Below, piece by piece: positions 1-64,000 of a stretch of 64,000 bases of DNA; the first letter of the stretch is position 1, and each line of letters opens with the position of its first letter. The position numbers and the translations under genes were made by a program. The stretch is from an uncultured Paracoccaceae bacterium. Its GTDB lineage: Bacteria; Pseudomonadota; Alphaproteobacteria; Rhodobacterales; Rhodobacteraceae. The stretch lies in assembly GCA_947489705.1 (NCBI GenBank), contig CANLEQ010000001.1, forward strand, positions 277,085-341,084, read 5' to 3'. The notes beneath the pieces were generated by a model. That model saw nothing but the letters and a program-made list of their open reading frames with translations. It did no database searches and was not told the origin of the DNA.

Positions 1-386
1 AAGCCCACGAGCGCGCCCTTCTTCGTGCGCCGCCCCGACAGGATCGCGCGGCGGCGGCTCTCGGGCGGCGACGTGGCGATGCCCTCGACGGGCGCCTCGA
101 GGCCCTGCCCGGCCAGCGCCTGGCGCACCACCGAGATCTTCCATTCCGCCACGAATTCGTCCGAGGCATGCATCACCGCGCAGGCGCCGCAGCCGTTGTA
201 ATGCGGACAGGGAGGCGCGACCCGTGCCGCACTCGGCGTCACGATCTTCGGGGCCGGGATGCGGTCGCCCTCGCGCGGGCCGCTCACCACCTCGCCCGGC
301 AGGGTGCGCGGCGCATAGACCGGACCGGGCGCGATCCCGTCGCCCAGATGGCCCAGACGCTCGATGGTGACGTGTCCGGACGTCAT
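1..386 (-). CDS. TrmA/RlmD-family RNA (uracil-5-)-methyltransferase, C-terminal part outside window
   Basis: The first 128 codons of a class I SAM-dependent RNA methyltransferase of the TrmA/RlmD family, which methylates C5 of a uridine in rRNA or tRNA. The N-terminus (MTSGHVTIERLGHLGDGIAP) is TRAM-like, and residues of the form CPHYNGCGAC near position 65 fit the cysteine cluster that holds an iron-sulfur centre in RlmD. The catalytic Rossmann domain lies beyond the window edge, so RlmD and a paralogue cannot be told apart. The start codon overlaps the stop of the ABC transporter gene by four bases (ATGA), and both run in the same direction, so they are probably co-transcribed with the transporter upstream. 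Confidence 0.8.
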   Translation of the reverse strand, partial: MTSGHVTIERLGHLGDGIAPGPVYAPRTLPGEVVSGPREGDRIPAPKIVTPSAARVAPPCPHYNGCGACAVMHASDEFVAEWKISVVRQALAGQGLEAPVEGIATSPPESRRRAILSGRRTKKGALVG

Positions 387-2215
387 TCCGCCGCGTCGAG
401 CCCCATGAACCCGCCCGATTGCCGCGCCCAGTACCGCGCATAGGTGCCGTCGCGCGCCAGAAGGTCGTCATGCGTCCCTTCCTCGACGATGCGCCCCTCC
501 TCGAGCACCACGATCCGGTCCATCTGGGCGATGGTGGACAGGCGGTGCGCGATGGCGAGCACGGTCTTGCCCTCCATCACCCGGTCGAGCGCGGTCTGGA
601 TGCTGGCCTCCACCTCGCTGTCGAGCGCGCTCGTCGCCTCGTCGAGCACCAGGATCGGCGCGTCCTTGAGGATGGCGCGGGCCAGCGCGATGCGCTGCCG
701 CTGACCGCCCGAGAGGCGCACGCCCCGCTCGCCCAGATGCGCGTCGTAGCCGCGCCGCCCCTTGAAATCCTCGAGATCCTGGATGAACCCGTGCGCCTCG
801 GCGCGCTCGGCGGCGGCGCGCATCTCGGCCTCGGTCGCATCGGGCCGGCCATAGAGGATGTTGTCGCGGGCCGAGCGGTTGAACATCGCCGTCTCCTGCG
901 TGACCATGCCGATCTGCTTGCGCACGCTTTCCTGCGTCAGCGAGCGTATGTCCGTCCCGTCGATCATCACGCGCCCCTTCTCGGTGTCGTAAAGCCGCAG
1001 CAGAAGGGCGACCAGCGTGGATTTCCCGGCCCCCGACGCGCCCACGATGCCGATCTTCTCGCCCGCGCGGATCGTGAGGTCGATATCGCGGATCCCGCCG
1101 CGTTCGCGCCCGTAGGCGAAGGTCACGTGGTCGAACCGCACCGCCCCGCCCCCGCCGAGCTCGGCCGCATCCTGCGCGTCGACCAGCGTGTGCGGCGGCG
1201 TCAGCGTGTTCATCCCGTCCTCGGCCTCGCCGATCGCGGCATAGATCGACATCAGCGTGAACGACACCCAGCCCGTCATCTGCGCGATGCGGATGGCGAT
1301 GGCGCCGGCCGCCGCGATCGCCCCCGGCGTCGCCATCCCCATCGACCAAAGCCACAGCGTCCCCCCGATGAGCAGGACGGGAAGGATCCCCGCCAGCGTC
1401 ATCAGCGCGAACCGGAACCAGCCCGACAGGACGCCGAAATCGATGACCTTCTCGCGGAACTGCGCGATCGCGCCCAGCGCGGCGCGGTCCTCGAAATCGG
1501 AATGCGCGAAGAGCTTGACGGTCTTGATGTTGGTGATCGTGTCCACGACCTGCCCCGACACCATCGCCCGCGATGCCGCCCGCGCCATGGAACGGGTACG
1601 GATGCGCGGCATGAACCAGCGGATCAGCGCGAAATAGCAGATCACCCAGATGCCGAGGCCCAGCGCCATCCAGCCGTTGATCGTGGTGAGCAACAGCGTC
1701 GATCCCACCAGCGTGGCGAGCGAGAAGAACACCACGTTGATCACTTCCGAGGCGACATCGGTGATGGCGCGGCTGGTCTGCATCTGCTTTTGCGCGATGC
1801 GGCCCGCGAAATCGTCGTCGAAGAACGTGACCGCCTGCCCCAGCGTCCAGCGGTGCAGCCGGCTCAGGACGAGCGGGTTCACGTTCGGCGCGACGATGAC
1901 CGAATTGGCCATCGCGCTGCTGCCGAAGAGGACCGGCCGCACGATCAGGAAGAACGCCACCGCGCCGATCAGAAGGCCGGTATTCTGCGCGAAATAGTCG
2001 GAGACGCCCGTTCCCACCGCGGAATCGACGATCCGCCCCAGGATCAGGGCCGTCACCACTTCGGCCACGCCCGCGAGCGACGAGACCAGCGCCGAAATCC
2101 CGAGCCAAAGCCACGACCCGCTCAGCGACCAGAGCAGGAAGGCCCAGAGAGTGCGCGGTGGCGGCCCGTTGGCGGGACGGAAGGCGTCGATGAGAGAGGC
2201 GAGGTTACGGATCAT
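383..2215 (-). CDS. ABC transporter, fused permease and ATPase (MsbA/MdlB-like exporter)
   Basis: A 610-residue half-transporter with the usual exporter fold: about six membrane helices in residues 20-310, then one nucleotide-binding domain. Visible motifs are Walker A (GASGAGKST, near 395), the signature LSGGQRQRIALARA (near 500), Walker B (ILVLDEATSALD, near 520) and the switch histidine in AIAHRLST. It should work as a homodimer in the inner membrane; family members move lipids, drugs or peptides, and the substrate cannot be read from sequence. The downstream RNA methyltransferase gene overlaps its stop codon by four bases. Confidence 0.9.
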   Translation of the reverse strand: MIRNLASLIDAFRPANGPPPRTLWAFLLWSLSGSWLWLGISALVSSLAGVAEVVTALILGRIVDSAVGTGVSDYFAQNTGLLIGAVAFFLIVRPVLFGSSAMANSVIVAPNVNPLVLSRLHRWTLGQAVTFFDDDFAGRIAQKQMQTSRAITDVASEVINVVFFSLATLVGSTLLLTTINGWMALGLGIWVICYFALIRWFMPRIRTRSMARAASRAMVSGQVVDTITNIKTVKLFAHSDFEDRAALGAIAQFREKVIDFGVLSGWFRFALMTLAGILPVLLIGGTLWLWSMGMATPGAIAAAGAIAIRIAQMTGWVSFTLMSIYAAIGEAEDGMNTLTPPHTLVDAQDAAELGGGGAVRFDHVTFAYGRERGGIRDIDLTIRAGEKIGIVGASGAGKSTLVALLLRLYDTEKGRVMIDGTDIRSLTQESVRKQIGMVTQETAMFNRSARDNILYGRPDATEAEMRAAAERAEAHGFIQDLEDFKGRRGYDAHLGERGVRLSGGQRQRIALARAILKDAPILVLDEATSALDSEVEASIQTALDRVMEGKTVLAIAHRLSTIAQMDRIVVLEEGRIVEEGTHDDLLARDGTYARYWARQSGGFMGLDAAE

Positions 2216-2260
2216 GCGTGACGTTCAACTGGGAAGGGATGGCAGCAGGTTCAACCGCCA

Positions 2261-3421
2261 TCATGGCGATCCCTCCTTCAACAGATCGTCGCGCCCGAGC
2301 GTGAAACCCGACGCGATCCAGCGGCTCTCCATCTCGCGCAGGGCCGCGCCGATCTCGGGGCCCGCGAGGTGCCCCGCGAGATCGGAGCCGCGCACCGGGA
2401 ATTTTGCTCCCGCCCCGCGCGCGATCCTATCCTCCAGATCCGCCGGCAGAAGCGCGTCGAACCGCGCGGCCCGCAACAGCTCCACGTCGCGCGCGATGTC
2501 CGGACCATGCCGCCAGGCGAGCTCGGCCGCGCCGGCTGTGTCGTCCACGGCACGCGCCAGCAGGTCGAGCCGCGTGGTCTCGGCCCGCGACAACCGCAAC
2601 CGTCCGGCCGCATCCTCGCCGCCCAGCGCCACGAGCCGGCGCATCGCCTCCGGCGCGCGGCCCGCAAGCCCCTCGAGATGCACGAGGACGGCCAGCATCG
2701 CGACCCCCGCGCCGGGCAGGATCCGCGCGAGGATCCCCGCCTGCGCCATCGCGCCGATCGACGGGGCGGGGTCGGGCGCGCACAGCATCTTGCGCATCTC
2801 GGCGCCGATCCGTTCGGCCGACAGACGCTCCAGCCCCTCGGCGAGCTCCGCGCAGGCCGCCAATGCCTCGGCATCGAGCCCCTCTTCCGCGCCGCCATAC
2901 CAGGCATGGAACCGGAAATAGCGCAGGATCCTGAGGTAATCCTCGGCGATCCGGCCCCGCGGCTCGCCGACGAAACGCACCCGCCGCGCCATGAGGTCGC
3001 CGAGACCGCCCAAGGGATCGATCACTTTGCCGTCCGCATCGGCGTAAAGGGCGTTCATGGTGAAATCGCGCCGCGCCGCGTCGTCCTCGATCCGGTCGGA
3101 AAACGCCACGACGGCGCGGCGCCCATCGGTCTCGACATCCTTGCGGAACGTCGTGACCTCATAGCCCGTGCCCTCCGCGACGATCGTGACCGTGCCGTGG
3201 TCGATGCCGGTCGGGATCGCCTTCACGCCGGCGGCGGCGGCGAGCTCCATTACCCTTTCGGGGCGCGCATCGGTGGCGATATCGACATCGCCCGCCGCCT
3301 CGCCCAGCGCCGCGTTGCGCACGCAGCCGCCCACGACCAGCGCGCGATGCCCCGCCCCCGCCAGCAGTCCCAGCACCGCCTGCGCGCCCGGATCGTGCCG
3401 CCAGGGACCGTCAAGGATCAT
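2261..3421 (-). CDS. cca: CCA-adding tRNA nucleotidyltransferase / poly(A) polymerase family
   Basis: A 386-residue class II nucleotidyltransferase that builds or repairs the 3' CCA of tRNAs. The head domain shows VVGGCVRN followed by the metal-binding DVDIAT, and the family motif RRDFTMNALYAD appears near residue 120; the remainder is the helical neck and body that measure the tRNA. Bacterial poly(A) polymerase is homologous, but this shorter length and the lack of a basic tail favour CCA addition. The start overlaps the stop of the upstream Nudix gene by four bases, giving a tight hslO-nudix-cca unit. Confidence 0.88.
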   Translation of the reverse strand: MILDGPWRHDPGAQAVLGLLAGAGHRALVVGGCVRNAALGEAAGDVDIATDARPERVMELAAAAGVKAIPTGIDHGTVTIVAEGTGYEVTTFRKDVETDGRRAVVAFSDRIEDDAARRDFTMNALYADADGKVIDPLGGLGDLMARRVRFVGEPRGRIAEDYLRILRYFRFHAWYGGAEEGLDAEALAACAELAEGLERLSAERIGAEMRKMLCAPDPAPSIGAMAQAGILARILPGAGVAMLAVLVHLEGLAGRAPEAMRRLVALGGEDAAGRLRLSRAETTRLDLLARAVDDTAGAAELAWRHGPDIARDVELLRAARFDALLPADLEDRIARGAGAKFPVRGSDLAGHLAGPEIGAALREMESRWIASGFTLGRDDLLKEGSP

Positions 3422-4005
3422 CGCGCCAGCCTTTCGGCAAGACCGTGCAGGATCCGCGCCGTCGCGCCCCAGATGTAATAGGGCCCGTAGGGCACCGCAT
3501 AATAGCGCCGCGTCTGGCCGCGCCAGTCGCGCTCCTCCACGCGGAAATTGCCGGGATCGGTGACGAACGCCATCGGCACGCGAAAGATCTCGGCCACCTC
3601 GCCGGGTTCGGGCCGCTCGTCGAAGGGCCGCGTGACCAGCGCTACGACCGGCGTCATGGAATACCCCGTCACCGTCTCATGCCGCGGCAACTCGCCCAGG
3701 ACCTCCACGGCATCGCCCGGCAGGCCGATCTCCTCATGCGCCTCGCGAAGGGCGGCGGCGGTCGCATCCGCGTCTCCGGGGTCGATCCGGCCGCCGGGAA
3801 AGGCGATCTGGCCGGGATGCTGGCTGAGCGTCGCGGAGCGTTTGGTCAGGATCAGCGTGCCGCTCGCGGCGCAGACCGGAATCAGCACGCCCGCCCCGCG
3901 CAGCCTGGCGGCCTGCGGGGCGGCGTCGCGGTTCAGATCGAAATCCGACGATGGCCCCGTCTCGCGGGCGAGTGCCGCCCGCAAGCGGGCGCCCCACTCA
4001 TCCAT
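3418..4005 (-). CDS. Nudix hydrolase, CoA pyrophosphatase type
   Basis: A 195-residue Nudix protein. The Nudix box is clear (FPGGRIDPGD followed by REAHEEIGL, near residues 85-110), giving the metal-binding REXXEE core. The preceding hydrophobic strands and the layout resemble the NudL/CoAse group that cleaves coenzyme A or its oxidised forms to phosphopantetheine and ADP. The substrate is inferred from family resemblance only. Its start overlaps the end of hslO by eight bases and its stop overlaps the start of cca by four, so all three are likely translated from one message. Confidence 0.85.
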   Translation of the reverse strand: MDEWGARLRAALARETGPSSDFDLNRDAAPQAARLRGAGVLIPVCAASGTLILTKRSATLSQHPGQIAFPGGRIDPGDADATAAALREAHEEIGLPGDAVEVLGELPRHETVTGYSMTPVVALVTRPFDERPEPGEVAEIFRVPMAFVTDPGNFRVEERDWRGQTRRYYAVPYGPYYIWGATARILHGLAERLAR

Positions 4006-5002
4006 CGGTGCCCGACGACGCCTCGGCCTCGAAGCCGAGCGTCCGGGGATCGAACTCGTAATGCGCGCCGCAGAACTGGCAATCTGCGGTGACGATCCCC
4101 TCGTCGGTGGTCATGTGGCCGATATCCTTGGCCGAATAGATCGACAGGCTCTGCCGGACGCGATCGGCCGAACAGGTGCAGCCGAAGCTGACCGGCTGGG
4201 CGTCGAAGACCCGCGGCTTTTCCTCGTGGAAGAGCCGCACCAGAAGATCCGTCGGCTCGACATGCGGGCCGATGAGCTCGGTCTCCTCGACCGTGTCGAG
4301 CAGCAGGTTCGCGCGGTTCCAGTTCTCGGCCTCGTCGCCGTCAAGCACGTCCTCGGGCCGCATGAGCCCCGCATCCCCCGACCCGCCTTCGCCGCCCGCC
4401 ATCAGCGGCGAGGCCTTGGGCATGTGCTGGAGCATGATGCCGCCGGCCCGCCACTGGCTCTCGGCGCCGGGCTGCTGCGCCTGGCCGAAGGCCAGCGCGA
4501 ACCGCGACGGAAGCTGCTCGGATTGCGCGAAATAGGTCTCGGCGCAGGACGAAAGCGACCCGCCAGCGATGGGCGTGATCCCCTGATAGGGATGCGTGCC
4601 GTCGCCCTGATCCATCAGCACCGCGAAATAGCCCTTGCCAATCTGCGAAAACGGATCGGCCCCCGATTGCAGCCGCTCCTCGTCGTAGCTCGCATAGGCG
4701 CGGATCCGCGCCGGCGTGCCGTCGTCTCCGGGCGCGTAGTAATCCGTCGCGATCAGGCGCGCGGGCCCGTCGCCGCGCACCTGCAGCGACAGCTTCCAGC
4801 GCAGCTTGATCGTCTGCCCGATCAGCGCGGTCAGCAACGTCGCCTCGGCGACCAGGGCCTCGATCTCGGGGGGATAGTCGTGCTGCGCCAGCACCTGCTG
4901 CAACGTGGTGTCGAGCCGCGCCACGCGGCCGCGGATATCCGAGGCGTCGAGCTGGAAGGGCAGGACGGTATCGTCCCAGGCGATCTGCTTTCCGAGGGTC
5001 AT
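3998..5002 (-). CDS. hslO: Hsp33 redox-regulated chaperone
   Basis: Hsp33 is a cytosolic holdase that is switched on by oxidation. The C-terminal zinc site is visible as CTCSADR near residue 273 and CQFCGAHYEF near 306, the CxC...CxxC arrangement that forms disulfides under oxidative stress. An upstream in-frame ATG exists at 5086, but the start at 5002 (MTLGKQIAWDD) is preferred: it has a good AAGGA ribosome site and matches the family N-terminus, giving 334 residues. First gene of a leftward unit with the Nudix gene and cca; it faces another Nudix gene across a spacer that contains a TATATA-centred palindrome. Confidence 0.92.
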   Translation of the reverse strand: MTLGKQIAWDDTVLPFQLDASDIRGRVARLDTTLQQVLAQHDYPPEIEALVAEATLLTALIGQTIKLRWKLSLQVRGDGPARLIATDYYAPGDDGTPARIRAYASYDEERLQSGADPFSQIGKGYFAVLMDQGDGTHPYQGITPIAGGSLSSCAETYFAQSEQLPSRFALAFGQAQQPGAESQWRAGGIMLQHMPKASPLMAGGEGGSGDAGLMRPEDVLDGDEAENWNRANLLLDTVEETELIGPHVEPTDLLVRLFHEEKPRVFDAQPVSFGCTCSADRVRQSLSIYSAKDIGHMTTDEGIVTADCQFCGAHYEFDPRTLGFEAEASSGTDG

Positions 5003-5035
5003 GGGCTTCCTTTGGCGGGCGGGTCTTGGCATACC

Positions 5036-5051
5036 GGCCCTATATAGGGCC
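5036..5051. promoter_or_regulatory. 16-bp perfect palindrome in hslO/nudix divergent spacer
   Basis: GGCCCTATATAGGGCC lies in the middle of the 82-base spacer between hslO (left) and the Nudix gene (right). It reads identically on both strands. The TATATA centre could serve as a -10 element in both directions, or the arms could be an operator half-site pair. No convincing -35 box was found at proper spacing on either strand. Regulatory role is inference. Confidence 0.4.
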
Positions 5052-5084
5052 CTCGGCCCGCCGCTTGAACCCCGGAGGCCAGCC

Positions 5085-5531
5085 ATGACCCGCCGCTTCG
5101 GAGATCCGCCGCACCGGGGCCGAACCTATGCCGCGCGCCCGGGGGCCTATGCGGTGCTGCTCAGGGGCGCGCATGTCCTGCTGACCTGCCAGCTCTCGCC
5201 GCGATTCGAATACCAGCTTCCGGGCGGCGGCATCGATCCCGGCGAACAGCCGCTGAGCGCACTTCACCGCGAGGTCTACGAGGAAACCGGCTGGCGCATC
5301 TCCCGGCCGCGCCGGCTCGGCGCATTCCGCCGCTTCGTTTACATGCCGGACTACGGCTTCCACGCGGAAAAGGTCTGCCACGTCTACCTCGCGCGCCCCA
5401 CGCTGCATCTGGGCCCGCCCACGGAACCCGATCACCGCGCCGTCTGGATGCGGTCGGACGCGGCGGCGGCGCTGCTCGGCAATCGCGGCGATGCGCATTT
5501 CCTGACGAATGCGCTTCAGGCGGAATCCTGA
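5085..5531 (+). CDS. Nudix hydrolase
   Basis: A 148-residue single-domain Nudix protein. The box is seen as LPGGGIDPGEQ followed by REVYEETGW, residues about 45-70, with all metal ligands kept. The group cleaves nucleoside diphosphates linked to another moiety; the substrate is not identifiable, though the short length and LPGGGID form resemble general house-cleaning NTP or ADP-ribose pyrophosphatases. The start at 5085 follows a GGAGG ribosome site; longer in-frame starts upstream would run into the hslO region and are rejected. Its 3' end overlaps the convergent response-regulator gene by 16 bases. Confidence 0.85.
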   Translation: MTRRFGDPPHRGRTYAARPGAYAVLLRGAHVLLTCQLSPRFEYQLPGGGIDPGEQPLSALHREVYEETGWRISRPRRLGAFRRFVYMPDYGFHAEKVCHVYLARPTLHLGPPTEPDHRAVWMRSDAAAALLGNRGDAHFLTNALQAES

Positions 5532-6787
5532 AACTCGATCAGCGCGGCCGAAACGTCATCGGGCAGGTCGCGGTCGTCGACCATCATGCCAAGTTCCCAG
5601 CGCAGCGCCGCGAGCAGCCGGTCGCCCCGCTCGCCATTGTGCCGCGCGATGAGCGCCGCGAGCCCGTCCTCGTCGAGCTGCCCGCCATCTGGGTCCGGGC
5701 ATTCGGTGAACCCGTCGGAATAGAGCAGCACCCGCTCGCCGGGCCCGAGCCGGATCTCGAAATCGTCGTATTGCGCGTCCTCGATCAGGCCGATCGGAAA
5801 ACCCCCGTGCCCCACGAAACTTACCTCGCCCCCGGCCGAGATCAGCGCCGGATGCGGGTGCCCGGCCTGACAGATCGTCACCGTCCGGGTCCGGAGATCG
5901 ATATCGGCGATCGCGATGGTGAAGTAATGCTCGGTATCGACCTCGGCCATGAACATCGCGTTGAGCCGGCGGCAGATCTCGCTCGGGGGCAGCATGTAGA
6001 TCCCGTCCCCGGACCGCTCGAGCGCCACGTTCGTGCCCGGCCGCTCCCCCGAGAGCCACGAATCGAGCCGCGCCGTGATCAGCGCCGAGGCGATCCCGTG
6101 CCCCGAGACGTCGAGCGAGAAGATCCCGACGCGGTCCTTCGAATACCGGATCTCGCCCACCAGGTCGCCGCCCACATGGCCGCTCGATTGCAGCATGTAC
6201 GACAGCGACGCGCCGCCGATCCTGGTCGAGGTGCGCGGGACGAGCGACATCTGGAGCTTGCGCGCCTCGATCAGGTCGCGGTCGAGAACCTCGTTGATGG
6301 CGCGCATCTCGTCGAGGGTGCGGTTGACCAGCCGGTTCTTCTCGACCAGTTCGCGCTCGATCGACAAGAGCCGCTCGCCTGCCGACAACCGGCCGCGCAA
6401 TTCCTCCCCGCTGATCGGCTTCGACAGGAAGTCGTCGGCCCCTTCGCGCAGCGCGCGGGCAAGCTCGCCCTTCTCCGACTTCGAGGTGAGGACGATGAAA
6501 TAGATGTACTTGTCCCCCTGCGCCGCGCGCAGGTCCCGGCAGAGGTCGAGCCCGGAATTGCCCGGCATGACCCAATCGCTCAGCACGATGTCCGGCGGCG
6601 TGGCAAGACAGATCTCGAGCGCGGCCTCGGCGCTGTCGGCCTCCATCACCTCGTAGCGCGGATCGTCGAGCGCGCTGCGCAGCAGACGACGCTGCAACCG
6701 GCTGTCGTCCACGACCAGCAACTTGATCGTCTCGCGTCCGACATCGCGGTCGTCGGCGTCGATCCGTGAGGCATTGCTCGATTTCAA
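5516..6787 (-). CDS. Response regulator with PP2C-type (RsbU/SpoIIE) phosphatase output
   Basis: About 423 residues: a receiver domain (LLVVDDSRLQ, phospho-acceptor Asp in DIVLSDW, KP motif in FLSKPI), a helical linker rich in charged residues (about 125-190), then a SpoIIE/RsbU-type PP2C phosphatase (GGDLVGEI, DVSGHG, LYSDGFTE). In relatives such phosphatases act on an anti-sigma-factor antagonist or a similar partner when the receiver is phosphorylated. The start is unusual: no ATG is available, and TTG at 6787 is chosen because AGGA sits seven bases upstream; another TTG lies at 6808. It faces an Hpt gene across a 128-base spacer holding CtrA-like boxes. No kinase or anti-sigma gene is adjacent. 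Confidence 0.85.
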   Translation of the reverse strand: MKSSNASRIDADDRDVGRETIKLLVVDDSRLQRRLLRSALDDPRYEVMEADSAEAALEICLATPPDIVLSDWVMPGNSGLDLCRDLRAAQGDKYIYFIVLTSKSEKGELARALREGADDFLSKPISGEELRGRLSAGERLLSIERELVEKNRLVNRTLDEMRAINEVLDRDLIEARKLQMSLVPRTSTRIGGASLSYMLQSSGHVGGDLVGEIRYSKDRVGIFSLDVSGHGIASALITARLDSWLSGERPGTNVALERSGDGIYMLPPSEICRRLNAMFMAEVDTEHYFTIAIADIDLRTRTVTICQAGHPHPALISAGGEVSFVGHGGFPIGLIEDAQYDDFEIRLGPGERVLLYSDGFTECPDPDGGQLDEDGLAALIARHNGERGDRLLAALRWELGMMVDDRDLPDDVSAALIEFQDSA

Positions 6788-6835
6788 TGGACGATCCTGC
6801 TGAAACAACTAGCCGCCGTTTGTCTCCGAGAAGGT

Positions 6836-6850
6836 TTAAGGTGGCGTAAA
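6836..6850. promoter_or_regulatory. CtrA-like box 1
   Basis: TTAAGGTGGCGTAAA fits the alphaproteobacterial CtrA consensus TTAA-N7-TTAA at seven of eight defined bases. It lies between the response-regulator/phosphatase gene and the Hpt gene. Binding is inferred. Confidence 0.4.
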
Positions 6851-6858
6851 TGGCCGCG

Positions 6859-6873
6859 CTAACGTTGCGTTAA
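6859..6873. promoter_or_regulatory. CtrA-like box 2
   Basis: CTAACGTTGCGTTAA matches TTAA-N7-TTAA at seven of eight positions and sits 23 bases from box 1, about two helical turns. Two near-consensus sites in one short divergent spacer is more than expected for DNA this GC-rich. Confidence 0.45.
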
Positions 6874-6915
6874 TCCGGTGCTGTCACACTCCGCGCATAA
6901 GTCGGAGGCGGGAAC

Positions 6916-7230
6916 ATGATCGACTGGAACCATGTCGACGAACTGGAACAGCAATTGGGGCCGGGCGGCCTCGACGAAGTGCTCGCCATTTTCCTGGAAG
7001 AAACCGCGCCCGTGATCGACGGCCTCCGCCCCGACGCCGACACCCTTGCCGCGGACCTCCACTTCATCAAGGGCAGCGCGGCGAATATGGGGTTCATCAG
7101 GCTCATGCGCCACTGCGAGGCCGGCGGCGCCCAGGTGCAGGCCGGCGAGCCCGTCGATATCGCCGCGATCGCCGAATGCTTTACCAATTCCTGCCGGGAA
7201 TTCCGCGAGCGAAAGGGCGCTATTGCCTGA
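6916..7230 (+). CDS. Hpt (histidine phosphotransfer) domain protein
   Basis: A 104-residue stand-alone Hpt domain. The phosphorylated histidine is His49 in DLHFIKGSAANMGF, the usual HxxKG core in a helical bundle. Such proteins carry phosphate between a hybrid kinase and response regulators. It is divergently paired with a receiver-PP2C protein, which suggests the two work in one phosphorelay; the kinase must be encoded elsewhere. A strong GGAGG-type ribosome site precedes the ATG. CtrA-like boxes lie 43-80 bases upstream. Confidence 0.88.
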   Translation: MIDWNHVDELEQQLGPGGLDEVLAIFLEETAPVIDGLRPDADTLAADLHFIKGSAANMGFIRLMRHCEAGGAQVQAGEPVDIAAIAECFTNSCREFRERKGAIA

Positions 7231-7239
7231 GAGCCGGCT

Positions 7240-8487
7240 TCAGACCAGGAATTCCGACAGCGTCCGGTCGTCCGTGATGTCGCGATAGACGAAATCCGCG
7301 GCATCCAGCCGCTCGAACAGAGTCGTGAAATTCGCCGGGTCGTCGGTCTCGATGCCGATGAGCACGGAGCCGAAATTGCGCGCCGACTTCTTGAGATACT
7401 CGAATCGCGCGATGTCGTCGCCCGGACCCAGCAGTGCCAGGAAGTCGCGCAACGCGCCCGGACGCTGCGGCATGCGCAGGATGAAGTATTTCTTCACGCC
7501 GCCGAAGCGCAGGGCGCGTTCCTTGACCTCCGGCAGCCGTTCGAAGTCGAAATTGCCCCCCGACGTGACGCAGACGACCGACTTTCCGCGCAGATCCGCG
7601 CCCATCTCGCCCAGAACGTCGAGCGAGAGCGCCCCCGCCGGTTCCAGCACGATGCCCTCGACGTTCAGCATCTCGATGATCGTGGCGCAGATCCGGTCCT
7701 CGGGCGCGGCCAGCACCCGCGCCGGATCGACATGCCTCAGGATGTCGAATGTCCGCTCGCCGATGCGCGCCACGGCCGCCCCGTCCACGAAGCTGTCGAC
7801 CCGGTCGAGCGAGACGAGCGATCCCCGCGCCAGCGCGGCGCTCAGGCTGGCGCCGCCCAGAGGCTCGACATAGCGGATCTCGGTCGCGGGCGCGGCATCC
7901 GCGAGATAGCGCGTGACCCCCGCCGAGAGCCCGCCGCCGCCCACCGGCACGACCAGCATGTCGGGCGCCGTCCCGAGCTCCTCGAGGATCTCCACAGCGA
8001 CGGAGCTCTGCCCCTCGATCACGTGCGGATCGTCGAAGGGCGACAGGAAATGCGCGCCCCGCTCGGCGCAGAAGGCCTGCGCGGTGCGCAGCGTGTCGTC
8101 GAAATAATCGCCGATCAGCCGGATCTCGACCGCGTCGCCGCCGAAGGTGCGCGTCTTGTCGATCTTCTGCTGCGGCGTCGTCACCGGCATGAAGATCACG
8201 CCCTTGACCCCGAAATGCCGGCAATTGAACGCCACCCCCTGCGCGTGGTTGCCGGCACTCGCGCAGACGAAGAGCCGCGCGTCCGGATCGGCCTCGAGCG
8301 CCTTGCCCATCGCGTTGAACGCGCCGCGGATCTTGTAGGACCGGACCGGCGAGAGATCCTCGCGCTTGAGCCAGATGTCGGCGTCGTGCTTGGCGCTCAG
8401 GTAATCGTTGCGCTGCAACGGCGTCGCGGGAAACAGCCCGCGCAGGCGGGCGGTCACGGCAAGGGCGGTATCGACGAAATCGCTCAT
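7240..8487 (-). CDS. ilvA: Threonine ammonia-lyase (threonine dehydratase)
   Basis: A 415-residue PLP enzyme turning threonine into 2-oxobutanoate, the first step of isoleucine synthesis. The PLP lysine is Lys52 in RSYKIRGAFNAM, and the glycine loop VPVGGGGLSAG binds the cofactor phosphate. A C-terminal ACT-like regulatory domain of about 80 residues begins around KKYFILRMPQRPG; only one such unit is present, fitting the 400-residue class instead of the 510-residue E. coli IlvA. The frame stays open upstream of 8487, but MSDFVDTALAVTARL is the natural start. Converges on the Hpt gene with a nine-base gap. Confidence 0.9.
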   Translation of the reverse strand: MSDFVDTALAVTARLRGLFPATPLQRNDYLSAKHDADIWLKREDLSPVRSYKIRGAFNAMGKALEADPDARLFVCASAGNHAQGVAFNCRHFGVKGVIFMPVTTPQQKIDKTRTFGGDAVEIRLIGDYFDDTLRTAQAFCAERGAHFLSPFDDPHVIEGQSSVAVEILEELGTAPDMLVVPVGGGGLSAGVTRYLADAAPATEIRYVEPLGGASLSAALARGSLVSLDRVDSFVDGAAVARIGERTFDILRHVDPARVLAAPEDRICATIIEMLNVEGIVLEPAGALSLDVLGEMGADLRGKSVVCVTSGGNFDFERLPEVKERALRFGGVKKYFILRMPQRPGALRDFLALLGPGDDIARFEYLKKSARNFGSVLIGIETDDPANFTTLFERLDAADFVYRDITDDRTLSEFLV

Positions 8488-8528
8488 GCACCGGACATGA
8501 CGCCGATCGCGCCTCAGGTCAATTCGGC

Positions 8529-9257
8529 TCAGCGTGCGTGCAGCTCCCGCCCCTCGACGTAATGGCCGTAAAACGTCGTCATCAGGCAGAGCCCCACCAG
8601 CGTGACGAGCCACTGGAACGCCAGGTTCGAGATCTGCGCGACGAGGCCGAGACCCAGAGCCACCAGGATCGCCGGGATAGACGACAGAAGTGCCAGCAGG
8701 ATCCCCGCGACCAGGATCGCGCCCGTGCCGCCGGCCGTCGCGCGCCATGCCGCGCCGAAGGACAACCGCTCGTCCAGCGCGGCGGCCGGCAGGATCGGGC
8801 TCACCCGTCCCAGGATGGCGAGCGATCCCGCGAAGGCCGCGACGTTCGCGGCGATGGCGACCGGCGTCGACTGCGTCGCCGCCGCGACGAGACCCGCGAG
8901 GAACGACAGGCCGAAAAACAGCGCCACGCCCGCGACGCCCAGCAGGATCGACCGCCAGAGATAGGCGCGGCTCGCCCGCCCGTGGTAATGCGGGACCACG
9001 CCCGACTGGATCTCGCCCAGAAGGACGTAGCGGTGCCATTGTACGGCCATCCACACGAAAGCCGCGAAATAGCCCGCGATCAACATTCCGACCGCCGTGG
9101 TCCACGGGATCGGCAGCCCCTCGTTGCGAAAGATCGCCGGCAGGATCAGCACGATCGCCAGCATCGCGGCATAGGGCAGCCCGGTGACGCGGAACGCCGC
9201 GCCGACATTGCGGGTGATCATCGCCAGCGCATGGCGAAAGAGGTGCCAGCCCTTCAT
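8529..9257 (-). CDS. Six-helix integral membrane protein, unknown function
   Basis: A 242-residue hydrophobic protein with about six predicted membrane helices and no motif I recognise. The start at 9257 ([11 protein letters not shown]) is chosen over an in-frame ATG at 9281 because an AGGAGG ribosome site lies just ahead of it. It sits 41 bases upstream of ilvA in the same direction and may share its transcript. The overall look (conserved leading amphipathic segment, alternating Ala/Leu/Val helices) is shared by uncharacterised Rhodobacteraceae membrane proteins. Confidence 0.75.
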
Positions 9258-9376
9258 TTTCGGCCTCCTGTCTCTACGCAAAGGTGTCGTCTATTCCGGT
9301 TAACGAGGGCTTGACGGCTTGCCGCTTCATATCAAAGCCGGTATCGCCACGCGACCATTCCAAGGAGACGCGCCTC

Positions 9377-10594
9377 ATGCCTTCGCCCAAGAAAGTAGTG
9401 CTCGCCTATTCCGGCGGCCTCGATACCTCGATCATCCTGAAATGGCTGATGACGGAATATGGCTGCGAGGTCGTCACCTTCACCGCCGATCTGGGCCAGG
9501 GCGAGGAGCTGGAGCCTGCGCGCAAGAAGGCCGAGCTGATGGGCGCCTCGGACATCTATATCGAGGATCTGCGCGAGGAATTCGTGCGCGACTTCGTGTT
9601 CCCGATGTTCCGCGCCAACGCGCTCTACGAGGGGCTCTACCTCCTCGGCACGTCGATCGCGCGGCCGCTGATCTCCAAACGCCTCGTCGAGATCGCCGCC
9701 GAGACGGGCGCGGATGCCGTGGCCCACGGCGCGACCGGCAAGGGCAACGACCAAGTCCGGTTCGAGCTCGCGGCCTACGCGCTCAACCCCGACATCAAGG
9801 TGATCGCCCCCTGGCGCGAATGGGATCTCAGCAGCCGGACGAAACTCATCGACTTCGCCGAAAAGCACCAGATCCAGATCGCCACCGACAAGCGCGGCGA
9901 GGCGCCGTTCTCGGTCGATGCGAACCTGCTGCACACCTCGTCGGAGGGCAAGGTGCTCGAGGATCCGGCCGTCGACGCGCCAGATTACGTCTATCAGCGC
10001 ACCGTCGATCCCGAGAACGCCCCCGATACGCCGCAATATGTCGAGGTCGGATTCGAGCGCGGCGACGCGGTCAGCATCGACGGCGAGACGATGAGCCCCG
10101 CGGCGATCCTCACGAAGCTCAACGAGATCGGCGGCGCGCATGGCTGCGGCCGGCTCGACCTCGTGGAGGGCCGCTTCGTCGGCATGAAGTCGCGCGGGAT
10201 CTACGAGACGCCGGGCGGCACGCTCCTGCTCGAGGCGCATCGCGGGATCGAGCAGATCACCCTCGACCGCGGCCAGGCCCACCTCAAGGACGAGCTGATG
10301 CCGCGCTATGCCGAGCTCATCTACAACGGCTTCTGGTTCAGCCCCGAACGCGAGATGCTGCAGGCCGCGATCGACCATTCGCAGGCCCATGTGACCGGGA
10401 CGGTGCGTCTGAAACTATACAAAGGTTCGGTACGCACCGTTGGCCGGTGGAGTGATCACAGTCTTTATTCCGAGGCCCATGTGACATTCGAAGACGATGC
10501 CGGCGCCTACGACCAGAAAGATGCTGCCGGGTTTATTCAACTCAATGCCCTCCGCCTGAAGCTGCTGGCTGCCCGGGATCGTCGCCTGAAATGA
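9377..10594 (+). CDS. argG: Argininosuccinate synthase
   Basis: A 405-residue enzyme joining citrulline and aspartate with ATP in arginine synthesis. The N-terminal ATP pyrophosphatase loop [15 protein letters not shown] is intact, and the family segments [11 protein letters not shown] and GIYETPGG are seen. Full length for the family. The start follows AAGGAGA; in-frame starts upstream to 9284 lack a ribosome site. Monocistronic in appearance, followed by a hairpin at 10639. Confidence 0.95.
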
Positions 10595-10916
10595 GCCTTG
10601 GCGCGGGCGGATCCGCGGCCCCTTCGATCGGGTAAAGCGGCAGGCGGGCAGCACTGCCCCGCCTGCCATGGATGCGCGAGGCTTAACAGCACACGCCTCG
10701 GCACCCGTTCCGGTGGCCCCAGGCCGGTACGCTCTCGCCCGAGGGGATTGCGCTCCGGAGTCCATGCGGCTCTCGACCAATGAACACGACAAGGGTTTCC
10801 ACAAAGTTTCAGTCCGGCCGCGAATTTCGCCGTCCGGCTCACCATCTCGTGACAAGGGTGCCGATCGCATTGAAACGGTGCCACCGGCCCCGCACTCTCC
10901 TGTTCGAAGGAGATCC
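10595..10916. other. 322-base spacer between argG and msrA
   Basis: No gene is supported here. It holds a 10-bp-stem hairpin (10639-10667) downstream of argG and then about 250 bases ending in the msrA ribosome site (GAAGGAGA). The octamer GACAAGGG occurs twice about 65 bases apart in the msrA-proximal half, perhaps part of its promoter control. An open frame runs through from 10668 into msrA, but it lacks a ribosome site and would bury the signal peptide. Confidence 0.6.
10639..10667 (+). terminator. Hairpin downstream of argG
   Basis: Perfect 10-base stem GGCAGGCGGG / CCCGCCTGCC with a nine-base loop, 45 bases after the argG stop. It lacks a T-run, so it may be a transcript-stabilising or Rho-assisted end and not a classic intrinsic terminator. 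Confidence 0.5.
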
Positions 10917-11570
10917 ATGATGATGAACATATTCCCCTCTTCGAGGGCCGCGTTGCTCGGTGCGGCCCTGCTCACCGCCGGCCTCGCGGGCGGTGCGGCG
11001 CAGGCCCAAAGCGAGACCGCGATCGTCGCGGGCGGTTGTTTCTGGTGCGTCGAGGCCGATTTCGAGAAGGTCGCGGGCGTCGGCGACGTGGTCAGCGGTT
11101 TCACCGGCGGCACCACGCCCGATCCGGTCTATCGCGCCTCGGGCGACCATATCGAGGCCGCGCGCATTCCGTTCGATCCGTCGGAGGTCAGCTATCGCGA
11201 ACTGATGGACCTCTTCTTCCGCTCGATCGACCCGCTCGATTCCGGCGGCCAGTTCTGCGACCGGGGTCTGGAATACACCACCGCGATCTTCGTCGGGAAC
11301 GACGAGCAGCGCGCCGCCGCCGAAGCCGCCAAGGCTGCCGCCGAGGAAGAGCTGGGACAGGAGATCGTCACCCCGATCGTCGAGGCGACCGAATTCTACC
11401 CGGTGGATGCGTATCACCAGGATTACTACAAAAGCGACGAGCGCATCGCGTTCTCCACCGTCGGCCTCGGCGTTCCGAAAAGCGTCGCCTACGAGCGCTA
11501 CCGCGACGGCTGCGGCCGGGACCAGCGCGTCCGCCAGATCTGGGGCGACGACGCGCCGTTCGTCGACTGA
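10917..11570 (+). CDS. msrA: Peptide methionine sulfoxide reductase MsrA, exported
   Basis: A 217-residue MsrA that reduces methionine-S-sulfoxide. The catalytic motif GGCFWCVEADF has its cysteine at residue 41. A signal peptide is apparent: after MMMNIFPSSR comes a hydrophobic stretch ending in AQA near residue 30, so the enzyme should act in the periplasm. Three ATG codons in a row follow GAAGGAGA; any could start. The standard catalytic domain runs to about residue 195. No msrB is adjacent. It converges with the thiolase gene, with a GC-rich inverted repeat in the 33-base gap. Confidence 0.92.
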   Translation: MMMNIFPSSRAALLGAALLTAGLAGGAAQAQSETAIVAGGCFWCVEADFEKVAGVGDVVSGFTGGTTPDPVYRASGDHIEAARIPFDPSEVSYRELMDLFFRSIDPLDSGGQFCDRGLEYTTAIFVGNDEQRAAAEAAKAAAEEELGQEIVTPIVEATEFYPVDAYHQDYYKSDERIAFSTVGLGVPKSVAYERYRDGCGRDQRVRQIWGDDAPFVD

Positions 11571-11580
11571 CCGTCCTTTC

Positions 11581-11602
11581 GCCGCCCTCCCCGGGGGGCG
11601 GC
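11581..11602. terminator. GC-rich inverted repeat between msrA and thiolase gene
   Basis: GCCGCCC and GGGCGGC flank an eight-base G/C loop just after the msrA stop and next to the convergent thiolase stop. It could end transcription from either side, but there is no T-run. Confidence 0.3.
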
Positions 11603-11603
11603 C

Positions 11604-12764
11604 CTAGCGCACGGCCTCCAGCACCGAGCAGTAATTGGCGACGCCCGAGCCGCCCATGTTGAAGACGAGGCCCAGCTCCGCACCCTCGGCCTGCATCTCG
11701 TCCGCGGTGCCGCAAAGCTGTCGTGCGGCCAGCACGTGCATCGACACGCCCGTGGCCCCCACCGGATGCCCCTTGGCCTTGAGACCGCCCGAGAGGTTCA
11801 CCGGGAGCGATCCGCCCTTCATCACGGTGCCGTCGGCCACCGCTTCGGCGCCGCGGCCCTTCGGCTTCAGGCCCATCGCCTCGTAGATCATCAGCTCGGC
11901 GATGGTGAAGCAATCGTGCACCTCGGCGAAATCCATGTCGTCGATCCCCGCGCCCGCCTGCTCGAACGCCATCCCGAAGGCCCGCGCCGGCCCTTCGAGC
12001 GCGGTCATGTCGCGCCGCGACATCGGCAGGAAATCGTTGACCTGCACGGCCGAGCGGAACGTGACGGCCTGCGGGAACTCCTGCGCGATGTCGGGGCTCA
12101 CGATGACCATCGCCGCGGCCCCGTCGGAGATGAGCGAGCAATCCGTCATCCGGAGCGGCGGGGCGATCATCGGGTTCTTCTCGGACACGTTGTTGCAGAA
12201 GCTGAAATTGACGGCCTTCTGAAGATGCGCCAGCGGGTTCGCCATGGCGTTCTCGTGGTTCTTCACCGCGATCCGGGCCAGCGTCTCGGACTGGTCGCCG
12301 AAATTCTGGAAATACTGCCCCGCGATGCGTCCGAAGATCTGCGGAAAGCTGACATCCGATTCCTCCTTCTGGTAGGAGGCGCCCGCCAGTGCCTTGGTGA
12401 CGCCCGCGGTGTCGAGCTCGGTCATCTTCTCCGCCCCGATCACCAGCGCGATCCTCGCCGATCCGGCCCGCACCGCGTCGAGCGCGGAATAGATCGCCGC
12501 CGATCCCGACGCGCAGGCATTCTCGCACCGCGTCGCGGGCACGAAGCGCATCGTCTCGTCGAGCGCCAGGACCAGCGACGAGGCGAAGGCGTCGCCCACC
12601 ATCCCCGAGTTGAAATGGCCCAGCCAGATGCCGTCCACATCCGCCGGCGCGACCCCCGCATGGTCGAGCGCCTCCCGCGCGGCGGCGATGATCAGCTCTT
12701 CGAATGTCTGCTCGCGCAGCGCGCCGAACTTCGTGTGGCCCCAGCCGACGATGCAAGGTTCCAT
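11604..12764 (-). CDS. Thiolase-family acyltransferase (SCP-x / acetyl-CoA acetyltransferase-like)
   Basis: A 386-residue thiolase-fold enzyme. The nucleophilic cysteine is Cys84 in ENACASGSAA, and later catalytic segments are EVHDCFTIAEL and GGLKAKGHPVGATG. The sequence resembles the SCP-x-like group rather than the classic biosynthetic AtoB/PhaA group, so a role in breaking or exchanging branched or unusual acyl-CoAs is likely; the exact substrate is unknown. The start at 12764 (MEPCIVGWGHTKFG) has a GGGAGGA ribosome site; the frame is open further upstream. Divergent from a MaoC-type hydratase, which supports an acyl-CoA role. Confidence 0.85.
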   Translation of the reverse strand: MEPCIVGWGHTKFGALREQTFEELIIAAAREALDHAGVAPADVDGIWLGHFNSGMVGDAFASSLVLALDETMRFVPATRCENACASGSAAIYSALDAVRAGSARIALVIGAEKMTELDTAGVTKALAGASYQKEESDVSFPQIFGRIAGQYFQNFGDQSETLARIAVKNHENAMANPLAHLQKAVNFSFCNNVSEKNPMIAPPLRMTDCSLISDGAAAMVIVSPDIAQEFPQAVTFRSAVQVNDFLPMSRRDMTALEGPARAFGMAFEQAGAGIDDMDFAEVHDCFTIAELMIYEAMGLKPKGRGAEAVADGTVMKGGSLPVNLSGGLKAKGHPVGATGVSMHVLAARQLCGTADEMQAEGAELGLVFNMGGSGVANYCSVLEAVR

Positions 12765-12939
12765 GTGATCCTCCCTTTTGCCCCGGCATCCTAGCGCCGG
12801 GCGGATCGCCGGGTCATCCCATTTCTCGCGCGCCCCGCGCAATGTTGACAGGCGCGGTCCCATCCGCCTAGCTCGGCCCCGTATCCCTGCCGCCGCACCG
12901 CCCGGCGGCCATCGGCATCGCCAGGAAGGACGCCCGGGA

Positions 12940-13398
12940 ATGTCCGGATTGTATTTCGAGGAATTCCACGTCGGACAGCACTTCCGGCACGAACTCACAC
13001 GTACCGTGACGGAATCCGACAACACCATGTTCAGCCTGATGTCGATGAATCCCCAGCCGCTGCATATCGACGCGCATTTCGCCGAAGGCACCGAATGGGG
13101 CCAACGGCTCTTTAACTCGATGTTTACCTTCGCGATCATGGTGGGGCTCAGCGTCCAGGACACCACGCTGGGCACCACGGCCGGCAATCTCGGCTTCTCC
13201 GACGTGCGGTTTCCCGCCCCCGTCTTTCACGGCGACACGCTCCGGGCCGAGACGCGCATCCTTTCACTGCGCGAAAGCCGCTCGCGACCGAACCAGGGCC
13301 TCGTGGAATTCGAGCATACCTGCCTCAAGCAGGACGATACCGTCGTGGCACGGTGCGTCCGGACGGCCCTGATGCTGAAGCGGCCCGCCGATAGCTGA
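12940..13398 (+). CDS. MaoC-family (hot-dog) dehydratase
   Basis: A 152-residue single hot-dog domain. The MaoC hydratase motif is seen in ESDNTMFSLMSMNPQPLHID, with the Asp/His pair that activates water for enoyl-CoA hydration. Members hydrate enoyl-CoA or related thioesters in fatty-acid, polyhydroxyalkanoate or C5-dicarboxylate metabolism. The start follows CAGGAAGGA and matches MSGLYFEEFHVG-type N-termini. Divergent from a thiolase gene, 175 bases apart. Followed by a perfect 20-base palindrome ahead of the sugar-dehydrogenase gene. Confidence 0.85.
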   Translation: MSGLYFEEFHVGQHFRHELTRTVTESDNTMFSLMSMNPQPLHIDAHFAEGTEWGQRLFNSMFTFAIMVGLSVQDTTLGTTAGNLGFSDVRFPAPVFHGDTLRAETRILSLRESRSRPNQGLVEFEHTCLKQDDTVVARCVRTALMLKRPADS

Positions 13399-13417
13399 AA
13401 GGTCCGCATCGGCCCTT

Positions 13418-13437
13418 ATGTTTCGCGCGCGAAACAT
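13418..13437. promoter_or_regulatory. Perfect 20-bp palindrome upstream of sugar dehydrogenase gene
   Basis: ATGTTTCGCGCGCGAAACAT is fully self-complementary and lies 97 bases upstream of the dehydrogenase start and 20 after the MaoC stop. The outer arms TGTTTC/GAAACA are those of a ParB parS site, but the centre is two bases longer, so ParB binding is doubtful. More likely an operator for a dimeric repressor. Confidence 0.45.
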
Positions 13438-13533
13438 CTCGCGCCCTCCGCCCGGCATCGAAGCCGCGCGGGGAACCATCGCGCAGGGCTCAGGTTCTCG
13501 CTTGAGGAGTCCAACGACCACCGGAGAATCGTC

Positions 13534-14835
13534 ATGCGTTCGACCGCCCTTCTTCTGACCACCGCCATGGCGTTTCCGCACATGGCCCTTGCCCAGGCCG
13601 GCGCCGGCAGCAGCGACCCCGCCGCCGACGAGGATCGCGGCCGCCAGGGCGTGGAGATCGTCGGCCACGTGATCAAGCCCGTGCCGCTCGACTGGAGCGA
13701 GGAGCGCATGGGCAACCTCGCCCTGCCCGAAGGTTTCGCGATCGACGTCTTCGCCCGCGACCTCGACAATCCGCGCATGATCGACGTCGCCGAGGACGGT
13801 ACCGTCTACATCACGCAGCGCACGCCCGGGAACCTGCTGATGCTACGCGACACCGACGACGACGGCACGGCGGACGACCAGCAGATCGTCGCCAAGAAGG
13901 AAAGCCTGCACGGGATCGAGATCGCGGGCAACGACATCTATCTCATGACCGTCAACGAGGTCTTCCACGCCACCCGCAACGACGACGGCACGCTGGGCGA
14001 ACTCGAGATGATCGCCGACGACTTCCCCGAAGGCGGCCAGCACCCGAACCGGATGCTGGTGATGGGGCCCGACGACAAGCTCTACATCTCGGTCGGATCG
14101 ACCTGCAACGCCTGCGGCGAAACCAACGAGGAAAACGCGACGATCGTCTCGATGAATACCGACGGGTCGGAGCGCACGATCTTCGCCTCGGGCCTCAGGA
14201 ACACGATCGGCTACGGGTTCGAGCCCGATGGCGGAGAGCTCTACGGCTTCGATCATGGCATCGACTGGCTCGGCGACAACGAGCAGCACGAGGAATTCAA
14301 CCACCTGACCGAAGGCGAGCGGTATGGCTGGCCCTATGTCTACGCGATGTCGCGCTTCAACCCGCAGGACGTGCCGCCCGATTCCTCGTTCAGCGAATAT
14401 GCCGAAGGCAGCGTGGAGCCCATCGGGCTGCACACGCCGCATGCCGCGCCGATGCAGATGACCTTCTATACCGGCGACGCCTTCCCCGAGGAATACCGGG
14501 GCGACGCCTTCATCGCGATGCGTGGATCGTGGAACCGCAACCCGCCCTCGGGCTACGAGGTGCTGCGCGTCGATTTCGAGGATGGCGAGTCCGTCGCCAT
14601 GGTGCCGTTCCTGACCGGATTCCTCATGCAGGACGACGAGAGCCCGACCGGCTGGGGCAATATGGGCCGTCTCGCGGGGCTCGCGCAGGGACCCGACGGC
14701 GCGCTCTTCCTTTCCGACGATACCGGTGGCGTCGTCTACCGTATCCACTACGAAGGCGAGGACGCGCCGGACCGCGCGGCGCCGGAATTCACCAATGCCG
14801 ACGACACGTCGCTGAATGTCGGGCTGGTCGACTGA
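13534..14835 (+). CDS. Exported PQQ-dependent sugar (sorbosone-type) dehydrogenase
   Basis: A 433-residue six-bladed beta-propeller of the soluble glucose/sorbosone dehydrogenase family. A signal peptide ends near residue 21 (MRSTALLLTTAMAFPHMALA), placing it in the periplasm. Propeller features visible are ARDLDNPRMIDVAEDG, GGQHPNRMLVMGPDDKLYISVG and GLRNTIGYGFEPDGGELYGFDHG. The HGIEIAGND segment lies where family members put a catalytic His. A CNACGE pair could form a disulfide. PQQ use is inferred from the family. The ATG follows GGAGAATCGTC. A hairpin terminator follows. Confidence 0.82.
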   Translation: MRSTALLLTTAMAFPHMALAQAGAGSSDPAADEDRGRQGVEIVGHVIKPVPLDWSEERMGNLALPEGFAIDVFARDLDNPRMIDVAEDGTVYITQRTPGNLLMLRDTDDDGTADDQQIVAKKESLHGIEIAGNDIYLMTVNEVFHATRNDDGTLGELEMIADDFPEGGQHPNRMLVMGPDDKLYISVGSTCNACGETNEENATIVSMNTDGSERTIFASGLRNTIGYGFEPDGGELYGFDHGIDWLGDNEQHEEFNHLTEGERYGWPYVYAMSRFNPQDVPPDSSFSEYAEGSVEPIGLHTPHAAPMQMTFYTGDAFPEEYRGDAFIAMRGSWNRNPPSGYEVLRVDFEDGESVAMVPFLTGFLMQDDESPTGWGNMGRLAGLAQGPDGALFLSDDTGGVVYRIHYEGEDAPDRAAPEFTNADDTSLNVGLVD

Positions 14836-14844
14836 ACCCGGCAG

Positions 14845-14871
14845 AAGGGGGCGCGGGAGTGGCGCCCCTTT
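14845..14871 (+). terminator. Terminator after sugar dehydrogenase gene
   Basis: AAGGGGGCGC pairs with GCGCCCCTTT across a seven-base loop, with one bulged G, ten bases after the stop codon. A short T-run closes the 3' arm. Confidence 0.6.
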
Positions 14872-14947
14872 CATCCACAGGAAACCGCCTTTAGACGCCG
14901 CGCGGCATTCGATAGACTGATCCCGATTTCCCGAGGGATCCCGTGCC

Positions 14948-17608
14948 ATGAATGTCGCCAACGCCGCCGTGACGCCGATGATGGAGCAATATCTCGGCAT
15001 CAAGGCCGGCCATGCGGATGCGCTGCTCTTCTACCGGATGGGCGATTTCTACGAGCTCTTCTTCGACGATGCCGTTGCCGCGGCGGCGGCGCTCGACATC
15101 GCGCTCACGAAACGCGGCAAGCACCAGGGCGACGATATTCCGATGTGCGGCGTGCCGGTGCATGCCTCCGAAGCGTATCTACTCACGCTCATCCGCAAGG
15201 GCTTTCGCGTGGCCGTCTGCGAGCAGACCGAGGATCCCGCCGAGGCGAAGAAACGCGGCTCGAAATCCGTGGTGCGCCGCGAGGTGGTGCGCCTCGTCAC
15301 CCCCGGCACGCTGACCGAGGAATCGCTGCTCGACGCACGGCGGCACAATTACCTCGCCGCCTTCGCCGAGCTACGGGGCGAGGGCGCCGTGGCCTGGGTC
15401 GACATCTCGACGGGCGAGCTGGCGGTGACGCCCTGCCCGCCCGTTCGCCTCGGGCCGGAACTCGCCCGCCTCGCGCCCCGCGAGGTCCTGCTGAGCGAAA
15501 CCCACGACGCGGCCCGCGCGCAGGTCGTGACCGATGCGGGCGCGCATCTGACCCCGCTCTCGCGCGGCTCCTTCGACAGTACGAGCGGCGAGAAACGGCT
15601 CTGCGCATTGTTTCACGTGAGCACGCTCGACGCGTTCGGCTCGTTCGGGCGGGCCGAGATCTCGGCGATGGCGGCGCTGGTCGACTATCTCGAGATCACA
15701 CAGAAGGGAAAGCTGCCGCTTCTGCGTCCGCCGCGCCGCGAAGAGACCGGCGCCACGATGCAGATCGACGCCGCGACGCGCCGCAACCTCGAACTGACGC
15801 GGAGTCTCTCGGGCGGCCGCGAGGGTGCGCTTCTGGCCGCGATCGACCGGACCGTGACCTCGGGCGGCGGGCGGCTTCTGGAACGGCGGCTGACCTCGCC
15901 GTCACGCGATGCGGACCTGATCCGCGCACGCCACGACGGGGTGGCGTTTTTCGTCGATGACGCGACCTTTCGCGAGCGGGTGCGCGAGATGTTGCGCCGC
16001 ACGCCCGACATGGACCGGGCGCTGTCGCGCATCGCGCTCGACCGCGGCAGTCCGCGGGATCTCGCCGCGATCCGCGACGGGCTGGGCCGGGCCGCCGACC
16101 TTGCCGGATTGCAGGGCGCCGATGCGTTGCCGCAGCTTCTGGGCGCGGCCTTCCGGACGCTCGACGGTCACGAAGACATTCTCGCGCGGCTCGACGAGGC
16201 GCTGGTGGCCGAACCGCCCGTTCTGGCACGCGACGGCGGGTTCATCGCGCCCGGCTTCGACGAGGAGCTCGACGAGGCGCGCAGCCTGCGCGACGAGGGG
16301 CGCGGCGTGATCGCGGCCATGCAGGCAGAGTATGCCGAGGAGGCCGGCATTCCCGGCCTCAAGATCAAGCACAACAACGTTCTGGGCTATTTCATCGAGA
16401 CGACGGCGACCCACGCGAAGAAGATGCTGGCAGAGCCCCTGTCGCAGACCTTCATCCACCGCCAGACGACCGCCAGCGCCGTGCGTTTCACCACCGTTCC
16501 GCTGAGCGAGTTGGAAACGCGGATCCTCAACGCGCGCGACCGGGCGCTGGAGATCGAACGGCGGCTCTTCGCGACGCTTTGCGGCGCGATCCTCGACCAT
16601 GCGGGTGGCGTCGGCGACGCGGCGCGGGCGCTGTCGGAGATCGACCTGACCGCGGCGTTGGCCGATCTGGCGGTCGACGAGGGCTGGGTTCGCCCGCAGA
16701 TCGAGGAAGGGCGTGCCTTCGAGATCGAGAACGGACGTCATCCGGTGGTGGAGCAGGCCCTGCGCGCGCAGGGCGCGGGGCCGTTCGTCGCCAACGATTG
16801 CAAGCTTTCGGACGGGGCCGACAAGGCGGCCCTCTGGCTGCTGACGGGGCCGAACATGGCCGGCAAATCGACCTTCCTGCGCCAGAACGCGGTGATTGCG
16901 CTGCTGGCGCAGATGGGGGCGTTCGTGCCGGCGACGCGCGCGCGGATCGGCCTCGTCAGCCAGCTTTTCAGCCGGGTGGGCGCGGCCGACGATCTGGCGC
17001 GCGGACGCTCGACCTTCATGGTCGAGATGGTCGAGACGGCGGCGATCCTGAACCAGGCCGACGAGAACGCGCTGGTCATCCTCGACGAGATCGGGCGCGG
17101 CACGGCGACCTATGACGGGCTGAGCATCGCCTGGGCCACGCTCGAACACCTGCACGAGGCCAATCGCTGTCGCGCGCTCTTTGCCACCCATTACCACGAG
17201 ATGACGCGGCTGTCGGACCGGCTCGAGGGGGTGCGCAACGCCACCATGGCGGTGAAGGAATGGGAGGGCGAGGTGATCTTCCTGCACGAGGTGCGGCAGG
17301 GCTCGGCCGACCGCTCCTACGGGGTGCAGGTGGCCAAGCTCGCCGGGTTGCCGTCTTCGGTCGTGGCACGGGCCCGCGACGTGCTGGCCGCGCTCGAGAA
17401 GGGCGAGGCGGAGGGCAAGAAGACGACGCTGATCGACGATCTGCCGCTCTTCTCGATGGCCGCGACACCCCCTGCCCCGAAGACAGAGCCGCACGACCCC
17501 GCGGCCGCGCGGCTGGCCGGGATTCATCCCGACGAACTCAGCCCGCGCGAGGCGCTCGATCTCATCTACGAGCTCAAGACCCTCGCGCAGGGCACCGTGG
17601 ACCGCTGA
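14948..17608 (+). CDS. mutS: DNA mismatch repair protein MutS
   Basis: An 886-residue MutS. The mismatch-contacting motif [11 protein letters not shown] (Phe-X-Glu) lies near residue 35, the connector and lever domains follow, and the ABC-type ATPase near 635 shows [20 protein letters not shown], Walker B in [16 protein letters not shown] and the late FATHYHEM. The C-terminal segment [14 protein letters not shown] is the usual tetramerisation tail region. Full length with no sign of damage. Monocistronic; convergent with grpE with a 16-base gap. Confidence 0.97.
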
Positions 17609-17624
17609 GCCGGGGCGGCTCGGG

Positions 17625-18287
17625 TCAGGATTTCGGAGTGGAGCTTACGCCCACCTGCGCCGCGCGCAGAAGGCGGTCATGCAGCATGAAGCCGTCGCCC
17701 ATCACCTGGATGATGTCGCCCGCCTTGGTGTCGGGCACCGGCGCCTCGAACATCGCCTCGTGGTGGTTGGGGTCGAAGCGGTCGCCCAGGGCGGGCGTGA
17801 TGATGCGGATGCCGTGCTTTTCGAACACGTTGGTCAGCTCGCGCAGGGTAAGCTCGATCCCTTCGATCAGGGCGGCATTGGCCTCGCGCTGATCCTCGGC
17901 GATGGAGTCGACCGCCCGCTTGAGGTTGTCGTAGACCGGCAGCATGTCGCGGCTGAGCTTGGAGCCGCCGTAATTCTCGGCCTCGCGGCGGTCGCGGTCG
18001 GACCGCTTGCGCGCATTCTCGGCCTCGGCCAGCGCCCGCACGAACCGGTCGCGGAAATCGTCGCGCTCGGCGCGCAGCGCTTCGAGCTCGGCCGCGATGC
18101 CGTCATCCTCCTCGACGATCGGAGGCTCTTCCGGGCCGGCGGGGCCGTCGCCGGGATTGTCGAGGTCGACCGTCTCGTCGGCGCTGGCCGCACGGGGCTT
18201 GCGGCGCACCTTGTCGGCCTCCGACGTATCCCCCTTCAACATGTCTTCGATCGCGGCTTCGATGTCGCTTTCGTTCTCTTTCGCCAT
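17625..18287 (-). CDS. grpE: Nucleotide exchange factor GrpE
   Basis: A 220-residue GrpE, the ADP/ATP exchange partner of DnaK. A charged, low-complexity N-terminus (about 1-60) is followed by the long dimerising helix with heptads (ELEALRAERDDFRDRF) and the beta domain with the family motif GDRFDPNHHEAMFE. It follows hrcA by 12 bases in the same direction, the usual alphaproteobacterial hrcA-grpE pair. dnaK and dnaJ are not in this window. Confidence 0.95.
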   Translation of the reverse strand: MAKENESDIEAAIEDMLKGDTSEADKVRRKPRAASADETVDLDNPGDGPAGPEEPPIVEEDDGIAAELEALRAERDDFRDRFVRALAEAENARKRSDRDRREAENYGGSKLSRDMLPVYDNLKRAVDSIAEDQREANAALIEGIELTLRELTNVFEKHGIRIITPALGDRFDPNHHEAMFEAPVPDTKAGDIIQVMGDGFMLHDRLLRAAQVGVSSTPKS

Positions 18288-18299
18288 AAACTCACCTAG

Positions 18300-19370
18300 C
18301 TAGCGTGGGCCCGACAGCAATCTGCCGATCATTTGTGCCGTGTAGTCGACGATCGGCACGATCCGTCCGTAATTCAGCCGCGTGGGCCCGATCACGCCGA
18401 CCGCGCCGATGATCCTACGGTCAGCGTTCATATAAGGAGAGACCACCAAAGAGGAACCCGAAAGTGAAAAAAGCTTGTTCTCGGCGCCGATGAAAATGCG
18501 CACGCCCGCGCCCTCGTCGGCCAGTTCCAGAAACTCGGCGATGTCGCGCTTGCGTTCGAGATCGTCGAAGAGCGTCCGGATCCGGTCGAGATCCTCCGCA
18601 TTGCCCTCGAGCAGGTTGGCGCGGCCCCGCACGATCAGCCGTTCGTTCGGCTCGCCGTCATGGGCCCAGACAGCGATGCCGGATTCCACCAGGGCGCTGG
18701 CTAGCTCGTCGAGGTCGCGGCGATGTTTCACGATCTCGTCGGCCACGCCCCGGCGCAGTTCCGACAGAGTGCGCCCCTGGGCGATCGCGTTGAGGAAATT
18801 GGCCGCCTCGCGCATCGACGAGGGCGTCTGGCCGGGCGGCGGCGCGAAGACGCGGTTCTCGACATGGCCGTCCTCGAAGACCAGCACGACCAGCGCGCGA
18901 TCGGGCCCGAGCGAGACGAACTCGATATGCTTGATCGGCGCCTCGTGCTTCGGCGCGAGAACGAGGCTCGCCCCTTGCGTGGCGCCAGACAATGCGAGCC
19001 CGACCCGGTCGAGGATCGTGGTGACGTCGCGTTCGTTGGTCCCCAGCGTCCGGTCGATGGCCGCGCGGTCGTCCTCGGTCGGATCGCCCACCTCGAGCAG
19101 GCCGTCGACGAACATCCTGAGGCCCAGATGCGTGGGCATGCGGCCGGCCGAGGTGTGGGGCGCGTTCAGCAGCCCCATGAATTCGAGGTCCTGCATGACG
19201 TTGCGGATGGTCGCCGCGCTGATCTTTTCGCTCATCGAGCGGCTGAGCGTCCGCGATCCCACCGGGTCGCCGGAGGCGAGATATTCCTCGACCACCCGCC
19301 GAAAGACCTCGCGCGTGCGGTCGTTCATTTCGGCCATGATCGAATGTCGGTCTGCGTTCTCATTGCTCAT
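18300..19370 (-). CDS. hrcA: Heat-inducible transcription repressor HrcA
   Basis: A 356-residue HrcA, repressor of chaperone genes through CIRCE operators. The N-terminal winged-helix region includes VEEYLASGDPVGSRTLSRS and ISAATIRNVMQDLE; the GAF-like core follows. The start at 19370 (MSNENADRH) is preferred; an upstream ATG at 19427 would extend the protein by 19 residues through the CIRCE-like site. A weaker alternative is the internal MAEMNDRTREV. Divergent from rph. Confidence 0.93.
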   Translation of the reverse strand: MSNENADRHSIMAEMNDRTREVFRRVVEEYLASGDPVGSRTLSRSMSEKISAATIRNVMQDLEFMGLLNAPHTSAGRMPTHLGLRMFVDGLLEVGDPTEDDRAAIDRTLGTNERDVTTILDRVGLALSGATQGASLVLAPKHEAPIKHIEFVSLGPDRALVVLVFEDGHVENRVFAPPPGQTPSSMREAANFLNAIAQGRTLSELRRGVADEIVKHRRDLDELASALVESGIAVWAHDGEPNERLIVRGRANLLEGNAEDLDRIRTLFDDLERKRDIAEFLELADEGAGVRIFIGAENKLFSLSGSSLVVSPYMNADRRIIGAVGVIGPTRLNYGRIVPIVDYTAQMIGRLLSGPR

Positions 19371-19389
19371 CTTTGCCGACGGTATCAGC

Positions 19390-19416
19390 CTTGCACACGG
19401 ATTGCACCGGTGCCAA
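19390..19416. promoter_or_regulatory. Degenerate CIRCE-like element between hrcA and rph
   Basis: CTTGCACAC, nine bases, then CGGTGCCAA. Compared with CIRCE (TTAGCACTC-N9-GAGTGCTAA) each arm matches six of nine, with the exact nine-base spacer and intact GCAC/GTGC cores. It lies 20 bases ahead of the hrcA start, where HrcA could repress its own gene. Alternatively it is chance, helped by the internal palindrome GCACCGGTGC. Confidence 0.35.
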
Positions 19417-19448
19417 ATCAACGCCAACGATAAAATGAAGGATACGAC

Positions 19449-20159
19449 ATGCGCCCCTCCGGCAGAGATCTAGACACGATGCGCCCGATTTCCATCGAGA
19501 CGGACGTGACGCGCCATGCCGAGGGGTCGTGCCTGATCCGGTGCGGCGATACGCATGTCCTCTGCACCGCGTCGCTGGAGGAGCGCGTGCCGCCCTTCCT
19601 GCGCAATACCGGGCAAGGCTGGGTCACGGCGGAATACGGGATGCTGCCCCGCGCCACCCATACCCGCATGAACCGCGAGGCCAAGCGCGGCCAGTCGGGC
19701 CGCACGCAGGAGATCCAGCGCCTGATCGGGCGGTCCTTGCGCGCCTGCGTCGACCGCAACGCGATGGGCGAACGGCAGATCACCGTCGATTGCGACGTGA
19801 TCCAGGCCGATGGCGGCACCCGCTGCGCGTCGATCACCGGCGGGTGGGTCGCGCTGCGCCTTGCGGTGAACAAGCTGATGAAGGCCGGAGACATCGTCAC
19901 CGATCCGCTGACCGACCACGTGGCCGCGGTGAGCTGCGGGATCTATGCGGGCCAGATGGTGCTCGACCTCGACTATCCCGAGGACAGCGAGGCAGGCGTC
20001 GACGGCAACTTCGTCCTGACGGGCAGCGGCCGGATGATCGAGCTTCAGATGAGCGCCGAGGGCGCCACCTTCACCCGCGACCAGATGAACGGCCTCGTCG
20101 ATCTCGCCGAGAAAGGCGTCGGCACGCTGGTCGATGCACAGAAGAAGGCGATCGCCTGA
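19449..20159 (+). CDS. rph: Ribonuclease PH
   Basis: A 236-residue phosphorolytic exoribonuclease that trims tRNA 3' ends. Family segments seen: [34 protein letters not shown], and the basic patch [26 protein letters not shown] (split here by eye), followed by [15 protein letters not shown]. Full length. The stop overlaps the rdgB start by one base (TGATG). Confidence 0.96.
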
Positions 20160-20767
20160 TGCGCCGGTTCGACGGCGATGCGCTGGTCGTGGCGACGCAT
20201 AATGCCGGCAAGCTCGCCGAGATCCGCGACCTGCTCGGCCCCTATGGCGTTTCGCTGAGCTCGGCGGCCGATCACGGCCTGGCCGAGCCAGTCGAGGATG
20301 GCGAGACCTTCGTCGAGAATGCGCGCCTGAAGGCCCATGCGGCGGCCGAGGCTCTGGGCCTCCCCGCCCTGTCGGACGATTCCGGCATCGAGATCGAGGC
20401 GCTGAGCGGGGCGCCCGGCGTCTATACCGCGGATTGGGCCGAGACGCCCACCGGTCGCGATTTCGTCAAGGCAATGACCAAGGCGCATGACAAGCTGCTG
20501 CAAAGCGGAGAGGCCGAGCCGTGGCGGGCGCAATTCTGCTGCACGCTCGTCCTTGCTTGGCCCGACGGCCACGACGAGGTCTTCAAGGGGATCATGCCAG
20601 GCCGGATCGTCTGGCCGATGCGCGGCGACGAGGGGCACGGCTACGATCCGATCTTCGGGCCCGACGGATACGACATCACCTTCGGCGAGATGGACAGGTG
20701 GGAAAAGAACCGGATCTCGCACCGGGCGAAGGCTTTCGAGAAGCTGATCGCCGGCTGTTTTGCCTGA
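20159..20767 (+). CDS. rdgB: Non-canonical purine NTP pyrophosphatase (RdgB/HAM1)
   Basis: A 202-residue enzyme that removes dITP, ITP and XTP from nucleotide pools. The family start VVATHNAGKLAEIRDLL is at residues 9-25, the catalytic LSDDSGIEIEAL lies near 77, and GYDPIF and SHRAKAFEKL close the fold. Translation is coupled to rph by a one-base TGATG overlap, and its 3' end overlaps hemW by eight bases. Confidence 0.95.
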   Translation: MRRFDGDALVVATHNAGKLAEIRDLLGPYGVSLSSAADHGLAEPVEDGETFVENARLKAHAAAEALGLPALSDDSGIEIEALSGAPGVYTADWAETPTGRDFVKAMTKAHDKLLQSGEAEPWRAQFCCTLVLAWPDGHDEVFKGIMPGRIVWPMRGDEGHGYDPIFGPDGYDITFGEMDRWEKNRISHRAKAFEKLIAGCFA

Positions 20768-21893
20768 GCCCGATTTCGGCATTTACCTGCATTGGCCCTT
20801 CTGTCAGGCCAAATGCCCCTATTGCGACTTCAACTCCCACGTCGTCGCCCGCATCGACCACAATGCGTGGCGCGCGGCCTATGCCAAAGAGCTTGCGCGG
20901 GTGCGGGCACTGACCGGCGAACGACGTGTCGCGTCGATCTATTTCGGCGGCGGAACGCCCAGCCTGATGGAGGCCCGCACGGTCGAGATGATCGTGTCGG
21001 ATATCCAGCGGCACTGGCAGATCGCCAACGATTGCGAGATCACCCTGGAGGCGAACCCGACCTCGGTCGAGGCCGACAGGTTCCGCGACTACCGCCTTGC
21101 CGGTATCAACCGCGTCTCGATGGGGATCCAGGCCCTCGACGACGCAGATCTGCATCGCCTGGGACGGCTCCATTCGGTCGCCGAGGCGCGCGCAGCCTTC
21201 GATATTGCGCGCGAAACCTTCGACCGGATCAGTTTCGACCTCATCTATGCGCGGCAGGACCAGTCGCTGCACGATTGGCGGCGGGAGCTTGGCGAGGCGC
21301 TCGCCATGGCGGCCGATCACCTGTCGCTCTATCAACTGACGATCGAACCCGAGACGGCGTTCGGGGATCGTTATGCGCGCGGCGGGCTTCGCGGGCTGCC
21401 ATCCGAGGACCTGTCGGCGGACATGTATGCGGTGACGCAGGAGCTTTGCGATGCGGCGGGAATGCCCGCCTACGAGGTTTCGAACCACGCCCGTGCCGGA
21501 TCGGCGTCGCGGCACAACATGATCTACTGGACGGGCGGGGATTATGCCGGCATCGGCCCCGGAGCGCATGGCCGCTTGACCCTCGGCGGGCGCAGGCATT
21601 CCACCGAGACGGCGACGTCGCCGCTGCTTTGGTTGCAGGGCGCGCTGAAGGGCGAGACCCCCGAGACGATCGCCGCGCTCGACGATCTGACCGTCCTGGA
21701 AGAGCGTCTGATGATGGGGCTCAGGATCGGTGACGGCGTACCGCTCGACATAGCCACGCAGGTCGACGATTTTACACGAAAGATCAGTGGCTTGGAAGAA
21801 TATGGCTTGGTCGAGCGGTCGGCGGGACACCTTCGCGTGACATCGTCCGGGCGCCCGCTTCTGAACGCGATCCTGCGCGAGCTATTCGCCTAG
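20760..21893 (+). CDS. hemW: HemW-type radical SAM protein (heme chaperone)
   Basis: A 377-residue radical SAM protein. The 4Fe-4S motif CQAKCPYCDFNSH starts at residue 15 and SIYFGGGTPSLM follows. Members of this group were long called oxygen-independent coproporphyrinogen oxidases but HemW lacks the HemN N-terminal residues and inserts heme into respiratory proteins. The start must be TTG at 20760: no ATG or GTG lies between the rdgB end and the iron-sulfur motif. Coupled to rdgB by an eight-base overlap. Its stop shares a CTAG with the convergent parB stop. Confidence 0.92.
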   Translation: MPEPDFGIYLHWPFCQAKCPYCDFNSHVVARIDHNAWRAAYAKELARVRALTGERRVASIYFGGGTPSLMEARTVEMIVSDIQRHWQIANDCEITLEANPTSVEADRFRDYRLAGINRVSMGIQALDDADLHRLGRLHSVAEARAAFDIARETFDRISFDLIYARQDQSLHDWRRELGEALAMAADHLSLYQLTIEPETAFGDRYARGGLRGLPSEDLSADMYAVTQELCDAAGMPAYEVSNHARAGSASRHNMIYWTGGDYAGIGPGAHGRLTLGGRRHSTETATSPLLWLQGALKGETPETIAALDDLTVLEERLMMGLRIGDGVPLDIATQVDDFTRKISGLEEYGLVERSAGHLRVTSSGRPLLNAILRELFA

Positions 21894-22783
21894 TTTTCGG
21901 CGCCGCCCGTCAGCATGCGACAAAGATTATCCAGTTCTTCCAATGACTTATAGGAAATCGTGATCTTTCCGTCCCCGCGATCGGCGGCATGATCGACGAC
22001 GACCTTCATCCCCAGATTTGCCGCGAGATCCTGTTCGAGGGCGCGGGTATCCGCGTCCTTCTCGGAGCTGGCGGTGGCGCGGCGGCGCGTCGAAGGCTTC
22101 GGCCCCTTGGCCAGCGCCTCGGTCTCGCGCACGGACAGGTTCCGCGCGATGACCTGACGGGCGAGGCCGTCGGGATCGTCGGCGGTGATGAGAGCACGCG
22201 CATGCCCCGCGGTGAGCTTCCCCTCCGCGAGATAGGCCTGCACGCCCGGCGGGAGCGACAGGAGGCGCAGCGTGTTGGCAATGTGCGACCGGCTTTTGCC
22301 GAGCGCCTCGGCCATCTGTTCCTGCGTATGCCCGAAGCGGTCCATCAATTGCCGGTAGCCCGACGCCTCGTCCACCGCGTTGAGATCGCTGCGCTGGATG
22401 TTCTCGATGATTGCGACCTCGAGCACCTCGGTATCGTCAAGACTGCGGACGATCGCGGGCACTTCGTGGACCTGCGCCATCTGCGCGGCACGCCACCGCC
22501 GCTCGCCCGCGACGATCTCGAACGCGTCCGGCTTGGTCGGATGCACGCGCAGGATCAGCGGCTGGATGATGCCCTTCGTCGCGATCGAGGCCGCGAGTTC
22601 CTCTAGGCTTTCGGCGACGAAGCTTTGCCGAGGCTGGTTGGGATTCGGATGGATCCGGTCGATCGCGATGCTGGCTTCGGCGCGGCGCTCTCCGCCCTGC
22701 TGCGGCGCCTCCACCTCGACATCGGCCATGAGTGCCGAGAGGCCGCGGCCAAGCCCCCGGCGTTCCTGCTTTCTGTCGCTCAT
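21890..22783 (-). CDS. parB: Chromosome partitioning protein ParB
   Basis: A 297-residue ParB, the CTP-dependent clamp that loads at parS and organises the origin region. In order: RRGLGRGLSALM (ParA-stimulating end), the CTP-binding GERRWRAAQMA with NIQRSDLNAVDEA, the helix-turn-helix EQMAEALGKSRSHIANTLRLL, and a C-terminal dimer domain ending CRMLTGGAEN. ATG at 22783 has GGAG ahead of it; another ATG lies four codons upstream at 22795. It follows parA directly. Confidence 0.96.
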   Translation of the reverse strand: MSDRKQERRGLGRGLSALMADVEVEAPQQGGERRAEASIAIDRIHPNPNQPRQSFVAESLEELAASIATKGIIQPLILRVHPTKPDAFEIVAGERRWRAAQMAQVHEVPAIVRSLDDTEVLEVAIIENIQRSDLNAVDEASGYRQLMDRFGHTQEQMAEALGKSRSHIANTLRLLSLPPGVQAYLAEGKLTAGHARALITADDPDGLARQVIARNLSVRETEALAKGPKPSTRRRATASSEKDADTRALEQDLAANLGMKVVVDHAADRGDGKITISYKSLEELDNLCRMLTGGAEN

Positions 22784-22795
22784 CTTGCGCTCCAT

Positions 22796-23590
22796 CTATG
22801 CGGCCCCCCGTGCTGCGAGTTCATGTGCCAAGTCGCGATACGCGACGCTTCCCTTCGAGGCGGGATCATAATCCAGAACGGAGCGCGCATAGGACGGCGC
22901 CTCGCTCACGCGCACGTTGCGCGGGATGATCGTCCCGAAGACCAGATCGCCAAGCGTATCCCGGGCGTCCGCAAGAACCTGTTGGGCCAGTCTGTTGCGA
23001 CCATCGAACATCGTCAAGACGACGCCTTCGATCCTGAGGCCGGGATTGGCGCTCTGACGCACCTCGCGCATGGTCAGCATCAGCTGCGACAGACCTTCGA
23101 GCGCGAAAAATTCGCTTTGCAGCGGGACGAGGATCGAATGGGCAGCCACCATCGCGTTGATCGTCAACAGGCTCAACGAGGGCGGGCAATCGATCAGGAT
23201 GAAATCGAGGTCCAGATTCTCGACATCGGGCGCAGTAAGCGCGTCCTTCAGCAGGAAGGACCGCTTGCTGTTCGAATACATTTCAATATCGGCGGAGCTG
23301 AGATCTGCGGTGGCCGACACGATCTTGAGCTTGTCGTATTCCGTCGGCATCAGGACCTCGGAAAGCGACTTTCCCTCCAGCAAGAGGTCATAGGTCGTCA
23401 AATCGCGGGTTTCGGGGTCGATTCCGAGGCCGGTGGAGGCATTTCCCTGAGGATCGAGGTCGACGATCGCCACACCGAACCCGTTCTCCGCCAAAGCCGC
23501 GCCGAGGTTGATCGCTGTCGTGGTCTTTCCGACGCCGCCCTTCTGGTTGACGATCGCAATGGTTTTTGGGCGGCTATGACGGTTCGACAC
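22796..23590 (-). CDS. parA: Chromosome partitioning ATPase ParA
   Basis: A 264-residue Walker-type ATPase of the ParA/Soj group without an N-terminal DNA-binding extension, as in chromosomal systems. The deviant Walker A is IVNQKGGVGKTTTAINLG (residues about 13-30), followed by IVDLDPQGNASTGLG and FILIDCPPSLSLLT. It forms the dynamic nucleoid-bound gradient that moves ParB-parS. The start overlaps the end of rsmG by 17 bases; parB follows within 12 bases. Confidence 0.97.
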   Translation of the reverse strand: MSNRHSRPKTIAIVNQKGGVGKTTTAINLGAALAENGFGVAIVDLDPQGNASTGLGIDPETRDLTTYDLLLEGKSLSEVLMPTEYDKLKIVSATADLSSADIEMYSNSKRSFLLKDALTAPDVENLDLDFILIDCPPSLSLLTINAMVAAHSILVPLQSEFFALEGLSQLMLTMREVRQSANPGLRIEGVVLTMFDGRNRLAQQVLADARDTLGDLVFGTIIPRNVRVSEAPSYARSVLDYDPASKGSVAYRDLAHELAARGAA

Positions 23591-24179
23591 GCGCGATATC
23601 CCTGATTTTCAGAATGGCCGAGGTTGCCGATGTTTTACTAGGTATCGCCTCCAAAGAGAACCGCCATTCCCGCCGGGCGAGATCAATTTCGGCGTCGAAC
23701 CGCTCGCCCTTGGGGAAAAGACAGGTGGCCCCCTGCCCCGCGTGGCGGAAGGCAAAACCCAAAAGGTCCGTCAGAGGCGCGAGCGCGCGGGCGGAAAGTA
23801 TATCCGCCCCGATGGGCTCGACGGTTTCGATCCGCTGGTGAATGACGCGGACATCGAGGCTCAAAAGGCGCGAAACATGCGAAAGGAAGGCGCATTTCCT
23901 TGTATCCGACTCGACGCACACAACCTTGAGCGGCGTTCCCCTCGCGCATATTCCGACCACTATGCCTGGGAGACCCCCGCCGCTTCCCAGATCGCACCAT
24001 GTGCCGTCGCTTGCGCCTGACAGTTGAAAAAGCTGCAGAGAATCCGCGATATGCCGGGACATGACATCGTCGGTGGTCCCACGTCCGATCAGATTTATGC
24101 GCCGGTTCCATTTGAGGAGTTCCGACACGTAGAGCTCGATGGCCTGCAATGTTTCATGTGAAACATCGGCGTCGATCAC
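23574..24179 (-). CDS. rsmG: 16S rRNA (guanine527-N7)-methyltransferase RsmG
   Basis: A 201-residue RsmG (GidB) that methylates G527 of 16S rRNA. The SAM-binding loop [16 protein letters not shown] lies near residue 62, and [10 protein letters not shown] precedes it. The N-terminus [10 protein letters not shown] is encoded by a parS-type palindrome (24151-24166). The start overlaps the mnmG stop by four bases and the stop overlaps parA by 17. Codon third positions are less G/C-rich than in flanking genes. Confidence 0.95.
24151..24166. other. parS-type centromere site in rsmG
   Basis: TGTTTCATGTGAAACA differs from the near-universal parS TGTTTCACGTGAAACA at one central base. It spans codons 5-10 of rsmG, 0.6 kb upstream of parA. 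ParB binding is inferred from sequence and position. Confidence 0.8.
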
Positions 24180-26056
24180 CCGTCCGTTCCCGTCTTTTTC
24201 CGTGATCGCATGGCAAGAAGGATCGCGTTCAACCCGGCAGGTGTCATTCCCTCTATCTTCGTGGCCTGTGCGAGATTGCCGGGACGATTTCCCCGGAGCT
24301 TTTCCTTCAATTCGGACGACAATCCATGAACCCGGTCGAGATCCAAGTCATTGGGAATGGGCGTGGCCTCGTCCTTACGGAGGCGTTCCGCCTCCCGGTC
24401 CTGTCGATCGAGATAGTTTGCATAAACGCCTTCCCGCGCAAGCTGGGTGACGATTTCGGGCGCGAGGTCACCGAGCGCCGGTATGGCCACAAGAATGCGC
24501 TCGGCCGATACCCCGGCGATCGAGAGAAGCTCCGCGCCACTCCTATGCGGGCCATCGGCGGCGAGATTGATCCCGGCATTTATGGCATCTTTATTCGAAA
24601 CGACGGATTCCGAGAGAATTCTCCGCCCTTCTTCGAGATGGGCAAGTTTGGATTCAAAGGCCTGAGCGCGTCGGCGAGATGCAATCCCGAGCGCGAGCGC
24701 GGCCGGCGTAAGGCGTTGGTCGGCGTTGTCCGCACGAAGTTGAAGACGGAACTCGGCACGGGACGTGAACATCCGGTAAGGCTCCGAGACGCCCCGGGCC
24801 GTCAGATCGTCGATCATGACGCCGATATAGGCCTCGGTTCGCGAGAGAATGAGGGGCGGATCACCGCGGACAGTAAGAACCGCGTTGATCCCCGCGATGC
24901 ATCCTTGCGCGGCGGCCTCTTCGTAACCGGTGGTGCCGTTGATCTGACCAGCGAGCCACAGACCATTAAGCGCCTGAAGCTGAAGCGTGGAATCCAGCGC
25001 ACGCGGGTCGACATAGTCATATTCGATCGCGTAGCCGGCCTGTACAATCTCCGCCTGTTCCAATCCTGCGATCGAACGAACATATCTCTCCTGTACGTCC
25101 TCGGGCAAGGATGTCGAGATTCCGTTCGGGTAAACGAGATCGCTTTCCAGCCCTTCCGGCTCGAGAAAGATCTGGTGCGAGTCCTTGTCGGCGAAACGGG
25201 CGATCTTATCCTCGATCGAGGGGCAATATCGAGGGCCCACCCCGCTGATATTACCGCTGTACATGGCGGACTTATCAAGATTTTCGCGAACGATGTCATG
25301 GGTTTGCGCATTCGTATGCGTGATTGCGCAGGAGATCTGCCGCGCCTTGGGCGTGTTTGAGAGAAAAGACAGCATAACCGGTTCCGGATCGCCGGGCTGG
25401 GTCTCCAGGACGGACCAGTTGATGGTCCGCCCATCCAACCGGGGCGGCGTTCCGGTCTTGAGCCGCCCCATGGGGAGCGACATGCCGTAAAGCCGATGCG
25501 CAAGCGGGACAGAGGGTGACTCCCCTACCCGTCCGCCCGGTATCTGACGCTCGCCGATATGCATGACACCGTTGAGGAACGTTCCCGTCGTCAAAATCGC
25601 AGCATCGCAGGCGAGATCCCCTGCCCGTTCCAGACGTAATCCGGCAAGCCGCCCGTTAAGGACAACAAGATCGACCACCTGATCCTCGACGACTTGAAGA
25701 TTTTCCTGCTCAGAGATCGCCTGCTGGACGGCCGCACGGTACAGCTGCCGGTCCATCTGCGCGCGCGGTCCTTGAACCGCCGGACCTTTGCGCCGATTCA
25801 GCAGCCGGAACTGAATCCCGCCCGCATCGGCGGCTTCGCCCATGATACCACCGAGCGCGTCGACTTCGCGGACAAGATGTCCCTTGCCCAGTCCCCCGAT
25901 CGCGGGATTGCAGGACATCGCGCCGATCGTATCTCGCCGAAGCGTGACCAAGGTCACATCTGCCCCGGCCCTTGCCGCGGCGGATGCGGCTTCGACGCCG
26001 GCATGGCCGCCGCCGACCACGGCGATCTTCGGCCGTCGATGTTTCACGTGGAACAT
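24176..26056 (-). CDS. mnmG: tRNA uridine-5-carboxymethylaminomethyl modification enzyme MnmG
   Basis: A 626-residue FAD enzyme that, with MnmE, makes the cmnm5/nm5 side chain at tRNA wobble uridine 34. The FAD-binding loop [19 protein letters not shown] is at residues 13-31; [12 protein letters not shown] and [10 protein letters not shown] are family segments, and the C-terminal helical domain follows. The first residues MFHVKH are encoded by a parS site. One base separates its start from the mnmE stop region, and the downstream rsmG overlaps by four bases. Confidence 0.96.
26040..26055. other. parS centromere site at mnmG start codon
   Basis: TGTTTCACGTGGAACA (other strand TGTTCCACGTGAAACA) fits the parS consensus TGTTNCACGTGAAACA exactly. 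It overlaps the mnmG initiation codon, so the peptide MFHVKH is partly dictated by the binding site. It lies 2.5 kb from parA and about 3.2 kb from the proposed origin. Confidence 0.88.
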
Positions 26057-26057
26057 T

Positions 26058-27335
26058 TCACTTCCCTATGCAGAACCTCGAGAAAATATCCCCCAAGAGA
26101 TCCTCAATATCTACTCGACCGATCATCGTTTCAAGCGCCACCGTTGCATCCCGCAAATGGAGCGCGATCAGGGCGTCGTCTGACCGCGCGTCTATCGCAG
26201 CGCGGGCGTTTGCCAAATGAGAGAGCGAATTCCGCATCGCGTTGGCATGCCGTTCCCGAATTGCGACTGACGAAGAGGCGGTTCGATTTCTCAAGATGCC
26301 GGCTATCTCGTTCACCAGTTGGTCGATCCCCTGCCCCGTCAGACCGGAGACGTCACCTTCGCCGATATCGGATTTGCCGCGTTTGACGATATCGCCCTCG
26401 CGCAGCTCAATCGGAAGCGGTGCATCATCCCGCTGCGTCAGCACCACGCGAAGATCCGCCTCAAGCGCGCGAGCACGGGCAAGGTCTATCCCGGCGGCCT
26501 CGAGCGGATCGGCGGTATCTCGAAGCCCGGCAGTGTCGAGGAACGTCACCGGCAATCCGGACAGATCGGTGCGAACTTCGATCACGTCGCGTGTCGTTCC
26601 GGCAATCTCGGATGTCAGGGCGACCTGGCGACGCGCGATCGCGTTGAGAAGGGTCGATTTTCCCGCATTCGGCGCTCCAAGGATTGCGACCTCGAACCCG
26701 TCGCGGATCCTCTCAGAGACCCCATAGCCTTCGAGTTCCCGGGTCAGCGCGGAAATTCCTGCATCGATATGGCCAAGGACATCCGGCAAAACGTCGACCG
26801 GTACCTCCTCGTCGGCAAAATCGAGCGTCGCTTCGATCAGCGCACCCGCTTCGATCAAGCGGCGGCGCCAATCCTGGACGCGGAGGGACAATTCTCCCGA
26901 GAGGACGCGCTGTGCCTGCTGGCGTTGAAGCTCGGTCTCGGCTTCGATGAGATCCGCCAGACCCTCGACCTGCGTAAGGTCCATCCGATCGTTCTCGAGC
27001 GCACGCCGGGTGAATTCGCCGGCAAGCGCCGGCCGCGCCCCGGCAAAAGTCGCGAGGAGATCGAGGACGGCGCGCACTACCGCCCGGCTGCCGTGGAGAT
27101 GGAGTTCCACGCAATCCTCCCCGGTGAAACTTCGGCCAGCGGAGAACGAGAGGATCAGCCCGGTATCGAGGATGTCACCGTTCCGATCGCGTATTCGTCG
27201 TAATCCCGCCTGCCGTTCCGGCGGGCGGGATGATATTATTTCATCAATGATTTCAAATGCTTGAGGACCAGATACCCGGATCACCGCGACACCCGCCTTT
27301 CCGGGCGCTGTGGCCTCGGCAAAGATGGTGTCCAT
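26058..27335 (-). CDS. mnmE: tRNA modification GTPase MnmE
   Basis: A 425-residue MnmE, partner of MnmG. The N-terminal tetrahydrofolate-binding domain, helical domain and inserted G domain are all present: G1 [15 protein letters not shown] near 225, G3 [15 protein letters not shown] near 270, and the C-terminal FCIGK whose cysteine is invariant. Length is at the short end of the family's 425-455 range but no domain is missing. Separated from rho by nine bases and from mnmG by one; same direction, very likely one operon. Confidence 0.96.
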
Positions 27336-27344
27336 TTTGCGGCC

Positions 27345-28616
<1,272 letters not shown>

Positions 28617-28743
28617 GAAACGTTCCTCGGCCTCGCGCGGGATGGCGCGGTCGGTCATGTCTGTGCTTGGAAGATCTGGCGATCGGACGATCGTTGCCTA
28701 TCGATTACCCGTCCGGCCCGACTTTGTCAATCAGGCGCGAGGT

Positions 28744-29196
28744 CTAGAACGGACGCGCGACGACCGAGACCACGATGACGATCAGCAAAAGGGTCGGCAC
28801 CTCGTTCATCATGCGGAAGGTCCGGCCCGGAAGCGAGCTTTCGCCCGAGGCCAATGCCTTGCGCTGCTTGCCGCACCACATGTGGAACCAGGTGAGCGCG
28901 ATCACCGAGACGGCCTTGGTCCAGGGCCAGATCGCGCTCCAGTCGACGAGGCCGGGCGTGGAGACCAGGATCAGGCCGAAGATCCAGGTGAGGATCATCG
29001 CCGGATTCATTATAAGTTTCAGTAACTTGCGCTCCATCGTCTCGAGCATCTGCGCCTTGTCGGTCCCGATGCGGGCCTGTTCGGCGTGATAGACGAAGAG
29101 CCGCGGCAGATAGAAGAGACCCGCCATCCACGCCACGAACGAGATGATGTGCAGGGATTTGATCCAGGGATAGAGCGCGAGGAGCGTGTCGGTCAT
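28744..29196 (-). CDS. hemJ: Protoporphyrinogen IX oxidase HemJ
   Basis: A 150-residue membrane protein with four helices. The N-terminal LYPWIKSLHIISFVAWMAGL carries the conserved histidine of HemJ, and FYLPRLFVYHAE and TWFHMWCGKQRK supply further conserved residues. HemJ converts protoporphyrinogen IX to protoporphyrin IX in most alphaproteobacteria. The start at 29196 matches the family length of about 145-150. It is the leftmost-reading gene next to the proposed origin; hemE, often found here in other alphaproteobacteria, is absent. Confidence 0.92.
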   Translation of the reverse strand: MTDTLLALYPWIKSLHIISFVAWMAGLFYLPRLFVYHAEQARIGTDKAQMLETMERKLLKLIMNPAMILTWIFGLILVSTPGLVDWSAIWPWTKAVSVIALTWFHMWCGKQRKALASGESSLPGRTFRMMNEVPTLLLIVIVVSVVARPF

Positions 29197-29252
29197 GATC
29201 GAGCTTCTTAAATAGATATAGAGAAAAGGAAAGTAGATGAGTGCTGTAGGGC

Positions 29253-29261
29253 GGTGGATAA
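29253..29261 (-). other. DnaA-box-like 9-mer
   Basis: GGTGGATAA on the top strand (TTATCCACC on the other), eight of nine against TTATCCACA. Confidence 0.55.
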
Positions 29262-29270
29262 CGTGGATAA
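29262..29270 (-). other. DnaA-box-like 9-mer
   Basis: CGTGGATAA (TTATCCACG), eight of nine, directly abutting the previous box in the same orientation. Confidence 0.55.
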
Positions 29271-29385
29271 GCGTTCCGTGCCAAGCTGTCCGCAGGCCCC
29301 TCGGACGAAGATCGCCACCGCTGTTGACGAGCGCGCAAAATTCATCGATCCCTTTCGTTATCAGTAACTTGGTTCGAGCCTGGCC

Positions 29386-29394
29386 TGTGGATGA
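29386..29394 (-). other. DnaA-box-like 9-mer
   Basis: TGTGGATGA (TCATCCACA), eight of nine against the consensus. Confidence 0.5.
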
Positions 29395-29504
29395 ACCTGT
29401 GGTCTGAGGCGAGGGTCGCGGTGGACGGCGGATCGGCCGATGGGATATATCCCGGTCGCTGTCCACGGGTATGGAACGGCGCGAATCTGAGAACCGAACG
29501 GGGA

Positions 29505-29513
29505 ATATCCACC
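29505..29513 (+). other. Weak DnaA-box-like 9-mer
   Basis: ATATCCACC, seven of nine, opposite orientation to the first three. Confidence 0.35.
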
Positions 29514-29567
29514 GAAGCGCACGGCCTCCTCTTTGACCCCATTCCGCCCGCAGACTTTTCCCGGGAG

Positions 29568-29576
29568 TTATCCATG
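29568..29576 (+). other. Weak DnaA-box-like 9-mer at maf start
   Basis: TTATCCATG, seven of nine; it overlaps the maf start codon, so DnaA or initiation there could affect maf translation or transcription. Confidence 0.35.
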
Positions 29577-30167
29577 CACCTTATCCTCGCTTCCGGATCG
29601 CAGACGCGGGCCGACCTGCTCAGCCGCGCGGGGTTGAGCTTCGAGATCGAGATCGCGCGGATCGACGAGGACAGCGTCAAGGCGTCGATGGTGGCCGAAG
29701 GGGCGCCGCCCCGGGATGTGGCCGACGCGCTGGCCGAGGCGAAGGCGCGCAAGGTGTCGCTGCGCCGGCCGGGTGCCATCGTCCTTGGCTGCGACCAGGT
29801 GCTGGCGCATCACGGCGCGATCCTGTCGAAGCCGGAAACACCCCGGGCGGCGGGCGAGCAGCTGAGACGTCTCAGGGACGATCGGCACACGCTTCTCTCG
29901 GCAATCGTGGCTTACGAGGATGGCGAGCCCCTCTGGCGGCATATCGCGACGGTGCGCCTCGCGATGCGGGATCTGAGCGACGTCTATATCGACGAGTACG
30001 TCACGCGGAACTGGGAGAGCATCCGTCACTCCGTCGGGGGCTACAAGCTCGAGGAGGAAGGGATGCGGCTCTTCCGGGCGGTCGAGGGGGATTATTTTGC
30101 CACACTGGGGCTTCCGATGATCCCGCTCTTGTCCTGGTTGATCGACCGGGGCAATCTGCAGGCATGA
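29574..30167 (+). CDS. maf: Maf-family nucleotide pyrophosphatase
   Basis: A 197-residue Maf/YceF protein that hydrolyses modified or canonical NTPs. The N-terminal MHLILASGSQTRADLLSRAG is the family signature, and GCDQVL and the later SVGGYKLEEEGMRLF match. The start at 29574 has GGGAG seven bases upstream. First rightward gene from the proposed origin; aroE overlaps its stop by four bases. Confidence 0.93.
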   Translation: MHLILASGSQTRADLLSRAGLSFEIEIARIDEDSVKASMVAEGAPPRDVADALAEAKARKVSLRRPGAIVLGCDQVLAHHGAILSKPETPRAAGEQLRRLRDDRHTLLSAIVAYEDGEPLWRHIATVRLAMRDLSDVYIDEYVTRNWESIRHSVGGYKLEEEGMRLFRAVEGDYFATLGLPMIPLLSWLIDRGNLQA

Positions 30168-31000
30168 CTCATGAGAAAATCCCGCTGGCCGGGGTGCTGG
30201 GCGCCCCGATCGCCCATTCCCGGTCCCCGCTGCTTCACAATTTCTGGTTGAAGCGGCACGGGCTTCGCGGGGCCTATGTGCCGCTCCATGTGGAGCAGAG
30301 CGACCTGGAGCGCGTGCTCGCGGCGATGCCGCTGATGGGCTTCGTGGGGTGCAACGTCACCCTGCCCCACAAGGTCTCGGTCCTGAACCTCGCGACCAGC
30401 GTGTCGGACCGCGCGGCGTTGATCGGTGCGGCCAACACGCTGACCTTCCGCGAGGGCGGCGGGATCATCGCCGACAATACCGACGGGTACGGCTTCATCA
30501 ACAATCTCAGGCAGAACGCGCCGGATTGGGCGCCCAGATCGGGGCCGGCCACGCTGTTCGGGGCCGGCGGGGCCGCACGGGCCATCATCACCGCGCTGAT
30601 CGAGGCCGGCGTGCCGGAAATCCGGCTGACCAACCGCACGCGGGCCCGGTCCGAGGCCCTGCGCAAGGAGTTCGGCGCCCGTATCACGGTCTACGACTGG
30701 GTGCAGGCCGGCAACATGTTCGAGGACGCGGCGACGGTCATCAACACCACCTCGCTCGGGATGGAGGGCAAGGCCGAGTTTCGCGTGCCGCTCGACGGGT
30801 TGTCGCCCCGGACTCTGGTGACCGACGTGGTCTATACGCCGCTCGAGACGACGTTGCTGCGCCGGGCGCGCGAGATCGGCTGCCCGACCGTCGACGGGCT
30901 GGGCATGCTGCTCCATCAGGCGGTGCCGGCCTTCGAGCGGTGGTTCGGCGAGCGGCCGCAGGTCGACGAGGAGACCCGCGAAACCGTCATGGCGGGATGA
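30164..31000 (+). CDS. aroE: Shikimate dehydrogenase
   Basis: A 278-residue NADP enzyme of aromatic amino-acid synthesis. The substrate-binding SRSPLLHNFWL and NVTLPHK, the dinucleotide loop GAGGAARAI and the later TTSLGM and DVVYTPLETTLL are present. Coupled to maf and to coaE by four-base ATGA overlaps. Confidence 0.95.
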   Translation: MTHEKIPLAGVLGAPIAHSRSPLLHNFWLKRHGLRGAYVPLHVEQSDLERVLAAMPLMGFVGCNVTLPHKVSVLNLATSVSDRAALIGAANTLTFREGGGIIADNTDGYGFINNLRQNAPDWAPRSGPATLFGAGGAARAIITALIEAGVPEIRLTNRTRARSEALRKEFGARITVYDWVQAGNMFEDAATVINTTSLGMEGKAEFRVPLDGLSPRTLVTDVVYTPLETTLLRRAREIGCPTVDGLGMLLHQAVPAFERWFGERPQVDEETRETVMAG

Positions 31001-31602
31001 GACCGTTCCTCGTCGGGCTGACCGGCTCCATCGGCATGGGCAAATCCACCGCGGCGGGCATGTTCCGCGCGGAAGGCGTGCCGGTCTGGGACGCCGACGC
31101 CGCGGTACACGCGCTCTACTCCATTGGCGGCGCGGGGGTCGCGGCGATCGGGGCGCTGCGACCCGAAGCGATCGTCGACGGGGCGGTGAGCCGGCCGGAA
31201 CTGAAGGCATGGATCGCCGAGGATCCGCAGGCCCTCGCCCGGATCGAGGCTGCGATCCATCCGCTCGTGGCAGAGGACCGGGCGCGGTTCATCGCGGAAT
31301 GCCGCTCCGACATCGCCGTTCTCGACATCCCTCTGCTTTTCGAGACGGGCGCCTGGGAGAGCGTCGATCTGGTCGCCGTGGTTTCGGCGCCCGAGGAGGT
31401 CCAGCGCGCCCGTGTCCTCGCGCGTCCGGGCATGACGGAGGCGCAACTCGACGCAATACTGGCCAAGCAGATGCCCGACGCGGAGAAGCGGTCGCGCGCG
31501 GATGTCGTCATCCCCAGCTTGAACCTCGACGCCACGCGGGCGACAATCGCGGCGCTGATCCAGGATATCCGGCAAGGAAAACATGCGCGAAATCGTTCTT
31601 GA
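30997..31602 (+). CDS. coaE: Dephospho-CoA kinase
   Basis: A 201-residue kinase for the last step of coenzyme A synthesis. The P-loop GLTGSIGMGKSTAAGMF is at residues 8-24, followed by VWDADAAVH and VLDIPLLFETG. The start overlaps the aroE stop by four bases; the 3' end overlaps dnaQ by 20 bases. Confidence 0.95.
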   Translation: MRPFLVGLTGSIGMGKSTAAGMFRAEGVPVWDADAAVHALYSIGGAGVAAIGALRPEAIVDGAVSRPELKAWIAEDPQALARIEAAIHPLVAEDRARFIAECRSDIAVLDIPLLFETGAWESVDLVAVVSAPEEVQRARVLARPGMTEAQLDAILAKQMPDAEKRSRADVVIPSLNLDATRATIAALIQDIRQGKHARNRS

Positions 31603-32272
31603 TACCGAGACCACGGGCTTCGAGCCCGACGAGGGCGACCGCATCGTCGAGATCGGTGCGGTCGAGCTGATCGGTCACATGCCGACCGGCCGCACCTTTC
31701 ACGAATACATCAATCCGCAGCGGTCGATGCCCGACGGCGCGTTTCAGGTCCACGGCCTCGGCGACGAGTTCCTGCGCGACAAGCCGGTCTTTGCCGAGGT
31801 GGGACAGGCCTTCCTGGATTTCGTGCAGGATTCAAAGCTCGTCATCCACAATGCCGCGTTCGACATGAAATTCCTCAACGCCGAACTGGGATGGATGAAG
31901 GCACGGCTTTTGCCGATGGATCAGGCAGTCGATACGCTGGCCATCGCGCGGCGCCGGTTTCCCGGTGCGCCGGCATCGCTCGACGCGCTCTGCCGAAGGT
32001 TCGGGATCGACAATTCCAACCGCACGCTGCACGGCGCGCTGCTAGATTCCGAGATCCTGGCAGAGGTGTATCTGGAACTCATCGGCGGTCGTCAGCCCGA
32101 TTTCGGGCTGGGACAGGCGCAGTCGGGCAGCGACGCAGTCGTGGCGGACGGGGATTGGCGGCCGCAGCCGCGCAGCACGCCCCTGCCTCCGCGGATCACC
32201 GAGGCGGAACGCGCCGCCCATGCGGCCTTCGTGGCCGGCATGGGCGACGCGGCCCTCTGGGCGAAGGTCTAG
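31583..32272 (+). CDS. dnaQ: DNA polymerase III epsilon subunit (3'-5' exonuclease)
   Basis: A 229-residue proofreading subunit. The DEDDh exonuclease motifs are visible: VLDTETTGFEPDEGD, HNAAFDMKFLN and HGALLDSEILAEVY. The C-terminal 50 residues should bind the alpha subunit. It ends the maf-aroE-coaE-dnaQ unit, and its stop shares CTAG with the convergent secB stop. Confidence 0.95.
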   Translation: MREIVLDTETTGFEPDEGDRIVEIGAVELIGHMPTGRTFHEYINPQRSMPDGAFQVHGLGDEFLRDKPVFAEVGQAFLDFVQDSKLVIHNAAFDMKFLNAELGWMKARLLPMDQAVDTLAIARRRFPGAPASLDALCRRFGIDNSNRTLHGALLDSEILAEVYLELIGGRQPDFGLGQAQSGSDAVVADGDWRPQPRSTPLPPRITEAERAAHAAFVAGMGDAALWAKV

Positions 32273-32790
32273 CTGACGGGCGCCTGCTGCTGCTGGGCGG
32301 CGGCCTGACGCTGGGCAAGACCCTGACGGTAGAGTGCCACGAAGTCGATCGGCTCGAGGTTGAGCGCGGGGAAGCCGCCGTCGCGGGTCACGTCGGACAC
32401 GATGCGCCGGATATAGGGGAACATCAGGCGCGGCGCCTCGATCAGAAGGAACGGGTGCAGCTGTTCCTCCTTGACGTTCTCCGCGGTGAAGATGCCGCCG
32501 TATTCCAGCTCCATCACGAACAGGATATCCTCGGAGTCCTTGTTCTTGGAGGTGATCTTGAACTTGCCAATCACCTCGTACTGGTTGCTGTCCTCGCCGC
32601 GCTTCTTGGCGTCGAGGCCGACCTGGACCGACACGTCGGGCTTGACCTGGCCCTCGACGGGCTTCGATGCGAGGATATTCTCGAACGACAGGTCACGAAT
32701 GAACTGGCCCAGGGGGCGAAGCTGCGGGGTCGGCGGCGGGGTGCCGTTGCCGTTGGTCTGCGGGGTCTCGGGTTCGTTCTCGGCCATCAT
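32269..32790 (-). CDS. secB: Protein-export chaperone SecB
   Basis: A 173-residue SecB tetramer subunit that keeps preproteins unfolded for SecA. Conserved parts: RDLSFENILAS, QVGLDAKK, and PYIRRIVSDVTRDGGFPAL with NLEPIDFVALY. Two adjacent ATGs (32790 and 32787) both lie at usable distance from GGAG, so the first residue is uncertain. A low-complexity Pro/Gln/Asn N-terminus and a Gln-rich end flank the core. Follows fxsA by 50 bases on the same strand. Confidence 0.95.
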   Translation of the reverse strand: MMAENEPETPQTNGNGTPPPTPQLRPLGQFIRDLSFENILASKPVEGQVKPDVSVQVGLDAKKRGEDSNQYEVIGKFKITSKNKDSEDILFVMELEYGGIFTAENVKEEQLHPFLLIEAPRLMFPYIRRIVSDVTRDGGFPALNLEPIDFVALYRQGLAQRQAAAQQQQAPVS

Positions 32791-32840
32791 GATCTCCGGA
32801 TGAAAGGTTTTCGACTGGTTAGCAGATGCGACGCATCGCC

Positions 32841-33374
32841 TCAATGCCGGGTCCAGCCGGAGGGCCTGCGGTTGGGGTCCGGCTCCTTGATCTCGACTTC
32901 CTCGTAATCGCCGTCGATCACGTCGCTGCGTCCGCCCGGCTGCGGGCGTCGCGGGCGCGGTCCCGGTTGCGGCTGGACACGCGGGCCGGGCTGGGGCTGG
33001 GGCCCTGGGCCCTGGCCCATATGTCGCACCTCGATCCGGTCGCGGATCTGGCGGAACACCCAGGCGCGGATGCCCGGGACGAGCAGCGCAAAGCCGCAGG
33101 CATCGGTGAAGAAACCCGGCGTCAGCAGCAGCGCACCCGAGAAGAGGATCATCGCGCCATGGGCCAGCGCCTCGGTCGGATCGCGCAGGTCGTTGAACGA
33201 CTTGCGCAACTCCGCGAGGGCCAGCGCGCCCTGCGACCGGACCAGCATCGTGCCGAGCATCGCCGTCAGCAGCACGATGATCAGCGTCCAGCCCAGCCCG
33301 ATCGCGCCGCCGACCTGGATGAAGAGTGCGATCTCGATCATCGGTACGGCCACGAAGAGGGCGAATAACCACAT
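32841..33374 (-). CDS. fxsA: FxsA-family membrane protein
   Basis: A 177-residue protein with about three hydrophobic segments in residues 1-110 and a hydrophilic, Pro/Gln/Arg-rich tail. MWLFALFVAVPMIEIALFIQVG is the family's N-terminal hallmark and LLLTPGFFTDACGFALLVPG the second. FxsA in E. coli relieves F-plasmid-dependent exclusion of phage T7 when overproduced; its normal role is unknown. The PGPQPQPGPR-type repeats in the tail are low complexity. Divergent from the TimA-like gene. Confidence 0.88.
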   Translation of the reverse strand: MWLFALFVAVPMIEIALFIQVGGAIGLGWTLIIVLLTAMLGTMLVRSQGALALAELRKSFNDLRDPTEALAHGAMILFSGALLLTPGFFTDACGFALLVPGIRAWVFRQIRDRIEVRHMGQGPGPQPQPGPRVQPQPGPRPRRPQPGGRSDVIDGDYEEVEIKEPDPNRRPSGWTRH

Positions 33375-33482
33375 GAGAACCTCCTTGGGCGCCTGCGGGC
33401 CGGTGGACTCGGCCCATGCACGACCCTACATAGGGATGAACCGCGTGCGATGCCACGCCCGACCCATGGTTTCGAGGTTCAG

Positions 33483-34154
33483 ATGAGTTCTGCCGTCATT
33501 CAGCTTCTTGTTCTAGCCGGGATCGCGCTGTTCCTGATCCTGCGGCTGAAGAACGTGCTGGGGACCCGCGACGGGTTCGAGAAGCCGTCGGTGTCGAAGG
33601 ACGATGCACCCGGCAACCGGAACGTGCGGCAACGGCCCGAATTCGAGGTGATCGAGGGCGGCCCGGACCGCGACATCACCGACCATGTCGAGGACGGGTC
33701 CGACGACGCCAAGGCGCTCGCCGGAATGAAGATGGCCGAGCCCGGCTTCAACGTGAGCGAGTTTCTGGGCGGGGCCCGCGGCGCCTACGAGATGATCCTG
33801 ACCTCGTTCGAGAAGGGCGACATCTCGGACGTGCGCGCGTTTCTCGATCCCGATGTCGCGGAGGCGTTCGACGGCGTGATCGCAGAGCGCCGCGAGCAGG
33901 GGCTGACGGTGACGAGCGAAATCCTCGGCGTGCGCGATGTCGAGCTCTACAAGGCGAGCTTCGACCGCGAAACGAAGCTTGCCGAGCTCACCGTGCGGTT
34001 CCTGGCCGAGTTGACCGTGGTCGTGCGCAACGCCGAGGGCGAAATCGTCGAGGGCGATCCCAACGAGATCAAGCGCCAGCGCGACACGTGGACCTTTGCC
34101 CGCACCATGGGAGCGGACGATCCCAACTGGGTTCTGGTCGCAACGGGTGATTGA
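33483..34154 (+). CDS. Tim44/TimA-family protein
   Basis: A 223-residue protein with one N-terminal membrane helix (residues 4-22) and a soluble Tim44-like domain (about 85-223; GARGAYEMILTSFEKGD, LYKASFDRETKLAELTVRF). The bacterial TimA proteins are ancestral relatives of the mitochondrial import motor adaptor; their bacterial job is not settled. Start and stop are coupled: its TGA overlaps the mltA ATG by one base. Its place beside secB and fxsA is conserved in alphaproteobacteria and hints at an envelope or export link. Confidence 0.82.
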   Translation: MSSAVIQLLVLAGIALFLILRLKNVLGTRDGFEKPSVSKDDAPGNRNVRQRPEFEVIEGGPDRDITDHVEDGSDDAKALAGMKMAEPGFNVSEFLGGARGAYEMILTSFEKGDISDVRAFLDPDVAEAFDGVIAERREQGLTVTSEILGVRDVELYKASFDRETKLAELTVRFLAELTVVVRNAEGEIVEGDPNEIKRQRDTWTFARTMGADDPNWVLVATGD

Positions 34155-35182
34155 TGCGGTCGATCCTCTCGGCACTGGCGCTCGGCTGCGTCCTCGCGGA
34201 GGCGGCACCGGCCTCCGAGCCGCGGGCGACAATCCTGCCATGGGATGAGCTCGACGGCTGGGCCGACGACGATCACGCCGCGGCGCTCGACGTCTATCTC
34301 GAGACCTGCGGCGACATGCGGGAGCCCGACTGGAAGACGCTCTGCCGCGTGGCGGCCGCGAAGAGCGACGCGCCGCGATCCTTCTTCGAGCTGTTCTTTC
34401 GGCCCGTCCTGATCGAGGACGGCGATCCGATGCTCTTCACCGGATATTACGAGCCCGAACTGCGCGGGTCGCGCTATCGCGGCGGGCAATATCAGTATCC
34501 GCTCTATCGCCTGCCGGAAGAGGCGCGCGACGGCCCGTGGCTCAGCCGCGCGGAGATCGAGGAGGACGGAGCGCTCGAGGGCCGGGGTCTCGAGATCGCG
34601 TGGATCAACGACCCGGTCGACGTCTTCTTTCTCCAGATCCAGGGGTCGGGTCGCGTGCGGCTCGACGACGGCACCGCGCTCCGGGTGGGATATGGCGGCA
34701 AGAACGGCCACGAATACCGCTCGGTCGGTATGGAGCTCGTTCGGCGCGGAGAATACCAGCCGCACGAGGTCTCGGCCGACGTGATCCGCTCCTGGGTCAA
34801 GCGCAACGGGCCGGAGGGGCTCGAATTGCTGCGGCACAACCCGTCCTACGTGTTCTTTCGCGAGGTGAACCAGGTGCCGCTAAATCGGGGGCCGCTCGGG
34901 GCCATGAACCGGTCGGTCACGCCGCTCCGGACGATCGCGGTCGATCCGGAGATCACCACCCTCGGCGCGCCCGTATGGATCGAGAAGGACGGCCGCGATC
35001 CGATGCGGCGCCTGATGGTGGCGCAGGATACCGGCTCGGCCATCAAGGGCGCGCAGCGGGCCGACATCTTCTTCGGTACGGGCCGGGCGGCCGGAAAGCG
35101 GGCCGGGCGCATCAAGGATCCCGGCCGCATGATCGTCCTCCTGCCGATCCAGCGCGCCTATGCGATGGCCGCGCCGATCTGA
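34154..35182 (+). CDS. mltA: Membrane-bound lytic murein transglycosylase A
   Basis: A 342-residue peptidoglycan-cleaving enzyme. A hydrophobic leader (MRSILSALALGCVLAEAAPA) may be a signal peptide; Cys13 could be lipidated, but no strong lipobox is seen. The MltA domain shows LFTGYYEPELRGS and VDVFFLQIQGSGRV, and the C-terminal 3D domain has LMVAQDTGSAIKG and ADIFFGTG with the catalytic aspartate. Coupled by one-base overlaps to the TimA-like gene and the Smr gene. Confidence 0.92.
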   Translation: MRSILSALALGCVLAEAAPASEPRATILPWDELDGWADDDHAAALDVYLETCGDMREPDWKTLCRVAAAKSDAPRSFFELFFRPVLIEDGDPMLFTGYYEPELRGSRYRGGQYQYPLYRLPEEARDGPWLSRAEIEEDGALEGRGLEIAWINDPVDVFFLQIQGSGRVRLDDGTALRVGYGGKNGHEYRSVGMELVRRGEYQPHEVSADVIRSWVKRNGPEGLELLRHNPSYVFFREVNQVPLNRGPLGAMNRSVTPLRTIAVDPEITTLGAPVWIEKDGRDPMRRLMVAQDTGSAIKGAQRADIFFGTGRAAGKRAGRIKDPGRMIVLLPIQRAYAMAAPI

Positions 35183-35796
35183 TGGCCGGCCGCAGATCCC
35201 CCCGCCGGCTGCGCCCCGACGAGGAGCAGCTCTGGCAACAGATCGCGCGGCAGACGCAGCCGCTGCACCCCGAGCGCGGGCCGGTCGTGGCCGAGGCCCC
35301 GAAGAAGGCGGCAAAGGCGAGCCGAAAGCCGGTCGCGGCGGGCGAGGGCCGGCTGAGCGATTTTCGCGTCGGCGTGGCCGCACCCGAGCCCGGCCGTCGG
35401 CACGATCTGGTGCCGCCGCTCTCCGAACGGCTGGCGCAGCAGCCGGTCCGGATGGACGCGAAGGCCTTCGGCCGCATGAAACGCGGCAAGCTCGGCGTCG
35501 AGGGGCGGATCGACCTGCACGGGCTGACCCTCGCGCAGGCCCATCCGCGGCTTGTGGGATTCGTGCTCGACGCGCACGCGCAGGGCAAGCGCCTGGTCCT
35601 CGTCATCACCGGAAAGGGCCGCGACGACGATGCGGGCGGCCCGATGCCGGTGCGGCGCGGGGCGCTGCGTCATCAGGTTCCGCAATGGCTGGGGACGGGG
35701 GTGGCGCGCCAGGTCGTGCTGCAGATCACCGAGGCGCACCGGCGGCATGGCGGGTCCGGCGCGTTCTACGTCTATCTACGCCGGTCTGGGAAGTGA
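35182..35796 (+). CDS. Smr-domain protein
   Basis: A 204-residue protein with a basic N-terminal half and a C-terminal Smr domain (about 108-200). The Smr core is IDLHGLTLAQAHPRL followed by LVITGKGRDDDAGGP and VPQWLGTG. Small Smr proteins nick or bind branched DNA, or bind RNA or stalled ribosomes; which applies is unknown. Its start overlaps the mltA stop by one base; its end overlaps the convergent MFS gene by 21 bases. Confidence 0.88.
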   Translation: MAGRRSPRRLRPDEEQLWQQIARQTQPLHPERGPVVAEAPKKAAKASRKPVAAGEGRLSDFRVGVAAPEPGRRHDLVPPLSERLAQQPVRMDAKAFGRMKRGKLGVEGRIDLHGLTLAQAHPRLVGFVLDAHAQGKRLVLVITGKGRDDDAGGPMPVRRGALRHQVPQWLGTGVARQVVLQITEAHRRHGGSGAFYVYLRRSGK

Positions 35797-36999
35797 TCCG
35801 CGCGACTTGCCGATGCCGATGAGAACGAGCCCTGCGGCCAGCACGAAATAGACCGCGATGCCGAGCATCTGATCCTCGAAATCGATGCCGGCGTCGATCA
35901 GCGCCCCGGTGAGCGCCGGCCCGATCGCGGTGCCGAAAACCAGGACCGCCGTCGCCAGCGCCTTGATCCCGCCCAGGTACCGGGTGCCGTAGAACTCGGC
36001 CCAGAACGCCGCCGGCACCGTGTTGCTGAGCCCTTGCGTGATGCCCATGAGCCCGATGCAGACGACCGCCCAGGCGAGCGAGGGCGCGAAGGCGAAGCCC
36101 GCGAAGCCGGCGGCCATCGGCAGGATCACGATCGGCATCAGGCGCGCGGTGCCGATCCGGTCGACGACGTCGCCCGATCCGAACATGGCGGCGGCCGACG
36201 CGACGGTGAAGACCGGAAAGATCGCGACGAGGCCCATATGGCTCCAGCCCTTGACCTCGGCCAGATGCACCTGGTGGAAGAAGAAGGCGGTGGAAAAGGC
36301 CGCGGGCGCCATCAGCGCGGGGATCAGCAGCCAGTAGAGCGGATGGCGCAGCATGCGCCCGCGCGTCCAGTGGGCGTTCTCCATCCCGAGGCTCTGGTCG
36401 TCGCCCGCGATGCTCTGCGGCGTGCGCTCGAGCCGCAAGAGCGGCCAGAGCAGCGGCACGAGGACCAGGACGCCCATCCCCGCGAAGAGCCACAGGCGGC
36501 GCCAGTCGGCCTCGGTCATCAGCGCCACGAAGATCAGCGGCAGGAACGCCTCGCCCAGGGCGACCCCGATCTTGGAGATCGACAGCGCCCGGCCGCGGGT
36601 CAGCACGAACCACCGCGCCATGGCGACCGTGGCGACCAGCGTCGACATGCCCTGGCCGAAGAACCTGAGCGCGAAGATGGCGAAGACGAGGCCCCACCAC
36701 GTGCTCGCGAAGGCCATCGTCGCGCAGGAAAGGGCCAGCAGGACGAGCACGATCGGCCCGAGGACGCGCACCCGGAACGTGTCGGTCAGGATGCCGGTCC
36801 AGATCATCACCAGCGCCGAGGCCGTGGTGCCGACGGAATAGAGGAACCCCCAGTCGCCGTTCGACAACCCGAACTCGCCCCGGATCTGGCCCGCGAAGAC
36901 CGAGATGAAGAAGGTCTGCCCGAAGGACGAGCAGAAGGTCAGCAGAACCCCCACGAGGAGGAACGGGGCGTTGTCGCGAAGGAATGTGAGGAACCGCAT
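35776..36999 (-). CDS. Major facilitator superfamily transporter
   Basis: A 407-residue protein with about twelve membrane helices. The loop 2-3 motif is recognisable (GILTDTFRVRVLG) and a large central loop lies near residue 200. Nothing points to the substrate; neighbours (Smr protein, hslVU) give no hint. The N-terminus MRFLTFLRDNAPFLL is typical. Downstream of hslU in the same direction, but a GC-rich hairpin separates them. Confidence 0.87.
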   Translation of the reverse strand: MRFLTFLRDNAPFLLVGVLLTFCSSFGQTFFISVFAGQIRGEFGLSNGDWGFLYSVGTTASALVMIWTGILTDTFRVRVLGPIVLVLLALSCATMAFASTWWGLVFAIFALRFFGQGMSTLVATVAMARWFVLTRGRALSISKIGVALGEAFLPLIFVALMTEADWRRLWLFAGMGVLVLVPLLWPLLRLERTPQSIAGDDQSLGMENAHWTRGRMLRHPLYWLLIPALMAPAAFSTAFFFHQVHLAEVKGWSHMGLVAIFPVFTVASAAAMFGSGDVVDRIGTARLMPIVILPMAAGFAGFAFAPSLAWAVVCIGLMGITQGLSNTVPAAFWAEFYGTRYLGGIKALATAVLVFGTAIGPALTGALIDAGIDFEDQMLGIAVYFVLAAGLVLIGIGKSRGSLPRPA

Positions 37000-37063
37000 G
37001 GTTCCCTATCGCGCCGTTGCGGCGGAATGGGAAGGCTTGCGGCGGAGAAAACCGCAGCCATGT

Positions 37064-37087
37064 CCGGCGGGCGCGGCGGCCCGCCGG
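37064..37087 (-). terminator. Hairpin downstream of hslU
   Basis: Eight-base perfect stem CCGGCGGG / CCCGCCGG with an eight-base loop, eleven bases past the hslU stop. No T-run. Confidence 0.4.
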
Positions 37088-37097
37088 GGCAGGGTCG

Positions 37098-38399
37098 CTA
37101 GAGCACGTAGCGGCTCATGTCGGTGGAGCGGCTGAGTTCGCCCAGATGTTTCTCGACGAAGGCCGCATCGACCGTGATCGCGGATCCGGCCTTGTCGGGA
37201 GCCTCGAAGGAAAGCTCCTCGAAGACGCGCTCCATCACGGTGTAGAGCCGCCGCGCGCCGATATTCTCGACCGAGGTGTTTACCTCGGCCGCGATCCGGG
37301 CGAGCGCCGCGATGCCGTCCTCGGTGAAGTCGACCGTGACCTGCTCGGTCCCGAGAAGGGCGGTGTATTGCCGGGTCAGCGCGTTGTCGGTCTCGGTCAG
37401 GATGCGGACGAAATCGCCCTCGGTCAGTGCCCGCAGCTCGACCCGGATGGGCAGGCGACCCTGCAATTCGGGCAGCAGGTCCGACGGCTTGGCCACGTGG
37501 AACGCGCCGCTGGCGATGAAGAGGATGTGGTCGGTGCGGATCTGGCCGTGCTTGGTCGCCACGACCGTGCCCTCGATCAGCGGCAGCAGGTCGCGCTGCA
37601 CGCCCTCGCGGCTCACTTCGCCGCCGCGGGCATCCTGCCGCGCGCAGACCTTGTCGATCTCGTCGAGGAAGACGATGCCGTTCTGCTCCACCGCCTCGAT
37701 CGCGGCCTTGGTGACGCTTTCGTCGTCGAGCAGCTTGTCGGCCTCGTCGCCGATCAGCACGGCGTAGCTGTCGGCGACCGTCATCTTCTTGCGCACGGTA
37801 CGGCCCTGGAACGCCTTGCCGAAGAGATCGCCGATATTCATCATGCCGCCCTGGGGCATGCCGGGGATCTCCATGTTGCCCATCGGGTTCGAGTTGTCGG
37901 CGACTTCGAGCTCGATCTCGGTCGCGTCGAGCTCGCCCGCGCGGAGCTTCTTGCGGAACATCTCGCGCGTGCCCTCGCGTGCATTCTCGCCGGCCACGGC
38001 CTCGATCACGCGTTCCTCGGCGCGTTCCTCGGCGCGGGATTTGACGTCCTCGCGCATGTAGTCGCGGGTCATGGTGATGGATTGCTCGACCAGATCGCGG
38101 ATGATCTGCTCCACGTCGCGGCCGACATAGCCGACTTCGGTGAACTTCGTCGCCTCGACCTTGAGAAACGGCGCGCGGGCGAGCTTGGCCAGGCGGCGGG
38201 AGATCTCGGTCTTGCCGACGCCGGTGGGGCCGATCATCAGGATGTTCTTGGGATACACCTCTTCCTGCATCTCGGGCGGAAGCTGCTTGCGCCGCCAGCG
38301 GTTGCGCAGGGCCACGGCCACGGCGCGCTTGGCGTCCTTCTGGCCGATGATGAAGCGGTCGAGTTCGGAGACGATCTCGCGCGGGGTCAGGTCAGTCAT
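37098..38399 (-). CDS. hslU: ATP-dependent protease ATPase subunit HslU
   Basis: A 433-residue AAA+ unfoldase of the HslUV protease. Walker [18 protein letters not shown] and Walker [12 protein letters not shown] flank the I domain (roughly 110-240). The pore loop GYVGRDVE is intact and the C-terminal MSRYVL should insert into HslV pockets to activate it. Coupled to hslV by an eight-base overlap. Confidence 0.96.
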
Positions 38400-38967
38400 G
38401 GGATTCCTTTCCGGCTTCGAGCGTCTCGACGGTCAGATTGCCGTTGGTGTAGACGCAGATCTCGGACGCGATCTGCATGGCGCGGCGGGCGATCGCCTCG
38501 GCATCGAGATCGCCGTCCATCAGGGCGCGACCCGCCGCGAGCGCGTAATTGCCGCCCGACCCGATCGCGGTGACGTTGTGCTCGGGTTCGAGCACGTCAC
38601 CCGCGCCGGTCACGACGTAGAGCTCGGAGCCGTCCGACACGATCAGCATCGCCTCGAGCTTCTGGAGGTACTTGTCGGTGCGCCAGTCCTTGGCGAGGTC
38701 CACGGCGGCGCGTTGCAGCAGTCCGGGCGTGGCCTCGAGCTTGGTTTCCAGCCGTTCGAGAAGCGCGAAGGCATCGGCGGTCGATCCGGCGAAGCCCGCG
38801 ATGATGTCCCGACCGCCGGGCGAGATCCTGCGCACCTTGCGCGCGGTGCCCTTGATGACGGTCTGGCCCAGGCTGACCTGTCCGTCCCCCGCGATCACGA
38901 CGCGGCCGCCCTTGCGCACGGCCACGATCGTGGTGCCGTGCCAGCCCGGGAAATCCGTCTCGGCCAT
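38392..38967 (-). CDS. hslV: ATP-dependent protease proteolytic subunit HslV
   Basis: A 191-residue threonine protease, the bacterial proteasome-like ring. The catalytic threonine is in [14 protein letters not shown] at residue 12 and becomes N-terminal after loss of an eleven-residue propeptide, longer than the single Met of E. coli HslV but usual in alphaproteobacteria. [15 protein letters not shown] and [12 protein letters not shown] are family segments. Confidence 0.95.
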
Positions 38968-39060
38968 GATGTTCTCCTTCAGTGGTCTTCGTCACCGCAT
39001 ATGGCGGTCGTCGTCCGGCTTGCCAACCGCCCTGCCCGGATCGCGCCGGCCGGCATGCAA

Positions 39061-39087
39061 AGGGACGCTCCCTCGGGGAGCGTCCCT
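39061..39087 (-). terminator. Terminator downstream of trxA
   Basis: Perfect 12-base stem AGGGACGCTCCC / GGGAGCGTCCCT with a three-base loop. On the lower strand it follows the trxA stop by 26 bases and is followed by TTT, so it should end the addB-addA-trxA transcript. Confidence 0.75.
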
Positions 39088-39113
39088 CGCAATGTCGTCG
39101 CTGTCGCGGGCGA

Positions 39114-39434
39114 TCAGATCGACTCGGTGATCCAGCTTTCGAGCGCGGCCTTGGGCGCCGCGCCGATCTTGTTCGACACGACCTCGCCGTTCTTGAAGAG
39201 GAAGAGGGCGGGGATGCCCCGCACGCCCATCTGCGCGGGCGATTGCGGGTTCTCGTCCACGTTGACCTTCACGATCTTCACGCGGCCCTCGTATTCGGTC
39301 GAAAGCTCTTCGAGGGCGGGGCCGATCTGCTTGCAGGGGCCGCACCATTCGGCCCAGAAATCGACCACGACGGGCAGGTCTGCGGAACGCACTTCGGCAT
39401 CGAACGTGTCGTCGGTTACGGGAACGGTCGCCAT
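39114..39434 (-). CDS. trxA: Thioredoxin
   Basis: A 106-residue classic thioredoxin with the redox pair Cys31/Cys34 in [14 protein letters not shown] and the cis-proline in [11 protein letters not shown]. Last gene of the leftward unit starting at tsaE; 32 bases after addA and followed by a strong hairpin. Confidence 0.96.
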
Positions 39435-39466
39435 GGGGCTTCTCCTGTCTGAGGTTGGAGCGACAC

Positions 39467-42400
39467 CTATGCACGGCCCCCTGGGGCGTCAAGATCGGTG
39501 GCACGGGCAAAGGCGTCGAGCGCCCGCGCGGTATTGACCGGCATGAGCGTCGCGGTGGTGGTCCAGAGCAGCGCAAGCTCGATGCGCCGGCCGGGATAGA
39601 TGCGCTCCAGACCGGCCGCATAGGCGCCGAGCTGCCGCACGAGGCCCTCGGGCACGTCTTCGGCGCGGTCGGGCACGATCCGGTTCGACTTGTAGTCGAT
39701 GACCAGGACGCGATCGTCGTCGACGATCAGCCGGTCGATCGCCCCGAGGACGCGCGCGCCCGAAGGATGCGGCGCGGTGATCGCCACCTCGATCAGCGCG
39801 GGCCGGCGCAGAAGGTCGCGCAGGCCCGGTGCGCCGAGCACGCGCCGCGCCTCGTCGAGCCGTGCCGCGCGCGCCGCCTCGTCGAGCCCGGGCAGCAGCC
39901 GCCGCGCGAGGGCGGGCCAGGCGTCGGCCGCGTCCGGCGGCAGATGTTCCAGCAATGCGTGAAGCTCCGAACCGCGGACGAGGGCGTCCTCCTCGTCGTC
40001 CTTCGCGACCGCCTCGCCGGGGAGCGCCTTGAGCCCGCCCAGACCGGAGGGCCGCAGCAGGGCGGGCGCCTCCGGCGGCGGGGGTGCCGCGTCGAAGATC
40101 CAGTCGGGCAGCGCGACATCTGCCTCGGGCGGTGCGTTCGCGGGTCGCAGCGGAAAGGCGAGCGGCTGCCAGTCCTGCGACTGGTATCGCCGCCCGGGCC
40201 CCGCCGGCGTGTCGAGATCGGCGCAATCGAGCCCGGCCAGGCCGTCCGCGAGCTGGCCGTACCAGCGGCCGGACGCCTTGCCGGGATCGCCGGCACCGCA
40301 GAGGATCAGCCAGTATTTCGCCCGTGTCATCGCCACGTAGAGAAGGCGGTCGCGTTCCGCGTCCTGCGCTTGGGACAAGGCCGCATGCGCCGCCTGAAGC
40401 AGAGGCGGCCGTCGATCCTTCGTCTGCCTGAGCACGCGGCCGCCGGGGACCGGCCAGAGGGCCGCGTCGATATTGGGAAGATCGCCCATCGTCTCGGGCA
40501 GGATCACGATCGGCGCCTCGAGCCCCTTGGCGCCGTGGATCGACATGATCCGCAGGTGCCGCCCGGCGCCTTCGGACTGGCGCTTGATCTGGATGTCGTC
40601 GCCGGTGAGCCAGGTGAGAAAGCCCGTGAGGCTCGGCACGTCGGTCCGCTCGTAATCGAGGGCCTGGGCCAGCAGCGCGTCGATCGCCTCCTCGCATTCG
40701 CGTCCGAGCCTGCCGATCAGCCGCGCCCGCCCGTGATGGCGCGTCATCAGCCGTTCGATCAGGTCGTAGGGCCGCAGGTAATCGGCCTGCTTCCGCAGAT
40801 CCGCGATGATGTCCATCGTGGCGGGGTGGTCCTGGGCGCGGTGGCGCAGCGCCTCCCAGAGATGCCGTTCGCGCCGCCCGGCGGCGAGGGTGTAGAGGTC
40901 CTGCTCGCTCCACCCGAAGAGCGGCGAGCGCAGCGCGGAGGCCAGCGACAGGCTGTCCTCGGGCGTGGCGAGGAACGACAGAAGCGCCGCGACGTCCTTG
41001 ACGGCAAGCTCGCTCGTCAGGGTCAGGCGGTCGGCGCCGGCCACGGGGATGCCGGCCGATTTGCACGCCCGGATCGTCGCGTTGAAAAGCTCCTTGCGCG
41101 AGCGGAAGAGGATCAGGACGTCCCCGGCATGGACGACGCGCCTGTCGCCGGGCGCGTCGTCGTCGGGGATCGTCTCGCTGCCGATGAGGCCCGCGACATG
41201 GGCCGCGATATGTTCGGCGAGCCGTGCGACCGCGTCGCGGGGCGAGACGCGGTCGACCGGGTCGTCGAAATCGGCCGGGTCCTCGGCCTCGACCGGCTCG
41301 ACGAGCGGCCAGAGGTCCACGCGACCGGGCAGGGCCTCGTGGAACGCGCGATGCTCCATCGCCTGGGCGGCAAAGACGGCGTCGACGGCCGAGAGGATCG
41401 CGGGCGAGGATCGGAACGAATGCAGCATGTCGAGCCGTTGCAGCTGCGCCGGGCCCAGACGGTCGGAGAAGCTTTCGTGCATCCGGTCGAACCCCTCGGG
41501 ATCGGCGCCCTGGAACGAATAGATCGACTGCTTCTTGTCGCCGACCACGAAGAGCGTGCGGATCCCCGCCTCCTGCGTGCCGTGGCCCGAGGCGACCTCG
41601 CGCGCAAGGGCCTCGATCACCTGCCATTGCGGCGGCGAGGTGTCCTGCGCCTCGTCCACGAGGATGTGGTCGATCCCGCCGTCGAGCCGGTAGAGTACCC
41701 AGTCGGCCACCGCGCGCTCGGTCAGAAGATCGCGCGCCTTGAGGATCAGGTCGTCGAAATCGAGCCAGCCGCGATCCGACTTGGCCTGCGCGTAGAGTGG
41801 CAGATAGGCGGCGGCGAACCGCTGCAACGCCATGTTGCGGTCGAGTTCGACAAGGGCGAGCCGGTCGGGTCGCGCCTCGGCCACCCGCTCCATGAGCGCG
41901 TCGAGCGCCTCGGCATCGTCGGGATCGAGCACCTTGCGCGCGGCCGAAGTCGGGTATTTGCCGATCTTGGCGCCGAACGGGTCCTTGGTGCCGTCTCCGA
42001 AGAGCAGGCGGGATTCCAGCGTCTCAAGATTGGCGAGCGTCGCGGCGTCGCACCGGGCGAGTTCGGGCGCATGGGCCTGATCCGTCTTGCCGCCGGCCTC
42101 CGCCATCACGCGTGCGACGCGCGGTATCAGCGCCGCCGCCCCGTCGGAGAAGACATGCGCGAGGAGCCGCTCCAGTGTCAGGTCCGGCGGAAGGTCGAGC
42201 AGACCGCGCAGGGCCGTCTCGTCCAGCGGCCGGGCGAAGGCGTCGCGCGCGCCCGTCAGCGCGGCCACGAAGGGGCGCAGTTCGGCGCCGCCGAGAGCCT
42301 GCGCCATGTCGGCCACGATGTCGGGCCGTGCGGCCGCGAGCGCCTCGAGGCAATCCTCGCGCAGCATCTCGGCGCTGCGGTCGTCCATCTCGGTGAATTG

Positions 42401-42811
42401 CGGCGAGACGCCGGCCTCGACCGGGAAGCGGCGCAGCACGATCGCGCAGAACGAGTGGATCGTCTGGATCCGCAGGCCGCCGGGCGTCTCGACCGCCTTT
42501 GCGAAGAGCCGCCGCGCCTCGTTGAGGTCGATCGCGTCGGGCACGCCCAGCTCCGACAGGTTGGCGCGCAGATCCGCATCGGGCACCATGGCCCAGGCCC
42601 CCAGACGCTTGAAGAGGCGGTTCTGCATCTCGCTCGCCGCGGCCTTGGTATAGGTGAGGCAGAGGATGTTCTGCGGCGACACGCCCCCCAGAAGCAGCCG
42701 CGCCACCCGGTCGGTCAGCACCCGCGTCTTGCCCGACCCCGCATTGGCCGCGAGCCATGTCGAACGGTCCGGTGCGGCGGCCGTGATCTGCCTCAGCGTC
42801 GCCTCGTTCAT
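39467..42811 (-). CDS. addA: Double-strand-break repair helicase-nuclease AddA
   Basis: A 1114-residue UvrD-type helicase with a C-terminal RecB-type nuclease. Walker [15 protein letters not shown] is at residues 21-34; [29 protein letters not shown] and [18 protein letters not shown] (as [11 protein letters not shown]) are helicase motifs; the nuclease motif [10 protein letters not shown] lies near the end. With AddB it resects breaks for RecA, replacing RecBCD. The start [15 protein letters not shown] overlaps the addB stop by four bases; the frame is open much further upstream inside addB but that is a shadow. Confidence 0.94.
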
Positions 42812-45756
42812 CGCAGCCTCGTCTTGCGCGCGGGCTCCGAGATGTCCCATTCCCCGAACCGCGCGAGATGATCGTAATCGTAGTCGTAGCTCATCTTTTC
42901 CATCGCGCGGCGCGCGACGTAGCCGCGTTCCGGATCGGCATAGGCCTGAAGCAGGCGGACGAGCATCTGCGCGCCCTCCTCGGGCGAGAGCGGCACCTTG
43001 GCCTCCGGCTTGCGCAGCTCGTGCAGCTTCCAGCCCGGCGGCGGGCTGAGCTTCACGTGGCCTACCTGTGCGACGCGGGCGGGCGGCAGGCCGTCGAAGG
43101 CGCCCGCCTCGGCCATCACCGCCTCGATCAGGACCTGCGGGTCGTATTGGCGGATCTGCCTGTCGGTGGGCGCGGCGCCGGTCTTGTAGTCGAGGATCAC
43201 GAGCGTGCCGTCGGCGCGGCGGTCGATGCGGTCGGCAGTGCCGCTGATCGTGACGTCGGTGCCGGGCACCGCGTAATGCGCGCGGGTCTCCAGCGCCAGC
43301 GGGGCGGCATCCGCGCGCCCGGCCGCGTCGGCGCCGACGAACCAGGGGGAGATGCGTTCGAGCCGCGCGAGCCACGCGATCCGCGTGGCCTGCCAGGGGA
43401 CGTCCTCGGCCATGATCGCCCGGGCGATGTCCATGAGGCGCCGCGCCGCGTCCGGCGCGGCGGGATCGATGCCCTCGGCGACGTACCGCTCGAAGATCTT
43501 GTGGATGAGCGTGCCGCGAAAGGCGGCGTCGGGATCCTTGCGCAGCGGGTCGAGCGGCGCGAGGTCGAGGACGCGGCGCGCATAGATGGCATAGGGATCG
43601 CGGACGAGCTTCTGGATCTCGGTCACGCGCAGCCTTTTCGGCCGCACATCCACGGGCGGGCAGGGCGCGGGCCGCGCGGCGGGCGCGGCCCGGTGGATGC
43701 GCGCCTCCAGCGTTCTGGCATGGGTGAGCCAGACGCGGCCGCGCGCCCGCATCTCGGCCAGAGCGGCGGGACCGTTCGTGGCGCCGAGCCCGGCCATCAG
43801 GTTCGTCAGCCGGTTGAGCCAGCGCGACATCACCGTTTCCGCCTCGGCGTTGCGCAGCGCGCGGGTGACGAGCACTTCCGGCGCGCAGACGGCTTGCTGG
43901 AAGTCATGCGCCGAAAGGCCGATCCGCCGCTCGGGCAGGAGCAGTCCGGCCTGCGCCCGCATCCGCCGGTTGAGCCACGGATCGGGCGTCGGCGCCTCGG
44001 GCCAGACCCCTTCGTTGAGCCCGCCGAGGATCACCAGGTCGGCACCCTGGACCCGCGCCTCGAGCGTGCCCCATATCGTCACGCGCGGATCGGGCCGGAT
44101 CGGATCGCGCACCTCCTCGCCGTTGAGGAGCGCGTCGAGCAAAGCGCGGTAATCGGCCAGCGTCACACCGCCCGCGGCCCCCGCCTGGTCGCTGAGGTTC
44201 GACATGACGGCCTGCGCCGCCTCGCCGGGATTTTTCTTCCAGAGCTCGCTCGTTTCCGCGCCGGGCCCCGCGGCGAGACGCTCCGTCAGCTCCAGATGCC
44301 GGGCGCAGATCCCCGGGAGCGGCCCCGGCGCCACGTCGCTCGCGGCGAGGATCGTCGCGGCGATCCAGGCGACCCAGGGCGCGGCATCGTCGATGCCGCT
44401 CGCCGCCGCCCAATTCTCCAGATCGGCCGTGCAGGGATGCGGGGGGCCGTCGCGCCGCAGCCACAATTCCAGCTCGTGCGTCAGGCGCAGATGGGCGCCG
44501 CGCTCGGACCCGCTATGGACCAGCGGGTGCTTGAGGATCGTCAACAGATCCTCGGGTGCCGCGGCGCGGCCCAGAAGCGCCGCCATGTGCCGCAAAAGCC
44601 GGCCCGGCGCCGACAGGGCCAGCGGCCGGCCGGCGGAATCGTCGGGCTCGATCCCCCAGCGGTCGAGGGCGGCCGTCACCTGCCGCGTCAGCACCCGGTC
44701 GGGCGAGATCAGCGCGGCGCTCCGGCCCTCGTCGATCGCGGCGCGCAGCCGGATCGCGATGGCGAGCGCCTCCATCCGCGGGTCGGGCGCCTCGAGCAGC
44801 GACAGGTTCGCCGCGGCATGGACCAGATCGCCGAGCGCCGGGCCGTCGCGCAGCCATCCATCCGTGACGGGCGCAGGCCGCAACGCCATGGAGATCAGCC
44901 GGCGCCGCGCGGGATCGGGATCGGCATCGGTCCAGGCCGCGATATCGCCCGGATGGATGTCGAGATCGCGCGCCAGTCTGGCGAAGCGGTATTGCGGATG
45001 ATCCTCGGCCGAGAGCGCGTCGGTCATCGAGTCCCAGATGTCGCGCGGCATGTCGGGATCGACGCCGGGCAGGATCACCGCGCCCTGCGGCAGCCGCGCC
45101 ACCGCGCGCATCAGAAGCGCGGTGGTGCCGCGCGAGCCGGTCGAGCCCGCGACGATCACGGGATGGGCGGGGGGCGCGGCCTCCCATTTCGCGACCAGCG
45201 CCTCGACCACCTTGCGCTGGCGCGCCTCGGGGTCGGGGGCGGCATCGGCGTCGAAATAGCCCTGCACCAGCGTCAGGAACTTGAGCGCGCGCTGCCAGTG
45301 GCCCGACTGATCGCTGACGTCGAGGCCGGCGATGGCCTCGGGGGTGACGGCCTCGCCCTGCATCTCGTCCATGAGGGTGGCGAGGCTGTCGGCCAGATCG
45401 AACGCGGCGCTGCGGGCGGCGAGGTCGGGCTCGGCCCGGAGCAGTGCGCCGGTGAGCCGCGTCAGCTCCAGCCGCCGTCCCAGCGGATCGGCCGGCGGGG
45501 CAAGGTCCGTCAGCAGCGGATCGCGCCCGAGCTCGGCCACCAGCCGGATCCGCGGCAAAAGCCGCGCGGGCCCCTTGGCGAAGATCGCGTCGAGCCTGCG
45601 CTTCGTGCGGGCGGTATTGACGTAGAGATCCACCCGCGCCCAGGCCTCGGGCGGCGCATCACCGAGCCGTGCCTCGATCCCGCGGACGAGTTCGGCGGGA
45701 AAGTCGGCCCCCGGCGGCAGGCCGAAGAGCCGCGGCGTGGCGGAATCCTCAAACAT
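42808..45756 (-). CDS. addB: Double-strand-break repair protein AddB, alphaproteobacterial type
   Basis: A 982-residue AddB partner. Its helicase-like region is inactive in design (no standard Walker A; IVAGSTGSRGTTALLM instead) and its C-terminal nuclease has GTLVILDYKTGAAPT. The cysteine cluster that binds 4Fe-4S in Bacillus AddB is not seen near the C-terminus (ARRAMEKMSYDYDYDH holds none). The start at 45756 (MFEDSATPRLFGLP) overlaps murU by eight bases. Confidence 0.92.
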   Translation of the reverse strand: MFEDSATPRLFGLPPGADFPAELVRGIEARLGDAPPEAWARVDLYVNTARTKRRLDAIFAKGPARLLPRIRLVAELGRDPLLTDLAPPADPLGRRLELTRLTGALLRAEPDLAARSAAFDLADSLATLMDEMQGEAVTPEAIAGLDVSDQSGHWQRALKFLTLVQGYFDADAAPDPEARQRKVVEALVAKWEAAPPAHPVIVAGSTGSRGTTALLMRAVARLPQGAVILPGVDPDMPRDIWDSMTDALSAEDHPQYRFARLARDLDIHPGDIAAWTDADPDPARRRLISMALRPAPVTDGWLRDGPALGDLVHAAANLSLLEAPDPRMEALAIAIRLRAAIDEGRSAALISPDRVLTRQVTAALDRWGIEPDDSAGRPLALSAPGRLLRHMAALLGRAAAPEDLLTILKHPLVHSGSERGAHLRLTHELELWLRRDGPPHPCTADLENWAAASGIDDAAPWVAWIAATILAASDVAPGPLPGICARHLELTERLAAGPGAETSELWKKNPGEAAQAVMSNLSDQAGAAGGVTLADYRALLDALLNGEEVRDPIRPDPRVTIWGTLEARVQGADLVILGGLNEGVWPEAPTPDPWLNRRMRAQAGLLLPERRIGLSAHDFQQAVCAPEVLVTRALRNAEAETVMSRWLNRLTNLMAGLGATNGPAALAEMRARGRVWLTHARTLEARIHRAAPAARPAPCPPVDVRPKRLRVTEIQKLVRDPYAIYARRVLDLAPLDPLRKDPDAAFRGTLIHKIFERYVAEGIDPAAPDAARRLMDIARAIMAEDVPWQATRIAWLARLERISPWFVGADAAGRADAAPLALETRAHYAVPGTDVTISGTADRIDRRADGTLVILDYKTGAAPTDRQIRQYDPQVLIEAVMAEAGAFDGLPPARVAQVGHVKLSPPPGWKLHELRKPEAKVPLSPEEGAQMLVRLLQAYADPERGYVARRAMEKMSYDYDYDHLARFGEWDISEPARKTRLR

Positions 45757-46423
45757 CGTGCAACATCGCCTCGGCCGCGGCGATGCCGCCGGGATGACCC
45801 ACATCCGCCCAGTGCCCTTCATGGACCATCCCGTGCAACGCGCCGCGTTCGGCCAGATCGGTCCAGACCCGCGAGAGCGAGAAGACCCGGCCATATTCCG
45901 CGTTAAGCGCGCGGGGATGGATGATCTGCGCGCCGGTATAGACGAGATCGCCGCCCCGCGTCAGACGTCCCTTCTCGAGGGCGAAATCACCCGGGCCGGC
46001 GCGGCCATGCGCGCAAGGACCCGGCACGCACATCAGGAGCGCGTCCATCCCGTCGGACCAGGCGGCGGCAAGCGCGGCAAGCGGGTTCGGCCCGGTCCAG
46101 ACGGCATCGGTGTTGAGCGTGAAGACCGGCCCCGCCCCCAGATGCGGCAGCGCGTGGAGCAGACCGCCGCCGGTATCGAGGATCTCGGGCTCTTCGCGCG
46201 ATATGGCGACGCCGAGCGCTTCGAGGTGAGGCTCGATGAGGTGGGGAAGGTAATGCGTGTTGGCGACGATCCGCGTGATGCCGGCCTCGCGCGCCAGCGC
46301 CACGGCATGATCGACGAGCGGCCGGCCCGCGACGGGGATCATCGGCTTCGGCCGGCCCTCGGTGAGCGGCCCCATCCGCGTGCCGAACCCCGCCGCGAAG
46401 AGCATGAGCGGGATGTCCGTCAC
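45749..46423 (-). CDS. murU: N-acetylmuramate-1-phosphate uridylyltransferase (MurU-type)
   Basis: A 224-residue sugar-1-phosphate nucleotidyltransferase. The nucleotide loop LMLFAAGFGTRMGPLTEGRP is at residues 6-25, with the metal-binding VFTLNTDAVW later. In the cell-wall recycling bypass of Gram-negatives AmgK phosphorylates MurNAc and MurU makes UDP-MurNAc; the adjacent kinase supports this reading over mannose-1-phosphate guanylyltransferase. It starts with GTG at 46423, overlapping the kinase stop as GTGA; an ATG six codons in is less likely. Confidence 0.85.
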   Translation of the reverse strand: MTDIPLMLFAAGFGTRMGPLTEGRPKPMIPVAGRPLVDHAVALAREAGITRIVANTHYLPHLIEPHLEALGVAISREEPEILDTGGGLLHALPHLGAGPVFTLNTDAVWTGPNPLAALAAAWSDGMDALLMCVPGPCAHGRAGPGDFALEKGRLTRGGDLVYTGAQIIHPRALNAEYGRVFSLSRVWTDLAERGALHGMVHEGHWADVGHPGGIAAAEAMLHDV

Positions 46424-47391
46424 GGCGCAGCCCCGGGCGCGGGGATGAGGTCGGTCACCATGGGTCGCAGCGATGCCAGTGCGGGATGGTCGAGATTGCG
46501 CATCAGGTCGCGCCAGACCCGCGGGACCAGCCGCAGGTAGCCGGGCTTGCCCCGCTCGCGCGCCAGCCGGGCGAAGATGCCCAAGATGCGCAGGTGCCGC
46601 TGGGTCGCCTGCACGGCATAGGCGGCGCGGAGCCGATCTTCGTCGAGCGCGCGGGCAGCCGCGAATCGCGCGATCATCTCGTCCTCGATGGCGGGGTCCA
46701 CGTCGCGCCGCGCATCCTGCAGCAGCGATGCGAGGTCGTAGGCGGGATGCCCTGCCAGAGCGTCTTGGAAATCGAGCAGCCCCAGCCGCGCCAGCCCACA
46801 GCACTCGGGCCGCCAGACGAGGTTTTCGGCGTGGTAGTCGCGATGGATCAGGACAGTCGGCATGTCGTGTTCCGCGATAAGCGCGCCCAACGCCGCCTCG
46901 AGCGCACGCCAACCGGCCGAGGGCGGATCGCCTTCGCCGCGATACTGCTCCCAGGCGGGCCGGATCGCCGCGGCCATCTCCGCCGGTCCGTACCGCGCGG
47001 CCCAGGCGGGGCAGGGCGCGCCTTGCAGGGTCACGAGGATGTCGGTCGCGGTGGCATAGATCTCGCGTTCGATGGCGGGGTCGCTGGCGATCGCCCCGGC
47101 CGCCACGACATCGCCCAGATCCTCGATGAGATGGAGCCCCGCAGCGTCGTCGGAGGCAAGACATTCGGGCGCCGCGAGGCCCAGGCCGCGAAGATGACGC
47201 GCCATGCGCAGGAACGGCGCCTGCGAGCCGCATGTCGCGGGTGGCGCATCCATCAGGACGGCCCTGTCGGCCCCGCGCGCGAGCCGCAGGTATCGCCGCG
47301 ACGAGGCATCCCCGGCGAGGGGGGCCCGCACCGCGCCGCCCCAGCCCGCATCGCCGAGGAACGCGTCGATCCGCGCCGCCCGGTCAGGCAT
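46420..47391 (-). CDS. amgK: N-acetylmuramate/N-acetylglucosamine 1-kinase (AmgK-type)
   Basis: A 323-residue aminoglycoside-phosphotransferase-fold kinase. The catalytic loop is VLIHRDYHAENLVWR near residue 190 and the metal motif LLDFQDALAGHPAYDLASL follows. AmgK phosphorylates sugars recovered from peptidoglycan at C1, feeding MurU and bypassing MurA. Function is assigned from fold plus gene order tsaE-amgK-murU. Overlaps tsaE by eight bases and murU by four. Confidence 0.86.
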   Translation of the reverse strand: MPDRAARIDAFLGDAGWGGAVRAPLAGDASSRRYLRLARGADRAVLMDAPPATCGSQAPFLRMARHLRGLGLAAPECLASDDAAGLHLIEDLGDVVAAGAIASDPAIEREIYATATDILVTLQGAPCPAWAARYGPAEMAAAIRPAWEQYRGEGDPPSAGWRALEAALGALIAEHDMPTVLIHRDYHAENLVWRPECCGLARLGLLDFQDALAGHPAYDLASLLQDARRDVDPAIEDEMIARFAAARALDEDRLRAAYAVQATQRHLRILGIFARLARERGKPGYLRLVPRVWRDLMRNLDHPALASLRPMVTDLIPAPGAAP

Positions 47392-47866
47392 CGACCGCCC
47401 CTTCGATCCGGGCGAGCCGCGCGCCCCAGCCCGGGCCGCGCAAGGTCGCCGCGCGGCCGTCGCCGTCGCTTCGCAGCCCGATCCGGAGGGCGGTCTTCGG
47501 CAAGAGATCCTCCATCCGGTCGGGCCATTCGATGAGACAGAGCGCCTGTCCCATCGCCTCCGTGAGCCCCAGCTCGTCCAGCTCGGACGGGTCCGACAGC
47601 CGGTAGAGGTCGGCGTGCAGGATCGCGAGATCCCCCGCCTCGTAGGTCTGGACCAGAGTGTATGTGGGCGAGGGGACGTCCTCGGCACGGCGATGCGCAA
47701 TCATCTGGAGGCGCTGGATCAGGGCACGGGCGAGATGGCTCTTGCCCGCGCCGAGATCGCCGTCGAGACAGATCACGTCGCCCGGCGCCACGATCCCCGC
47801 CAGCGCCTGGCCCAGCCGGGTGGTGGCGGCGGCATCCTTGAGGGCGAGATGAAGCGTGTCGGGCAT
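47384..47866 (-). CDS. tsaE: tRNA threonylcarbamoyladenosine synthesis ATPase TsaE
   Basis: A 160-residue P-loop ATPase that powers the TsaB-TsaD complex making t6A37 in tRNA. Walker A is DGDLGAGKSHLARAL near residue 36, and the family segment SPTYTLVQTYEAGD and LIEWPDRMEDLLP are present. tsaD is in this window at 57.9-59.0 kb; tsaB was not found. Heads the tight unit with amgK and murU. Confidence 0.93.
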   Translation of the reverse strand: MPDTLHLALKDAAATTRLGQALAGIVAPGDVICLDGDLGAGKSHLARALIQRLQMIAHRRAEDVPSPTYTLVQTYEAGDLAILHADLYRLSDPSELDELGLTEAMGQALCLIEWPDRMEDLLPKTALRIGLRSDGDGRAATLRGPGWGARLARIEGAVDA

Positions 47867-47905
47867 GCGCGCACATTGGCCGTAGAGCGGATCGGTCGCA
47901 AGCCG

Positions 47906-49486
47906 TTAGGCCTTGAGGCGCGCTTCCGCGGCGCGCTCCGCCTCGCCGATGCGCCCGTCGAGCGGCAGCAATCGCGAGCGGCGCGCGTCGGAGAACCGGA
48001 CCATCCGCATCCCGCCGGGCAGCGCGTTGAGGTGGATGATGAGCGCCCGGCCATCGGTGAGCTGGGTCTTGGCGGTCCAGCCCTCTTCGGGGAAGTCGCG
48101 GGTCAGATAGAGCTGCACGTCGCCCCAGGCGGCATTGGGCGCGCTCGCCTCGCGCCAGTCGCGAACGGCCTCGATCGCGGTCATCTGCATGGCGCTGCCC
48201 TGGGTGTCGGTGCCCCAGAGCGCGTCGTAGGCGGCATTCGCCATGATCAGGTTGCCCATCCGGTCGAACACCGAGATCGCGTCGGGCAGGGCGTTGAGCA
48301 CGTGATGGCCGGTCTCGATCTCGCTGCGGAAGCGCCGCGTGAGGCTGACCTCGGCGCTGATGTCCTCGATCAGCAACGCAAAGGCTCCGTCGATCTGCGG
48401 CCGGCCGGTGACGCGGTAGGTGCGCGCACCGGGAAGGTGCCACATCTCGGAATAGGTGCCGTCGGCGGCCGCGCGTTCCACGTCGCTCACATGGTCGCGC
48501 CAGCTTGCGTAGTCGCGCGGCTCGGGCATCATGTGGCGGGCCCGCAGCGCGTCGAGGAACGTCTCGAGATTGGGACGCGAGAAAAGCAGGTCGACCGGCA
48601 GGTTGGTGAGGTCGGTCAGGGCCGGATTGAACATCGCGAGCTGCCGGCGGCGGTCGAACACGGCGATGCCCACGGTGAGGTGGGCGAAGGTCTGCGAGAA
48701 GGTCTGGGTGAAATCGGCGAGCGTCGCTTCGGCCTTGATCAGCTGGTCCGCCGGGATCGCGGTGACGAAGAGGTCGTCGTCGAGCGACTCGATCCGACAA
48801 TCAAACCATTTCGACGTTTCGGGATCGGTGCCGATCTGCGTGCGGATCTCGCGGCCATTGGCCGAGGCGACGGCCGGAAACAGCAGCGGTGGCGGCCATA
48901 TGCCCGCATCGGCCCCCTTGGCCCGGCGGGCGAGGTCCAGATAGGCGCGGTTGGCCCAGGAAATCGCCCCTTCGCGCGATTGCCGCCAGGCGGGAAAGGC
49001 GAGGCTGTCGCCCATCGCGCGCAGGCTTTCGAGTTCCGCCTCGATATGGCCGTGGCTGCCGCGATCGAGCGTGACGACGTCCTTCTCGGCGGTGGTGATC
49101 GCGATCCGGGTCCGCTGCCCCTCCATCGTCAGGGTCAGCGCCTGGGTCCGGTCGCGCGAGGTCAGGGTCTGCATGCGGCGCCGGGGCAGGGTCAGCATGG
49201 CGTCCTGAAACTCGGGAAACGCCTTGCAAAGATGCCCCGAAAGCTGCCTGTAGGACCATTGCCCGCCGCTCAGCATCGCCAGGTAGTCGCGCGCCGCGGG
49301 GCTCGCATCGACGAGCTGGGCGCGGTCCACCAGGAAGATCGTGGCGTCGGGATCGGTCGATGCCGGAAGGGCGCGTTGGGACATGAGCGCGCGGTACTGC
49401 ATCGCGAGGACGGCCGCACCGGCAAGGGCCGCGCCGAACGACACGACGCCGAAGCCGATCGCCAATCCCCATACGCTGTAAAGCAC
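47906..49486 (-). CDS. Membrane-anchored PAS-domain protein without kinase domain
   Basis: A 526-residue protein with one N-terminal membrane helix (residues 4-28), then at least three PAS-like sensor units (about 45-120, 255-370 and 395-500; AHLTVGIAVFDRRRQLAMFN, VLNALPDAISVFDRMGNLIM). The stretch SLTRRFRSEIETGHHVLNAL between the last two resembles a signalling helix. No HisKA, HATPase, GGDEF, EAL or methyl-accepting domain follows; the protein ends RLKA. Either a sensor adaptor or a kinase relic. Between tsaE (39 bases downstream) and regB. Confidence 0.8.
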   Translation of the reverse strand: MLYSVWGLAIGFGVVSFGAALAGAAVLAMQYRALMSQRALPASTDPDATIFLVDRAQLVDASPAARDYLAMLSGGQWSYRQLSGHLCKAFPEFQDAMLTLPRRRMQTLTSRDRTQALTLTMEGQRTRIAITTAEKDVVTLDRGSHGHIEAELESLRAMGDSLAFPAWRQSREGAISWANRAYLDLARRAKGADAGIWPPPLLFPAVASANGREIRTQIGTDPETSKWFDCRIESLDDDLFVTAIPADQLIKAEATLADFTQTFSQTFAHLTVGIAVFDRRRQLAMFNPALTDLTNLPVDLLFSRPNLETFLDALRARHMMPEPRDYASWRDHVSDVERAAADGTYSEMWHLPGARTYRVTGRPQIDGAFALLIEDISAEVSLTRRFRSEIETGHHVLNALPDAISVFDRMGNLIMANAAYDALWGTDTQGSAMQMTAIEAVRDWREASAPNAAWGDVQLYLTRDFPEEGWTAKTQLTDGRALIIHLNALPGGMRMVRFSDARRSRLLPLDGRIGEAERAAEARLKA

Positions 49487-49568
49487 GTCGATTCGCCCCT
49501 GTGGTCAGATGGCGCCACACATAGCCCGACCCTGCGCGGAATTGGTTAACGAACGATTAAACGGTGCG

Positions 49569-50981
49569 TCAGGTGCGGGTCGGGGTGTTCTCGCCCAGTG
49601 CGTGCCGCCCGCCGCCCGGTCGTTCGAGCCCGGCGCGCGGCCAGTCGAGCGCCACCAGCGCGCCGATCCGCGGAGCGTCCGGACGGGTTGTCGCATGGTC
49701 GTGTCCGTTGGCAAAGGTGATCTCGGCCCCCGACCGCTCCAGCAGGGTCTTGGCGATGAAGAGGCCGAGGCCCATCCCCTCGTAATTCTTGCGCTGCTGC
49801 GTCACCGCCCGGCGGCGCGGCCGCGTGAACGGGTCGCCGAGGAACGGCAGCAGGTCGACGGGATAGCCGGGCCCGTCATCGGCGATCCGCAGGTTGATCC
49901 GTGCCGCCGTCCACCGCGCCTCGATCCAGACGGTCGTCTCGGCGAAATCCACGGCGTTCTGGATCAGGTTGCGGATGCCGTGGATGATCTCGGGTCGGCG
50001 CAGGATCACCGGCTCTTCCGCAAGCTCGCCGGGGGCCGCGGCGAGATCGTAGAGCAGGGCGATGCCGCGCGCGCCGTGGGGCGCGGCGGCCTCTTCGAGG
50101 ATCGACGAAAGGGGGGCCTGACGCATGTGCTGATCCTGCTTGCCCGCGCGGCCCATCGAATGGAGGATCACGCGGCACCGCTCGGCCTGGTCGCGGATCA
50201 GCCGCGCGTCGTTTCGCAGGTCGCTGCCCTCCTCGGTCTCGTCGAGCATCTCTCCGCTGACGAGTGCTATGGTGGCGAGCGGCGTGCCGAGCTCGTGCGC
50301 CGCCGCGGCCACCACGCCGCCCAGATCGGTCAGCTTCTGCTCGCGCGCGAGCGCCATCTGCGTGGCCGAGAGCGCATCGGCCATCGCCGTCATCTCCAGT
50401 GTGACACGCCGCGCATAGGAGGCCTGGAAAACGACGCCCGTGACGATCGCCGCCCAGAACCCCACGCGGAACATCGGGTCGAGCGACATGGTCTGGCCGG
50501 CCTCGCCGGAGAGCGGCAGGTACACGAAGAGGTTCACCGATGTCAGGCACAGCGCGACCGCGCAGACGCCCAGCGTCGCGCGCAGGCCCAGAACCGCGGC
50601 CGAGATCGCGACCTGCGCCAGGATCAGCGAGGCGAACGGGTTGTTGAGCCCGCCCGTCACCATCAGCAGGCTCGAGAGCTGCACCATGTCGAAGACCAGC
50701 ACGCAGACCAGTCCGCGTTCGGACACGCGCTGGTTCTCGGGATAGATCATCGTCGCGGCCACGTTGGTCGTGATCGCCGCGGCGATCGCGATCGCGACGA
50801 GCCCGTTCGGGAGCACCAGGCCCAGGGCCAGTTCGGCCACAAGGACGGCGAGGATCTGCCCGCCGATCGCGATCCAGCGCAGCAGGATCAGCGTCCGCAG
50901 CCGGACCCAGTTCGACCGGCGCGGGCCGGAGAAGATGGGATCCGGCGACCCGGTCGGCGGGGAATACATGGCATCGCTCAT
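49569..50981 (-). CDS. regB: Redox-sensing histidine kinase RegB/PrrB
   Basis: A 470-residue global redox kinase. About six membrane helices lie in residues 35-195; the ubiquinone-binding GGLNNPF is near 109-115; the phosphorylated histidine is in AAAAHELGTPLATIAL near 227; the redox cysteine is in DQAERCRVIL near 268; the ATPase shows LIQNAVDF, DDGPGYP and GMGLGLFIAKTLLE. It controls photosynthesis, carbon and nitrogen fixation and respiration genes in relatives. Divergent from regA across 109 bases; no senC is present between them. Confidence 0.95.
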   Translation of the reverse strand: MSDAMYSPPTGSPDPIFSGPRRSNWVRLRTLILLRWIAIGGQILAVLVAELALGLVLPNGLVAIAIAAAITTNVAATMIYPENQRVSERGLVCVLVFDMVQLSSLLMVTGGLNNPFASLILAQVAISAAVLGLRATLGVCAVALCLTSVNLFVYLPLSGEAGQTMSLDPMFRVGFWAAIVTGVVFQASYARRVTLEMTAMADALSATQMALAREQKLTDLGGVVAAAAHELGTPLATIALVSGEMLDETEEGSDLRNDARLIRDQAERCRVILHSMGRAGKQDQHMRQAPLSSILEEAAAPHGARGIALLYDLAAAPGELAEEPVILRRPEIIHGIRNLIQNAVDFAETTVWIEARWTAARINLRIADDGPGYPVDLLPFLGDPFTRPRRRAVTQQRKNYEGMGLGLFIAKTLLERSGAEITFANGHDHATTRPDAPRIGALVALDWPRAGLERPGGGRHALGENTPTRT

Positions 50982-51090
50982 CGTGCGACACTATCGCGGA
51001 GCGCATCCGCCGGGCAATGGGCGGACCGCGTTGACCGGGCCCGCGACCGGCCTAGTTTCAGCCTTGAACGCAACGAGTTCGGTGTCCCCC

Positions 51091-51642
51091 ATGAGCGATA
51101 CAGCCGCCAAGATCGGTGACGACAAGAGCCTGCTGCTGGTCGATGACGACGACGCCTTCGTCAAACGGCTCGCCCGGGCGATGGAGAAGCGCGGCTTCGA
51201 GGTGCGCACCGCCGAGAGCGTCGCGGAAGGCATCGAGATGACGCGCGCCACGCCGCCCGCCCATGCGGTGGTGGATCTGCGGCTTGCCGACGGCAACGGG
51301 CTCGACGTGGTCGAGGCCATCCGCGAGCGTCGCGGCGATGCCCGTATCGTTGTCCTGACGGGCTATGGCGCGATCGCCACCGCCGTCGCTGCGGTCAAGA
51401 TCGGCGCGACCGACTACCTGTCGAAGCCCGCCGACGCCAACCAGATCAGCGCGGCGCTGCTCGCCAACGGAGAGGATCTGCCGCCGCCGCCCGAGAACCC
51501 GATGTCGGCCGATCGCGTGCGCTGGGAGCATATCCAGCGGATCTACGAGCAATGCGACCGCAACGTGTCCGAGACGGCGCGTCGGCTCAACATGCATCGC
51601 CGCACGCTCCAGCGCATCCTGGCCAAGCGGTCGCCGCGCTAG
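51091..51642 (+). CDS. regA: Response regulator RegA/PrrA
   Basis: A 183-residue regulator, partner of RegB. The acidic cluster is LLVDDDDAF, the phosphorylated residue Asp62 in VVDLRLADGNGLDV, the switch region VVLTGYGAIATAV and KP in YLSKPADANQ. The short DNA-binding end (about 140-183) is a Fis-type helix-turn-helix: RNVSETARRLNMHRRTLQRI, nearly invariant among RegA proteins. Its stop codon shares CTAG with the convergent HD-hydrolase gene. Confidence 0.96.
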   Translation: MSDTAAKIGDDKSLLLVDDDDAFVKRLARAMEKRGFEVRTAESVAEGIEMTRATPPAHAVVDLRLADGNGLDVVEAIRERRGDARIVVLTGYGAIATAVAAVKIGATDYLSKPADANQISAALLANGEDLPPPPENPMSADRVRWEHIQRIYEQCDRNVSETARRLNMHRRTLQRILAKRSPR

Positions 51643-52238
51643 ACCTCGCCCAGCAATGCCTGGTGGCGCGCGGTGAATTCCGCGCGCACCTGCGTCGGCG
51701 GGCGCAGCACGATCTCGAGCCCCTCGATCACGGCGGCGTCCGGCCGGCCGAAGAAGCGCGAAGCCTCGGCCTCGGTGAAACCGGCGATGCGCGTGGCCTC
51801 CATCCAGGCGCTGACCCTGTCGGCAGCCTTGATCCGGCGCTTGACAGCCTGCGGCAGCGTCGCGGGCAGACCGAAGCGCAGGTGGATCGCCACGCCGAGC
51901 CGCTCGTCGAGCGCCCCGTAGCCCGGGCCGACCGCGGATTTCACCGGCGAGATCATGTCGCCGATCACGTATTCGGGCGCGTCGTGAAGCAGGGCGGCCA
52001 GGCGCCAGCGCGGATCGGCCCGCGGCACCATCCGCGCATAGAGCGTCTCGACCAGCAGCGAATGTTCCGCCACCGAATAGGCGAAATCGCCGCGCGTCTG
52101 GCCGTTCCAGCGCGCCACGAAGGCAAGACCATGCGCGATGTCCTCGATCTCGATATCCACCGGCGTCGGGTCGAGCAGGTCGAGCCTCCGGCCCGAGAGC
52201 ATTCGTTGCCAGGCACGCGGCTGGGGCATCTGCGTCAT
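51639..52238 (-). CDS. HD-domain phosphohydrolase (YfbR-like)
   Basis: A 199-residue HD-superfamily protein. Metal ligands appear in order: [25 protein letters not shown], and [11 protein letters not shown]. This arrangement resembles the YfbR/HDDC2 nucleotidase group, so a 5'-nucleotidase role is plausible but not shown. Its upstream side faces ahcY with 122 bases between starts. Confidence 0.82.
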
Positions 52239-52297
52239 CCATCAAGTCGAGGCGCCCCTTCTTCGCCAAAAGCCGCCTTGCGTCAACCGGGCCGTGT

Positions 52298-52346
52298 GTT
52301 GTGCGCAAGGCGGGCGGATGCTATCGGACGGGCAATTTCGCACAAC
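52298..52346 (+). promoter_or_regulatory. Inverted repeat in ahcY leader
   Basis: GTTGTGCG (52298-52305) and CGCACAAC (52339-52346) pair perfectly across 33 bases; the 3' arm abuts the GAGGAG ribosome site of ahcY. In RNA this would form a long hairpin next to the site of initiation. It does not match the SAH-riboswitch core I know. Function is inference. Confidence 0.45.
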
Positions 52347-52360
52347 GAGGAGCGGCCGCA

Positions 52361-53752
52361 ATGGCTCAGGATTACGTCGTCAAGGATATCGCGCTTGCCG
52401 CCTACGGCCGCAAGGAACTCGACATTGCCGAAACCGAGATGCCGGGCCTGATGGCCCTGCGCGAGGAATACGGCGACGCCAAGCCGCTTTCCGGCGCGCG
52501 GATCGTCGGATCGCTGCACATGACGATCCAGACCGCGGTGCTGATCGAGACGCTGGTGGAGCTCGGGGCGGACGTGCGCTGGGCCTCGTGCAACATCTTC
52601 TCGACGCAGGACCACGCGGCGGCCGCCATCGCCGAGGGCGGCACGCCGGTCTTCGCCGTCAAGGGCCAGTCGCTGGTCGAGCACTGGGACTACCTCGACC
52701 GGTCGTTCCAGTTCGCGGACGGGCCCAACATGATCCTCGACGACGGGGGCGACGCGACGCTCTACGTCCTGCTGGGCGCGCGGGTCGAGGCGGGCGAGAC
52801 GGGCCTCATCGACGTGCCCACTTCGGAAGAGGAGGAGGCCGTCTTCGCCCAGATCCGCAAGCGCATGGAGCAGTCGCCCGGCTGGTTCACGAAGGTCCGC
52901 GACCAGATCAAGGGCGTGAGCGAGGAGACGACGACGGGCGTGCATCGCCTCTATGATCTCAAGCGCAAGGGGCAGCTTCCCTTCCCGGCGATCAACGTCA
53001 ACGACAGCGTCACCAAGTCGAAATTCGACAACAAGTACGGCTGCAAGGAAAGCCTCGTCGACGGCATCCGCCGTGCGACCGACACGATGATGGCCGGCAA
53101 GGTCGCCGTGGTGATGGGCTACGGCGATGTCGGCAAGGGCTCGGCCGCGAGCCTGCGCGGCGCGGGTGCAAGGGTGAAGGTGACCGAGGTCGATCCGATC
53201 TGCGCGCTGCAGGCGGCGATGGACGGGTTCGAGGTGGTCCTGCTCGAGGATGTCGTCGACAGCGCCGACATCTTCATCACCACCACCGGCAACAAGGACG
53301 TGATCCGCATCGAGCACATGCGCGAGATGAAGGACATGGCGATCGTCGGCAATATCGGCCATTTCGACAACGAGATCCAGGTCGCGAACCTCAAGAACCA
53401 CAAGTGGACCAATATCAAGGACCAGGTGGACATGATCGAGATGCCGTCGGGGCATCGCATCATCCTGCTCTCCGAAGGCCGTCTGCTGAACCTCGGCAAC
53501 GCGACCGGGCATCCGTCCTTCGTGATGTCGGCCTCGTTCACCAACCAGGTGCTGGCGCAGATCGAGCTGTGGAAGAATGGCGGGCAGTACGAGAACGACG
53601 TCTACATCCTGCCCAAGCATCTCGACGAGAAGGTCGCGCGCCTTCATCTGGGGCGCATCGGCGTGAAACTGACCGAACTCAACGCCGAGCAGGCCGCCTA
53701 TATCGGGGTGACCCCCGAAGGCCCGTTCAAGCCCGAGCATTACCGGTACTGA
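52361..53752 (+). CDS. ahcY: Adenosylhomocysteinase
   Basis: A 463-residue NAD-dependent enzyme splitting S-adenosylhomocysteine to adenosine and homocysteine, so keeping methylation running. [16 protein letters not shown], the NAD loop [18 protein letters not shown] and the C-terminal FKPEHYRY are intact. The start at 52361 ([12 protein letters not shown]) follows GAGGAG; in-frame codons upstream lack a ribosome site. Followed by a strong terminator. Confidence 0.97.
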
Positions 53753-53778
53753 CGACACCCGGCCGGTTCGGAGAGTAG

Positions 53779-53816
53779 CGAAGGCCGCCCCTGCCGGGCG
53801 GCCTTCGCCGTTTTTC
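53779..53816 (+). terminator. Intrinsic terminator of ahcY
   Basis: Perfect 12-base stem CGAAGGCCGCCC / GGGCGGCCTTCG with a five-base loop followed by CCGTTTTTC. The best intrinsic terminator in the window. Confidence 0.92.
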
Positions 53817-53821
53817 GGAGA

Positions 53822-55405
53822 TCATTCGCCCGGCGTGACGCCCGGCTGGACCTTGTCGCCGCCCTTGTACTTCTTGATCTCGCCCGAGCGCAGACGCTTG
53901 ACGTAACTGTCGAGCTCGCCCCGCACGATCGGCATCAGCAGGTAGAGTGCGATGATGTTCACGATCGCCATGGAGAAGAGCATCGCGTCCGAGAAGTCGA
54001 TCACCGGCTGCAGGCTCGCCGCGGAGCCGATGATGATGAAGAGGCAGAAGATGGTCTTGTAGACCAGTTCCTGCACCTTCCCCTCGCCGAACATGTAGGT
54101 GACCGCCTTCATCCCGTAATAGCTCCACGACAGCATCGTCGAGAAGGCGAACAGCACGACCGAGACGGCGAGGAGCGGCGGGAACCACGAGAAGGCCTCC
54201 GCATAGGCCGCCGAGGTCAGCTCCACTCCCTGAACGCCGCCCTCGGTTGCGATGCGCCCGGCCTCGGCGTTCCAGGCATAGAGCCCGGTCTCGGGATCGA
54301 GCTGCAGCACGCCCGTGATGACGATGACGAGCGCGGTCATCGTGCAGATCACGACCGTGTCGATGAAGGGCTCGAGAAGGGCCACGTAGCCTTCGGTCAC
54401 GGGCTCCTTCGTGCGGACGGCCGAATGCGCGATCGCGGCCGATCCCACGCCCGCCTCGTTCGAGAAGGCCGCGCGGCGGAAGCCCTGGATCAGCGCCCCG
54501 GTGAACCCGCCCGCGACGCCGAGGCCGGTGAACGCGCCCTCGAAGATCTGTCCGAACGCCCAGAGGATCTCGTCGTAGTTCCTGAGCAGGATCACCAGCG
54601 AGACGAGAACGTAGAAGATCCCCATGAAGGGGACGACCTTTTCCGTCACGCGGGCGATCGACTTGAGCCCGCCGACGATCACGGCGAAGACGATGACGGC
54701 GAGGATCACGCCGGTGATCCAGCCGGGATAGCCGCCGAGCACGCCGGAAAGCTGCGCATGGGCCTGGTTCGCCTGGAACATGTTGCCGGCCCCCACGGCG
54801 GTCAGGATCGTGAAGACGCAGAAGACCATGGCGAAGGCCCTGCCTCCCGGAAGGCCGCGCTCCCTGAAGCCCTTGGTCATGTAGTACATCGGACCGCCCG
54901 ACACGGTGCCGTCGTCGTATTCGTTTCGGTACTTCACCCCGAGCGTGCATTCGGTGAACTTCGTGGCCATCCCGAAGAGACCCGCGACCACCATCCAGAA
55001 CGTGGCGCCCGGCCCGCCGATCCCCACGGCGACCGCGACGCCCGCGATGTTGCCCAGGCCGACCGTGCCGGATAGCGCGGTGGCCAGCGCCTGGAAATGG
55101 CTGACCTCGCCCGCATCGTCGGGATCCGAATAGTCGCCCTTCACCAGCCGGATCGAGTGCATGAATCCCTTGAACTGGATGAAGCCGAAATAGATCGTGA
55201 AGACGATCGCGCCCACCACGAGCCAGAGTGCGATCCACGAAAAGTTCGTGCCCGGCAGATCGGCGAAGATGATCGAGACGTACCATCCGGTGTAATCGGC
55301 GAAGATGGTGTTGATCGTCTCGTCGAGCGAGGATTGCGCCGCGGCGGGCCCGGCGAAAGTGAGGGGCGCGATGCAGGCGGCGGCCATTTGGCTGAGAGGT
55401 CTCAT
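53822..55405 (-). CDS. Sodium:alanine (AGCS family) symporter
   Basis: A 527-residue transporter with about eleven membrane helices. Family hallmarks include GTVGLGNIAGVAVAVGIGGPG, FWMVVAGLFGMATKFTE and FSNEAGVGSAAIAHSA. The N-terminus (MRPLSQMAAACIAPLTFAG, ending AAAQSS) looks like a cleavable signal peptide, seen also in other Rhodobacteraceae AGCS proteins. Substrate should be alanine or glycine with Na+. The start at 55405 has AAGGGA upstream. Eleven bases after the universal stress gene, so probably co-transcribed. Confidence 0.9.
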   Translation of the reverse strand: MRPLSQMAAACIAPLTFAGPAAAQSSLDETINTIFADYTGWYVSIIFADLPGTNFSWIALWLVVGAIVFTIYFGFIQFKGFMHSIRLVKGDYSDPDDAGEVSHFQALATALSGTVGLGNIAGVAVAVGIGGPGATFWMVVAGLFGMATKFTECTLGVKYRNEYDDGTVSGGPMYYMTKGFRERGLPGGRAFAMVFCVFTILTAVGAGNMFQANQAHAQLSGVLGGYPGWITGVILAVIVFAVIVGGLKSIARVTEKVVPFMGIFYVLVSLVILLRNYDEILWAFGQIFEGAFTGLGVAGGFTGALIQGFRRAAFSNEAGVGSAAIAHSAVRTKEPVTEGYVALLEPFIDTVVICTMTALVIVITGVLQLDPETGLYAWNAEAGRIATEGGVQGVELTSAAYAEAFSWFPPLLAVSVVLFAFSTMLSWSYYGMKAVTYMFGEGKVQELVYKTIFCLFIIIGSAASLQPVIDFSDAMLFSMAIVNIIALYLLMPIVRGELDSYVKRLRSGEIKKYKGGDKVQPGVTPGE

Positions 55406-55416
55406 GTCGGATCCCT

Positions 55417-55854
55417 TCACGGTACGATGACGGTGGGTACGGTGGCGATCTGGGCGACGCCCAGCGGCACGGAGCCGAAGATCCGCGCGCCGATGCTCTG
55501 CGCGCCGGAGCGGCCGACGAAGATCTGCTCCGCGTTGCAGTCTGTCGCCGCCTTGGCGACGAGTTGCACCACGTTGCCGAATTTGAGGGTTCCGATGGCC
55601 TCGACGCCGGCCTGGCCGGCCTTGTCGAGCGCCGGTTGCAGCAGGGCATCCTGCGCGCGCTTCATCTCTTCGCCGCGGCGGCGATGGCGCTCCTCGATCT
55701 CCTCGTTGGTCAGGAACTGGTAGGGCGACCATTCCAGGATATGGACGATGTTGAGGCTTGCCCCCGAGCGCGAGGCCTGACGTATCGCGTAGTCGAGGAC
55801 CCTGGTGCCGTCCTGATTGCCCTCGTAGGCGACGACGTAGATCTGGTTCTGCAT
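55417..55854 (-). CDS. Universal stress protein (UspA family)
   Basis: A 145-residue single Usp domain: YVVAYEGNQDGTRVLDYAIRQ at the start, and the nucleotide-loop region IFVGRSGAQSIGARIFGSVP near residue 115. Start at 55854 (MQNQIYVV) follows GGGAG. Usp proteins beside transporters often tune them or respond to the same stress; here it precedes the AGCS symporter by eleven bases. Confidence 0.88.
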   Translation of the reverse strand: MQNQIYVVAYEGNQDGTRVLDYAIRQASRSGASLNIVHILEWSPYQFLTNEEIEERHRRRGEEMKRAQDALLQPALDKAGQAGVEAIGTLKFGNVVQLVAKAATDCNAEQIFVGRSGAQSIGARIFGSVPLGVAQIATVPTVIVP

Positions 55855-55931
55855 GCAGCTCTCCCTCTGGGTTTTTGCGGGCGGCATCGTCGGATCGGGC
55901 GCAGGCCCAATTCCACCAGCTTACATAAAAT

Positions 55932-55944
55932 TCGCGATACGCGA
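55932..55944. promoter_or_regulatory. Inverted repeat upstream of universal stress gene
   Basis: TCGCG-ATA-CGCGA, a perfect 5+3+5 repeat within an A/T-rich patch 78 bases upstream of the usp start. Possible operator in the 227-base divergent spacer between usp and the DUF2853 gene. Confidence 0.3.
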
Positions 55945-56081
55945 GAAATTCCTGCAATGGGGGCGTGTTTGTGCCATCTAGGGGTGAGGAAATGCGGATT
56001 TTCCCCGCCCGTGATCAAATTTGCCGCGCGACGGAAACGTCACCGACGGGCGCGGCCCAATGCAGAAGGAACGAGACGACG

Positions 56082-56423
56082 ATGGGACAGAGAGAAGACC
56101 TGATCGAGACATACGCCACCGACCTGCGCGAGAAATGCGGGATGGAGCCGGACATGGACCTGCTGGAGAAGGTGACGATCGGTTGCGGGCCCGCGATCTA
56201 CGACGCGGATGCGTCCGTGGTGGCCTCGTCCGATACCGACGAGCTGACCCGGATCCGCGAGAACTTTTTGATGGGCAAGCTCGGGCTCGACGACAGCGAC
56301 AGTCTGATGGGCGGCATCCAGGAATCGATCCGCATCTACGGGCGCGAGAATCCCAACAAATATCGCGCCGTTCTCTATTACATGCTCACCAAGCATTTCG
56401 GGAAGGAATCCGTCTACGCCTGA
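56082..56423 (+). CDS. DUF2853-family small protein
   Basis: A 113-residue acidic soluble protein (MGQREDLIETYATDLREKCG) that resembles the DUF2853 family common in marine alphaproteobacteria and Bacteroidetes. Notable parts are CGPAIYDADASVVASSDTDE and KYRAVLYYMLTKHFGKE. No catalytic motif and no known function. AAGGAACG precedes the start at 11 bases. Divergent from the universal stress gene. Confidence 0.78.
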   Translation: MGQREDLIETYATDLREKCGMEPDMDLLEKVTIGCGPAIYDADASVVASSDTDELTRIRENFLMGKLGLDDSDSLMGGIQESIRIYGRENPNKYRAVLYYMLTKHFGKESVYA

Positions 56424-56466
56424 TCGCGCCCGGATGACGCTTGGCCGGCGGCGGGGCATGCGCTAG

Positions 56467-57471
56467 ATGCTGTCGGGGTCAGGCGGGTGCGGCATGTTGC
56501 GACGAACCAGGGCATGGATGTTCGAAGGCGGCGATCCGATGCCCTGGAAATCGGTGGCCGTCACCACCCTCGCCGTGGCAGCACCGCCGGCCGTGGCGGT
56601 CCTGCTCTTCGGGCGGATGGGCGCGGTGGCCTTCATCGCCGCGTTGCCGGCGCATCTGGCGGCCAAGGACGAGGGGACGCTGCCCGCCGCCTTGGTGACC
56701 ATGGTCCTCGGAATGGCGGGACTTCTGAGCCTGGGATCGCCCCAGATGGCGCTGATCGTGGCGCCCGTGCTGGGCATCATGGCGGGGATCTGCGGGCTTT
56801 ACGGGTTGTCGCGGCCGGTCCTGCGGGCGCTCATCACCTGGACCGTCTTCACCTCGCCCATCATGCCGCCGGATCAGAAGCCGCTGCTCTTCGCCATCTT
56901 CCTCGCGGCGATGATCTGGGCGCTCGGGGTCACGAAGGTTCTCGGGCAGAACCGCACGACGGGCGGGGAGGATCGCGAAAGCGAAGAATATGCCATGGTC
57001 TTCGGCGCGATCCTCGCCGGTGGGCTGGCCGCGTCGGTCTATGTCGGCAACCGGTTCTTCGGCGTACACGGCTTCTGGTTCCCGCTGACCTTCGTGGTGC
57101 TCTGCATTCCGCCGCACGGCACGCTGTTTTCCCGAACGGCCAAGCGGACGCTCGGCACGCTTCTCGGGACGGCGGTCGCGATGGGCGTCGCGTGGGCGAG
57201 CGATGCGACATGGCTGACGGTGGTCCTGGGCCTCGCCTCCCTGCCGCTCGCCTTCCGCACGCTGCCCTGGAATTACACTCTCTTCACGGCGTTCCTGACG
57301 CTTTCGGTGCTCGAGGTGCTGGCGCTGGTATCCGACGTGAACACGCTGGCGCTCGAACGGGTCAGCACGATGGCGGCAGCGGCGATCCTGACGCTCGCGC
57401 TCGGCGGGCTCGGGGCGCTCGTGCTGTGGCTGGTGCGGCCCGATGCGCTCAAGGCGCTGCAGGAAAGCTAG
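56467..57471 (+). CDS. FUSC-like integral membrane protein
   Basis: Up to 334 residues, with about eight to ten membrane helices and a polar loop near 165-175 (GQNRTTGGEDRESEEYA). The halves are similar in layout, as in aromatic acid exporter/fusaric acid resistance (FUSC) proteins; this is a tentative match. Several starts are possible (56467, 56494, 56518, 56539); the last, MPWKSVAVTTLAV, begins right at the first helix. The stop shares CTAG with the convergent EVE gene. Confidence 0.7.
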   Translation: MLSGSGGCGMLRRTRAWMFEGGDPMPWKSVAVTTLAVAAPPAVAVLLFGRMGAVAFIAALPAHLAAKDEGTLPAALVTMVLGMAGLLSLGSPQMALIVAPVLGIMAGICGLYGLSRPVLRALITWTVFTSPIMPPDQKPLLFAIFLAAMIWALGVTKVLGQNRTTGGEDRESEEYAMVFGAILAGGLAASVYVGNRFFGVHGFWFPLTFVVLCIPPHGTLFSRTAKRTLGTLLGTAVAMGVAWASDATWLTVVLGLASLPLAFRTLPWNYTLFTAFLTLSVLEVLALVSDVNTLALERVSTMAAAAILTLALGGLGALVLWLVRPDALKALQES

Positions 57472-57881
57472 AGCCCGCCCATCGTGCGGATCCTTCGCCA
57501 TTCTTCCGGCGCCACGGGCTGCACCGACAGGCGCGGATTGCGCACCAGCGCCATGCCCGCAAGCGCGGGTTCGGCCTTGACGCTCGCAAGCGTGACGGGC
57601 CGGACGAGCGGCTCGACCGCGCGGATGTCGACGCAGAGCCATCTGTCGTCGTCGGCGGTGCTGTCGGGATGGGCAGGCGCGATCACCTCGACGATGCCGA
57701 CGATCGCGCGGTCCTTCTGCGAGTGATAGAAGAACCCCAGATCGCCCGCCGTCATCTCGCGCATCGCGTTGCGCGCCTGGTTGTTGCGCACGCCCGACCA
57801 TTCCTCGCCGGCGGCACCACGGGCGACCTGATCGTCCCACGACCAGTCCGACGGCTCGGATTTGAAGAGCCAGTATTTCAT
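57468..57881 (-). CDS. EVE-domain protein
   Basis: A 137-residue EVE (PUA-like) domain. [31 protein letters not shown] and [19 protein letters not shown] are characteristic. EVE proteins bind modified nucleotides, and are thought to read modified DNA or tRNA. It follows tsaD by a four-base ATGA overlap, placing it beside a tRNA-modification enzyme, which makes an RNA-linked job plausible. Confidence 0.9.
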
Positions 57882-58957
57882 GCCTTCGCCCCCTTGCGCC
57901 CGCTGCCGAGCATCGGGGTCGCGCCTGCGTCGAGCGGCCAGCGCGGCCGCGCGGCCAGGTCCATTCCGTCGCGATGGCCGAGCCGGAACCGCTCGATCCC
58001 GGCCCAGGCGATCATCGCGGCATTGTCGGTGCAAAGGGCGAGGGGCGGCGCGTCGAAGCCGATCCCCGCCTCACGCGCGACGTCCTCGATCGCCGCGCGG
58101 ATGGCAACGTTGGCCGCGACGCCCCCGGCCACGGCTAGCGTCGTCACCGGTCCGGCCTGCGCGATGGCGCGCCGCGACTTGCGCGCAAGGATCTCGGCCA
58201 TCGCGGCCTGGAACGAGGCGCAGATATCGGCGCGCGCGGCGCGCGGAAGGGCGCCGTCGACGAGCGCCGCGTCGCGGGCCCGCAACACGGCGGTCTTCAG
58301 CCCCGAAAACGACATGTCGCACCCTTCGCGATCCATCAGCGGCCGCGGCAGCGCGATGCGATCGGTGCCATCGCGGGCGCAGATCTCGACATTCGGCCCG
58401 CCCGGCTGCGGCAGCGCGAGGGCCTGAGCGACCTTGTCGAAGGCCTCTCCCGGCGCGTCGTCGATCGTTCCGCCGAGCCGCACGAAATCGTCGGGCCCGT
58501 CGACCCGCAGAAACTGGCAATGGCCCCCGGAGACGAGCAGCATGAGATACGGAAACGCCACGTCCCCGGTCAGCCGCGGCGTCAGGGCGTGGCCCGCGAG
58601 GTGATTGACCCCGATCAGGGGCAGGCCGCGCGCGGCGGCGAGGCCCTTGGCGAACATCACGCCCGCCATCACCCCGCCGATCAGGCCCGGGCCGGCGGTC
58701 ACGGCGATGCCGTCGATCCCGTCCAGCGTCACGCCGGCGCGACCGAGCGCCTCGGCGGTGCAGGGATCGAGCTTTTCGACATGGGCGCGCGCCGCGATTT
58801 CAGGCACCACGCCTCCGAAATCGGCATGGAGCGCGGTTTGGCCCGACACGACATTCGACAGGATCTCGGGTCGCGCGCCGGGAACGTGGCGCAGGATGGC
58901 CGCGCCGGTATCGTCGCAGCTGCTCTCGATCCCCAGGATGGTCAGCGGGCCGTTCAT
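57878..58957 (-). CDS. tsaD: tRNA N6-adenosine threonylcarbamoyltransferase TsaD
   Basis: A 359-residue ASKHA-fold enzyme that transfers threonylcarbamoyl to A37 of ANN-decoding tRNAs. [15 protein letters not shown] at the start, the metal-binding [23 protein letters not shown] and [10 protein letters not shown] are all intact. The start at 58957 ([16 protein letters not shown]) is fixed by the family N-terminus; the reading frame stays open for 3.5 kb further upstream, antisense to hemD and its neighbours, which is a high-GC artefact. Confidence 0.96.
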
Positions 58958-59014
58958 GGCGTCTCGGTTGCGTGAAGGATCCGCGGGGCGTAGCATTTCG
59001 GCAACGTCCCGTCC

Positions 59015-59731
59015 ATGGCCCGAAAGGGGTTCGCCATCGCGCCGCGCGCCTTGATCCTCACGCGTCCCCGAGAGGCCGCGCACCGGTTCGCGCGGGACGC
59101 GCGGGGGGCGGGCGTGACGGGTCCGATCCTCTTTTCGCCAGTCCTGCGGATCGTGCCGCTGGTGCCGGACGACATCCCCGAGGGGGCGCTCGTCCTGACC
59201 TCCGAGGCCGGCGCGCGGCGCGCCCATGCCCTCGGGCTCGTGTCGCGGCGCGCCTGGGCGGTCGGGTCGCGAACGGCGCAGGTCGCGCGCGCTCTCGGTT
59301 TCGCGTGCGAAACGGGGCCCGGCGATGCGGACGGCCTTGCGCGGACGATCCTGGAGCGCGAACGCGCCGCGGTGGTCCATCTTCATGGCCGGCACGTGGC
59401 GCAGGCGCTCGCGCCGAGGCTCGCCGCGGCGGGGATGCGTGCCGAGGGGCGCGTGGTCTACGATCAGGTGGCGCAGCCGCTGAGCGAGGCGGCGCGCTTG
59501 CGGATGACCCTCGGGCCCGCGATCCTGCCGCTCTTCTCGGCGCGGTCGGCCCGGCTGGTGGCCGGGGCCCTCGGTGACGCTCCCGCGCCGTCGCTGGTCG
59601 CACTTGCGATCAGCCGCGCCGTGGCCGAGGCCTGGCCGTTCGAAACGCCGCTCCATGTCGCCGAGAGGCCGGATGCCGAGGCGATGACGGCCGCGCTCGT
59701 CAGACTTGTTGCGAGGGATGCGGAACGATAA
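59015..59731 (+). CDS. hemD: Uroporphyrinogen-III synthase
   Basis: A 238-residue HemD that closes and flips ring D of the tetrapyrrole. The family is poorly conserved; [32 protein letters not shown] and the Thr/Ser-lined second lobe [14 protein letters not shown] segment ([14 protein letters not shown]) support it. The divergent tsaD and the following mitofilin-like and HemY-family genes are the usual alphaproteobacterial context. hemC is not here. Confidence 0.87.
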
Positions 59732-59797
59732 GGTCCATGGATGATTGCATGAATTGGGCAAAGGCCCGCAACAGGGCGCGAGGAAGGTGGGACAGAC

Positions 59798-61009
59798 GTG
59801 GCGACAAACGAGAATACCGACACGACCGACACGACCGAAACGTCCGGACCGGGGGAGGCGACGGGGACCGCACCCGAGGAAACGACAGCTTCCGAGGAGC
59901 ATACCGCGACGTCGCCCGGGCCCGTCGTGACGCCTTCGGGCGGGTCCGGTGGTCCGTCCTTCGCGGTGCTTCTGCTCGGCGGGTTCCTTGCCGCGGCGAT
60001 CGGCTACCTTGCCGCCTATTACGGGGAATTCGGCCTTTTCGGGTCCGACGATGCCGAGGACGAGATGGCGCAGATCGTGGCGGCGCAGGAATCCCGCCTC
60101 GACGAGATCGAGAGCCTTCTGGGCGCACCGGACGAGGCGATGGAGCGGCTCGACGCGTCGGATGCGGGCCTTGCCGAACTGCGCGAGAATCTCGGCTCCC
60201 TGGTGGGGGATATCGATTCCCTCGATGAGCGGATCGGCGGTGTTGAGGCCGGCGTCTCGGGGCTCCAATCGCCGGAGGGCGACACGGCCTCCGCCTTCGA
60301 CCCCGAACGGTTCGAGCAGCTGAGCCAGACGACGGACAGCCTTCAATCCGAGCTGCAAGGCCGCATCGACGGCCTGTCGGAGCAGATCGCATCGCTCGAG
60401 GAGGCGGCGGAGGACGACGCGTCGCAGGACCAGATCGCCGCGCTGGAACAACGCCTCGATGAGTTGAGCCAGCAGGTCGCAGGGGCCGAGACCGCCGCCG
60501 AGGACGAGGCGCGGCGCATTTCCGCACAGGCCGCGATCAGCGAGATCCGCGCCGCGATCGAGGTGGGCGAACCCTATTCCGATGCGGTCGGCGCCTATCG
60601 CGAGGCGAGCGATGGGGAATTGCCGGACGCGGTCACCTCGCCTGCGCCGGAAGGCGTCGCCACCCTTGCGGAACTTCAGCAAAGTTACGATGACGCCGCG
60701 CGCGATGCGCTCGACGCCTCGTTGCAGGTGACTGCGGGCGATGGCGCGCTCGACCGGTTCGGCGCGTTCCTGAAGTCGCAGACCGGCGCGCGATCGCTCG
60801 ACGAACGCGAGGGAAGCGGCCCCGATGCCATCCTGTCGCGGGCCCAGGCCCGGCTCGGCGAAGGCGCACTTGACGCCGCCCTTTCGGAGCTGGAGGCGCT
60901 GCCGCAGGAAGGCCGCGACGCCATGTCGGACTGGATCGACCGGGCGCGGACGCGGCTCGACGCGAAGAATGCGGCAGCCGAGCTTCCTACATCTTCCAAC
61001 AGCAATTAA
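59798..61009 (+). CDS. Mitofilin-like (COG4223) inner-membrane coiled-coil protein
   Basis: A 403-residue protein: a Thr/Glu-rich cytosolic leader (1-50), one membrane helix (54-74), a long acidic coiled coil (about 85-270, heptads of Leu/Ile with Asp/Glu/Gln) and a helical C-terminal part ([38 protein letters not shown]) of the mitofilin kind. In alphaproteobacteria this family shapes the inner membrane and is the ancestor of Mic60; the hemD-mitofilin-hemY order is conserved. Strongly acidic overall. Confidence 0.85.
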
Positions 61010-61021
61010 GGACGGTCTGAC

Positions 61022-62635
61022 ATGCTTTGGTCTCTTTTCAAGGTCGTCCTCTTTTTCTGTCTGATCGCGTTTCTCGCCTGGGGGGCAGGTCAGCTCATGG
61101 ATGCCGAAGGCGCGATCCGGGTGGCGTTCGCGAATACCGAATTCACCCTCGGGCCGCTTCAGGCGGTGATCGCGGCGATCCTGCTGATCCTGCTCGTGTG
61201 GGTGGTGATCAAGCTGCTCGGCCTGCTCGTGGCACTGCTGAGGTTCCTCAACGGCGACGAGACGGCGATCAGCCGTCATTTCTCGCGCAGCCGCGAGCGC
61301 AAGGGCCTCAACGCGCTGAGCGACGCGATGCTGGCGCTCGCCTCGGGCGAGGGGAAAGAGGCGCAGTCCAAGGCGCAGAGGGCCGAGAAATATCTCGACC
61401 GTCCCGATCTGACGCGGCTTCTCGTGGCGCAGGGCGCCGAGATGACGGGCGACCGCAAGACCGCGGAAAGCGTCTACAAGGATCTGCTGTCGGACGAACG
61501 CACGCGGTTCGTCGGCGTCCGCGGCCTGATGAAGCAGAAGCTCGAGGACGGCGATACCGACACCGCCCTCGCGCTGGCCCAGAAGGCCTTCGCGCTCAAG
61601 CCCAAGCATGTCGAGACGCAGGACACGCTTCTGCGTCTGCAGGCCGGCAAGCATGACTGGGCCGGTGCTCGGCAGACGCTGGGCGCCAAGCTCAAGCATG
61701 GCAGCCTGCCGCGCGATGTGCACAAGCGGCGCGATGCCGTTCTCGCGCTCAGCGAGGCGAAGGACCTGCTGGCCGCCGACAGCGACATCAAGGCGCGCGA
61801 GAACGCGATCGAGGCGAACCGCCTGTCGCCCGACCTGATCCCCGCCGCGTCGCTCGCCGCGCGGGAATACATCCGCAACAACCAGACGCGTTATGCGACG
61901 CGGGTTCTGAAAAAGGCGTGGGACGCGCAACCGCATCCCGATCTGGCGGCGGCCTTCGCCGAGATCGCGCCGGACGAGACGCCGGACCAGCGCGTGCGGC
62001 GCTTCACCACGCTCACGCGGCTCAAGCCGGACTTCCCCGAGACGCGCATGCTGCTGGCCGAGCTTCATATTGCGAACGAGGACTTTCCGGCCGCGCGCCG
62101 CGCGCTGGGTGATCTTGCGACCGTTCATCCCACGGCGCGCTCGGTCACGATCATGGCGGCGATCGAGCGCGGCGAGGGTGCCGACGACGCGGTGGTGCGC
62201 GGCTGGCTGACCAAGGCGGTCTCGGTGCCGAGAGGCCCGCAATGGGTCTGCGACAATTGCCACGCCGTCCACAGCGAATGGGAGCCGATCTGCGGCAATT
62301 GCGGGGCCTTCGACACGTTCAGCTGGCGGGAGCCGAAGGAAGGTGTCGTGGCCATGCCCGCGCAGACCGAGATGCTGCCCCTGATCGTCGGGCGCGAGGA
62401 GGATCATACCGGCATGGTGATCGCGGAAAGCGATGCGCCGACCCCGACCGCGCGCGAGGACCACGCCGTCGCGGCGCCCGATCGCGACAGCGATGCGAGC
62501 CCGGTTCCCTCGGAGCCCGCAGGCGAGGTGCAGCCGGTCGCCGAGGACACCCCGCCCACGGCGACCACCGTGCCCGAGGCCGAGGTGATCGTGCCGCAGG
62601 AACAGCGCGACGAGGAAAACGCAAAACGATCCTGA
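61022..62635 (+). CDS. hemY: HemY-family TPR membrane protein with C-terminal zinc ribbon
   Basis: A 537-residue protein with two membrane helices (about 1-23 and 41-64), then a tetratricopeptide region (95-385) and a C-terminal zinc-ribbon-like [19 protein letters not shown] near 409-428, followed by an acidic, Pro-rich tail. HemY N-terminal-family proteins are not the protoporphyrinogen oxidase of Bacillus; their role in heme or membrane organisation is unsettled. Starts 12 bases after the mitofilin gene. Confidence 0.88.
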
Positions 62636-62685
62636 AACCCCCTTTCGCCGGCGCGGTATCCTTGCTATTGGACGCGCCGGTGGAC

Positions 62686-62761
62686 GCCGCTGTAGCTCAG
62701 CTGGTAGAGCACGTCATTCGTAATGATGGGGTCGGGGGTTCGAGTCCCTTCAGCGGCACCA
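62686..62761 (+). tRNA. tRNA-Thr (anticodon CGU)
   Basis: A 76-base tRNA with encoded CCA. The acceptor stem GCCGCTG pairs with CAGCGGC; the D arm TAGCTCAGCTGGTAGAGC, the anticodon loop TTCGTAA with anticodon CGT, and TTCGAGT in the T loop are all standard. Reads ACG codons. It is immediately followed by integrase and transposase remnants, so its 3' end is the likely integration point of a mobile element. Confidence 0.97.
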
Positions 62762-62793
62762 CCCAAGCTTCCAATACATTGAAGTGCCTCGGT

Positions 62794-62808
62794 CTTGATC
62801 GGATCAAG
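62794..62808 (+). terminator. Hairpin downstream of tRNA-Thr
   Basis: CTTGATC-G-GATCAAG, a perfect seven-base inverted repeat 33 bases after the tRNA, without a T-run. May end tRNA transcription or belong to the inserted element. Confidence 0.35.
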
Positions 62809-62822
62809 CCAAGGCGTAGCAC

Positions 62823-63262
62823 ATTTTCGCACCTCACACCTTCCGGAAAGACGGTATCTTCTACTTCCGTCGTCGTGTGCCTGTGGAGGTCAGGAAGCAC
62901 TACTCTTCAGACAGCATCTCGTATTCCCTTCGAACGAGATCCCCACGGGTCGCCGCATTCCGGGCAATCCGTGCTGCAAGCCAACTCGACGAATACTGGT
63001 TTCACCTTCGATCCCAGGATGCCGACCTGCCGGGGAAGCACCCTTTGCGTTTCGGGGCAGACACCCGACAGTCTGGCGCTCGCAAGACAGATCTTACGCC
63101 CAAAGGTATGCGCTTGTCTGACGCCGTGGCGACCTACCTCCGGCTAAAAGGGCAAGATAAGGGCGTGACCTTCCGCCGGGCCGCGGAGAGATCGTGCGGC
63201 TATGTTATCGACGTTTGTGGGGATAGACCTCTCGCGGGCTACACCAAAGCCGATGCCAATCG
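62823..63262 (+). pseudogene. Tyrosine-type phage/island integrase, N-terminal remnant
   Basis: An open stretch resembling the N-terminal part (DUF6538/SAM-like) of island integrases: FRKDGIFYFRRRVPVEVRK, SLRTRSPRVAAFRAIRAASQ, LDEYWFHL, then the core-binding region TFRRAAERSCGYVIDVCGDR and GYTKADANR. A stop lies just upstream (62817-62819) and no ATG precedes the conserved part; only GTG at 62877 is available. After GYTKADAN the sequence changes to a transposase, so the catalytic domain is gone. It starts 61 bases after tRNA-Thr. Confidence 0.75.
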
Positions 63263-63543
63263 AAGCGCATTGGCCGGAGCCGCGCTCGACAATTCCGACC
63301 GAGGCGGAGGAGGCGATGATCGTCGCGTTCCGGCGTCACACGCTGCTGCCGCTGGACGATTGTCTCTATGCCTTGCAGCCCACGATTCCGCATCTGACGG
63401 GGTCGGTACCGCACCGGTGCCTGCAGCGATGAGCCATTGTGCGCCATCGGTTCGAGCACGATGGCGACTGCATCTCGCGCTTGACGGACGTCGAGGGGGA
63501 CAAGCCGAAACGGCAGAAGTTCAGTCGCTACCCGATCGGGTTC
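63263..63543 (+). pseudogene. IS481-type transposase remnant
   Basis: Conserved middle part of an IS481-type transposase in two frames. The first reads PTEAEEAMIVAFRRHTLLPL, DDCLYALQPTIPHL and CLQR and then a stop; after about 40 extra bases the second frame resumes with ISRLTDVEGDKPKRQKFSRYPIGF. The intact family has an uninterrupted CLQRHGISRLP, so an insertion and frameshift broke it. Both ends are missing. Directly fused to the integrase remnant. Confidence 0.7.
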
Positions 63544-63678
63544 GGCGGGGCATCGCGGGCCCACGAAAAGATCACACTATCAAACCGGGGGCTCAAACAC
63601 CCAACCTTCGGATGGTCGTGTCCCACGGCATGGTGTAGCTCATGGCCGGCGCGACGGATGCCGGCGTGGCCGAGCAGG
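63544..63678. other. Unassigned stretch between transposase remnants
   Basis: 135 bases with no recognisable gene, likely scar DNA between the IS481-type and IS256-type remnants. The part near 63640-63670 may hold the terminal repeat of the IS256-type element, but no partner end is visible. Confidence 0.35.
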
Positions 63679-64000
63679 TCAGTCGCGCTGCGCGGCAGGC
63701 AGGCTGACGATGGGATCGTCGCAGACCGGGGCCAAGGTTTCCAGCGTCATGTAGCGGCCGCGCCGACGAGCCTGCGTATCGACGCCTCGGTCGGGAAGAT
63801 GCCGACGACATCGGTGCGACGCTTGATCTCGCCGTTCAGGCGCTCGATCGGATTCGTTGAATGCAACTTGGCGCGGTGCTGGGCAGGGAATGTCATGTAG
63901 GCCAGGACATCCTCTTCGGCCCCGTCCATGAGGTCGGCCAGCTTCGGCAGCTTACCCCGCATCTGGTCCGCCACCAGCCGTCACTGGGCCTTGGCCGTGG
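63679..64000 (-). pseudogene. IS256-type (mutator) transposase, broken C-terminal part
   Basis: The end of an IS256-family transposase: [56 protein letters not shown], and the tail [24 protein letters not shown] at 63981-63983 replaces the tryptophan of the family's KAQW, and about 15 residues (the ILLEQNDEWAVQ region) are missing near 63757 with loss of frame. The N-terminal part lies beyond the window. Inactive. Confidence 0.85.

Follow-up and report, generated by a model that had tools for sequence, protein, structure and literature searches.

The window analyzed here is a stretch of 64,000 nucleotides from a 4.34-Mb draft genome in 156 contigs, belonging to an uncultured, Palleronia-like bacterium placed in the Rhodobacteraceae. 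Genes to the left of the spacer between hemJ and maf (hemJ, rho, mnmE, mnmG, rsmG, parA, and parB) are all transcribed leftward, and those to its right (maf, aroE, coaE, and dnaQ) rightward (Table 1). This transcription divide was among the grounds on which an initial annotation of the sequence had proposed the spacer as a probable chromosomal origin of replication (oriC), and it holds. So does the A+T-rich stretch beside hemJ: put at about 73% in the annotation, it measures 73.0% A+T, the highest value of any 37-mer in the window, reached by 8 of 63,964 such 37-mers at two places (27228 to 27231 and 29202 to 29206). The parAB genes and two parS-like sites were likewise found 3 to 7 kb from the spacer, as claimed, the sites themselves lying 3 to 5 kb to its left; a scan of the window with the parS consensus returned these 2 sites against 0.04 expected in shuffled sequence. 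The dnaA locus is 298 kb from the spacer.

Elsewhere in the window, the open frame at 32269 to 33456 runs for 395 codons with a SecB domain on residues 244 to 382 only, so its true start is probably far downstream. A tRNA gene stands near the contig end (62686 to 62758), and a search of the window against Rfam at the gathering threshold returned a tRNA as the sole match. Compared with plasmids, the spacer and its flanks gave four weak matches, all inside the coding sequence of hemJ or maf.

Table 1. Features of the predicted origin and its surroundings, in window coordinates
Feature	Position	Strand	Basis or remark
Predicted chromosomal oriC (hemJ-maf spacer)	29197..29573	.	377 bp; divergent pair in 117/122 loci
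hemJ, left border gene	28744..29196	-	Pfam UPF0093
maf, right border gene	29574..30167	+	Pfam Maf
A+T-rich stretch, predicted unwinding site	29204..29240	.	73.0% A+T; overlaps triplet repeat
G-phased triplet repeat at DnaA-trio position, AAG TAG ATG (A) GTG CTG TAG	29231..29249	+	109-spacer alignment, lag-3 test
Short G+C-rich linker, GGCG	29250..29253	.	From sequence
DnaA box TTATCCAC, exact	29254..29261	-	At most one mismatch in 45/109 aligned spacers
DnaA box TTATCCAC, exact	29263..29270	-	At most one mismatch in 43/109 aligned spacers
IHF-like site WATCAN5WTR, TATCAGTAACTTG	29359..29371	+	Motif match; predicted
DnaA box TCATCCAC, one mismatch (middle box)	29387..29394	-	At most one mismatch in 56/109 aligned spacers
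Right-end box region: recurring box, degenerate here, then TTATCCAT into the maf start	29556..29575	+	
parB and parA	21890..23590	-	Pfam ParB and AAA_31/ParA
parS-like site	24150..24165	.	One mismatch
parS-like site	26040..26055	.	One mismatch

Replication skew

GC skew is -0.027 in the left part of the window and +0.029 in the right part, and it was negative in 8 of 9 sampled stretches further left. Cumulative skew had been named as a check on the origin; the change of sign between left and right agrees with one, but the in-window minimum falls not at the spacer but at 15574 (-598), 13.6 kb away, with a near-equal trough by 28000 (-559), in a window that ends its contig and covers 34 kb of the right arm. 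On a 3.25-Mb contig from the same genus (G011), 40 sampled stretches placed the skew minimum at 3.1 to 3.2 Mb and, roughly half a chromosome from it, the maximum near 1.5 Mb; the local minimum at 3,115,773 is 16 kb from hemJ at 3,099,530. The sampled minimum was 0.2 to 0.36 Mb from hemJ in another genome (G135), and in a third (G010) the sign of the skew flips across hemJ, with samples noisy elsewhere and of the wrong sign at the last one. Skew thus agrees just roughly with oriC at the spacer and does not pinpoint it, and the oriC assignment stays a strong prediction.

Conservation of the spacer and its DnaA boxes

Loci for comparison were gathered by HemJ: 42 came from genomes of the genus and family, the window's own included, as the best 30 per genome search with a distant HemJ paralog (L028) excluded, and 80 were named loci, the best 80 of at least 590, so that all were top-ranked and not random draws. 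These 122 loci contain same-genome repeats between collections. The divergent hemJ-maf pair is kept in 117 of them, and the 117 spacers comprise 109 distinct sequences (own included) that span 358 to 462 bp. These 109 sequences hold 95 exact TTATCCAC boxes, distributed over 66 of them, where shuffles average 0.95 (an excess of about 100-fold), and boxes within one mismatch number 432 against 36.9 in shuffles, with at least one in every spacer (109/109).

The window's own spacer has no TTATCCACA among its boxes, and just two of them are exact. These two form the co-oriented minus-strand pair that the annotation had described as two abutting DnaA-like boxes near 29253 to 29270, and both proved to be exact octamers. 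One-mismatch boxes in the spacer region lie at 29387, 29505, 29568, and 29581. Over the whole window such boxes show no clear excess (20 against 13.8 expected, with 10 of 100 shuffles reaching 20); it is their clustering that departs from chance, with 6 boxes inside 400 bp at the spacer and no more than 2 anywhere else in the 324 kb examined of this genome, within which a box cluster was looked for in the dnaA region and none was found. Exact TTATCCAC occurs 19 times in the 4.34-Mb draft, and the only two that lie close together are those of the spacer; any other two that share a contig are at least 5.5 kb apart. As a separate observation, TTATCCAC is rarer in the genome than its reversed control (19 versus 57), as if counter-selected away from the origin.

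The boxes recur at particular positions in the alignment (Table 1). The third box, noted earlier near 29386, is a one-mismatch box with an aligned counterpart in over half of the spacers, and the right-end box is present with at most one mismatch in 41 of 109; further aligned positions carry boxes within one mismatch near 29286 (34/109) and near 29460 (14/109). Weaker boxes had also been proposed at 29505 and 29568. The former has one mismatch here but a counterpart in just 1 of 109 aligned spacers, and we rejected it as a conserved box. The latter stands in that it has one mismatch and that its TTATCC (29568 to 29573) is well conserved, but it overlaps the maf start codon and runs beyond the aligned region, and the recurrence count excludes it. 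The palindrome GGGATATATCCC at 29442, likewise put forward as an origin feature, was discarded: perfect 12-bp palindromes number 32 over the window, this one included, and the columns that it occupies are unconserved in the alignment. GANTC shows no excess over the 109 spacers (336 versus 400 in shuffles). CtrA-like TTAA-N7-TTAA sites with one mismatch number 122 against 55 over the same spacers, which may merely reflect the A+T stretch.

In the five loci of the 122 where maf was absent from the fetched stretch (four from Paracoccus, L116, L133, L156, and L157, and one at a contig end), which were set aside from the 109-spacer set and read separately, a triplet repeat (described below) and box-like sites are all the same retained upstream of hemJ, and the unit is therefore more than a maf promoter. 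These loci bear on the possibility that the spacer is a mere promoter shared by hemJ and maf, its DnaA boxes being regulatory and oriC lying elsewhere, for example by dnaA. DnaA doubles as a transcription regulator, the right-end boxes adjoin the maf start, and skew does not pinpoint the spacer, all of which such a promoter would accommodate; it would not account for the retention of repeat and boxes where maf is missing, for a dnaA region without a box cluster, or for the family-wide conservation of both the spacer length and a strand-specific repeat. The origin of Caulobacter, moreover, has been described at the equivalent place relative to hem genes (PMC1914354), and we judge the promoter explanation very improbable. 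The hemJ-maf spacer is instead very likely to be the chromosomal oriC, and of a known kind. Its kept borders, narrow length range, excess of exact boxes, and recurring box positions argue for this assignment, as do the A+T stretch beside the box pair, the nearby parAB genes and parS-like sites, and the change of skew sign near hemJ in G011.

A phased triplet repeat beside the box pair

Between the A+T stretch and the box pair sits a G-phased triplet repeat, which in the window holds one extra base, (A), between ATG and GTG. In the 109-spacer alignment, the block at 29238 to 29251 has a mean information of 0.996 bits, the highest of the elements scored and in the top 2.5% of equal-length windows; the boxes have 0.44 to 0.90 bits. 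The new observation is that the best-conserved block of these spacers is a nearly C-free triplet repeat and not a DnaA box; the annotation had mentioned neither this repeat nor the IHF-like site. From the boxes toward the left, the triplets met most often are TAG (72/109), TTG or ATG, ATG or ATT, ATG, ATG, AAG, and AAA, and the middle base of triplets 2 to 5 is T in 54 to 65% and A in 5 to 19% of the 109 spacers. GATGATG occurs in 62 of 109 spacers on the repeat strand and in 0 on the opposite strand. C makes up 0.7% of the 21-nt repeat segments and is absent from 95 of 109, the window segment having one. In 93 of 109 family segments, three or more C-free NNG triplets follow one another without a break (middle T 227, A 95, G 45).

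At lag 3 there are 381 G-G pairs where shuffles give 188.7 (z 18.6, a score that, like the other z-score given here, is inflated by kinship among the 109 spacers; 0 of 200 shuffles reach the count), those at lag 6 number 265 against 157.1, and lags 1, 2, and 5 are depleted. T shares the lag-3 and lag-6 excess with G in the repeat. The lag-3 G excess is seen singly in 107 of 109 spacers and is absent from control segments elsewhere in the spacer. A reading of GATGATG shifted by one base gives 3'-TAG-5' triplets with a middle A, but it does not keep step with the TAG that adjoins the boxes, which makes it the less likely one. As a sequence, the G-phased triplet repeat is conserved; what it does, taken up below, we infer. 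As a search tool, a joint pattern of GATG, GTAGG, and GTGGAT with gaps was tried on 149 family genomes and rejected. It gave 28 listed matches in 26 genomes, with 14 for the control, and it is too strict to serve, since among the listed matches just those in G000 (the window's own genome), G045, G055, G106, and G124 lie beside hemJ; in the window's own genome the single match is the hemJ-maf spacer, with one control match.

Regions upstream of COG1806 in other alphaproteobacteria served as an outgroup: 68 genomes have COG1806, and the best 30, no two from one family, were read. Three (L181, L195, and L206) were dropped for an A+T maximum outside 1040 to 1235, leaving 27. Of the 30 loci, 10 had the divergent neighbor identified, and hemE was that neighbor in all 10 loci tested. 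Repeats of the outgroup include TGGTGGTGGTGGTAGG (L191), TAGTAGTAGTGG (L178), and TTGTTGTTG (L197 and L204). Pooled over the 27 hemE-COG1806 spacers, G-G pairs at lag 3 number 179 against 128.5, with the excess seen singly in 25 of 27, and 24 of the 27 have three or more C-free NNG triplets in a row (middle G 45, T 36, A 35). COG1806 (PF03618) was found neither in the genome of the window nor in the one other family member in the sample; the Rhodobacteraceae may have lost this gene, which borders origins of the Caulobacter type.

A period of three bases might also arise from a short coding extension of hemJ, with no part in an origin, and in the window the hemJ frame is indeed open through the repeat, to 29466. 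In 68 of the 109 spacers, however, an in-frame stop separates hemJ from the repeat, and these show the period just as clearly (z 16.0), which excludes coding as the cause in those spacers, while the test leaves the other 41, the window's own included, uncleared. In the outgroup, too, the flanking gene is hemE (10/10 tested) and not hemJ, yet the repeat is present. We regard a coding source of the period as extremely improbable.

Trio rules and the DnaA residue at position 187

In Bacillus subtilis, the consensus of the DnaA-trios is 3'-GAT-5', and they occupy a 5' tail adjoining the boxes (PMC8287927). Their middle base must be A according to a review (PMC6727663), and that A contacts Asn187 of DnaA; T or G in its place slows opening, and C does not (PMC10721633). 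Pelliciari et al. (2021) suspected that deviant trios without a middle adenine exist (PMC8287927), and none of the trio-reading residues of DnaA is reported to be universally conserved (PMC10721633). Among the titles and abstracts listed in searches of a collection of open-access papers, none describes alphaproteobacterial or middle-T trios.

The published rule for trios asks for a minimum of three NAN triplets no more than 16 bp from a box. The window has two such triplets, and 40 of 109 spacers conform to the rule, no better than shuffles (mean 33.3, maximum 40). A GWW rule (G first, then A or T), which was devised after seeing the alignment, describes 47 of 109 spacers against 25.9 in shuffles (maximum 28) and 0 on the other strand, and over half of the spacers miss it.

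We then compared DnaA residues at loci taken as the best 30 each of 61 family, 96 class, and 60 phylum genomes. Where B. subtilis DnaA has Asn187, Ile190, Ile193, Arg202, and Glu228, alignment places Tyr, Val, Leu, Lys, and Glu in the DnaA of this genome. Tyr occupies position 187 in 31 of 31 Rhodobacteraceae loci, in 26 of the 27 other-alphaproteobacterial loci parsed (of 28; the exception has Phe), and in 3 of 3 further alphaproteobacterial loci. None of 27 loci from elsewhere in the phylum has it (N 8, A 7, T 6, Q 4, S 2), and E. coli DnaA has Gln at the equivalent place. On these alignments, Tyr at DnaA position 187 is class-specific. Since the position varies outside the alphaproteobacteria, Tyr need not be an adaptation to the repeat.

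Proposed mode of opening

We consider it highly probable that the spacer is oriC, with DnaA docking on the box pair, stepping leftward over the triplets, and opening the A+T stretch next to hemJ. DnaA would bind the spacer boxes and dock on the tandem pair, then spread leftward along the G-phased repeat at about one molecule per three bases, and this spread would open the A+T-rich DNA beside hemJ. Of the two strands, the plus strand would be kept single-stranded, since it carries the triplets on the 5' side of the boxes, as the B. subtilis scaffolds do. A bend by IHF at its predicted site may bring the middle box and the right-end boxes into the complex; helicase would presumably load at the opened site, and ParB with parS would segregate the new origins.

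In such a scheme the triplets would act like the DnaA-trios of B. subtilis, except that the fixed letter is G, that T prevails in the middle, and that the DnaA bears Tyr in place of Asn187. Carried to the whole class, this becomes a more tentative proposal, to which we would give somewhat less than an even chance: that alphaproteobacterial chromosomes are opened at a second kind of DnaA-trio, strand-specific, nearly C-free, and with a fixed G (3'-GNW-5', middle T, G, or A) where other trios have a fixed middle A, along which steps a DnaA whose base-reading Asn has been replaced by Tyr class-wide.

Opening might instead follow the E. coli way, in which IHF bends the DNA and DnaA at the left boxes captures the T-rich strand, the triplets being simply a G+T-rich part of it along which no stepping occurs. 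The order of elements (A+T DNA, G+C linker, reversed box, and far forward box) is that of E. coli oriC, an IHF-like site lies at 29359 in a genome where an IHF-alpha gene is present, and Val190 and Leu193 of its DnaA match E. coli and not B. subtilis. Such opening does not predict a three-base period of G and T, however, and in the aligned IHF block WATCAN5WTR is present in just 23 of 109 spacers and missing from 86 (TCAN5TTR is present in 49), its occurrences anywhere in the 109 spacers totaling 36 against 14.6 in shuffles. We think it unlikely, though well worth keeping in view, that the origin is opened in this way without stepping. IHF bending and triplet stepping could both operate, and the three-base period favors stepping.

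An oriC at the hemJ-maf border is what would be expected; the surprise is that conservation in the family's spacers peaks in a phased triplet repeat which, at the site of the trios, misses the published middle-A rule. The repeat offers a concrete class-wide candidate for the deviant trios, alongside a class-specific change in the DnaA residue that reads the middle base. If this reading is true, the opening code of bacterial origins and the protein that reads it would have diverged jointly in a whole class, and sequence could serve to find origins in alphaproteobacterial drafts whose skew is weak.

Comparison with known origins

The oriC of E. coli K-12 (L247) resembles the spacer in its A+T stretch, G+C linker, reversed box, additional boxes, and forward box at the far end; in E. 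coli the reversed and forward boxes are known as R1 and R4, and IHF has a place there too. It differs in its GATC-rich repeats, which the spacer lacks, and in a DnaA with Gln where Tyr stands here; mnmG, which borders E. coli oriC, is 3 kb off in the window.

With the basal unwinding system of B. subtilis, the spacer shares a co-oriented box pair, a short G+C linker, and triplets 5' of the boxes on one strand, followed by A+T DNA. TAG, which is 3'-GAT-5' when read in the other direction, adjoins the boxes in 72 of 109 spacers, as in B. subtilis. Unlike B. subtilis trios, triplets 2 to 5 mostly have T as the middle base, and the window lacks the three NAN triplets of the published rule.

Origins closer to hand are those of the same family and class. 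For 101 Rhodobacteraceae chromosomes, Ori-Finder origins were chosen by the minima of skew and of local GC and by how close parAB lies, and the description of them drawn on here gives no border genes, box layout, or triplet repeat (PMC6699656). The origin of Caulobacter crescentus (Cori) lies between hemE and COG1806 (PMC1914354). Its borders thus differ from the hemJ and maf that are kept here in 117 of 122 loci, and of the CtrA sites found in origins of the Cori type (TTAA-N7-TTAA), the window spacer has no exact copy. Cori and the hemE-COG1806 origins are nevertheless like the spacer in having a hem gene as neighbor, DnaA boxes, an A+T stretch, and an IHF site (PMC1914354), which in the spacer is a predicted one, and the hemE-COG1806 loci of our outgroup share with the hemJ-maf spacer the same kind of triplet repeat.
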